Positions 1 through 36,802 of a stretch of 36,802 bases of DNA are shown piece by piece. The position numbers and the translations under genes were made by a program. The stretch is taken from NCBI GenBank assembly GCA_021442665.1, contig JABUSQ010000158.1, forward strand, positions 1 to 36,802, written 5' to 3'. Each line of letters starts with the position of its first letter. Within the stretch, counting starts at the first letter, position 1. Source of the DNA: Oscillospiraceae bacterium. Its GTDB lineage: Bacteria > Bacillota > Clostridia > Oscillospirales > Oscillospiraceae. The notes under the pieces are model-generated. The model saw only the letters and a program-made list of their open reading frames with translations. It had not been told where the DNA came from and did no database searches.

Positions 1-11
1 TGACTGCTTTT

Positions 12-455
12 TCAATCTATGGCTATGCTCATGAGCTGCTGCTTTATTCTGAATATCTGAGTTGTCTGACTGGTGCTCAGGGAGTCAAGCTGACGGTTGA
101 GCTCGTCTATGAGGTCAAGCTGTTTCTCGGACAGACCGACGCTGACGGTCTCCGGGGCGGGCTTTGCGGAGCCTACTATGCTGCGGGCCTTTTCGTTTGC
201 CTCTTTGATGATGGCGTCGGCTTTGCGCTGAGCCTCCTTCAGCTTTGCGTCGGCGGCCTGCTGCGCCTTCAGCTCGGCTGCTGCGGCTTTTTTGCTGCTC
301 TCAAGCTGCGCCTTAAGCTTTGTGTTCTCCTCCAGAAGCTCACTCACGGCAGTTCTGAGCTCCTCTATCTTGGCATTGACCTTGTTTGCGTTGTAATATT
401 TCTGCTTGACGATCTCAAGACCGAGGTCATCAAAGGCTTCGAGTGTGATGGACAT
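12..455 (-). CDS. Coiled-coil protein, DivIVA-like (tentative)
   Basis: A 147-residue, highly charged protein. Residues about 25-95 are rich in Glu, Lys and Ala with heptad-like spacing, which predicts a long coiled coil; a second short helical segment follows after a Pro-containing linker (residues about 98-103). No signal peptide or membrane segment is visible. The N-terminal 30 residues followed by a coiled coil recall DivIVA/GpsB-type cell-division scaffolds, but the resemblance is weak and no diagnostic motif is seen. The start is supported by a GGAGG ribosome binding site just upstream and a good promoter at 484-512. The stop codon lies at the window edge, so downstream partners are not visible. 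A structural or cell-division role is inference only. Confidence 0.6.
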   Translation of the reverse strand: MSITLEAFDDLGLEIVKQKYYNANKVNAKIEELRTAVSELLEENTKLKAQLESSKKAAAAELKAQQAADAKLKEAQRKADAIIKEANEKARSIVGSAKPAPETVSVGLSEKQLDLIDELNRQLDSLSTSQTTQIFRIKQQLMSIAID

Positions 456-483
456 ATTGCGGCCTCCTTTTTGTCATGAAAAA

Positions 484-512
484 ATATTATCAGAAATGAG
501 CACAAATATCAA
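484..512 (-). promoter_or_regulatory. Promoter of the coiled-coil gene
   Basis: On the minus strand TTGATA (507-512) and TAATAT (484-489) are separated by 17 bp and lie about 30 bp ahead of the start codon at 455. Confidence 0.5.
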
Positions 513-608
513 TCATTCTTTCGAGAAAACTTTTTCCACGGCATATGACCGGACAAATCCCGGGTTTTGTCGAAAAATTGTGGCAAACTTATCAAAAAAT
601 GAACTAAT

Positions 609-620
609 TTGCAATTGCAA
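609..620. repeat. 12-bp perfect palindrome over the ferredoxin -35 box
   Basis: TTGCAATTGCAA is its own reverse complement and is made of two abutting TTGCAA hexamers. The second hexamer (615-620) is the -35 box of the ferredoxin promoter, so the palindrome could be an operator or simply a duplicated -35. Confidence 0.5.
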
Positions 621-642
621 TTTTCGCTGAATATGTTACAAT
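615..642 (+). promoter_or_regulatory. Ferredoxin promoter
   Basis: TTGCAA (615-620), a 16-bp spacer and TACAAT (637-642) precede the ferredoxin ribosome binding site AGGAGG (674-679) by about 30 bp. Confidence 0.6.
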
Positions 643-687
643 GCATTTGTCGGAGTATTCTGACTATTATCATAGGAGGTACATATC

Positions 688-858
688 ATGGCATTTGTTA
701 TCGGTCCCGATTGTGTCCAGTGCGGCACCTGCAAGGAGAACTGCCCCGCAGAGGCTATCAAGGAGAACGACGGCGTTTTCACCATCGACGCAGAGGCTTG
801 TGTTGAGTGCGGCACCTGCAAGGATAACTGCCCCGCAGCAGCAATCGTAGAAGAGTAA
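688..858 (+). CDS. 2[4Fe-4S] clostridial-type ferredoxin
   Basis: A 56-residue cytosolic electron carrier. It contains two copies of the motif C-x2-C-x2-C-x3-C-P: Cys9, 12, 15, 19 and Cys38, 41, 44, 48. This is the canonical arrangement of bacterial ferredoxins with two [4Fe-4S] clusters, and the two halves are near duplicates of each other (both contain CGTCK and NCPA). Length is standard for the family. The start is fixed by AGGAGG at 674-679, eight bases upstream. The gene is monocistronic, with its own promoter (615-642) and a strong terminator (871-907). It probably carries low-potential electrons for fermentation; it could also supply electrons to the iron-sulphur corrinoid reactivase at 4260-5750, but nothing in the sequence proves that link. 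Confidence 0.95.
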   Translation: MAFVIGPDCVQCGTCKENCPAEAIKENDGVFTIDAEACVECGTCKDNCPAAAIVEE

Positions 859-870
859 TAGCTTTTCAAT

Positions 871-907
871 AAAAAACCGGTATGCGATGCATACCGGTTT
901 TTTATTT
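871..907. terminator. Bidirectional rho-independent terminator
   Basis: An 11-bp stem (875-885 with 889-899) with a 3-nt loop is flanked by A-rich and T-rich tracts on its two sides. It ends the ferredoxin transcript on the plus strand and the membrane-protein transcript on the minus strand. Confidence 0.85.
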
Positions 908-1386
908 TATCCCACAGCAAAGAGCATTGCCGCAAGAAAACAGCACTGACCGAGGGAGTTGACGATCTCCGCCACCCAGTTGGTTTTGGCGTCGTACTTG
1001 TCAAAGCGGTTTTTCTTGTACCACACCATGGTTCCCATGAGGACGAGCCACAGGATGAAGAATATAAGCTGGGGCAGACCCGAGACCGCAGAGAGCACGG
1101 CAGGGAAGCTGATGCGGCGTATGTTCAGAATAACCGCCAGCAGCATGACCAGCCAGCCGCCTGCCTGCAGCGGCAGAAAGCTCCTGTTGAGCCACTTTAT
1201 GTCCTTGCCGGAGGTGCCGAGGATGAGCTTCCACAGCACCTTGAACACGCCTGCCAGCAGGCTTGCCACGGCGCCGATGAGAAAAAGAGGACTGTTAAAA
1301 ACACCCGCCAGCAGTATGATGGCAATTCCGAAGGCGACTACGGGTATAAAGTCCACAAGAGCGAGAGCAAGAGTAAATTCGGTCAT
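907..1386 (-). CDS. Small integral membrane protein, family not recognised
   Basis: A 159-residue hydrophobic protein with about five predicted membrane segments (roughly residues 7-28, 31-53, 74-90, 101-120 and 142-158). Charged loops include a Lys/Arg/Asp-rich stretch around residues 122-134. No signal peptide distinct from the first membrane helix and no catalytic motif is seen. The start has an AGGAG-type ribosome binding site (about 1394-1399) and a good promoter (1425-1453) that overlaps the divergent promoter of the methyl-transfer operon. That overlap raises the possibility of coordinated or mutually exclusive expression. I do not recognise the family, and a transport or sensing role would be a guess. 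Confidence 0.7.
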   Translation of the reverse strand: MTEFTLALALVDFIPVVAFGIAIILLAGVFNSPLFLIGAVASLLAGVFKVLWKLILGTSGKDIKWLNRSFLPLQAGGWLVMLLAVILNIRRISFPAVLSAVSGLPQLIFFILWLVLMGTMVWYKKNRFDKYDAKTNWVAEIVNSLGQCCFLAAMLFAVG

Positions 1387-1424
1387 AGTTTATCTCCTGA
1401 TAAGCTTTTTTAAATATTATAATC

Positions 1425-1453
1425 ATTATAATATAAATTGACGGAAAAAACAA
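1425..1453 (-). promoter_or_regulatory. Promoter of the small membrane protein
   Basis: On the minus strand TTGTTT (1448-1453), 17 bp, then a consensus TATAAT (1425-1430). It overlaps the divergent promoter at 1438-1466. Confidence 0.6.
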
Positions 1454-1466
1454 TTCGTGTTAGATT
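1438..1466 (+). promoter_or_regulatory. Promoter of the corrinoid methyl-transfer operon
   Basis: TTGACG (1438-1443), 17 bp, TAGATT (1461-1466), about 30 bp ahead of the first gene. The -35 region interleaves with that of the minus-strand promoter, so RNA polymerase probably cannot occupy both at once. Confidence 0.55.
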
Positions 1467-1495
1467 ATTTACAGATAAAATTTGTGAGGTAAGCT

Positions 1496-2677
1496 ATGAA
1501 CGCAAAAGAATTAAAGGCGGGCAGGATAGCTCTGTTCAGAGACGCCGCCGCCTTCAGGCCAACGGAGAGAATACCCTATTTCTCCTCGGCGGTCACATGG
1601 AAGATATTCGACGCAGGACACACACTGGACGAGGCCATGACGGATTTCGGGATCATGGAGGAGTGTGTGCGTCATTTTCTGGATACTTATCCCGTGGACG
1701 GACTTCTGGATACGGGCATCCGCAACCAGTTTAATGTAACCGAGGCCTTCGGCGGGGGCGGATATTATTACTACACCCCCGACGCCGTGGGCATACACGA
1801 TCATGCTCACTGCACCGTGGACACGCTGGAGGATTACCTTAAGGACCCGGAGAGATACATATGGGAGACGGTGCTGCCGAAAAAATACGGCGAGGCCTGG
1901 GGACAGAAAACCAGGGAGATTTGGAAAAAGACCTTTAAGGAGTACATGGCGTACACGAAATTTGTCATTCACATGGCAAATGTCACGGGCAAGGAGTACG
2001 GTATACCCGGGCTGGCTCCCAATAACCCCATGAAAGGTGCCATCCAGTTCGGCATCGAGGAGCTGGAGGCAAATCTTCTGGGCATAAAGCAGCTCTCCAT
2101 CGCCATGCGCAGGAATGCCGACCTTATCGAGAGTTTCTGCCGCAGCTGGGATGCAGAGCACATAGACCCCGTCGTGGAAAAGGTGCTGAGCGGCAACGGC
2201 CCCGACAGGAAATACTGCTTTGACGCGTCCTTAATGATGCTGGCGCACAATATCACGGGACCGAAGCAGTTCGAGCGCTTCTACTGGCCGAGCCTGAAGA
2301 AGCTGCTGGACGCCTACGCCGAAAAGGGCATGAGCGTGCGTATCTTCGCCGAGGGCAGCATAGGAAGATATGCGGATTACTTCAAGGATTATCCCAAGGG
2401 CGTCATAACCCTGCATCTTGAGCAGGATGACCCCTTCGAGATCCGTGAAAAGCTCCCCAACATAGCAATCATGGGCGGCATGACCACGGATATGCTGGCA
2501 AATGCAAGCCCGGAGGACTGCGTCGCCTATGCGAAGCGGCTCTGCGACGAGCTGGGAAGAGAGGGCGGCTTCATCTTCAGCGAAAACAAGATGTTGTCCT
2601 ACCGCAACGACGCAAGGGCAGAAAATCTTGCGGCTGTGACGGAATTCGTGAGCGGCTACCGCCCTGAGAGGAGTTAA
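1496..2677 (+). CDS. UroD-family corrinoid-linked methyltransferase (probable methyl-donor side)
   Basis: A 393-residue soluble protein of the uroporphyrinogen decarboxylase/MtaA superfamily, a TIM-barrel group that includes MtaA, MtbA and CmuA. It lies directly ahead of a corrinoid protein, a homocysteine methyltransferase and a corrinoid reactivase, so it is a methyltransferase and not a haem-pathway decarboxylase. Family features include the N-terminal region with RPTERIP (residues 21-27), and an FAEGS segment (284-288). Thiol-methylating members carry a zinc motif H-x-C plus a later Cys; here the equivalent position reads H307-L-E309 and the later region reads SENKM, so that site is absent. 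I infer that it takes the methyl group from a substrate and passes it to the corrinoid protein. The substrate is unknown. The start has GAGGT 5 bp upstream. Confidence 0.8.
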   Translation: MNAKELKAGRIALFRDAAAFRPTERIPYFSSAVTWKIFDAGHTLDEAMTDFGIMEECVRHFLDTYPVDGLLDTGIRNQFNVTEAFGGGGYYYYTPDAVGIHDHAHCTVDTLEDYLKDPERYIWETVLPKKYGEAWGQKTREIWKKTFKEYMAYTKFVIHMANVTGKEYGIPGLAPNNPMKGAIQFGIEELEANLLGIKQLSIAMRRNADLIESFCRSWDAEHIDPVVEKVLSGNGPDRKYCFDASLMMLAHNITGPKQFERFYWPSLKKLLDAYAEKGMSVRIFAEGSIGRYADYFKDYPKGVITLHLEQDDPFEIREKLPNIAIMGGMTTDMLANASPEDCVAYAKRLCDELGREGGFIFSENKMLSYRNDARAENLAAVTEFVSGYRPERS

Positions 2678-2680
2678 GCT

Positions 2681-2809
2681 ATGGAGAATAAATATACATC
2701 CTATCCCGAGGGATACAACAGACTGGTGAGGGACATCGTGCCCTTTTATATGCGCCCTGCAAAGAAGATGCTCATGCGCCTTCTGCTGACCATACTCACC
2801 GACGGCTGA
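2681..2809 (+). CDS. 42-residue protein inside the methyl-transfer operon, unknown
   Basis: The ATG lies 3 bp after the methyltransferase stop and is preceded by GAGAGGAG, a good ribosome binding site; the stop is 13 bp before the corrinoid protein start. The peptide has an aromatic/charged first half (KYTSYPEGYNRLVRD) and a basic, Leu/Met-rich second half (KKMLMRLLLTILTDG) that could be an amphipathic helix. It has no Cys and no signal peptide. Position and ribosome binding site argue that it is translated. It might be a small subunit or an interface peptide for the methyltransferase-corrinoid complex; that is inference. I know of no named family. Confidence 0.6.
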   Translation: MENKYTSYPEGYNRLVRDIVPFYMRPAKKMLMRLLLTILTDG

Positions 2810-2822
2810 GAGGAGAATGAAA

Positions 2823-3452
2823 ATGGATTATAACGAGATAAAGACCGCAATGCAGGAGCTGGACGAGGATACTCTGCTGGCGCTTATGAGGAAGGTCATT
2901 TCCGGCGGAGCCGACGCAATGGAGGCTGTGCGCGCCTGTCAGGAGGGTATGGAGGCCGTGGGTCAGCTCTTCGAGGACGGGGAATATTTCGTGGGTGACC
3001 TCATCTACGCCGGAGAGATACTCACCGACGCTCTTGAGATAATAAAGCCCGCTCTCTCCGAGGGCGAGGGAGGAAGTCTGGGCAGAATGCTTATCTGCAC
3101 CGTGCGTGACGATCTCCACGACATCGGCAAGAACATAGTGAAGAGTCTGCTGGAGGCGGGCGGCTTCGAGGTACTGGATCTGGGCGTTGACGCAGCCCCG
3201 GAGAAGATAGTTGAGACCGCAAAGAGCGAGGGTATCGGCATCATCGCCCTCAGCGGCGTTCTGACCCTTGCGCTGGAGTCCATGAAGGATACCGTCCGGG
3301 CATTCTGCGATGCGGGTCTGCGCGAGAACGTGAAGATAATCATAGGCGGAGCGCCGGTGAATGAGAATTCCGCGAAGACCGTGGGAGCCGACGCTTGGGC
3401 AAGCAGTCCCCAGAGGACGGTTTCCATATGCAGAGAGTGGGCAGGAGGCTGA
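2823..3452 (+). CDS. Corrinoid (B12-binding) methyl-carrier protein
   Basis: A 209-residue protein with the two-domain layout of free-standing methyl carriers such as MtaC/MtbC/MtvC. An N-terminal helical cap (residues about 1-85, with the V-G-x-L-F-E-D-G-E-Y-F segment) is followed by a Rossmann-like cobalamin domain. The cobalt-ligand motif D-x-H-x-x-G is present as D97-L-H99-D-I-G102, with the downstream LSGVLT (143-148) and IIGGAPV (173-179) segments that cradle the nucleotide tail. It shuttles the methyl group between the UroD-family enzyme and the homocysteine methyltransferase. The ATG at 2823 is preferred over the ATG at 2817 because AGGAG (2811-2815) is 7 bp from the former and only 1 bp from the latter. 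Confidence 0.92.
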   Translation: MDYNEIKTAMQELDEDTLLALMRKVISGGADAMEAVRACQEGMEAVGQLFEDGEYFVGDLIYAGEILTDALEIIKPALSEGEGGSLGRMLICTVRDDLHDIGKNIVKSLLEAGGFEVLDLGVDAAPEKIVETAKSEGIGIIALSGVLTLALESMKDTVRAFCDAGLRENVKIIIGGAPVNENSAKTVGADAWASSPQRTVSICREWAGG

Positions 3453-3453
3453 A

Positions 3454-4263
3454 ATGATACATTTACTTGACGGCTCCGCAGGCACAGCCCTGTGGGCTAT
3501 GGCAGAGGCTGCGGGAGTTAAGAAAAAATCCGTGTGGCTGTATAATATCGAGCAGCCCGAATTCGTCACCGAGCTTCACCGCCGCTATATCGAGGCGGGC
3601 AGCGAGCTGATACAGGCCAACACCTTCAGCGTAAACCGGTTTTCCGTGGAGCGGGAATCGGAGCTCAGCGCCGCCGAGGTGGTCACCGCCGCGGTTAAGC
3701 TGGCAAAGCAGGCAGCGGAGGGAACCGGGGTCAGGGTCTACGCCACCTTCGGACCTCTGCCCATACTCATGGAGCCCTACGGGAAGCTCAGCATTGCCGA
3801 GACCGAGGCGGCATACACGGAGCTTGCCTCCGCCGCCGCGGAAGCGGGCGCGGATATCATCGTGCTGGAGACCTTCATGGATCTGCGCATGATGGAGGTG
3901 GCTGCCAAAGCCGCAAAGAGCTTCGGCCTGCCCGTGTTCTGCTCCATGACCTTTGCCAAGCGTCACCGCACCATGATGGGCGACACCGTGAAGAAGATAG
4001 CTCAGTCTCTGGAGACCATAGGCGCAGACGCCGTGGGCATGAACTGCTCGGCAGGCCCCGTGGAGGCGCTGGAGATCATCCGTGAGTTTAAGGAGAATAC
4101 CGCTCTGCCCCTGTACTTCAAGCCCAACTCCGGCATGGGCGAAAGCTACGGCGCTGATCAGTTTGCCTCAGAGATAGCTCCCGCTCTGGAGTTTGTATCC
4201 TATGTGGGCGGCTGCTGCGGCTGTGACGAGGAATATATAAAGGAGATAAAAAAGCTCCTGTGA
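3454..4263 (+). CDS. Homocysteine S-methyltransferase, stand-alone MetH-type module
   Basis: A 269-residue protein that matches only the first module of cobalamin-dependent methionine synthase (or a BhmT/MmuM-type homocysteine methyltransferase). It shows the DGSAGT start (residues 6-11), QANTF (54-58), ETF-x-DL (139-144) and the three zinc-binding cysteines that activate homocysteine: C198 in GMNCSAGP, and C254/C255 in GGCCGC. There is no folate-binding, B12-binding or activation domain. It should transfer methyl from the neighbouring corrinoid protein to homocysteine, giving methionine. AGGAGG (3443-3448) lies 5 bp ahead of the ATG, which follows the previous stop by one base. An unusual acceptor other than homocysteine cannot be excluded. 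Confidence 0.88.
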   Translation: MIHLLDGSAGTALWAMAEAAGVKKKSVWLYNIEQPEFVTELHRRYIEAGSELIQANTFSVNRFSVERESELSAAEVVTAAVKLAKQAAEGTGVRVYATFGPLPILMEPYGKLSIAETEAAYTELASAAAEAGADIIVLETFMDLRMMEVAAKAAKSFGLPVFCSMTFAKRHRTMMGDTVKKIAQSLETIGADAVGMNCSAGPVEALEIIREFKENTALPLYFKPNSGMGESYGADQFASEIAPALEFVSYVGGCCGCDEEYIKEIKKLL

Positions 4264-5750
4264 GTGTTTTTTCGGTTAAGGTGCACTGCGGAGGCGGGGA
4301 GCTTCTGCTGTGCGCCGGGGAAGATAAGAGCATATTGGAGCTTCTCACCGCCGCATCCGTCATCGTTGACGCACCCTGCGGAGGCAGAGGGACCTGCGGC
4401 AAATGCAGCGTGGAGCTCAGAGGAGCGGTGCGGAGCAGGGACAGCGGAGAGACGGTACAGGCGGAGGGCAGGCTTCACGCCTGCCGCTTTATCCCCGCAG
4501 GGGACTGCGAGCTATGGCTTGACACCGAAGGCGAGGCGAGGATAGTCCTGCCGGATGCCGTGAGGACAGACGGCGGAGGCGAGGGTCTGGGGCTTGCCGT
4601 GGATATAGGCACCACCACAGTGGCGGCGGCTCTGTACGACCTTGCCACCGGGGAATGCATCGCCGAAAAGAGCGAGCGCAATGCCCAGAGAAGCTTCGGC
4701 GCCGATGTCGTGAGCCGCATGGAGCATTGCAGAAGGGGAAGCTTTACGGAGCTTGCGGAGGCGACCCGGACACAGCTTGCGGCACTGTTTGAGGACAGAG
4801 AGGGCATACGCCGTGTGGCACTGGTGGGAAACACCGTGATGCAGCATCTGGCGTGGGGTCTTGACCCCTCGGACATGGCTGTCCCGCCCTTCAGACCCAA
4901 AAGCCTTTTTGGCTTCAGTGCAGGCTCGGAGCTGTGGCAGGACGCCGAGGTATATCTTGCACCCTGCGTATCCGCGTATGTGGGAGGAGACGTGCCTGCG
5001 GGCATGCTGGCCTGCGGCATGGACAGCGCAGAGGGCCTGTGGCTGTATGTGGATATCGGCACCAACGGAGAGATGGCTCTGGGCGATAAAAACGGCTATG
5101 TCACCTGCGCAACAGCGGCAGGGCCTGCCTTCGAGGGCGCTGAGATAGCCTGCGGAATGATCGCCGCCGAGGGAGCCGTGGACAGAGTATGGTGCGAGGG
5201 CACTGAGCTTTTTGCCCACGTAATCGGCGGGGGAGAGGCGAAGGGCATCTGCGGCAGCGGACTTATCGACGCTGCTGCCGCCATGCTGCGGCTGGGCGTG
5301 CTTGACCGCAGAGGACGGCTCCTTGATGAGGAAAAAGCACCCGTACAGCTGCGGCGCAGATTTATCCGGCATGATGGCGTGAGAGCCTTTGTCCTCCGGG
5401 ACGGGGTCTTCGTCACCGCTAAGGACATACGGAAGATACAGCTTGCCAAGGCAGCCATAAGAGGCGGCATAGAGACACTGCTTCAGGGGCGAGTACCCGA
5501 CGGTGTGGTCATCGCAGGGGGCTTCGGAAGCTATATCGACGTGAGAAACGCCGTGGAGATAGGTCTGCTGCCCCCCATACCCGTAAGCCTTGTCCGTCAG
5601 GCGGGAAACGCCGCAGCCAAGGGGGCGGCGATGCTTCTGAACGACGGCACTGCCGAAAGACTGAAGGCTCTGACGGAAAGCTGCAGCTACCTTGATCTTT
5701 CCTCTTCAAAGGAGTTTTCCGACAGCTATATTTCCTATCTGGACTTCTGA
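4260..5750 (+). CDS. [2Fe-2S] corrinoid-protein reactivase (RamA/RACo-like, ASKHA fold)
   Basis: A 496-residue protein predicted to reduce accidentally oxidised Co(II) corrinoid back to Co(I) using ATP. The N-terminal ferredoxin-like domain has plant-type cluster ligands C40-x5-C46-x2-C49 and C75. From about residue 108 the actin-like ATPase domain begins with GLAVDIGTTT; a second glycine-rich phosphate-binding segment (YVDIGTNGEMAL) follows near residue 262. This architecture is that of RACo and related reductive activators of corrinoid proteins in acetogens; the present protein is somewhat shorter than typical members, which have a linker domain. Translation starts at a GTG overlapping the TGA of the upstream gene (GTGA), so the two are coupled. 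A terminator follows at 5770. Confidence 0.9.
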   Translation: MSVFSVKVHCGGGELLLCAGEDKSILELLTAASVIVDAPCGGRGTCGKCSVELRGAVRSRDSGETVQAEGRLHACRFIPAGDCELWLDTEGEARIVLPDAVRTDGGGEGLGLAVDIGTTTVAAALYDLATGECIAEKSERNAQRSFGADVVSRMEHCRRGSFTELAEATRTQLAALFEDREGIRRVALVGNTVMQHLAWGLDPSDMAVPPFRPKSLFGFSAGSELWQDAEVYLAPCVSAYVGGDVPAGMLACGMDSAEGLWLYVDIGTNGEMALGDKNGYVTCATAAGPAFEGAEIACGMIAAEGAVDRVWCEGTELFAHVIGGGEAKGICGSGLIDAAAAMLRLGVLDRRGRLLDEEKAPVQLRRRFIRHDGVRAFVLRDGVFVTAKDIRKIQLAKAAIRGGIETLLQGRVPDGVVIAGGFGSYIDVRNAVEIGLLPPIPVSLVRQAGNAAAKGAAMLLNDGTAERLKALTESCSYLDLSSSKEFSDSYISYLDF

Positions 5751-5769
5751 AAACAGCATTTATCAGAAT

Positions 5770-5799
5770 ACTGACAGCTTCAAAAGCTGTCAGTTTTTT
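5770..5799 (+). terminator. Terminator of the methyl-transfer operon
   Basis: An 11-bp perfect stem (5770-5780 with 5784-5794), 3-nt loop and a T6 tract. Confidence 0.9.
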
Positions 5800-5817
5800 A
5801 ATTAACAGAAATAAGCA

Positions 5818-5846
5818 TTGACTTCAGCGGACGAATGTATTAATAT
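5818..5846 (+). promoter_or_regulatory. Promoter reading into the long intergenic region
   Basis: TTGACT (5818-5823), 17 bp, TAATAT (5841-5846). It would start a transcript near 5853, about 340 nt ahead of the GntR gene. Confidence 0.45.
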
Positions 5847-5852
5847 ATTAAT

Positions 5853-6000
5853 GTGTTACATTATTGAAACAAATCCGCGGCAATGCAGCCGGTCGTTATC
5901 CCTGCCCTTGTCCGGAGCATTCCTAAGACATGGAAGCTGACGTCGGCTTTAAAGTGATAGGGTACGCAGGTATTTTTAGTGTTAAAATTTTATTTATTAC
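5853..6000 (+). other. Non-coding stretch with nested inverted repeats (possible structured leader RNA)
   Basis: This is the information-rich part of the 5800-6191 gene-free region. A possible outer stem pairs 5887-5891 (AGCCG) with 5944-5948 (CGGCT). Inside it 5916-5923 pairs with 5932-5938 (AGC-a-TTCC against GGAAGCT) around an 8-nt loop. No stable open frame with a ribosome binding site is present. I could not match it to cobalamin, SAM, THF, T-box or other riboswitch consensus sequences that I know. The rest of the region, about 5950-6190, is AT-rich and holds a second promoter and an imperfect inverted repeat. Confidence 0.3.
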
Positions 6001-6009
6001 TAATAAACA

Positions 6010-6038
6010 TTGACATATTAAATCAATTGTAATTTACT
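6010..6038 (+). promoter_or_regulatory. Promoter candidate for the GntR-transporter unit
   Basis: A perfect TTGACA (6010-6015) is followed after 17 bp by TTTACT (6033-6038) or after 19 bp by TACTAT (6035-6040). Confidence 0.5.
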
Positions 6039-6050
6039 ATACACAACAGC

Positions 6051-6067
6051 GTTTCATTTAGTGAAAC
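6051..6067. repeat. Inverted repeat downstream of the GntR promoter, possible operator
   Basis: GTTTCA (6051-6056) and TGAAAC (6062-6067) form a 6-bp inverted repeat with a 5-bp centre; a further TTTCAC lies at 6082-6087. Its position just after the promoter suits autoregulation by the GntR protein, but this is inference. Confidence 0.35.
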
Positions 6068-6191
6068 CGGACTTGCTTGCATTTCACGGACGGCGGCCGG
6101 GCTTGTTTTATTCATAAAGCCGGAGCTTTCAGATGTATTTTCGGGCAGTGATGCGATATAATGCCCGTTTTCAGATAAGGAGAGTCCGCCC

Positions 6192-6911
6192 TTGACTCCA
6201 CTGCAGCTTGAAGAACTTAAAGAAAAGAATCCTGCCATGTCCCTTAACGACATGGTGCATGAGCTTGTTTTGCAGGAGATAATAAGCTTCAGAGCAGCAC
6301 CGGGGACACGCCTCAGCGAGAGCGGCATCGCTCAGGAGCTGGGGGTGAGCCGCTCACCGGTGAAGTCGGCTCTTGACCGTCTTGCGGAGCGGAAGTTTGT
6401 CCGTGTGCAGAGCAGCCGATACTATGTTGCGGAGTTTGACGAGCAGGAATACAGGGAGATATGCGACTTTAATATGATGGTGGAGCCCTATGCCACGTCA
6501 AAGGCAGCCCTCCATGCCACTCCCGAACAGCTGTCCGAGCTTTATGAGCTTGCCTATGAACTGCGTGACATTTACGATGAGGCCTCCAGAAGCGGGGCTC
6601 ATTTCAGTTACTCAAGGATTCTCGAGACGGAGATAAGGTTCCATCTGGGCATTGTCAGAGCCTCCGGAAACCGTCTATTAACCCAGCTGTACGAGGAGCG
6701 CAGGCACGAGATATGGCGCTACAGAGGCTACCTGCTGTACAGCCGTCCCGAGGGCTTCTTCGATACCTGCGACACAGACCATGTGCTTATCTGCGATCTG
6801 CTGAAGCTGAGAGACGACGAGCTTGCGGCGGCCATAGCCCGCAGACATCTCCACGTTTCCCGTGACGGCATCGAGAGATATGAGCTTCTTTCAAATCACC
6901 CTAAAATGTGA
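6192..6911 (+). CDS. GntR-family regulator, FadR/FCD subfamily
   Basis: A 239-residue transcription factor. The N-terminal winged helix (residues about 15-80) contains the family signature GTRLSESGIAQELGVSRSPVKSALDRL followed by the wing (shown here in pieces: SESGIAQELGVSRSPV is the recognition region). Residues 85-232 form an all-helical FCD ligand domain with the conserved histidines that usually bind a metal (RFH near 156, DH near 197, RRH near 219). FCD regulators usually sense small organic acids. TTG is chosen as start because GGAGAG (6178-6183) lies 8 bp upstream; the next ATG (6238) would cut into the winged helix. The gene is 39 bp ahead of the transporter and probably controls it. 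Confidence 0.9.
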   Translation: MTPLQLEELKEKNPAMSLNDMVHELVLQEIISFRAAPGTRLSESGIAQELGVSRSPVKSALDRLAERKFVRVQSSRYYVAEFDEQEYREICDFNMMVEPYATSKAALHATPEQLSELYELAYELRDIYDEASRSGAHFSYSRILETEIRFHLGIVRASGNRLLTQLYEERRHEIWRYRGYLLYSRPEGFFDTCDTDHVLICDLLKLRDDELAAAIARRHLHVSRDGIERYELLSNHPKM

Positions 6912-6950
6912 GTAACCGGCTAAACCGGAAAAATAGAAAAGGAGAAAGCA

Positions 6951-8165
6951 ATGGAAAACAAAAGCAAACTCAAGGCCTCGTGGGCTGTCGGCTTTACCGT
7001 AGCCTCCATGTGGTTCGGAACCCACGTCGGCGGCGGCTTTGCCTCCGGCAACCAGGTCGTAACGTACTTCTCTCAGTACGGCGGCATATCCCTGATTTAC
7101 CCCATCATAGCGATGGGACTTCTGGCTCTTGTTATGTACGTCATGATGGACTACTCCAGACTCATAGGAGCCACCAACTATAAGGACACCTTCCGCTCAA
7201 TCTATCCCGCACCCTGGATGGAAGTGTTCTTCGAGATTTTCTACATAATCATCCTTCTTGCCGGTGTTGCAGGCGCAGTCGCCGGCGCAGGTGAGGTTCT
7301 TGCAAACTTCATAGGCGTTGCCTATGTGGGCGCAGGCAGAATCATAATGAACCTCATAATCGTCGTATTGCTCATCGTTCTGTGCATCTTCGGCGTAAAC
7401 CTCGTCAGAGCGGCCTCCACCGTTCTCTCCATCGGCATCCTTATCACCACCGCTATCGTCGTCATTGCCGGCTTTGCCGCTGACTTCGACACCATCTGCG
7501 CACAGCTCCTTGCCGAGAACAACATCGAGGCAGCAGCCCACAGCTCCGCTCCCGTAAAGCAGTTCATCATGGGTGTTATCAACTACGCAGGCTTCCAGTG
7601 CGTATCCATCCCCGTGCTTATCGTCGGCTGCACTGAGCTTAGCCACAAGGGCGTAAAGCGTGCCTCCATTCTCGGCTGGCTCATGAACGGTCTTGCACTG
7701 TGCGCATCCGCAGCAATGCTCAGCCGCTGGTATCCCCTGCTTCAGGCTCTGCAGGCCAACGGTATCGAGGGCTTCCTCCGTGCAACCTCAGGTATCCCCA
7801 ACCAGACCGTGCTTAACCTCATAGGCATCAAGTGGATAATCTTCATCTTCAGCGTCCTGCTGTTCTGTGCCTTCGTCTCCACCTCCGTAACTCTGGTCTA
7901 CACCATGATCCAGCGTTTCGAGGGCTCCTTCTTCCCCAAGAGCGTGAAGAGCGAGAAGGTCCGCAGCATCTGCGTGGGTGTCATCGTTATCGCCATCTGC
8001 TTCAGCATCTCCCTGCTGGGCCTCGGCAACATCGTCAAGTACGCCTACGGCTACGACGGCTACTACGCCATCCTTGTAGTCTTCATCCCCGTGCTTATCT
8101 GGGGCATCCCCAAGCTCAAGAAGCTCAGAGCACTTCAGGCGGATACCGACTACATGAAGAACTGA
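6951..8165 (+). CDS. YkvI-like membrane transporter (APC/LeuT-type fold)
   Basis: A 404-residue polytopic protein with about 10-11 membrane segments. Near the N-terminus it has WFGTHVGGGFASGNQ (residues 21-35), a Gly-rich unwound-helix signature typical of YkvI-type and related LeuT-fold transporters. Substrate is unknown; the family sits near amino-acid transporters. AAGGAG ends 7 bp before the ATG. Codon choice is strikingly biased to C-ending codons, as in the second reductase paralogue downstream, which suggests high expression. It is followed by a strong hairpin at 8190-8220. Its link to the GntR regulator and the reductase paralogues suggests uptake of an organic or amino acid that they sense or reduce, which is inference. 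Confidence 0.8.
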   Translation: MENKSKLKASWAVGFTVASMWFGTHVGGGFASGNQVVTYFSQYGGISLIYPIIAMGLLALVMYVMMDYSRLIGATNYKDTFRSIYPAPWMEVFFEIFYIIILLAGVAGAVAGAGEVLANFIGVAYVGAGRIIMNLIIVVLLIVLCIFGVNLVRAASTVLSIGILITTAIVVIAGFAADFDTICAQLLAENNIEAAAHSSAPVKQFIMGVINYAGFQCVSIPVLIVGCTELSHKGVKRASILGWLMNGLALCASAAMLSRWYPLLQALQANGIEGFLRATSGIPNQTVLNLIGIKWIIFIFSVLLFCAFVSTSVTLVYTMIQRFEGSFFPKSVKSEKVRSICVGVIVIAICFSISLLGLGNIVKYAYGYDGYYAILVVFIPVLIWGIPKLKKLRALQADTDYMKN

Positions 8166-8189
8166 TAACCCGGTCAGATAAGATTCGGA

Positions 8190-8220
8190 AAAATACCACC
8201 GGCATCGCCGGTGGTATTTT
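8190..8220 (+). terminator. Hairpin terminator or attenuator between transporter and reductase
   Basis: A perfect 14-bp stem (8190-8203 with 8207-8220), 3-nt loop, but only four T residues at the 3' side. The next gene starts 26 bp later with no room for a promoter, so partial read-through is likely. Confidence 0.75.
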
Positions 8221-8246
8221 GCAAAACTGAAAAACGGAGATATATT

Positions 8247-9197
8247 ATGAAAATAGCAATGATAGGCTCCGGCGCGGCGGGCAGTGTTTTCGCCGCTTAT
8301 CTCCGTAAGGGCGGCGCGGAGATGTACCTTGTTGACCGATACAAGGCCCACATGGACAAGATAGCCGCCGACGGACTCACCTTTGTCACACCCTCCGGCG
8401 AGGAGCTGCTCACGGGCTTCACAACCGCAGCCACCGCCGCCGAGATAGGCAAAATGGACATGGTCATCCTCATGGTGAAGGCAACGCAGACCGAGGATAT
8501 CATGCCCACGCTGGCCCCCTGCATGAGCGACAGCACCGTGGTGGTGTCCCTGCAGAACGGTCTCGGCAACGATGAGGTACTGCAGAAGTACGTTTCCGCT
8601 GACCGCATCCTCTACGGCTTCGGCACCATCGGCACGGAGCTTCCCGAACCCGGCAAATGCGTATCCAAGCCCGAGAGCGGCGTTATCATGCGCTTCGGTG
8701 CCGTTGAAAAGTGCGAGGCCTCCGAAAAGGCGGGCAAGGCTCTGGAAAAGCTCTTCAATGACGGCGGCTGCGAGACGGTATTCGAGGAGGACATTCGTCC
8801 CTTCGTCTGGAAAAAGGCAATCTCCAACAGCGGCTACAACACACTGAGCGCACTGCTGCGGCTGAAGGTGGGCTTCATCCTCGACAGCGACGAGGGCTGC
8901 GAGCTTATAAAGCGCATATGGTCGGAGGGCTGCGATGTGGCTCAGGCGGTAACTGGCGTTGACCTGTGGCCGGATATGGAGCTGGAGCTTCCCCGGCTGA
9001 AGGAGGGCTTTGCGGATTATTACCCCTCCATGGCTCAGGACGTGCTTATGCATCACCGCCAGACGGAGGTAAAGCTCCTCAACGGAGCCATAGCTGATTA
9101 CGGAAGACTCTACGGCGTGGACACCCCCGTCAACGACGCCGTGACCCTCATGGTGGGCGCAATTCAGGAAAATTACGAAAATCAGTACAAAAATTGA
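8247..9197 (+). CDS. Ketopantoate reductase family protein (PanE/ApbA-like), copy 1
   Basis: A 316-residue NAD(P)H-dependent 2-oxoacid reductase. The Rossmann motif G-S-G-A-A-G (7-12) opens the cofactor domain; QNGLGN (103-108) and the catalytic block W188-x-K190-xxx-N194-xxx-N198 match E. coli PanE Lys176/Asn180/Asn184; E274 in RQTE matches the second catalytic residue. Classic activity is reduction of 2-dehydropantoate to pantoate, but many paralogues act on other 2-oxoacids. The ATG at 8247 has CGGAGA 6 bp upstream and begins exactly at the Rossmann strand. It lies directly after the hairpin at 8190-8220 and before its paralogue at 9289. Confidence 0.88.
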   Translation: MKIAMIGSGAAGSVFAAYLRKGGAEMYLVDRYKAHMDKIAADGLTFVTPSGEELLTGFTTAATAAEIGKMDMVILMVKATQTEDIMPTLAPCMSDSTVVVSLQNGLGNDEVLQKYVSADRILYGFGTIGTELPEPGKCVSKPESGVIMRFGAVEKCEASEKAGKALEKLFNDGGCETVFEEDIRPFVWKKAISNSGYNTLSALLRLKVGFILDSDEGCELIKRIWSEGCDVAQAVTGVDLWPDMELELPRLKEGFADYYPSMAQDVLMHHRQTEVKLLNGAIADYGRLYGVDTPVNDAVTLMVGAIQENYENQYKN

Positions 9198-9205
9198 AAA
9201 TAATG

Positions 9206-9234
9206 TTGCATTTGCAGCTGTTTTGATTTACAAT
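9206..9234 (+). promoter_or_regulatory. Promoter of the second reductase paralogue
   Basis: TTGCAT (9206-9211), 17 bp, TACAAT (9229-9234), in the 91-bp gap between the two reductase genes. Confidence 0.65.
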
Positions 9235-9288
9235 AATTACATTAAGGTCAGTTAATTAATGACAATAATATTAAAAAGGAGAAAAATT

Positions 9289-10377
9289 ATGAAAATTGCA
9301 ATGTATGGCTCCGGTGCAGCCGGCAGCGTATTCGCCTGCTACCTGAAAAACGGCGGCGCAGACATGATCCTCATTGACCGCTATGAGGCACATATGAACA
9401 AGGTCAACGCCGAGGGCATGAAGTTCACCGTTCACGCAAAGCGTGAGGGCAGCAACGAGTACGACAAGATCGCAGCTCCCCTGGTGGCAAAGGGCTTCAC
9501 CGTGACCAAGTCCGAGGTTGACCCCACCTATGACGACATCGAGACCGTTCTCCCCGGCTTCCGTGCCTACACCAGCTCCGTTGCCGCTGCAGAGGCAGAG
9601 GGCAAGGTCGACGTCATCATCTACATGACCAAGGCAACCCAGCTTGAGGCAGCAATTCAGGACTCCCTCCCCGTAGTAGGCGAGGACACCATCGCAGTTT
9701 CCCTCATCAACGGTCTGGGCAACGACGACAACCTGTTCAAGGTATTCCCCAAGAACCGCTGCATCATCGGCTCCGGCGTTCTGGGCACCAACCTGCCCGA
9801 GCCCGCACACTGCATCTCCACTCCTGCCGGCGGCGTTCAGATGAACTTCGGCGGCGCAGAGAAGGACGAGCTGAACAACAAGGTCTGCGCATATCTGCTC
9901 AAGTGCTTCAAGGACGGCGGCTGTGACGCATACTGGCGTGACGGCGATCCCGGCGAGGAGAGCAACATCTACAAGTTCATCTGGAAAAAGGTCTGCGTAA
10001 ATGCAACCGTCAACACCGTCTGCGCCGTTCTGCGTCTGAAGATCGGCGAGGTCGAGAACGACGAGTGGGGCCAGAAGCTGTTCCACGGCGTCATCAATGA
10101 GACCTGCGCAGTCGCTACCGCCAAGGGTGTCCCCATGTCCGCTGAGGAGTTCATCGCTCACGACCACCACGACATCGTAACCAACATCGCAGACTACTAT
10201 CCCTCCATGTGCCAGGATATGCTCTTCTTCCAGCGCCAGACCGAGATCGACGTGCTCAACGGCAAGATCGCCGAGTACGGCAAGGAGCTGGGCATCCCCT
10301 GCCCCACCTGCGATATCCTCACCAAGGTCGTTCACGCAATCCAGAACAACTACGACAAGCAGTACTTCAAGAAGTAA
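9289..10377 (+). CDS. Ketopantoate reductase family protein (PanE/ApbA-like), copy 2, with insertion
   Basis: A 362-residue paralogue of the upstream gene, sharing GSGAAGS, NGLGN, W-K-K-xxxx-N and RQTE catalytic segments. Compared with copy 1 it carries about 37 extra residues between roughly positions 50 and 90 of the cofactor domain, where copy 1 has only a short loop. AAGGAG lies 7 bp before the ATG, and it has its own promoter (9206-9234) and a strong terminator (10392-10428). Strong preference for C-ending and few rare codons suggests it is the highly expressed member. The presence of two dissimilar copies argues that at least one serves a 2-oxoacid other than ketopantoate; the sequence does not tell which. 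Confidence 0.88.
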   Translation: MKIAMYGSGAAGSVFACYLKNGGADMILIDRYEAHMNKVNAEGMKFTVHAKREGSNEYDKIAAPLVAKGFTVTKSEVDPTYDDIETVLPGFRAYTSSVAAAEAEGKVDVIIYMTKATQLEAAIQDSLPVVGEDTIAVSLINGLGNDDNLFKVFPKNRCIIGSGVLGTNLPEPAHCISTPAGGVQMNFGGAEKDELNNKVCAYLLKCFKDGGCDAYWRDGDPGEESNIYKFIWKKVCVNATVNTVCAVLRLKIGEVENDEWGQKLFHGVINETCAVATAKGVPMSAEEFIAHDHHDIVTNIADYYPSMCQDMLFFQRQTEIDVLNGKIAEYGKELGIPCPTCDILTKVVHAIQNNYDKQYFKK

Positions 10378-10391
10378 TTCAGACTCAAAGC

Positions 10392-10428
10392 AAAACTCCC
10401 GATGGCTTTTGCCATCGGGAGTTTTTTT
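10392..10428 (+). terminator. Terminator after reductase copy 2
   Basis: A 15-bp stem (10392-10406 with 10411-10425) with TTTT loop and a T7 run. It abuts the end of the convergent minus-strand acyltransferase gene and may serve it weakly too. Confidence 0.9.
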
Positions 10429-11707
10429 ACGGCTCGGTGTGCCTGTATTCGGTGTTCTGCCATTTACCGCCCCTATAGCGGTGCATTTCCTCGGTGAGAT
10501 GATCCCAACGGAGAACATCGCCGTCATCGGGGTAGAACTCGATGAAGCGACCCTCCACAAAGGTGTAGAAGCGGCTGATGTCGGTGCACATGCCGAAGGT
10601 GGGCACCTGCTCCGTGGACAGACGGAAGCTGAAGGGCTCGCCCCTGAGGCTACCCTCAAAATGCAGACCGTCGCCGTCCAGCCGCAGCATGCCGTCGCCG
10701 CATATGACGGAGGTGCTGTCGCCGGTGAGGTTTTTATAGTCCGGGAGCACGCCTATCCTGACATGACCCTCGTGGAAGAAGCCCTCTCTGCGCACATCCT
10801 CTGCTGCTTTTTTCCGCTCTGCTATCGTCCAGTCCGTCACCAGCTCGGGACAGACGGAATCACCCACGGGACGGAGATTGTAGCGCTCGTCCAGTTCCAC
10901 GGTGTTTCCGCAGGCTCTGCAGCGCATGGTGTTGCCGCTGCACTCCATATCGTACATTTTACCGCACCGGGGACACATGTACAGCAGGGTGTCCAGCTGC
11001 TTTGCCATCTGACCCTTGCCCTTGAAGGTGACCTGCTGCTGTTTATTCCATATGTAGTCGTCGTGAGCCAGAAGGCGGTTCATGGTGTCCTCGATTTCCT
11101 CAAGGCTCAGCTCCCTGAGCTGCTGAGGCGTGAACATCCTGTTCACGGAGACGTCGATTCGTCCCACGCGCTCGTCAAGACAGTGCTTGGTGTAGGTCAA
11201 GTAGCCGCCGGATATCTTGGAGTAATAAACGGGCAGCCCCAGCTTTTTAAGCAGCTTCGCTCCGCCGGGGATGACAGGCTGCGCCATGCCGGTTATGGAG
11301 CTCATGCCCTCGGGCATGATACAGATGCTGCCGCCCTTCTTCACCACACGCAGTATCTGACGCACCGTGTAGGTATCGGGGGTGAAGTTCTTTTTGGGGA
11401 TGACCTGCATGAGCTTCAGCAGGATGCAGGTGGGGAAGCGGAAAAATTCGTTGTAGCCCACCACATAGTTGAGCTTCTTGGGAAAGCACACGGGAGCGGT
11501 GAACTGGAAATCCACACGGGAGGCATGGTTTGCAATGAGCACGATGGGCCCCTCCTCCTCGGCGGGACGGGCGTTGTAGGTGAAATTGGTTTTGGTCTTC
11601 ATGTTTAAGAGCTTCACCACGACCATGAGTATGCGGTAGAGCAGACCGTTGGGAAGCTCAAGCTGTCTTGAGCAGAGCTTTTCGTCAAGAGTGGCTTTCT
11701 GTTTCAT
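10427..11707 (-). CDS. PlsC-type acyltransferase fused to a zinc ribbon and C-terminal domain
   Basis: A 426-residue protein. Residues about 50-210 are a glycerophosphate/lysophosphatidate-type acyltransferase domain: the catalytic H61-x4-D66 (NHASRVD), then PEG (132-134). A treble-clef or zinc-ribbon segment follows with C245-x2-C248 and C263-x2-C266, and about 150 further residues that I do not recognise. PlsC enzymes are normally about 200-250 residues, so the extra half is notable. There is a short hydrophobic stretch at about 22-35, consistent with membrane association. The likely role is acyl transfer to a lysolipid or a related glycolipid precursor. A G-rich ribosome binding site (about 11715-11720) and promoter (11740-11768) support the start. 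It is monocistronic. Confidence 0.8.
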   Translation of the reverse strand: MKQKATLDEKLCSRQLELPNGLLYRILMVVVKLLNMKTKTNFTYNARPAEEEGPIVLIANHASRVDFQFTAPVCFPKKLNYVVGYNEFFRFPTCILLKLMQVIPKKNFTPDTYTVRQILRVVKKGGSICIMPEGMSSITGMAQPVIPGGAKLLKKLGLPVYYSKISGGYLTYTKHCLDERVGRIDVSVNRMFTPQQLRELSLEEIEDTMNRLLAHDDYIWNKQQQVTFKGKGQMAKQLDTLLYMCPRCGKMYDMECSGNTMRCRACGNTVELDERYNLRPVGDSVCPELVTDWTIAERKKAAEDVRREGFFHEGHVRIGVLPDYKNLTGDSTSVICGDGMLRLDGDGLHFEGSLRGEPFSFRLSTEQVPTFGMCTDISRFYTFVEGRFIEFYPDDGDVLRWDHLTEEMHRYRGGKWQNTEYRHTEP

Positions 11708-11739
11708 GTCTTATCCCCCTGTATATATACACTGTGTTG

Positions 11740-11768
11740 ATTTTATACGATAATCCCGGATTTGTAAA
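11740..11768 (-). promoter_or_regulatory. Promoter of the acyltransferase gene
   Basis: On the minus strand TTTACA (11763-11768), 17 bp, TAAAAT (11740-11745). Confidence 0.55.
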
Positions 11769-11929
11769 CCACCTGCGGAGCATTGTTTTACGAAAAGACA
11801 TCATTTTCACGGCATAGCGGTGCAAAACGGAAGAAATACCAAACAGGAGAATTACCGGGGTACACGTCTAATGCAGAGTAGGTGTGCTTCCGAATCAGGC
11901 GAGATAACAGACAAATAGGAAGAAAACAG

Positions 11930-11957
11930 TTGACTTTTCGTGGATTTTCGCTAAACT
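11930..11957 (+). promoter_or_regulatory. Promoter of the SCP2-like gene
   Basis: TTGACT (11930-11935), 16 bp, TAAACT (11952-11957), about 45 bp ahead of the start codon. The rest of the 294-bp gap (11708-12001) shows nothing else I can name. Confidence 0.5.
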
Positions 11958-12001
11958 TAATGTGTAAAAACTCCGTTAAATTATGAAAGGAAGAACAGAA
12001 G

Positions 12002-12388
12002 ATGAAGTTTTTAAGTGAAGAATGGTTTGCCGCCCATGAGAAGAAGATAAGAGAAGACCTGACCCCCGGCAAGGCAAGCACCACCATGACCGAGCTGTAT
12101 CTGGACTGTCCCGACGGCACGGATAAGTGGATATACTACAGCGTGGAAAAGGGCCTGCTGGCTGAAATAAAAATGGGCGTCGGCAGGGACACCATGCCCG
12201 CCGCCAAGTTCGGCGGCATCGGCAAGTATACAAGCTACGTCATGTCCGCAAAGGGCGAGATCGACGCCGTCAAGGCCATAAGTCAGGGTCATTTCAAATT
12301 TGAGGGCGGACTTGTGAAGGCTCTACCCATGCTGGGTGTTTACAACAAGATAAACGCCGCAAAGGTCTTCCCCGACAACGAATACTGA
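12002..12388 (+). CDS. SCP2 sterol-carrier-like domain protein
   Basis: A 128-residue soluble protein resembling the SCP2 lipid-binding fold. The C-terminal half has the family pattern of a conserved Gly-rich turn and helix, GHFKFEGGLVKALPMLG (residues 99-115), matching the G-K-x-K-x-x-G-D-x-x-x-x-x-K-L-x-P-x-x segment of SCP2 domains. The N-terminal half has the usual beta-sheet pattern (WIYYSVEKGLLAEIKMGVG). Such proteins bind fatty acyl or sterol-like ligands. AAGGAAG about 10 bp upstream serves as ribosome binding site. Neighbours are an acyltransferase (divergent) and a DUF805 membrane protein, so a lipid-related role is plausible but unproven. Confidence 0.65.
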   Translation: MKFLSEEWFAAHEKKIREDLTPGKASTTMTELYLDCPDGTDKWIYYSVEKGLLAEIKMGVGRDTMPAAKFGGIGKYTSYVMSAKGEIDAVKAISQGHFKFEGGLVKALPMLGVYNKINAAKVFPDNEY

Positions 12389-12421
12389 TACCGGAAATAT
12401 TAAAAAATTTTAAACTTTCTG

Positions 12422-12450
12422 TTGCAACACCGGGAAAATCGGTGTAAAAT
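12422..12450 (+). promoter_or_regulatory. Promoter of the DUF805 gene
   Basis: TTGCAA (12422-12427), 17 bp, TAAAAT (12445-12450), about 30 bp before the ATG. Confidence 0.65.
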
Positions 12451-12480
12451 CAGCGTATAAAACAGAAAGGGAGGACGGCT

Positions 12481-12840
12481 ATGACCTTCAAACAGTCCGT
12501 AAAATCAGTTTTTTCAAATTATGCAACCTTTAAAGGCCGTGCCCGCCGCAGTGAGTACTGGTACTTCTTCGTATTCACTCTGCTGGTAGACACCGTGCTT
12601 TATGTGCTGGGGGAGAGTACTCAGCTTGGACTTTTCTCAACGGTTTCATCTCTCTTCGCTCTGGCAGTTCTGGTACCCAACCTTGCGGTGACCTGGCGCA
12701 GACTGCATGATATCGGAAAGTCCGGCGCAAATTTCTTCTTCTGCCTTATCCCCCTTGTCGGCTGGATTCTGCTTCTCGTATGGCTTTGCAAGGACAGCCA
12801 GCCCGGAGAAAATCAGTACGGCCCCAATCCCAAGGAATAA
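12481..12840 (+). CDS. DUF805 family membrane protein, copy 1
   Basis: A 119-residue protein with the standard DUF805 pattern. It has an N-terminal FKGRARRSEYWYF box (residues 17-29), then membrane segments at about 26-45, 50-70 and 83-101, the RRLHDIGKSG motif (73-82) and the C-terminal tail GENQYGPNP. The function of DUF805 proteins is unknown. The gene has its own promoter and a terminator at 12861. GGGAGG about 7 bp ahead of the ATG fixes the start. A paralogue lies at 23281-23628. Confidence 0.9.
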   Translation: MTFKQSVKSVFSNYATFKGRARRSEYWYFFVFTLLVDTVLYVLGESTQLGLFSTVSSLFALAVLVPNLAVTWRRLHDIGKSGANFFFCLIPLVGWILLLVWLCKDSQPGENQYGPNPKE

Positions 12841-12860
12841 GCTCAGCTTTAAGAGTATAA

Positions 12861-12892
12861 AAAATCCTCTGTCAAAGGACAGAGGATTTTTT
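12861..12892. terminator. Bidirectional terminator between convergent genes
   Basis: A 13-bp perfect stem (12861-12873 with 12878-12890), AAAG loop, flanked by A6 and T6 tracts. It ends DUF805 copy 1 on the plus strand and the six-gene Dlt-like operon on the minus strand. Confidence 0.9.
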
Positions 12893-12903
12893 GCGTCATC
12901 GGC

Positions 12904-13428
12904 TTATTCGGCGTTTGCCGCCACGGCATATTCCACGGCGGTGACGGTGCCGTCGCTGCCCTCCTCAATCATGAGAAGGGTGGAGCCCGTGAGATACTTA
13001 TACACGGAGCCGGCATGAGTGTAGCCGTCGCCCATGAGGGAGAGGGCCTCGCTGACAGCCATGCCGATCTTCACGCCCTGGGGATTTGCCACGGTGTCGT
13101 CTGCGAGGGTGATGCCGGTGATGCGCATGGCTCCGTCAATGTCGTTTGCCATGACCTCAAAGCCGTCGTAGTAGTAGAAATAGTCCTTGCCCTGATAGGC
13201 GCAGCTCTCGGACTCAAAGGTACCCTGCGGCTCACCGAGGGCGTCCAGCACCTCGTCGGCAAAGTCCATGATGCCGAAGACAACGTCGCCGGAGGCGAAG
13301 CTCAGCTCGCCGTAATCGGGGGCGTAGGGCTCGCTGCTGCTGTCGGGGGCGGGGTCTTCGTTCTCGCCGCAGGCGCAGAGCGCAAACAGCATGAGGGCGG
13401 CGAGCATAAGTGAAATAAGCTTTTTCAT
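12904..13428 (-). CDS. Lipoprotein, last gene of the Dlt-like operon
   Basis: A 174-residue predicted lipoprotein. The signal peptide ends in a lipobox (A-L-C-A-C20), followed by an acidic, Pro/Ser-rich linker and a globular part. The part has a Gly-rich repeat-like region: FADEVLDALGEPQG, SCAYQGKDYFYYYDGF and VKIGMAVSEALSLMGDGY. I cannot give a family name. The ATG at 13428 has AGGAG 7 bp upstream and overlaps the stop of the SGNH-like gene (ATGA), so the two are translationally coupled. A seven-codon longer start is less likely because it would precede the ribosome binding site. Its place suggests a surface partner of the acylation machinery. Confidence 0.8.
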   Translation of the reverse strand: MKKLISLMLAALMLFALCACGENEDPAPDSSSEPYAPDYGELSFASGDVVFGIMDFADEVLDALGEPQGTFESESCAYQGKDYFYYYDGFEVMANDIDGAMRITGITLADDTVANPQGVKIGMAVSEALSLMGDGYTHAGSVYKYLTGSTLLMIEEGSDGTVTAVEYAVAANAE

Positions 13429-14510
13429 TTTTCTTCTCCTAATGTCCATGACTTTAAATAGCCGTATTCTTTCAGCTCCGCCTGCTGCGCATCGTACAGT
13501 GCGTGGTAGGCTTCGCTCTTTTCCGCCCAGACAGCGGCAATTTCCGTATCGTTTCTTCGGTCGGGAACACCGTACTCCTCCGTGAGCAGCTCACCGAACC
13601 AGAGCCCCAGCTTCTCCGCACCGTAGACATTCAGGTGCAGACCCGCATCATAGGTGTCACGGCTCCAGTCAATGCCTATCTCCTCGGTTAGAGGCAGCAT
13701 GTTGATGTAATCAAGCCCGTACTTCTCCGCATAGCCGCTTATCTGCCTGTCCCACTCCTCATACCAGTAGGGCCATTGGCTGGGTGACTTGATAAGCAGC
13801 AGCCTTGCGCCGTTTTCCTCGCAGAGCAGGCGGAGCCGGTCGAGATACTCCCAGCAGGTGTCACCGATGGCGTAATCGTCCAGCACCGGGGGACTGGGCA
13901 GCTTGCTCATGGGCTTTATGTCCGAGCGCATGAGATAGCCCGACACGGTAACGGGGTCACGGCGGAACATATAGCGGAGATCCTCGGAGCTAAGCTCGCT
14001 CCACCTGTCGTGATAGCGGAGCAGAGGAATAAAATAGCTGATAAGCGCCTCCTCCTCCGTAGCGGAGGCACGGATTGCGGCAAGCTTGTGGGCGGACAGC
14101 GGCATTCCGTCGAGACTCATGCGGTTGTACGCCTCGCTCTGGGGCTCGGAATACTTCATGGCCTGCACGTTGTAGACCACCACCTTGGGGCTGTCTCTGT
14201 CGAAGGCCTCCTCCAGCAGATAGTAGGACTGCCATATAAGCTGCTGTGCCGAGCCGCGGATATAGCTTGTCACGCCGTACTCCTCCCACATGGTGACCGG
14301 GGAGAAGTTCTCATATACCTCGCAGTCGCCGATGAATATCACATCGTGGGGACTGGTCTCATTATAGTACTCCGCGGTCATGGCACCCTCCAGCACGCCG
14401 GACATATACTTGGGCTGCAGGAGCTTTCCCAGAAGCCAGACGGCAAGCACTGTGAATATCACCGTACAGAGCAGGGCGATAATATGTACTTTTGTCTTGG
14501 TTTTTGTCAT
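13425..14510 (-). CDS. DltD/AlgJ-like SGNH-fold membrane protein with Cys in the nucleophile position
   Basis: A 361-residue protein with one N-terminal membrane anchor (about 8-30) and an extracellular domain. The SGNH block I motif, normally G-D-S, reads F-I-G61-D62-C63-E-V-Y-E. The distal acid/base block is present as D288-A-G-L-H292-LN. In polymer O-acylation systems this partner (DltD, AlgJ/AlgX, PatB) works outside the cell with an MBOAT protein and moves the acyl group to or from the glycan. Here the MBOAT gene ends one base upstream. The start at 14510 is preferred over one 15 codons earlier, which would overlap the MBOAT gene without a ribosome binding site. The Cys replacement is real in the sequence (codon TGC); whether it is catalytic is unknown. 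Confidence 0.8.
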   Translation of the reverse strand: MTKTKTKVHIIALLCTVIFTVLAVWLLGKLLQPKYMSGVLEGAMTAEYYNETSPHDVIFIGDCEVYENFSPVTMWEEYGVTSYIRGSAQQLIWQSYYLLEEAFDRDSPKVVVYNVQAMKYSEPQSEAYNRMSLDGMPLSAHKLAAIRASATEEEALISYFIPLLRYHDRWSELSSEDLRYMFRRDPVTVSGYLMRSDIKPMSKLPSPPVLDDYAIGDTCWEYLDRLRLLCEENGARLLLIKSPSQWPYWYEEWDRQISGYAEKYGLDYINMLPLTEEIGIDWSRDTYDAGLHLNVYGAEKLGLWFGELLTEEYGVPDRRNDTEIAAVWAEKSEAYHALYDAQQAELKEYGYLKSWTLGEEK

Positions 14511-14511
14511 A

Positions 14512-16092
14512 TCAGAACTGATTATAGATAAACTGAGCGGAATCATAGCCCACACCGTAGGCGCCGAAGACTAAGACAGCCAGCACCAGCAGGGTGAACA
14601 GCACATAGGGCAGAAGCTTTTTCTGCCAGATAAGCTCACGAACCTCGCCGTGCTTTTCCTGAATACAGCTCACGGTGAACATCATGACAACGCCGATGCC
14701 GGCAATGATATAATCCCCTGCGCTGAGACCGATATTCAGCAGGTCGCCGAAGGCACTGCCCCAGTTAAAATCCGTGAACACGGAGAAGAAGGCCTTGAAG
14801 GACACTGCCACGTCACGGTAGCAGTCGAGTATCCTGAAGGAGCTTACCAGCAGGAAGGTGCGCAGAGTCTCAAACACCCGGTAGCCGAAGCTGCTGACTA
14901 GCCGCTCATGCTTTGTGCGGAAGCGGTGGGACAGGGGCTTGAATTCCTCCGCCGCAAGGATGAATACGGCATTGAGAAGTCCCCAGACCACAAAATTCCA
15001 CGCCGCACCGTGCCACAGACCCGTAAGGAACCAGGTTATGATGGTTGACACGTACACGGAGAGCTTCCTGCCGAAGCTGTCGGAGATTTTCTTCCGTGCG
15101 GCCTTGGAGAGCTTCAGCAGCCAGGGAGCCACGGACAGGGGATAGAAGATGTAGTCCTTGAACCAGGTTCCCATGGAGATGTGCCAGCGCCGCCAGTATT
15201 CCGCAATATTGCGGGAGAAGAAGGGCCGGATGAAGTTTTCCTGCACCCTGATGCCCAGCACCTGAGCGATGCCGATGGTGATATCGATGCCACCGGTGAA
15301 GTCCGCGTATAGCTCGGCGGCGTAGAACATGGCGCCGAAGAAGACATAGGCTCCGGTGTAGAGGGTGGGATCGCCGCAGAGGGTGGTCACCGCTGCAAGA
15401 AGACGGTCTGCGATGACGAGCTTCTTGAAATAACCCCAGATGATGCGCTGAAGACCGAAGGATATCTGCTTGAAATCCGGCTCATGCTCTGCGAAAAGGG
15501 TACGGCTCAAATCTCCGAAGCGGGAAATGGGGCCCTGAATGAGGAGAGGGAAAAAGGAGGTGAACAGGGCGACCCGCAGGATGTTCTTCTCAGCCTCCGT
15601 CTTCTCCCAGTACACGTCGATGATGTAGCTCACGGTCTGGAAGGTGTAGAAGGATATGCCCAGCGGCAGCAGCCAGTCAACACCCGCAATATTTGCGCCG
15701 AAGAGGGAATTCACGTTGTGTATGACGAAATTCGTGTACTTCAGCGCCGCAAGGATACCAAGATCCAGCACCAGCGCAAGGATGAATATACGCTTTCTGT
15801 ACTTTTCTCCCTGCTTTTTGACCGCTTTGCGCTCCTCTCTTGAGAGCTCCTTTCCCGGGGGAGAGGAGAGAAAGGACTTCTGCTTTGCAAGGGAGGAGGA
15901 CATGAGGTTGGTGGATGCCCAGGCGACGGTCACGGTTGCCGCCATGAACACAAGTCCCTGCCAGCCTGCGCAGTAATAGAACAGAGCGTCGGCTATGAGC
16001 AGCAGCAGCCACTGGAAGCGGCGGGGAATGAGATAGTACAGCGCAAAAAGGACTATCAGAAAGGCTATGAAGCCGTAGGACGTAAACAGCAC
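14512..16092 (-). CDS. MBOAT-family O-acyltransferase (DltB/AlgI-like)
   Basis: A 526-residue polytopic membrane protein with about 11-12 membrane segments. Family motifs are present in order: QGPISRF, FAG/ADFTGGIDI, E-Y-W-R-R-W-H-I-S, and the catalytic histidine H361 in G-L-W-H-G-A-A-W-N. MBOAT proteins of this group take an acyl group from a cytoplasmic carrier across the membrane for transfer to a cell-wall or capsular polymer. The carrier protein gene lies 3 bp upstream and the DltA-like activating enzyme before that, so this is the transmembrane step. Start is a GTG (16092) just after the carrier stop. DltB is usually near 400 residues; at 526 this one is closer in length to AlgI-type members. 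Confidence 0.92.
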   Translation of the reverse strand: MLFTSYGFIAFLIVLFALYYLIPRRFQWLLLLIADALFYYCAGWQGLVFMAATVTVAWASTNLMSSSLAKQKSFLSSPPGKELSREERKAVKKQGEKYRKRIFILALVLDLGILAALKYTNFVIHNVNSLFGANIAGVDWLLPLGISFYTFQTVSYIIDVYWEKTEAEKNILRVALFTSFFPLLIQGPISRFGDLSRTLFAEHEPDFKQISFGLQRIIWGYFKKLVIADRLLAAVTTLCGDPTLYTGAYVFFGAMFYAAELYADFTGGIDITIGIAQVLGIRVQENFIRPFFSRNIAEYWRRWHISMGTWFKDYIFYPLSVAPWLLKLSKAARKKISDSFGRKLSVYVSTIITWFLTGLWHGAAWNFVVWGLLNAVFILAAEEFKPLSHRFRTKHERLVSSFGYRVFETLRTFLLVSSFRILDCYRDVAVSFKAFFSVFTDFNWGSAFGDLLNIGLSAGDYIIAGIGVVMMFTVSCIQEKHGEVRELIWQKKLLPYVLFTLLVLAVLVFGAYGVGYDSAQFIYNQF

Positions 16093-16095
16093 GGC

Positions 16096-16323
16096 TTACT
16101 CGTCCATGAGGCGGAGCACCATGCTGTACATAGCCTCGGCGGAATTGAAGTTCTCGGGGATGATCTCTCTGGCGGGGATGGTGATGTCGTAGGCGTCGGA
16201 CAGCTCGGCGATGATGCTGACGATGTCCAGAGATTCAAGATAACCGTCGTCGATGAGGGTGTCGCAGCTTTCAAAGTCCACGTCGGGGGCGATATCCTCC
16301 AGAATTTCAAGCAGTTCGTTCAT
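16096..16323 (-). CDS. Acyl carrier protein (DltC-like)
   Basis: A 75-residue acidic four-helix carrier protein. The phosphopantetheine attachment site is S31 in D-G-Y-L-E-S31-L-D-I, which resembles the D-S-L/LDS context of DltC and other stand-alone carriers. It is loaded by the DltA-like enzyme encoded immediately upstream (the genes are 2 bp apart) and hands its acyl or aminoacyl group to the MBOAT protein. GGAGAATTAATT precedes the ATG. Length and charge fit a dedicated carrier rather than the fatty-acid AcpP. Confidence 0.92.
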   Translation of the reverse strand: MNELLEILEDIAPDVDFESCDTLIDDGYLESLDIVSIIAELSDAYDITIPAREIIPENFNSAEAMYSMVLRLMDE

Positions 16324-16325
16324 AA

Positions 16326-17822
16326 TTAATTCTCCATTAAAGCTTTTCTGTCAATTTTTCCGTTGGGAAGCAGGGGAAGTCTGTCCATGCGAAGGAATTT
16401 TGCGGGTATCATATGGCGGGGAAGCTCGCTGCGCATATAGCCGCGAAGCTCCTTTTCATCCGCGGAGCCCATGTAATACAGCCGGAGTCTGCCCTTTTCC
16501 CTGTCAAACAGGCAGCAGGCGCTTTCAACGCCCTCCGCCATGCAGGCGCAGGCCTCGATCTCGCCGAGCTCAATGCGGTGACCCATGTTTTTTATCTGGC
16601 TGTCCTTCCGGGAGACGAAGACAAGCTCGCCTCTTTCGTTGAGCCTGCCCAGATCTCCGGTGCGGTAGATAAGCTCCGGGTAGTGGGGGTTCAGGGGGTT
16701 CTGCACGAAAACGGCGGCGGTACGCTGAGGGTCGTCATAGTAGCCCAGAGTTACGGCGGTGCCGCGGATGCATATCTCACCGGTCTCACCCTCCTCCGCA
16801 GGGCTGTTATCCTCCCGCAGAAGCATGAAATCCGTGTTGTCGAAGGGCTGACCCACGGGGATGGGCTCGCCGTCCTCAAAGGCTCTGTCCACCTCGTAAT
16901 AGAAGCTCATGCCCGTGCACTCCGTGGGGCCGTAGAGGTTAATAAACCTTGCGCCGGGGCAGACTGCCTGCCATGCACGGAGCTGCTTCACGGGAAACAC
17001 CTCGCTGCCGAAGCAGACCGTGCGGAGGTATTCCGGTCTGCCCTCCTCGAAGGCTCCCAGACCCGAAACAAGGGTGAGAGCGGAGGCGACCCAGCAGACG
17101 GTGTTTATTTTATGCTCGTTTAAGAAGCTCAGCACATTAAGCGGAGAGGTGAACAGGCTCTGCTGCATGAGAAATACCGTGGAGCCGCATTTTACGGCAG
17201 AGAGTATTTCCTTCATGCAGGCGTCAACATACAGAGGCACCTGCATGGCAAAAACGCTGTCCGGGGACGCTCCGATGACGGGGCAGAGGGCGGAGGCGTA
17301 ATCGATAAGCGAGCGGTGGCAGGCGGTTACGCCCTTGGGCTCTCCCGTGCTGCCGGAGGTAAAGACGATGTAAACGGGGTCGATGTCCACGCATTTTCTG
17401 CGCACGGCGGACAGCTCGGGGCCTGCCTCGCAGGAGAAAAGCTCCTCTGCGGGGAGTATCCTGTCGCCGTAGCCCAGCTCTGCGCATTTTTCCGCACTGC
17501 TCTCGTCGCAGATGACGGTCCGGGGCTCGAGCTTTGCGATGATTCTGCGGATACGGTGCATGGGAAGACCCATTTCCAGAGGCACATAGCAGCAGCCTGC
17601 GTATATGACGGAGAAGAAGGCGGCAACCGTGGCGGGGCATTTTTTCATGAACACCACCACGCATTCGCCTCTGCGGGCGCCCCGCCGCAGAAGCTGTGTG
17701 CCGCCCCGCCTCGACAGGGAGAGAAGCTCCGAAAAGCTCAGAGAGCTTTCACCGTCGGAAAAAGCGGTCTTATGGGGATATTCAGAGGCGGTCGCCTCCA
17801 GAAATTCAAGAATGTTTTTCAT
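16326..17822 (-). CDS. AMP-forming adenylation enzyme, DltA-like
   Basis: A 498-residue acyl/aminoacyl-AMP synthetase that activates a substrate and loads it on the carrier protein. Core motifs are all present: A3 F-T-S-G-S-T-G-E-P-K-G (154-164), A5 N-L-Y-G-P-T-E (295-301), A7 Y-R-T-G-D (386-390), A8 N-M-G-H-R-I-E-L-G-E-I-E (412-423) and A10 with the catalytic lysine N-G-K489-I-D-R-K. An Asp at 200 (YVDAC) aligns with the residue that contacts the alpha-amino group in NRPS and DltA enzymes, suggesting an amino-acid substrate. D-alanine is the best guess by family, but the pocket was not verified. The reading start at 17822 follows the previous stop by 4 bp. Confidence 0.9.
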   Translation of the reverse strand: MKNILEFLEATASEYPHKTAFSDGESSLSFSELLSLSRRGGTQLLRRGARRGECVVVFMKKCPATVAAFFSVIYAGCCYVPLEMGLPMHRIRRIIAKLEPRTVICDESSAEKCAELGYGDRILPAEELFSCEAGPELSAVRRKCVDIDPVYIVFTSGSTGEPKGVTACHRSLIDYASALCPVIGASPDSVFAMQVPLYVDACMKEILSAVKCGSTVFLMQQSLFTSPLNVLSFLNEHKINTVCWVASALTLVSGLGAFEEGRPEYLRTVCFGSEVFPVKQLRAWQAVCPGARFINLYGPTECTGMSFYYEVDRAFEDGEPIPVGQPFDNTDFMLLREDNSPAEEGETGEICIRGTAVTLGYYDDPQRTAAVFVQNPLNPHYPELIYRTGDLGRLNERGELVFVSRKDSQIKNMGHRIELGEIEACACMAEGVESACCLFDREKGRLRLYYMGSADEKELRGYMRSELPRHMIPAKFLRMDRLPLLPNGKIDRKALMEN

Positions 17823-17826
17823 GATA

Positions 17827-19890
17827 TCAGGGCATTACAAAGGGAGTGGTGGCGACCTCGGGGTAGAGGCTCTTGTCAAACACCCAGTACTGGGGGCTGA
17901 GGGGAGCGACGTCGGAGTTCATCTTCATGAAGCACTTGTAGTGCTGGGGACCCACGTTGCAGGTGTCGAAGTGATACCAGCCCGTGCCCAGATTGACAAG
18001 GCACCAGAAATGCTGGGTCTTGCCGTTCATGCGCTCCACGCTCAGCACCTGACAGTCTATCTCCTGAAGAAGTATATAGGTGGCGGCGTAGAAGGTGTAG
18101 CAGTCGCCCACACCCTTGGTGAGCCCCCTGTACGCCTCGCCGCAGAGGTCCTGCTTGTTGGAGTCGCCCCAGTAGGTGATATTGTCATAGCAGTAGTTGA
18201 ACACAGCCAGAGCCTGCTCTGCGGGGGTCATATCCGGGGTAAATATCTTGTCGGTGACCGCCTTGACCGCCTGCTTGAGCTGCTCCTCGGTGACTGTCCG
18301 CTCAATGAAGGTGAATTTTACGGTGACGGAGGAGGAATTGCCCTCGTGGTCGGTGGCGGTGTAGGTCACGTCGTAGGTGCCGGCCTTTTTGGAGTCCACC
18401 TTGGACTTGTCAACGGTGAGCTCGGGCTCGGGATCGGTGTTATCCTCGGCAAAGACCTCCTTGAAGTAGCTGACGGCATCGCCCACATAGAAATTACGGT
18501 CGATGGCGGCGTAGATAACGGGGGCGATGCTGTCGGGAGCCACCACCGCCTTTGCCTTGACGGTGGAGGTATTTCCGCAACGGTCGGTGAGGATTATCTC
18601 AACCTCCTGCGTGCCCTCGGTGTTCCAGTCGGGCTCCTGAGCGAATTTCGCCTTGACGGCGCTCATATCCGTGATGTTGGTGACGAATTTGATGGGCTCG
18701 CAGTAATAGCCGGTGCTGCAGGGACATTCGATGCCCTCGGCGGTGGGAGCGGTGGTGTCCTTCACCACCACGGCTACCAGCACCTGCTGACCGCTCCTGA
18801 TGAAATACACCGGGTGCGCGCCCAGCTCTGTCAGAGAGAACTCCGCATCCGCAGCCTCGGGGTCGAGGATGCAGCCGGCGAACTCCGTAGGAAGCAGCTT
18901 CCTCAGCTCCGCCTCGTTTGTATTTCTGTTTGCCGCCTCTATCTCGATGATGTAGTCCGCAACGATGAGCTTTGCCTCGAAGTCCACGCTGTTGCCGCAG
19001 GCATCCTCGGCGTTCAGGGTGCAGGTAAAGATGCCGCATTTGTCGGTTACGGGGACCTCGGTGAGAGTGCTTGTGACCTCGCTGACATCCTCAAAGCCCA
19101 GAGTGAAGGCGGAGGCCTCCGGCTCTTTGCCCTTCAGAACCGCGGCGGTGACGGCATCGGGAACGGGGGCGGTGGTGTCCACGATCTCCACGACGGTGGT
19201 ATAGGTCTGACCGTCAAAGGCAATCTGAACCTCGTATTCGCCTACCTCATCCCATTTGACCTCCTCGTAGCCTCCGGCAAACTCGGCGTTCTCACGCTCC
19301 ACCACCATAAAGTCCTTCAGAGCGGGTCTGTCGCCGCCTGCCTCGACCTTCAGACGGTCGACGGCGCCGAGGATAATGACCTTCACGGTGATGACGTCAC
19401 TGTTTCCGTGTATGTCGGCGAGAGCGATCTCGGCGTTATAGGTGCCTGCCTTGCCGAATTCGGGCGTTACCTTCCACTCGACGGTGTAGTCGCTGGCCTC
19501 TTTTATATTGGTGAGAGCTTCCTCAGGCCCGATGGTGTCGTCAATGGTTATTTTGACGTCACCGTTATCGGCGGCGGGAGCCTTTGTGTCACTGACGATG
19601 AGCAGCACCTTGCGCCTTGCGCCGTCCTTTTCAACGGTGATGATATATTTGCCCTCCTCCGTGAGGCTTATGTCATTGTCACCCACATAGGAGGCGGAGC
19701 CTTCACCGCGGACGAAGACGGAAATGTCGGGCAGTCCCTCGCCCAGCTCGCCGTGCGCCCATAGATTAACGCCCCGGTAAACACCGAACACGGTGACTGC
19801 CGCCGTCGCTGCCAGCACCAGCAGCACGGTAAGCAATACGACAGGCCATCTGCGTGATTTTTTCTTTTCTGCAGACTTATTTCTACTCAA
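17827..19890 (-). CDS. Membrane-anchored Ig-like repeat protein with C-terminal transglutaminase-like domain
   Basis: A 687-residue surface protein and first gene of the Dlt-like operon. After a basic N-terminus a membrane anchor spans about residues 15-37. About five Ig/bacterial cadherin-like beta modules follow, several with the DTTAPT/DSIAPV signature and terminal sheet motifs such as AGTYDVTYTATDHEGN. The C-terminal domain is a transglutaminase-like peptidase fold with the triad C597 (GVGDCYTF), H627 (QHFW) and D642 (YHFDTC). TTG at 19890 is favoured: GGGGG lies 7 bp upstream and the promoter (19937-19965) would start transcription near 19930, leaving no room for a ribosome binding site ahead of the ATG at 19920. 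Whether it cross-links, cleaves or only binds wall material is unknown. Confidence 0.85.
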   Translation of the reverse strand: MSRNKSAEKKKSRRWPVVLLTVLLVLAATAAVTVFGVYRGVNLWAHGELGEGLPDISVFVRGEGSASYVGDNDISLTEEGKYIITVEKDGARRKVLLIVSDTKAPAADNGDVKITIDDTIGPEEALTNIKEASDYTVEWKVTPEFGKAGTYNAEIALADIHGNSDVITVKVIILGAVDRLKVEAGGDRPALKDFMVVERENAEFAGGYEEVKWDEVGEYEVQIAFDGQTYTTVVEIVDTTAPVPDAVTAAVLKGKEPEASAFTLGFEDVSEVTSTLTEVPVTDKCGIFTCTLNAEDACGNSVDFEAKLIVADYIIEIEAANRNTNEAELRKLLPTEFAGCILDPEAADAEFSLTELGAHPVYFIRSGQQVLVAVVVKDTTAPTAEGIECPCSTGYYCEPIKFVTNITDMSAVKAKFAQEPDWNTEGTQEVEIILTDRCGNTSTVKAKAVVAPDSIAPVIYAAIDRNFYVGDAVSYFKEVFAEDNTDPEPELTVDKSKVDSKKAGTYDVTYTATDHEGNSSSVTVKFTFIERTVTEEQLKQAVKAVTDKIFTPDMTPAEQALAVFNYCYDNITYWGDSNKQDLCGEAYRGLTKGVGDCYTFYAATYILLQEIDCQVLSVERMNGKTQHFWCLVNLGTGWYHFDTCNVGPQHYKCFMKMNSDVAPLSPQYWVFDKSLYPEVATTPFVMP

Positions 19891-19936
19891 AGCAATAACC
19901 CCCAAAGTTATTTTAAGCATATTTCGACAAATACAT

Positions 19937-19965
19937 ATAATATCACAGCAGTGATGTATAAACAA
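19937..19965 (-). promoter_or_regulatory. Promoter of the six-gene Dlt-like operon
   Basis: On the minus strand TTGTTT (19960-19965), 17 bp, TATTAT (19937-19942). The spacer holds an inverted repeat, ATCAC (19942-19946) and GTGAT (19951-19955), that could be an operator. Confidence 0.6.
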
Positions 19966-20003
19966 TGATTTTTTCTTAAATTTACAATGAAATATGCTTG
20001 GTG

Positions 20004-20032
20004 TTGAAAAGCTTTCCCCGCCGTGGTATTAT
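20004..20032 (+). promoter_or_regulatory. Promoter of the racemase operon
   Basis: TTGAAA (20004-20009), 17 bp, TATTAT (20027-20032), about 30 bp before the start codon. Confidence 0.6.
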
Positions 20033-20065
20033 TAATAAGCAACAACTGATATCAGGGTGATGACG

Positions 20066-20767
20066 ATGATTAATTCCCGGCGGGTAATCGGAATTATCGG
20101 AGGCATGGGCCCCATGGCCACCGCCGATATATTCCGGAAAATCATAGAAAAAACCGATGCCGAGCGGGACTGCGAGCATCTGCATATCCTCATAGACAAC
20201 AACACCGATATTCCCGACCGCACCGCCTGCATAATCGAGGGCTCGGATGCGCCTGCGCTGCTTATGTCGGAGTCTGCGAAGCGTCTTGAGAGCATGGGAG
20301 CCGACCTGCTGATAATTCCCTGCAACACGGCGCATTTCTTCCACGGCAGGGTCTCGGAGTGCTGCGGCATACCCGTGCTGCATATGCCCCGTGAGACGGC
20401 AGAGGCGGTGCGGAGTCTGGGCATAAAATGCGCAGGGCTTCTCGCCACGGAGGGAACTCTGCTCAGCGGGATTTACGACGGTATTTTTGAGGAGTACGGC
20501 ATAGAGCTAAGAAGGCCCTCGGAGCAGGCGCGGAAAATGCTCATGCATATCATATACAACGAGGTCAAGGCGGGAAGACCCGCAGACACCGAAGTGCTGG
20601 AGGAGGAGCTTTGCCGCATGGAGGCAGAGGGCTGTGAGGCGTTTATCTTAGCCTGCACGGAACTTCCCATAGCCTTTGCCGGGAACACTCTCCACCGCTT
20701 TATAGACCCCACATCCGTCCTCGCAGAGGCTGCGATAACAGCCGCCGGAGGCAAGCTGAAGAGGTAA
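20066..20767 (+). CDS. Aspartate/glutamate racemase family protein
   Basis: A 233-residue cytosolic protein of the Asp/Glu racemase superfamily, which uses two cysteines as acid and base. They are C86 in I-P-C-N-T-A-H and C197 in L-A-C-T-E-L-P; the N-terminal GIIGGMGPMAT loop (residues 9-19) is also typical of aspartate racemases. A plausible reaction is interconversion of L- and D-aspartate, but substrates differ within the family. The ATG at 20066 is preferred over upstream GTG/ATG codons because AGGGTGAT lies at proper distance before it. It heads a three-gene operon (gaps 4 and 6 bp) with a substrate-binding lipoprotein and a radical SAM protein. It could supply a D-amino acid for wall or peptide modification. 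Confidence 0.85.
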   Translation: MINSRRVIGIIGGMGPMATADIFRKIIEKTDAERDCEHLHILIDNNTDIPDRTACIIEGSDAPALLMSESAKRLESMGADLLIIPCNTAHFFHGRVSECCGIPVLHMPRETAEAVRSLGIKCAGLLATEGTLLSGIYDGIFEEYGIELRRPSEQARKMLMHIIYNEVKAGRPADTEVLEEELCRMEAEGCEAFILACTELPIAFAGNTLHRFIDPTSVLAEAAITAAGGKLKR

Positions 20768-20771
20768 CACA

Positions 20772-21725
20772 ATGAAAAGACTGACCGCATTTCTGCTTTG
20801 CATATTAATGCTGCTCTCCCTGTGCGCCTGCACGGAGGAGGAGCCGGAACCCACGGAGCCTGCGGAGACCTATGCCCCCGTGAGCTTTGAAAACCACGGC
20901 AGGACCGTAACCGTCGGCCGGGCGCCCCGGAAAGCGGTCACCGCGGGGCCCCACTGCACGGAGATATTCTGCGCGCTGGGGCTTGCGGATCTTGTGGTGG
21001 GCAAATGTATGTCAAACCACAGTCAGGGAGCGCTTGAGGAGTTGGCGGACGACTATTATACCATCCCCGACCTTGCCGTGGGCTACCCCGACTACGAGGA
21101 TATTATCTCCAGCGGCTGCGATTTCCTCCTTGCCACGGACTGGATATTCGGCGAAGACCTGACCATAAAGTCCCTTGAAAAAGCCGGTATCACCGTTTTT
21201 GTCCTCAGCACGGACAGCATCGGCAGTCTCTGTGCCGATCTGCGCACCGTGGCGAAGATATTCGAGGTGAGCGGCAGAGCCGAGGAGATAATAGCCCTGC
21301 AGGCTCCCGTTATCTCCCAGATAATCGAAAAACTGCCCGAGCAGGAGCCTCTTAGGGTGCTGGTGCTGGACAGCTTTGTCGGTGAAAAGGTCTATGTCAC
21401 CGGCAGCTACGGCTATGAAAACGAGCTTATCTCCGCGGCCGGAGGCGTGAATATCTTTGCCGGGCTGGAGAAGAAATGGGACGCCGTCACCCCGGAGGAG
21501 ATCATGGAGGCCCGGCCGGACTTTATAATCATCCACGACTATGAGGGCTCCTCCGCCGATGAAAAGCATGCGGCTCTCAATGAGCATGCGCTGCTGGGTC
21601 AGCTCCCCTGCGTGTGGGAGGGACGTGTTCTGCACCTGCCTCTGGAAAACAGCTTTCCCGGCGTCCGCTGCGCCATGACGGTGGAGCTGCTGGCGGCGGA
21701 ATTCTTCCCGGAAATGTTTGAATGA
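20772..21725 (+). CDS. Substrate-binding lipoprotein, BtuF/FhuD-type fold
   Basis: A 317-residue lipoprotein with signal peptide and lipobox (L-S-L-C-A-C20) and an acidic Pro/Glu-rich linker. The mature part follows the class III periplasmic-binding-protein layout of iron-siderophore and cobalamin receptors: an N-terminal lobe with KAVTAGPHCTEI (residues about 56-67), a long backbone helix in the middle (around 150-185) and a C-terminal lobe with ELISAAGGVNIF and DFIIIHDYEG. No ATPase or permease gene adjoins, so it either uses a remote ABC importer or has another function. Given the corrinoid chemistry nearby, cobalamin is a conceivable ligand, but nothing in this gene proves it. Four bp after the racemase gene. 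Confidence 0.85.
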   Translation: MKRLTAFLLCILMLLSLCACTEEEPEPTEPAETYAPVSFENHGRTVTVGRAPRKAVTAGPHCTEIFCALGLADLVVGKCMSNHSQGALEELADDYYTIPDLAVGYPDYEDIISSGCDFLLATDWIFGEDLTIKSLEKAGITVFVLSTDSIGSLCADLRTVAKIFEVSGRAEEIIALQAPVISQIIEKLPEQEPLRVLVLDSFVGEKVYVTGSYGYENELISAAGGVNIFAGLEKKWDAVTPEEIMEARPDFIIIHDYEGSSADEKHAALNEHALLGQLPCVWEGRVLHLPLENSFPGVRCAMTVELLAAEFFPEMFE

Positions 21726-21731
21726 CGCGCC

Positions 21732-22568
21732 ATGTTCAGTAAGGTCTACGTTGAGATAACCAACATCTGCAATCTGAGCTGCTCCTTCTGCCACGGCACG
21801 AAAAGAGCACCCCGGCGGATGAGTGCAGGGGAGTTTCGCTGCGTACTGGAGAAGCTTCGGGGTCATACGAGGTATGTGTATTTTCACCTCATGGGCGAGC
21901 CTCTGAGCCATCCCGAGCTGCCGGAGCTTTTAAGCATCGCCGCGGAAACGGACATGAGCTGCTGTATAACCACCAACGGCTTTCTGCTGGATAAGTGCGC
22001 CGGGACTCTGCTGAGCGCGGAGCGGCTGTACAAGCTCAGTGTGTCTCTCCACAGCTTCGAGGCAAACAGAACGGACCTGACCCTGGAGGAATATCTGGAC
22101 CGTGTTCTGGACGTGGCTCTGCCTCTGTCCCGGAAGGGCTGCATCGTGGCCCTGAGGCTCTGGAACGAGGGCGGAGAAAACGAGCTGAACGGCAGGATAA
22201 AGGAGCAGCTCCGCAGCCGCCTCGGCGGTGACTGGCAGGAGAACCGCAGCGGCAGCCTCCGCCTCGCCGACAGGCTCTATCTTGAAAACGCCGCTAAATT
22301 CGAATGGCCCGACATGGACGCCCCGGAGTGCGGCGTGCAGTTCTGCCGTGGTCTGAGAGATCAGATAGCCGTCCTCTGCGACGGCACCGTGGTGCCCTGC
22401 TGTCTGGATGCCGAGGGGGACCTTGCGCTGGGAAATATCTTCGGGCAGAGCCTTGAGGAGATACTTGAAACGGACAGAGCCGCAGCCTTTTACGAGGGCT
22501 TTTCAAACCGCAGACCCTCGGAGGAGCTGTGCCGTAAATGCGGCTATGCGCTGAGATTCAACAGGTAA
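21732..22568 (+). CDS. Radical SAM protein with SPASM/twitch-like C-terminus
   Basis: A 278-residue radical S-adenosylmethionine enzyme. The cluster motif C13-x3-C17-x2-C20 (ICNLSCSFC) is canonical; HLMGEPLSHPEL (52-63) is the usual GEPL segment after the second strand. The C-terminal part has further cysteines (CGVQFCRG, CDGTVVPCCLD and ELCRKCGY) as in SPASM/twitch domains that bind an auxiliary [4Fe-4S] cluster. Enzymes of this layout modify peptides or proteins, among other roles. No obvious precursor peptide is seen next to it. It is 6 bp after the binding-protein gene and thus co-expressed; the shared substrate, if any, is unknown. Confidence 0.88.
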   Translation: MFSKVYVEITNICNLSCSFCHGTKRAPRRMSAGEFRCVLEKLRGHTRYVYFHLMGEPLSHPELPELLSIAAETDMSCCITTNGFLLDKCAGTLLSAERLYKLSVSLHSFEANRTDLTLEEYLDRVLDVALPLSRKGCIVALRLWNEGGENELNGRIKEQLRSRLGGDWQENRSGSLRLADRLYLENAAKFEWPDMDAPECGVQFCRGLRDQIAVLCDGTVVPCCLDAEGDLALGNIFGQSLEEILETDRAAAFYEGFSNRRPSEELCRKCGYALRFNR

Positions 22569-22601
22569 ACTGACGGTAGAGCGGACTAAACCTGCCGTCG
22601 G

Positions 22602-22631
22602 TTGAGTAATTCCCGCCCCCTGCGTTATACT
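22602..22631 (+). promoter_or_regulatory. Promoter candidate for a short non-coding transcript
   Basis: TTGAGT (22602-22607), 18 bp, TATACT (22626-22631), in the gap after the radical SAM gene and pointing to a hairpin 40 bp downstream. Confidence 0.45.
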
Positions 22632-22637
22632 TTCATC

Positions 22638-22712
22638 ACAAAAACACGAAAGGTCGGACAAAGCTATGAAAAAGCTGAGAGTCAACAATGAAGTGACTCT
22701 CAGCTTTTATTA
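22638..22712 (+). ncRNA. Possible small RNA (about 75 nt)
   Basis: A promoter (22602-22631) and a strong hairpin/T-tract (22670-22712) bracket about 75 nt with no complete gene. An AAAGG and an ATG (22666) are present just ahead of the hairpin but the reading frame runs through the terminator, so translation is unlikely to be productive. No known RNA family is recognised. Confidence 0.3.
22670..22712. terminator. Bidirectional hairpin terminator
   Basis: A perfect 15-bp stem (22670-22684 with 22694-22708), 9-nt loop, with TTTTATTAT on the plus side and a T5 run on the minus side. It ends the GreA-like gene on the minus strand and any plus-strand transcript. Confidence 0.85.
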
Positions 22713-22717
22713 TATGT

Positions 22718-23218
22718 TCAGAAGCTTCTCAGGGGTGCGCTGCCGTCGTCCTCGGCCTTGGTTATGGAGCGTATCTCCGCCTCATAGCTGTAGCTGTCGG
22801 ACACCTGCACGGTGACTCTGTCACCGACTCTGCGTCCCAGCACGGCCTTGCCGAAGGGCGATTCACGGCTGACGAAGCCCTTCAGGGGGTCACACCTCAC
22901 CGTGGTCACCACCTGAATGACCTGAGTTTCGCCGTCCTCGGGTATATAGACCTCGACCCTGTCGAAAAGTCCCACCTCGTCGTTTGCCGAGCGGGTGTCG
23001 ATTATCCGTGCCGAGGCTATCATCCGCTCCAGATATCTTATGCGGCTGCGGTTGCGGTTCTGGGCACGCTTTGCCTCCTTGTACTCGAAATTCTCGCTGA
23101 GGTCGCCGAAGGCTCTGGTGCGTTTGACCTCCTCGATTATTTCGGGCATCATGGCGTTCCGCTCGTCAAGCTCCTTCTGCAGCTTCTGTATGTCAAGGGC
23201 GGTCAGCTCGTCGTTCAT
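22718..23218 (-). CDS. GreA/GreB-like transcript cleavage factor
   Basis: A 166-residue protein. The N-terminal coiled-coil region contains G-D-L-S-E-N-F-E-Y-K-E-A-K (residues about 38-50), the signature of Gre factors whose tip Asp and Glu reach into the RNA polymerase channel and rescue backtracked complexes. The C-terminal part is the FKBP-like polymerase-binding domain, with the usual SRESPFGKAVLGRRVGD block near residues 123-139. The N-terminal start is shorter and the sequence more divergent than a housekeeping GreA, so it may be a paralogue. ATG at 23218 has AGGAGG 7 bp upstream. It is 62 bp after a DUF805 gene on the same strand and shares its promoter. Confidence 0.8.
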   Translation of the reverse strand: MNDELTALDIQKLQKELDERNAMMPEIIEEVKRTRAFGDLSENFEYKEAKRAQNRNRSRIRYLERMIASARIIDTRSANDEVGLFDRVEVYIPEDGETQVIQVVTTVRCDPLKGFVSRESPFGKAVLGRRVGDRVTVQVSDSYSYEAEIRSITKAEDDGSAPLRSF

Positions 23219-23280
23219 GAATTGTCCTCCTTCCGGGTCTGCCGAATACCGTATTTGTCCGAAAAGCACCGAAAGGGTGC

Positions 23281-23628
23281 TTATGCGTATCTGTTGTTTT
23301 CCGTCCTGCTTTTCAGACAGAGGAGGACGAGGAGATATATCCAGCCGATGACCGGCAGGAAAATGAAAAAGAAGTTTGCGCCTCTTCTTCCGATATCATG
23401 CATACGCCGCCAGACAAGACTGATGCAGGGGAGTATGACCCCCAGCTTGAACAGCCAGGAGAAGCTGAGCAGCACGGTGCCGCCGCCCGTGGTGATATCC
23501 AGCGCCAGTATCGCCGCCCTCACAAGGAGAACAAACAGCATGAAAAACCAGAACTCTCGCCGTCCGGTGCGCCCCCTGAACACGGCGTATTTTTTAAATC
23601 CGTCGGCGACGGCTGCGAAAAATCCCAA
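23281..23628 (-). CDS. DUF805 family membrane protein, copy 2
   Basis: A 115-residue paralogue of the protein at 12481. It carries VFRGRTGRREFWFF, three membrane segments and RRMHDIGRRGANFFF, but its C-terminal tail (ENNRYA) lacks the GPNP end. The start is TTG at 23628: GAGGAG lies 8 bp upstream, whereas GTG at 23637 would overlap that site, and the TTG start aligns residue for residue with the ATG of copy 1. The gene heads a small operon with the GreA-like factor, from a good promoter at 23658-23686. Confidence 0.85.
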   Translation of the reverse strand: MGFFAAVADGFKKYAVFRGRTGRREFWFFMLFVLLVRAAILALDITTGGGTVLLSFSWLFKLGVILPCISLVWRRMHDIGRRGANFFFIFLPVIGWIYLLVLLCLKSRTENNRYA

Positions 23629-23657
23629 AATCAACACTCCTCTTAATATTTTGCCCC

Positions 23658-23686
23658 ATTATACGCCTTTTGTGAAGCTTTTTCAA
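23658..23686 (-). promoter_or_regulatory. Promoter of DUF805 copy 2 and the GreA-like gene
   Basis: On the minus strand TTGAAA (23681-23686), 17 bp, consensus TATAAT (23658-23663). Confidence 0.7.
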
Positions 23687-23724
23687 CCAATAATGGAAAT
23701 ACATGACACGACATTTACGCATTA

Positions 23725-23805
23725 TTATCGCCTGCGAGCCGATAAATGAGTAGCGAATATAATAATTCGTGATAAAAATTATATAAATATATTGACAAAT
23801 TATCG
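23725..23805. repeat. TTATCG half-sites upstream of the RHH-clpB operon
   Basis: TTATCG occurs at 23725-23730, inverted as CGATAA at 23740-23745, and again at 23800-23805 inside the promoter spacer. A separate inverted repeat CGAAT/ATTCG lies at 23754-23769. They could be operator half-sites for the ribbon-helix-helix protein encoded next. Confidence 0.3.
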
Positions 23806-23820
23806 GGAGCGGATTATTAT
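23792..23820 (+). promoter_or_regulatory. Promoter of the RHH-clpB operon
   Basis: Perfect TTGACA (23792-23797), 17 bp, TATTAT (23815-23820). This is a strong vegetative promoter. No CIRCE element or CtsR direct repeat was seen around it. Confidence 0.7.
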
Positions 23821-23847
23821 ATAAGCATAGAAAGAGAGGAAAAGCCA

Positions 23848-24498
23848 ATGAAAAAGACACTGTACAGCCTTATGCTCAGCGATGAGGTGGTGGCGGAGGT
23901 AGACCGCCTCGCCCACAAATACGGCACGAACCGCTCGAATCTCATAAATCAGATACTTGCCGAACGGGTGGGTCTTGTGACCCCCGAGCGGAGGATAAAC
24001 GACATTCTCGCACAGATAGAGCAGCTGCTGCTGCCCTCAAGGGATATCGTGCCCTTTTTTGCACCCAATGCCATGACCATGAGCATGAAAAGCTCGCTGG
24101 AATACAAATACCGCCCCACGGTAAAATACGAGGTGGAGCTGTTTCGGGGCAATGAGGAGGCGCTGGGGGAGATAACGGTGAATTTCCGCACCCAGTCTGC
24201 GGCCCTGCTGGGCTCCATGGCGGAGTTCTTCCGTCTGTGGAAGAGCATTGAGGACGTGCATCTCCGTCCCCTGCTGGGGGCCAATGCTCCCCGCTATGCA
24301 CTGTGCGAGGGCAGGTTTGTCCGCTCCATTGCAGTGCCCGAGGGCGATTGCTCCTCAGAGGAGCTGGCCAAGGTCATCTCCGAATACATCAAGCTTTTCG
24401 ACACCATGATGAAGGGCTACCTTGCGGGACGCTTCGACGCCCGTGAGGTCGAGGCATGCTACTTCTCCCTCATGAGGAAAAGCCGTGTCCTAATATAA
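23848..24498 (+). CDS. Ribbon-helix-helix protein with unknown C-terminal domain
   Basis: A 216-residue protein. Residues 1-42 match the ribbon-helix-helix DNA-binding pattern (a short strand LYSLMLSD, helix EVVAEVDRLAHKYG, turn, helix NRSNLINQILAERV). The remaining 170 residues contain a predicted mixed beta/alpha domain (KYEVELFRG, GEITVNFRTQ) that I do not recognise. RHH proteins with long C-termini are often transcription regulators that sense a ligand or a partner. GAGAGGA precedes the ATG. It is 14 bp upstream of clpB and under the same strong promoter, so it may autoregulate the operon. There is no toxin gene alongside it. Confidence 0.75.
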   Translation: MKKTLYSLMLSDEVVAEVDRLAHKYGTNRSNLINQILAERVGLVTPERRINDILAQIEQLLLPSRDIVPFFAPNAMTMSMKSSLEYKYRPTVKYEVELFRGNEEALGEITVNFRTQSAALLGSMAEFFRLWKSIEDVHLRPLLGANAPRYALCEGRFVRSIAVPEGDCSSEELAKVISEYIKLFDTMMKGYLAGRFDAREVEACYFSLMRKSRVLI

Positions 24499-24512
24499 CA
24501 GGAAGTGATATA

Positions 24513-27092
<2,580 letters not shown>

Positions 27093-27125
27093 CAAAAAAT
27101 CCAAAATGGCTTCTTTGGAGAGCAG

Positions 27126-27154
27126 AAAAAAGTCGAGATTACCTCGACTTTTTT
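27126..27154. terminator. Terminator after clpB, also usable for the convergent gene
   Basis: A 7-bp core stem (27131-27137 with 27143-27149) extended by flanking A5/T5 pairs, ATTAC loop and T-runs on both strands. Confidence 0.85.
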
Positions 27155-27259
27155 GCTTTTCCCGCTCCGGGAGCAGTGAGCGCATAGCTCATGTCCGGAA
27201 GCATTTTTATTATTTCACCGTCGGCGCTTCCGTCAAGTGCCGCGGATATCCGGTTTGTC

Positions 27260-28930
27260 TCAGAACAGATAGACCCGCATCTCATAGGGTCTTGTGGTGA
27301 AGCCGTTGCAGATGACAAAGCAGCTCTCGTAATTGCCGAAGACCTGCTCGCCGGACTCAAGGTCTATGCCCTCGGGGGCGTCGAATCTCACGGGCTCCTC
27401 GGTGAAGGAGCATATCACCAGCAGCTTTCTGCCCTCGTAATTCCGCTCATAGACATATAGCTCGTCGCTGTCCTTCAGGTGCTCCCTGTAGTTTCCGTAG
27501 ATGACCACCTCGTTTTCCCTGCGGAACTCCAGTGCCGAACGGTAGAAATTCAGCAGAGAGTCGGGGTCCTCCTCCTGAGACGCCACATTGACGGAGCTGT
27601 AATTGGGATTGACGGCAAACCAGGGTCTCACATCGGAAAAGCCACCGTTTTCCGAGGCCGACCACTGCATGGGCGTGCGGGCGTTATCCCGGGAGCCTCT
27701 CTGCGCCATGAACAGGGCACGCTTTTCGGGGATGCCGAGCCTGCGGGCGATGCGGTAGTTGTTCTTCGTCATGATGTCCCGATAATCCTCAAGCCTCGGG
27801 AGATAATGGTTCAGCATGCCTATCTCCTGACCCTGATAGATAAAGGGAGTGCCTCGGAGGAAGAGATAGCCTGCAGCCAGCATCTTGCCGCTCTCCACGG
27901 GATATTTTTCGCTGCCGTAGCGGCTTATGACGCGGGGATGATCGTGATTTTCGAGGTACAGGCAGTTCCAGCCCCTGCCGAACAGCGCATCCTGCCATTC
28001 GGACAGCGCCTTCTTGAGCTTCCGCAGGCTGAAGGGACGCTGAATGAAATCAGTCATAAAGCAGTCCGCCTGCATGTGGGAGAAGCTTATCATCATGTTC
28101 AGCACCTGCTCCTCGCCCTCACGGATGTAGCCGAGAGCGGTCTCCGGACTCATGAGAGAGCCCTCTCCCACGGTGAAGCAGTCGTAATAATCCAGCACGT
28201 CACGCTTGAATTCCGCCAGATAAGCCTTTACCTTCGGACCGTCGGCGTAGTATTTCATGCCCGTGGCGGCGGGGAGCTTCACCCTTGCCGAGGGCAGACC
28301 CTCCGCCTTGGAGATATAGGTTATAACGTCCTCACGGAAGCCGTCCACGCCCATATCCAGCCAGAAGCGCATGATGTCCTTGACCTCCTCACGCACTCTG
28401 GGGTTATCCATGTTGAGGTCGGGCTGTTTTTTTGAGAAGATGTGGAGATACCACTCGTCCGAGGCCCTGTCATACTCCCAGGCCCTGCCCTCGAAAAGAC
28501 TGTCCCAGTTGTTGGGGGGACGGTGTCTGCCCCTGCCCTTACGCCAGAAATAGTAGTCGCGGTAGGGATTTCCCGGGCCCTTTTTCGATTCGGTAAACCA
28601 GGGATGCTCATCGGAGGTGTGGTTTATGACCAGATCCATGAACACTCTCATGCCCCGCTCGTGAGCGCCCTCCAGCACCTGACGGAATATATCAAGATCG
28701 CCGAAATCGGGATGAATGCTTTTATAGTCGGATATATCGTAGCCATAGTCTGCGTTGGGAGAGGGATACAGGGGCGAGAACCATATGCCGTCCACGCCCA
28801 GACTTTTTATATAATCAAGCTTGGACAGAACACCCCACAGATCGCCTATACCGTCGCCGTTGCCGTCGCAGAAGGAGCGGCACCATATCTGATAAACGGA
28901 CATTTCCTTGTACCATGCTTTGTTTTCCAT
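27260..28930 (-). CDS. GH13 alpha-glucosidase (oligo-1,6-glucosidase/trehalose-6-P-hydrolase type)
   Basis: A 556-residue cytosolic TIM-barrel glycoside hydrolase without signal peptide. The four alpha-amylase blocks are present: D99-x4-H104 (DLVINHTSDEHPWF), nucleophile D201 in D-G-F-R-E-D-V, acid/base E256 in T-V-G-E-G, and D330 in E-N-H-D-H-P-R. The Q-P-D-L-N-M-D-N-P block (169-177) is typical of family members that hydrolyse short alpha-glucosides such as isomaltose, maltose or trehalose 6-phosphate. It releases glucose from the non-reducing end. The TCC-equivalent second-shell residue that separates these specificities was not resolved. No PTS or ABC sugar transporter adjoins. ATG with GGAG upstream; promoter 28960-28988. 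Confidence 0.92.
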   Translation of the reverse strand: MENKAWYKEMSVYQIWCRSFCDGNGDGIGDLWGVLSKLDYIKSLGVDGIWFSPLYPSPNADYGYDISDYKSIHPDFGDLDIFRQVLEGAHERGMRVFMDLVINHTSDEHPWFTESKKGPGNPYRDYYFWRKGRGRHRPPNNWDSLFEGRAWEYDRASDEWYLHIFSKKQPDLNMDNPRVREEVKDIMRFWLDMGVDGFREDVITYISKAEGLPSARVKLPAATGMKYYADGPKVKAYLAEFKRDVLDYYDCFTVGEGSLMSPETALGYIREGEEQVLNMMISFSHMQADCFMTDFIQRPFSLRKLKKALSEWQDALFGRGWNCLYLENHDHPRVISRYGSEKYPVESGKMLAAGYLFLRGTPFIYQGQEIGMLNHYLPRLEDYRDIMTKNNYRIARRLGIPEKRALFMAQRGSRDNARTPMQWSASENGGFSDVRPWFAVNPNYSSVNVASQEEDPDSLLNFYRSALEFRRENEVVIYGNYREHLKDSDELYVYERNYEGRKLLVICSFTEEPVRFDAPEGIDLESGEQVFGNYESCFVICNGFTTRPYEMRVYLF

Positions 28931-28959
28931 AGCTTAGCTCCGTTTCTTTTTTTCTGAAT

Positions 28960-28988
28960 ATTGTATCATAAGCGCAAAGACCTTGCAA
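28960..28988 (-). promoter_or_regulatory. Glucosidase promoter, shared -35 box
   Basis: On the minus strand TTGCAA (28983-28988), 17 bp, TACAAT (28960-28965). The -35 hexamer is a palindrome and also serves the divergent promoter at 28983-29011. Confidence 0.6.
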
Positions 28989-29011
28989 TGCCCGAAATAA
29001 GGTGATAAACT
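28983..29011 (+). promoter_or_regulatory. Divergent promoter of the SGNH-hydrolase gene, shared -35 box
   Basis: The same TTGCAA (28983-28988) followed after 17 bp by TAAACT (29006-29011). The predicted start near 29018 lies inside the ribosome binding site region, so the leader would be very short. Confidence 0.45.
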
Positions 29012-29029
29012 TAAGGAGGAGGCGAGAAT

Positions 29030-29674
29030 ATGAAAAATGTACTATTTTACGGTGATTCTAATACATGGGGCTATATGCCCGTTACCGGCCTGAGATATCC
29101 CTACGAGCAGAGATGGACCAGCATAGCCGCAAAGCTTCTGGGAGAGGATTATCACTGCGTGGCGTCGGGTCTCAGCGGACGTACCACGGTGTTCGACGAT
29201 ATGTGGAAGGACGGACGCAACGGCAGGGACGGCCTCGATCAGGAGCTGCAGACCCACAAGCCTCTGGATCTGGCGGTCATAATGCTGGGCACCAATGACC
29301 TTAAATTCGCAGACGCCTGCCGCAGTGCCAGAGGCATAGAGACTCTGCTGATGATGACGAAGAACGCAAACGCACGGTTTTCCATGGTTTCGCCCGTGTT
29401 CCCCGGCAAAGCCGAAATACTGCTCATCTCTCCCATACTCGTGGGGGACAACTACGAAAACTACGAGGAACGGGAAGTGTCACCCAACGGCCGCGAGGAG
29501 AGCAAAAGGTTTGCTTCTCTGTACAGAGCCGCTGCGGAAAGATGCGGCGCGCATTTCCTTGACGCAGCCGAGCTTGCCGAGCCCTCCCCGGAGGACTGCG
29601 AGCATCTGACCGTGGAGGGACACAGAGTCCTCGGCGAGGCTGTGGCGGCGAAGATAAAGGAGATACTGGGCTGA
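29030..29674 (+). CDS. SGNH/GDSL hydrolase (arylesterase/TesA-like)
   Basis: A 214-residue cytosolic hydrolase. The four SGNH blocks are visible: catalytic Ser10 in F-Y-G-D-S-N, Gly in SGLSGRT (about 47-53), Asn in L-G-T-N-D (about 87-91) and the Asp-His pair in EDCEHLT near the C-terminus. The block I spelling GDSNTWG is typical of small esterases related to acyl-CoA thioesterase I and carbohydrate acetylesterases. It removes acyl or acetyl groups from an unknown ester. A strong AAGGAGGAGG ribosome binding site precedes the ATG. It is 38 bp upstream of coaX and on the same strand. Confidence 0.9.
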   Translation: MKNVLFYGDSNTWGYMPVTGLRYPYEQRWTSIAAKLLGEDYHCVASGLSGRTTVFDDMWKDGRNGRDGLDQELQTHKPLDLAVIMLGTNDLKFADACRSARGIETLLMMTKNANARFSMVSPVFPGKAEILLISPILVGDNYENYEEREVSPNGREESKRFASLYRAAAERCGAHFLDAAELAEPSPEDCEHLTVEGHRVLGEAVAAKIKEILG

Positions 29675-29712
29675 GCGGCTGAGTATAAATTTAAGTGAAA
29701 GGCGGGAGAAAC

Positions 29713-30489
29713 TTGATACTGACAGTGGATATAGGCAATACCAATATAGTTTTCGGCTGCGTTGAGGACGGCAGAGTCATCGCCAAGGGGCGCATTGCCA
29801 CAAACCGCAGCGACCTCACCAACGATTACTACCTGCGCCTGCGCCAGATGTTCGAGATTGAGGACATAGATTACAGAATGATAGAGGGAGCCATCATATC
29901 CTCCGTGGTGCCTCAGATCGTACCTCTTATAAAGGGCGCGGTGAAAAAGCTCATGGGCATCGACTGCATGGTGGTGGGCATGGGCATAAAAACAGGCATG
30001 AATATCAAGATAGACGACCCCGGAACTCTGGGAGCGGATCTCATCACCACCGCAGTGGGAGCCGTATCGAAATACAGCAAGCCCTTAGTTATCGTGGACA
30101 TGGGCACCGCAACAACGATGATTGCCGTGGACGGTGACGGCGCATTCATAGGCGGCTCAATAATACCCGGCGTGAAGCTGGGCTACAGGGCGCTCTCCTC
30201 CGGGACGAGTCTCCTGCCGGAGATATCCATAGAATCGCCTAAGAGGTGCATAGGCACCAACACCGTGGACTGCATGACCTCCGGGGCTGTCTTCGGAGCC
30301 GCCGCCATGATAGACGGCATGCTGGAGCGCATGGAGGAGGAGATAGGTCAGCCCGTCACCGCCATTGCCACCGGCGGCATAGCACGGCATATTGTGCCCT
30401 ACTGCAAACGAAGCTTAGCCTACGATCCCGACCTCATCCACACGGGTCTGGAGATTATCTATAATAAAAACAGCAGAAAAAAGAAGTGA
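29713..30489 (+). CDS. coaX: Type III pantothenate kinase
   Basis: A 258-residue ASKHA-fold kinase that phosphorylates pantothenate, the first step of CoA synthesis. It has the N-terminal phosphate loop D-I-G-N-T-N, the D-P-G-T-L-G-A-D-L segment, D-M-G-T-A-T-T (near 130), the P-G of IIPGVKLG and GAVFGAA in the C-terminal lobe, all conserved in CoaX. The enzyme family needs a monovalent cation and is not inhibited by CoA. TTG at 29713 is the start: GGCGGGAG precedes it and the product begins with the usual I-L-T-V-D-I-G-N; an in-frame GTG six codons earlier lies before the ribosome binding site. Two PanE-like reductases lie upstream at 8247 and 9289, but not in the same operon. Confidence 0.95.
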   Translation: MILTVDIGNTNIVFGCVEDGRVIAKGRIATNRSDLTNDYYLRLRQMFEIEDIDYRMIEGAIISSVVPQIVPLIKGAVKKLMGIDCMVVGMGIKTGMNIKIDDPGTLGADLITTAVGAVSKYSKPLVIVDMGTATTMIAVDGDGAFIGGSIIPGVKLGYRALSSGTSLLPEISIESPKRCIGTNTVDCMTSGAVFGAAAMIDGMLERMEEEIGQPVTAIATGGIARHIVPYCKRSLAYDPDLIHTGLEIIYNKNSRKKK

Positions 30490-30502
30490 ATGAATATTAA
30501 CC

Positions 30503-30540
30503 AAGCCGGGGACGAAATTCCGTCCCCGGCTTCTGCTTTG
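30503..30540. terminator. Hairpin between convergent coaX and MBL genes
   Basis: A GC-rich 12-bp stem (30503-30514 with 30521-30532) with a 6-nt loop; the T-tail is poor on both strands, so it is a weaker terminator or a convergent-transcription block. Confidence 0.6.
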
Positions 30541-30557
30541 CGATGCCGTTCTGTTTT

Positions 30558-31169
30558 TCAGCTGAGCCGGAAGACCACGACCCTGCGGGACGCTTCGGAT
30601 ACCTCCCATGAGCTGCCCTCAAGATACTGAATGTCCGATTCGGGGTACAGGGACAGAAATTCGCCGGACTCCGCCACGTTCTGCAGACCCCTCTCTCCGC
30701 ATCTGTAATGCATGGGCACGATGCATCGGGGCTTAACAAGGTCGCAGAGCTTTTTGGCCTCCGCCGCATCAAGGGTGTAAATACCACCCACGGGAATGAG
30801 CAGAACATCCACGGCTCCCAGCTCTCTGAGCTGACTGCGGCTGAGCTGATGACCCAGATCCCCGAGATGAGCGACCCTTTTCCCCTCTGCCTCTGCCACG
30901 GTGATGAGGTTTCTGCCCCGCTTCAGGCCTCTGACCTCGTCGTGAAAGCAGGGTATCTGCGTGATGCCGAGCCCGTGAGAAGCACCTGTCAGCTCCACGC
31001 CCCCGGCGTTGCTGTGGTCGCCGTGACCGTGGCTGCATATCACCGCATCCGCGCTGAGCTTCGGGAGCCTCAGCCCGGGAAGATAGTCGTCCTCATAGGG
31101 GTCGAACACAAGGCTGCCCCGGTCTGTCTCCAGCCTGAAGCAGGCGTGACCGTACCATGTTAGTTTCAT
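30558..31169 (-). CDS. MBL-fold metal-dependent hydrolase (UPF0173-like)
   Basis: A 203-residue metallo-beta-lactamase-fold protein. The metal motif H47-x-H49-x-D51-H52 is intact, with further ligands in FHDE (about 75-78), HLGDLGH (about 100-106) and P-M-H-Y (about 152-155). Proteins of this short type (UPF0173 and relatives) lack the RNase or glyoxalase extensions, and their natural substrate is mostly unknown. AAGGAGATG precedes the ATG at 31169. It is monocistronic, with a promoter at 31192-31220, and converges on coaX. Confidence 0.88.
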   Translation of the reverse strand: MKLTWYGHACFRLETDRGSLVFDPYEDDYLPGLRLPKLSADAVICSHGHGDHSNAGGVELTGASHGLGITQIPCFHDEVRGLKRGRNLITVAEAEGKRVAHLGDLGHQLSRSQLRELGAVDVLLIPVGGIYTLDAAEAKKLCDLVKPRCIVPMHYRCGERGLQNVAESGEFLSLYPESDIQYLEGSSWEVSEASRRVVVFRLS

Positions 31170-31191
31170 GCTGTCATCTCCTTTTTTCTCA

Positions 31192-31220
31192 AGTGTAACA
31201 GATTATCCCGCCCCCGGCAA
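31192..31220 (-). promoter_or_regulatory. Promoter of the MBL-fold gene
   Basis: On the minus strand TTGCCG (31215-31220), 17 bp, TACACT (31192-31197). Confidence 0.5.
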
Positions 31221-31260
31221 TATAAACCTCAGGTTAATTTTCATTAACTTTATTTTCGGA

Positions 31261-31293
31261 AAAATAAAAACCGGAGGGCAAAGTCCCTCCGGT
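31261..31293 (-). terminator. Terminator of the lipoprotein operon
   Basis: On the minus strand a 9-bp stem (31285-31293 with 31270-31278) and a T-rich tail 31270-31261. Confidence 0.8.
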
Positions 31294-31303
31294 ATCTGTC
31301 TTA

Positions 31304-31774
31304 TCAGCCCTCGAAGCAGCCCTTGAAGGCCGTCTCTGCGGAGCCTGTGGCGTCCGAACCGAGGATGACGTACATGACGTAGTCGCCCACGACCCAGAGC
31401 TTTGCGTTTTCCAGCTTGGGGAATTCCTCCGGGAGATATTCGTCCATCCAGATATCGTTGCGGTAGCTGAGATATGCCTCCAGCAGAGCCTTGAGAGCCT
31501 CGGCGTCGTCGGTTTTGAACACGCCGAACTCGTCGATGCTGGTGCCTGTATTTGAAATACGCAGGCAGGCCTCGCTGTAGGCGTCGGAGCCAAGCTTCAT
31601 GGTGTTTTCGACATAGGCTGCGGGAATGTCCTGCAGGCCTTCACTGTCAACGGCGGCGAGGACTGCGGACTTCACCGCATCGAAGCCGGGGTCGGCGGCA
31701 CTGTCCTTACCGCAGGCGGCAAAGACGCAGAGCACCATTATAAGTGCCAGTACAAGTGCAATGTTTTTCTTCAT
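31304..31774 (-). CDS. DUF4358-like lipoprotein
   Basis: A 156-residue predicted lipoprotein with signal peptide and lipobox (V-F-A-A-C21). The mature part resembles DUF4358 proteins of Clostridia: E-F-G-V-F-K-T-D-D, A-Y-L-S-Y-R and L-W-V-V-G-D-Y-V-M-Y-V-I segments. The function is unknown. AAGGAGC precedes the ATG, 17 bp after the SGNH-lipoprotein gene with which it shares a transcript from 32632-32660. Confidence 0.8.
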   Translation of the reverse strand: MKKNIALVLALIMVLCVFAACGKDSAADPGFDAVKSAVLAAVDSEGLQDIPAAYVENTMKLGSDAYSEACLRISNTGTSIDEFGVFKTDDAEALKALLEAYLSYRNDIWMDEYLPEEFPKLENAKLWVVGDYVMYVILGSDATGSAETAFKGCFEG

Positions 31775-31791
31775 AGCGGAAGCTCCTTACA

Positions 31792-32583
31792 TCAGAAAAG
31801 GGCATGGGTGCGCAGGTAATTCAGCACACGGTTGAAGCCCTCGGCACAGAGGTGGATGCCGTCACCGTTGCCGAACTGCGGGTCAAGGCAGCCGTCTGCG
31901 GCTCTGAGGACGGAGGCGGAGTCGGCGTAGTGGGTGCCGGTGGCCTCGGCGATGTCCAGTATCCAGATGTTGGCGTTGTTGATCTTGGCGTTGTTGATGC
32001 CGTTGTCCTTCGCCTCGTAGGAGGCCTCCACGGGATAGATGGAGTTGCAGATTATCTTCGTATCGGGGCTTGCAGCCTGAATACGCTGAATGAGGTCGAT
32101 ATACTCACGCTTGAAGGACTCCTCGTCCATCATGGCTACGCCGTTGACGCCGATGGTGAGCACCAGATACTCGGGCTGAGCGTCGGCAACTGCGTCCACG
32201 ATGAGAATCTCCTCACCGGTCTTGGGGTAAACTATGGTGGCGATGCTCTGGTTGAAGAGAGCGAGGGTGCCGCTGGTGGGAGTCCAGACCTGCTCCGTCT
32301 CGGTGCCGCCGCTGAGAACACTGTAGGCCTTGAGACCGTAGGTGGTGCTGTCGCCGATGAAAATCAGCCTGTCGATGTATTCCTGACCTGCGTCATCGGT
32401 GAGGGGCAGCCACACGGGGACCGGGGCGGGAGTCTCCTCGGGAACGGGCTCGGGGTTGCCGCTTTCGGTGGGGACGGGCTCGGAGGTGTTTTCGGGCTCG
32501 GGCTCGGAATTCTTGTCACCGCAGGCGGTGAGCAGACACAGACAGAGCATGAGAGCAAGTATAAGAGCAATATAGCGTTTCAT
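31792..32583 (-). CDS. SGNH/GDSL-type lipoprotein
   Basis: A 263-residue lipoprotein (lipobox L-L-T-A-C21). An acidic Pro/Glu/Ser linker (about 22-65) leads to an SGNH fold: I-F-I-G-D-S-T-T-Y-G (catalytic Ser), L-T-I-G-V-N-G (Asn block) and G-N-G-D-G-I-H-L (Asp and His). It is an extracellular, membrane-tethered esterase, possibly acting on acylated wall glycans. The ATG at 32583 was chosen as it begins the signal peptide; an earlier in-frame ATG would add 34 residues without a ribosome binding site. It has its own promoter and is followed by the DUF4358-like lipoprotein gene. Confidence 0.85.
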   Translation of the reverse strand: MKRYIALILALMLCLCLLTACGDKNSEPEPENTSEPVPTESGNPEPVPEETPAPVPVWLPLTDDAGQEYIDRLIFIGDSTTYGLKAYSVLSGGTETEQVWTPTSGTLALFNQSIATIVYPKTGEEILIVDAVADAQPEYLVLTIGVNGVAMMDEESFKREYIDLIQRIQAASPDTKIICNSIYPVEASYEAKDNGINNAKINNANIWILDIAEATGTHYADSASVLRAADGCLDPQFGNGDGIHLCAEGFNRVLNYLRTHALF

Positions 32584-32631
32584 GAACGTTCTCACTTTCC
32601 TGTATTTTTCATCACTGATGAATGCTAAATA

Positions 32632-32660
32632 ATTATACATCACGGGAAGCGAAAGAACAA
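32632..32660 (-). promoter_or_regulatory. Promoter of the two-lipoprotein operon
   Basis: On the minus strand TTGTTC (32655-32660), 17 bp, consensus TATAAT (32632-32637). Confidence 0.65.
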
Positions 32661-32735
32661 GATATAAATTACAGCCGACTGTCACGAAGGAAAGCAGGGA
32701 GGTAAGGAAGGCCTGCCGCTGCTTTGGCGCCGCCT

Positions 32736-34076
32736 TTATTGCTTTTTCAGCGTCAGGGTGAAGGTGCTGCCCTTGTCCGGGGCGCTTTCAAGGCTCATGC
32801 TGCCGCCGTGGAGCCGGGCGATCTCCGCAACCATGGCGAGCCCGAGACCGCTGCCGCCGTCCCCGGAGCGGGAGGTGTCGGCCTGCCAGAAGCGCTGCCA
32901 GATCTTGTCCCGGTCCTCGGGAGCGATGCCGATGCCGTCGTCGGACACAGACAGACTTATCGCTCCGCCGCTCTCCCGCAGACATACGCCGATGCTGCCG
33001 TTTTCCCTGCCGTATTTGAAGGCGTTCTGCAGAAGATTCTGAAGCAGCCTCGCCATGAGAAAGGCGTTGAGCTCCGCCGTGACGCCGGTCTGAATATCCC
33101 GTGTCAGGCTGATGCCCCGGGCCTCCGCAGGGGCAAAATCGTCACAGACCTCGTTGACCAGAAGGCTCAGATCCTCCGTGACCATCGGGTAAAGCTCCGT
33201 GCCCTGCTGCAGCCTTGTGAGGCTCAGTAGCTGGCTGACCAGCTCCGACATCTTGTCCGCCTGAGCCTCAATAACATCCACGGCGCCGAGGAAATCCTCC
33301 CGTGACGAGGCCTTGCGCCGGGCACGGTCGCAGTAGGCCTTGATGACGGCGATGGGGGTGCGAAGCTCGTGGGAGGCATCGGAGGAAAACTGCCTTTCGG
33401 CGTTAAAGGACCGCTCGAGACGGTCAAACATATCGTCAAAGGTCCTGCCCAGAGCCACCATCTCGCTGCCTCCGGTCTGAAGGTCTATGCGCTTGGTGAG
33501 GTCGTCGCCGTCCTTGATGGAGTTCGCGGTCTTTGTCAGCTCCTCCATGGGGGCAAAGGCACGCTTGGAAATCAGCCAGCCGCCTGCTACGCTGAGTATC
33601 AGCAGAGAGGGGAGAAGGGTGTAGGCCATCACGGAGATGGTGTGCATTATTCCGGAGTCGTCGTTTTCCGGGACTATGCCCCGTATCCATATCTTCGAAA
33701 TGTCGGCTATCTCAAGATAGGCATCGTAGATATAGAAGGTATCGCCGTCCACGGTGACGGTCTGCAGCTCGTACTCGTCAAAGGCTATATCCCCGGGGCC
33801 CAGCTCGTCCACGGTCATGCCCCGGAGCAGGCTGCCCTTTTCATCGTAGAAGGCGCAGTAGACCCCCCGGGTGTAGAAGTCGACATCCTCCCAGTCGATG
33901 GAGCCCCGCTCGAATTCGAAGCTGTCCTCGTTGTGCAGCACCGTCTCAGTGAGACGCTCTATGGCGTCATCCACCACGTCCGCCTCGTTGACCCAGATGA
34001 TGAACGCCATGGTGACGGTGGAGAGTATGAACATGGAAATTGCTATCCATGAGGTGAGCTTCAGCTTTGCGGACAT
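32736..34076 (-). CDS. Two-component sensor histidine kinase
   Basis: A 446-residue membrane sensor. TM1 (about 10-30) and TM2 (about 148-168) flank an extracellular domain of about 115 residues; a HAMP linker follows (about 170-222). The dimerisation/phosphoacceptor helix has H236 in S-S-D-A-S-H-E-L-R-T-P, and the ATPase domain shows the N box (Q-N-L-L-Q-N-A-F-K-Y-G), D-D-G-I-G-I and G-G-S-G-L-G-L-A. This is a classic OmpR-partner kinase. Its gene begins 1 bp after the response regulator stop, so both are co-transcribed from 34783-34811. Signal sensed is unknown. Confidence 0.96.
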   Translation of the reverse strand: MSAKLKLTSWIAISMFILSTVTMAFIIWVNEADVVDDAIERLTETVLHNEDSFEFERGSIDWEDVDFYTRGVYCAFYDEKGSLLRGMTVDELGPGDIAFDEYELQTVTVDGDTFYIYDAYLEIADISKIWIRGIVPENDDSGIMHTISVMAYTLLPSLLILSVAGGWLISKRAFAPMEELTKTANSIKDGDDLTKRIDLQTGGSEMVALGRTFDDMFDRLERSFNAERQFSSDASHELRTPIAVIKAYCDRARRKASSREDFLGAVDVIEAQADKMSELVSQLLSLTRLQQGTELYPMVTEDLSLLVNEVCDDFAPAEARGISLTRDIQTGVTAELNAFLMARLLQNLLQNAFKYGRENGSIGVCLRESGGAISLSVSDDGIGIAPEDRDKIWQRFWQADTSRSGDGGSGLGLAMVAEIARLHGGSMSLESAPDKGSTFTLTLKKQ

Positions 34077-34077
34077 T

Positions 34078-34749
34078 TTACTCCTCCTTCAGCACCCAGC
34101 CCATGCCCCAGACATTGTGGATGAGCTTTTTGTCAAAGCCTGCGTCTATCTTTTTCCGCAGATAGCCGATGTAGACGTTCACCACGTTGGTGCCGCCCTC
34201 GTATTCGTAGTTCCAGATGTTGTTCTCTATCTGCTCTCTTGACAGGGTCACGCCCTGATTGCGTATCATGTACTCCAGCAGGGCGTATTCCTTCCCCGTG
34301 AGCTCTATCTCTCTGTCCGCCCTTGTGACTCTCCGCCTTGAGGTGTCCACGGTGAGGTCAGCGAGTGTGTAGATATTGCTGGCACTGGGAGTGTGCTTGC
34401 GCGCCATGACATGGATGACGGCAAGAAGCTCACGGGATTCGAAGGGCTTCACAAGGTAGTAATCCCCGCCGCCCTCAAGCCCCTTCACTTTGTCGGTGAC
34501 GGTGTCTCTGGAGGTGAGAAACACCACGGGCGTCATATCCCTCCGCTGGCGCAGGAGCTGCAGAAGCTCCATGCCGTCCAGCTTGGGCATCATGATATCC
34601 AGAATTATCACGTCATATTTCGCGCAGGCGAGATAGTCCAGCGCCTCAAGACCGTTAAAGCAGCTGTCCACGCTGTAGCCCTCGTCTTCCATGAGCTCCG
34701 TTATAACACGGTTTAAATATTTTTCATCCTCAACAACAAGAATCCTCAA
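34078..34749 (-). CDS. Response regulator, OmpR/PhoB family
   Basis: A 223-residue regulator. The receiver domain has the acidic pocket E7-D8, phosphoacceptor D51 (I-I-L-D-I-M-M-P) and the conserved Lys in L-V-K-P-F; the C-terminal winged helix (about 128-222) has the N-I-W-N-Y-E ... R-K-K-I-D elements of the OmpR type. The start is TTG at 34749 with a GGGGGG-rich ribosome binding site upstream. It probably controls the divergent surface-protein gene, since tandem 10-bp repeats lie between them (34827-34846). Family members bind such repeats as head-to-tail dimers. Confidence 0.95.
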   Translation of the reverse strand: MRILVVEDEKYLNRVITELMEDEGYSVDSCFNGLEALDYLACAKYDVIILDIMMPKLDGMELLQLLRQRRDMTPVVFLTSRDTVTDKVKGLEGGGDYYLVKPFESRELLAVIHVMARKHTPSASNIYTLADLTVDTSRRRVTRADREIELTGKEYALLEYMIRNQGVTLSREQIENNIWNYEYEGGTNVVNVYIGYLRKKIDAGFDKKLIHNVWGMGWVLKEE

Positions 34750-34782
34750 GCCGATTTCCCCCCGAACAGTTCTTCTATGGGC

Positions 34783-34811
34783 ATTGTAGAGGCATTAAAA
34801 AGCCTTGTCAA
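34783..34811 (-). promoter_or_regulatory. Promoter of the two-component operon
   Basis: On the minus strand perfect TTGACA (34806-34811), 17 bp, TACAAT (34783-34788). Its spacer contains an AGGC/GCCT inverted repeat. Confidence 0.7.
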
Positions 34812-34826
34812 TGGCGACACTCATTC

Positions 34827-34846
34827 TTTTCTAATTTTTTCTAATT
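34827..34846. repeat. Perfect tandem 10-bp direct repeat, probable response-regulator box
   Basis: TTTTCTAATT occurs twice with no gap (34827-34836, 34837-34846). The second copy is part of a palindrome TTCTAATTAGAA (34839-34850). TAGAAT (34846-34851) could be the -10 box of the surface-protein promoter, with a poor -35, a layout typical of activator-dependent promoters. Confidence 0.6.
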
Positions 34847-34887
34847 AGAATATCGTAGAAGAAATATATCTCGGGGAGCGGTTTCTT

Positions 34888-36802
34888 ATGAAAAACACAG
34901 GAAAAAGAATGATAAGCCTTCTGCTGTGCGCGGTCATGCTGTGGGGGCTTTGCGCATTTATGCCCTCCGCCTCGGCTGCGGGCTATACCGCCGACGGCAC
35001 CGTGCGTCAGCTTGCGGGAGGCGATACCGACGCCGCAGAGGGCGAGTGCTACCGCATATCCACGGATGACGAGCTGCTCGACCTTGCGGAGTATGTCGCC
35101 GCAGGCAGGAATACTCTGGGCGTGACCTTCTATCTGAGCCGCGACATCGCCATGGGCAGAGAGTCCTGGGACGGCATCGGCACGGATATGAATGCCTTTC
35201 AGGGAGTTTTCGACGGCTGCGGCTATGCCGTGACAGACCTTATAAGCTATCTGTTCAAAAAGGTGGGCACCGAGGGCGTTGTGAAGAATCTCGGCGTAAA
35301 CGGTGTCAGTCAGGGCGTGAACGCCGCAGGCATCGTCTCGGAGCTTCAGGGCAGCGTAATAAACTGCTGGAGCGCGGTGAATGTCACGGGAACCGAACGC
35401 TGCGGAGGCATAGCCGCCGTATGCGCGGGAGGCAGGATAGCAAACTGCGCCGTCTACGGCAGGGTGAAGGGCAGCGGCATAGCGGGAGCTGTGGCAGGAG
35501 AGACGGTCTTCGGCACTATCATGGACTGCTACTATCTCTACTACAGCGCAGACAGGGGCGTGGGTCTTGAGGGAGAGGGCAGCAGCTCGGACATCCTTCG
35601 CTTCGCCACCAGTCCCACAGTGTGTCCCACGGAGGAGGAGAAGACCGTGGGCAGCGTTACCAGCTCCGACCTTACGGAGCTGCTGACCGCATGGGTTGCC
35701 CGAAGCGGTGACGAGAGCCTGAGGAAATGGGCCTTTGACACCTCGGAGGAGAGCACGGGTCGGACGGGAGGCCGCTTCCCCATGCTCATCTATCCGGGCT
35801 TTGTGGCGGAAGCCTCCGTATATCCCGACAGCGTTCCCATGGAGACGCTGTACGAGTCTCAGGCGGATGCACAGCCGGGGGTGTGCTACAGCATCGGCGA
35901 CATGAGAGAGCTTACCCTCCTGGCGGACTTCGTAAACGAGGGGCACAACACCGAGGGAGCCACCTTCTTCCTGACGGCGGATATGAGCGTAATCGTGGAC
36001 GGCTCCTTTTACAAGGGTGAGAGCTGGGTTCCGATAGGGACAAGCTCCGCCAACAGCTTCCGAGGGGTGTTCGACGGACAGGGCTTCATCATCGCCGAGT
36101 TCGTGATAAAGGACTGCGACACCCCCGCAGGACTGTTCGGCTATGTAAACAGCGAAAACGCAGTGATTAAAAACGTGGGCATCGGCAGCGGAAGCCTTGC
36201 CGCCAACGCCTACGCCGGTGGCATCGTGGGCAGCCTCAATGCCGGCAGGGTTATAAACTGCTTCGTGCATATGGACGTGACGGGCGACAAGGCCGCCGGT
36301 GGCATCGCGGGCTATGCCGACAGAGGCGAGATAATAAACTGTGTTTACTACAACACCGCCTCGGATAATCACAAATACGGCGCCATCGTGGGTCAGACCA
36401 CGGCGAATTCCTCCGTGCAGTACTGCTATTACAGCACCGACAACACCGCAGTATCCGGCACTCCCGATAAGGGCACCTACGGCGTCAGCATCAGCTTCAG
36501 CGGCGGAGACGAATACACCCTCACACGGTCAGTGAACGTCAACGGCGTCAAGACTCTGAAGCTTTGCAACGCCCTGAACTACTGGATAGACACCATGGGC
36601 AAGGGTCAGAACCTGCGCTACTGGAAGCACGACGGCACGCCGGAATCCATTGCCCGGGCAAGGGGAGATTACCCCATACACATATACTACGCAGATGCCA
36701 CGGCAGTGGAGTATATAAAGGAGACGGAGGAGGAGCTGAACCGTACGGACAATCCCTACAGGGTGTTCTATAAGGAGACCTCCACCATGACGGAGCTCTA
36801 CG
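34888..36802 (+). CDS. Large GLUG-like repeat surface protein, 3' end beyond window
   Basis: At least 638 residues, open to the window end. A signal peptide (about 1-36, basic start, Leu-rich core, A-S-A-A site) is followed by two homologous units of about 200 residues, beginning near residues 54 and 332. Each begins CYxI/CYSI, contains W-x-x-I-G-T ... F-x-G-V-F-D-G, and then short Gly/Asn/Cys-rich repeats of the GLUG type (GGIAAVxxGGRIxNC, GGIVGSLNAGRVINC). Such repeats fold as a beta-helix and occur in adhesins and extracellular enzymes. GGGGAG precedes the ATG. It is divergent from a two-component system that may control it. The catalytic or anchoring part, if any, lies outside the window. 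Confidence 0.88.
   Translation, partial: MKNTGKRMISLLLCAVMLWGLCAFMPSASAAGYTADGTVRQLAGGDTDAAEGECYRISTDDELLDLAEYVAAGRNTLGVTFYLSRDIAMGRESWDGIGTDMNAFQGVFDGCGYAVTDLISYLFKKVGTEGVVKNLGVNGVSQGVNAAGIVSELQGSVINCWSAVNVTGTERCGGIAAVCAGGRIANCAVYGRVKGSGIAGAVAGETVFGTIMDCYYLYYSADRGVGLEGEGSSSDILRFATSPTVCPTEEEKTVGSVTSSDLTELLTAWVARSGDESLRKWAFDTSEESTGRTGGRFPMLIYPGFVAEASVYPDSVPMETLYESQADAQPGVCYSIGDMRELTLLADFVNEGHNTEGATFFLTADMSVIVDGSFYKGESWVPIGTSSANSFRGVFDGQGFIIAEFVIKDCDTPAGLFGYVNSENAVIKNVGIGSGSLAANAYAGGIVGSLNAGRVINCFVHMDVTGDKAAGGIAGYADRGEIINCVYYNTASDNHKYGAIVGQTTANSSVQYCYYSTDNTAVSGTPDKGTYGVSISFSGGDEYTLTRSVNVNGVKTLKLCNALNYWIDTMGKGQNLRYWKHDGTPESIARARGDYPIHIYYADATAVEYIKETEEELNRTDNPYRVFYKETSTMTELY

Follow-up and report, generated by a model that had tools for sequence, protein, structure and literature searches.

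A UroD demethylase-type operon carrying a MetH-type homocysteine methyltransferase: a candidate split, folate-free, B12-dependent methionine synthase in an Oscillospiraceae genome

The DNA analysed here (the window; 36,802 nucleotides, contig C4 of the assembly) comes from a gut-type anaerobe, represented by a metagenome-assembled genome (MAG) with 213 contigs, a size of 1.85 Mb and a completeness of about 96%. Five intact genes lie on its forward strand between positions 1496 and 5750, and encode a UroD-superfamily methyltransferase, a microprotein, a corrinoid protein, a homocysteine S-methyltransferase (HMT) and a reactivase. An earlier note, made from the letters alone, had described this set as packed with tiny gaps or overlaps and bracketed by one promoter and one terminator. 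All its open reading frames were confirmed on the forward strand, with Pfam support for all but the microprotein, and the packing was borne out, with a gap of 1 nt between the corrinoid and HMT genes and an overlap of 4 nt between the HMT gene and the reactivase gene, whose GTG start overlaps the HMT stop. The bracketing signals were also located, by consensus match only: a sigma-70-like promoter site with an extended -10 (TTGACG-17-TAGATT, 1438-1466, forward strand) and an intrinsic-terminator-like hairpin of 11 pairs followed by a T-run (5770-5804, forward strand). An Rfam search of the window returned neither a riboswitch nor a T-box. The genes further downstream, for a GntR regulator, a transporter and two ketopantoate-reductase-like proteins, are not conserved in the sister species G399 (JAUMWD010000005) and were left out of the operon.

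The first gene (1496-2677, forward strand) encodes a UroD-superfamily protein of 393 aa (Pfam URO-D, 7e-10), a putative MT1 that would pass a methyl group from a donor to the corrinoid protein. AlphaFold gives it a UroD fold (pLDDT 86), and the matches of this model include UROD and a methyltransferase of M. mazei (4ay8). A profile of 16 UroD relatives matched a single PDB family (E 7e-15), that of CdmB, a chloromethane methyltransferase from Acetobacterium that contains no zinc (PMC13222342). The HxC half of the thiol-type (His-Cys-Cys) zinc motif is missing from the window protein and from 15 of the 16 family relatives; the sole HxC match, in the protein of locus L116, is near the N-terminus and away from the zinc site.

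The UroD gene is followed by a gene for a microprotein of 42 aa (2681-2809, forward strand), recognised by its conserved position and codon constraint. An open reading frame of 41-53 aa was observed directly or shortly 3' of the UroD gene in all of the loci inspected (20/20), and a start resembling YPEG is common to the microproteins of UroD loci. Between the window and G399, 16 of the 42 codons differ, with 16 synonymous and 0 nonsynonymous changes, as against 127 synonymous and 56 nonsynonymous codon changes in the UroD gene. Because all 16 codon differences from the sister sequence are synonymous, we take this to be a real gene, and on this codon evidence its product is a protein under strong constraint that belongs to no known family; neither Pfam nor NCBIfam gave a match. 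The microprotein is probably a partner of the UroD protein, and its structural model has two helices, predicted at low confidence.

The third gene (2823-3452, forward strand) encodes a stand-alone corrinoid protein of the demethylase type (209 aa; Pfam B12-binding 2e-21, B12-binding_2 1e-13), with the DxHxxG motif at residues 97-102 and 4jgi as its nearest solved structure (E 2e-54). In a tree whose deep branches are uncertain, it clusters with the corrinoid proteins of UroD clusters, apart from those of split MetH systems. The fourth gene (3454-4263, forward strand) encodes a stand-alone MetH-type HMT of 269 aa (S-methyl_trans PF02574, 4e-52), a putative MT2. Its C198, C254 and C255, exactly the residues claimed in the earlier note, are held in MNCS and GGCCG segments that align to T. 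maritima MetH, which is also the best solved match of the protein. A tree built from 39 HMT domains places it within a stand-alone HMT clade (support 100/99), separate from the MetH fusions and from a 405-aa type. In some genomes with this clade, pterin and MTHFR genes exist as stand-alone genes too, which amounts to a fully split MetH. The last gene (4260-5750, forward strand) encodes a [2Fe-2S]/ASKHA corrinoid reductive activase of the RACo type (496 aa; RACo_C_ter 2e-65, Raco_middle 2e-36, weak Fer2), with the cysteines C40-x5-C46-x2-C49 and 3zyy as its nearest solved structure. Since the HMT belongs to the split-MetH clade and the corrinoid protein to the UroD demethylase group, the operon is, by these sequence relationships, a hybrid in which demethylase parts are joined to the acceptor module of a split MetH.

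The HMT might instead work alone on a small-molecule donor, S-methylmethionine or betaine, in the manner of MmuM or BHMT, and be merely co-transcribed with its neighbours. PF02574 does include such enzymes, and the stand-alone HMTs closest to this one mostly have no adjoining corrinoid gene. We nevertheless consider this reading quite improbable, since the HMT domains of MetH are its best sequence matches, those to BHMT and to 5dml, a solved stand-alone homocysteine S-methyltransferase, being far weaker, and each genome with this HMT clade has a stand-alone corrinoid protein. Moreover, HMT genes turn up together with UroD, corrinoid or reactivase genes in separate lineages, and the one in the operon is tightly packed.

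A scan of genome contigs with the window HMT alone gave no confirmed relative; relatives were found by scanning genome contigs with a UroD alignment, and 21 UroD loci were examined. The exact five-gene order, for which the earlier note had proposed a search in other genomes, was found in no other genome examined and is known from one MAG. That it is widespread was rejected, with an HMT in the cluster at 0 of the 21 loci. The cluster of G399 comprises UroD (86%), microprotein (100%), corrinoid (78%) and reactivase genes, with no HMT between the last two and none elsewhere in its genome; a single pterin methyltransferase gene and a single MTHFR gene adjoin each other outside the cluster. In the outgroup L116, the order is UroD (70%), microprotein (60%), pterin methyltransferase, corrinoid (62%) and then directly the reactivase, and a pterin methyltransferase is also present inside the clusters of L122, L123, L127, L128 and L130. 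The earlier note had named a pterin methyltransferase of this kind in relatives as evidence against its reading, and such genes do exist: L116 has one within its cluster, and G399 has one at another site in its genome. On this comparative evidence, the link to folate is the ancestral state of the UroD operon family, and the operon of the window appears as a derived change of acceptor. Because the corrinoid gene of L116 directly adjoins the reactivase gene, the HMT gene was probably inserted between the two in the lineage of the window; the simplest history would start from a folate-linked demethylase, whose pterin module disappeared and which acquired an HMT at this position.

In two genomes of the same genus, G397 and G398, a UroD::corrinoid fusion is encoded next to a reactivase and an HMT of roughly 405 aa, and G313 has the order UroD-corrinoid-UroD-HMT. 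The association of an HMT with UroD and corrinoid genes arises independently in G313 and in G397/G398, and, on the more specific proposal given below, these clusters would show that the same acceptor change happened more than once. Only remnants of an HMT were observed in G102, and G400 has none.

The operon HMT is the only PF02574 match in its genome, and the operon corrinoid protein the only PF02607 match. Family searches detected no PF00809 (pterin-binding), PF02219 (MTHFR) or PF01717 (MetE) protein in this genome, nor was a complete MetH found, the PF00809 search being not fully sensitive, as it missed a divergent pterin protein of G403 (Pfam score 1e-7). As a cross-check, the pterin and MTHFR proteins of G399 were joined with its AOR protein and used as a query, which recovered pterin proteins in G401-G403 at 62-64% identity and gave only AOR-type matches in the genome of the window. 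The AOR orthologue lies on contig C88, unbroken, with a DcyD-like gene where G399 has its pterin and MTHFR genes; the absence of these two genes is thus not simply due to a contig break. Their location just past the left edge of the window, an idea prompted by the DivIVA-like gene at that edge, whose counterpart in G399 is close to the two, was rejected, since the AOR locus on C88 has neither. Every folate-linked route tested is therefore absent within detection. No PF00809 match was found in the congeneric G397, G398, G400 and G102 either; G186 lacks both pterin and MTHFR genes but its congeners G223, G199 and G171 have both, and it was not counted, being a possible MAG gap. By these searches, the organism appears to have given up the folate route to methionine entirely. 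The folate-free reading of the earlier note is thus supported in part: well for this genome, in which no PF00809, PF02219, PF01717 or second PF02574 protein was found, but not as a conserved five-gene system.

These observations bear on whether the operon could be an ordinary folate-linked demethylase of the Odm/Cdm type, whose pterin methyltransferase gene lies at another site and escaped the assembly, with the HMT as a side branch. Relatives do have the pterin methyltransferase either in the cluster (L116 and the five further loci) or elsewhere (G399), and in MtgBCDE of Ruegeria a single corrinoid protein serves both branches (PMC12478193). We regard this as unlikely, since a pterin-binding protein and MTHFR were undetected by two methods, another gene occupies the syntenic site, and four genomes of the genus likewise have no PF00809 protein.

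Based on this evidence, we propose that the operon derives from a demethylase and encodes a split methionine synthase that depends on B12 but not on folate, a reading to which we give a probability of about 0.62. The UroD protein, probably with the microprotein, would transfer the methyl group of a candidate donor CH3-X to Co(I) of the corrinoid protein, and the HMT, with zinc on Cys198/254/255, would pass it from methyl-Co(III) to homocysteine to give methionine. The reactivase would re-reduce Co(II) at the cost of ATP. We infer that the proteins act together, as well as the direction of transfer, the class of the donor and homocysteine as the acceptor. The reading draws on a reciprocal pattern, with G399 having pterin and MTHFR genes without an HMT and the genome of the window the reverse. 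Against it weigh the occurrence of the exact gene order in a single MAG, the division of that MAG into 213 contigs and the limited sensitivity of the PF00809 search. A more specific proposal, to which we would give even odds, is that a demethylase operon has exchanged folate for homocysteine as its acceptor and is now the only methionine synthase of the cell, of the PF02574 type, fed by UroD and with an undescribed obligate microprotein subunit.

The chain could also run in reverse, with methionine methylating the corrinoid protein and the UroD protein methylating a small acceptor. The UroD superfamily includes coenzyme M methyltransferases, which are acceptor-side enzymes (PMC10418091). The search for a homocysteine source also speaks for it, and against the main reading: LuxS was not detected in the genome of the window, and only one weak partial match (E 7e-5) to a cystathionine-synthase-type enzyme was found, whereas G399 has both. 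We consider the reverse chain highly improbable, since the equilibrium of MetH chemistry lies towards methionine, the UroD family is nearest to the donor-side CdmB, and the protein is without the HxC part of the thiol-type zinc site.

In the literature examined, the B12-dependent MetH-type synthases described take their methyl group from folate, and the known folate-free synthases have the MetE fold. No UroD-corrinoid-HMT methionine synthase was found in the literature searched, which was open-access. The three-part split MetH of Phaeobacter inhibens shares with the operon a stand-alone HMT, a stand-alone corrinoid protein and a DUF4445/RACo-type (RamA-like) reactivase, but has a pterin-binding subunit, uses methyl-THF and has no UroD protein (PMC5764234); the operon has the homocysteine module with three Cys ligands and neither a pterin-binding module nor MTHFR as a source of methyl-THF. 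In MtgBCDE of Ruegeria pomeroyi, one corrinoid protein likewise joins donor demethylation to methionine through the stand-alone HMT MtgE, but the glycine betaine donor enzyme (MtgB) belongs to PF06253, the folate subunit MtgD is essential and the hosts are aerobic proteobacteria (PMC12478193); within the operon, the donor enzyme is of the URO-D family. The chloromethane dehalogenase CdmBCA and the O-demethylases Odm, Vdm and Mtv resemble it in the UroD donor enzyme, the related corrinoid protein and the logic of reactivation, but their acceptor is a folate methyltransferase (MtqA-like), with no HMT (PMC13222342). The operon combines UroD, corrinoid and reductive activase genes in the same way, and a folate methyltransferase acceptor was found neither in it nor in the genome. 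The core methionine synthases MesA-MesD are also folate-free, and MesA-C probably receive methyl groups from corrinoid proteins, but they have the MetE fold (PF01717), a catalytic domain not found in this genome, and their predicted donors are CoFeSP or MtrA and not a UroD demethylase (PMC7857596). Type 1 mlp clusters have UroD proteins, a corrinoid protein and a reactivase, and methyl recycling to methionine has been proposed for them; they have two to three UroD proteins with His-Cys-Cys zinc sites (at least two, Mlp2 and Mlp3), with no HMT described in the cluster in the text covered (PMC10418091), unlike the operon, which has one UroD protein.

The operon suggests that catabolic demethylases and acceptor domains of the MetH type can be joined, which would give an anaerobe poor in folate a way to obtain methionine from a methylated compound supplied by the diet or the host. 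Pathway tools that require MetH, MetE or MTHFR would label such an organism a methionine auxotroph. As to the donor, MFS-type transporter and molybdenum hydroxylase genes are missing from the window operon; several clusters in a UroD clade of 40% identity add them, which by analogy hints at methylated ring compounds from plants or the diet. A conserved neighbour of the UroD gene is the gene for a membrane protein of about 159 aa on the reverse strand at 907-1386, whose homologues adjoin the UroD gene in L113, L114, L115 and L116, and weakly in L124.

The pterin-binding domain PF00809 was without any match in five of the six genomes of the window's genus (its own genome, G000, and G397, G398, G400 and G102), and therefore dihydropteroate synthase was also undetected in these. 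Since this leaves the five without a detectable enzyme of that family, they are probably folate auxotrophs.

In two further loci, L111 (4984-10008) and L112 (5406-10501), a homocysteine methyltransferase (HMT) of about 405 aa and a reactivase adjoin a UroD::corrinoid fusion, in L111 together with a DUF2284 gene. PF00809 was not found in the genomes carrying these clusters, and the set is possibly a second, putative folate-free methionine synthase. A similar HMT of 401 aa adjoins a LuxS-like gene in locus L161. A UroD-corrinoid-UroD-HMT operon (L067, 9526-12700) is present in a different family of the same taxonomic order; neither PF00809 nor MTHFR was matched in its genome, an 85% complete MAG.

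Clusters of MTHFR, two ETF-like proteins and a pterin methyltransferase were observed in L101 (6467-9978) and L103 (6073-9601). The outgroup locus L116 has an MTHFR/ETF-like/pterin methyltransferase cluster (4834-7456), in which a single ORF appears to combine ETF-alpha with an MTHFR-like domain.

Immediately 3' of the UroD methyltransferase gene, the window encodes a microprotein with a YPEG motif (2681-2809, + strand). Microproteins of 41-53 aa with this motif occupy this position in L113-L131 and L133, i.e. at every UroD locus inspected in the clade, and constitute a previously undescribed family. The UroD gene also adjoins a gene for a small membrane protein of no Pfam family (window 907-1386, - strand), which is kept as a UroD neighbour across the close clade in L113 (459-935), L114 (1834-2328), L115 (2190-2663) and L116 (4297-4806), in varying orientation.
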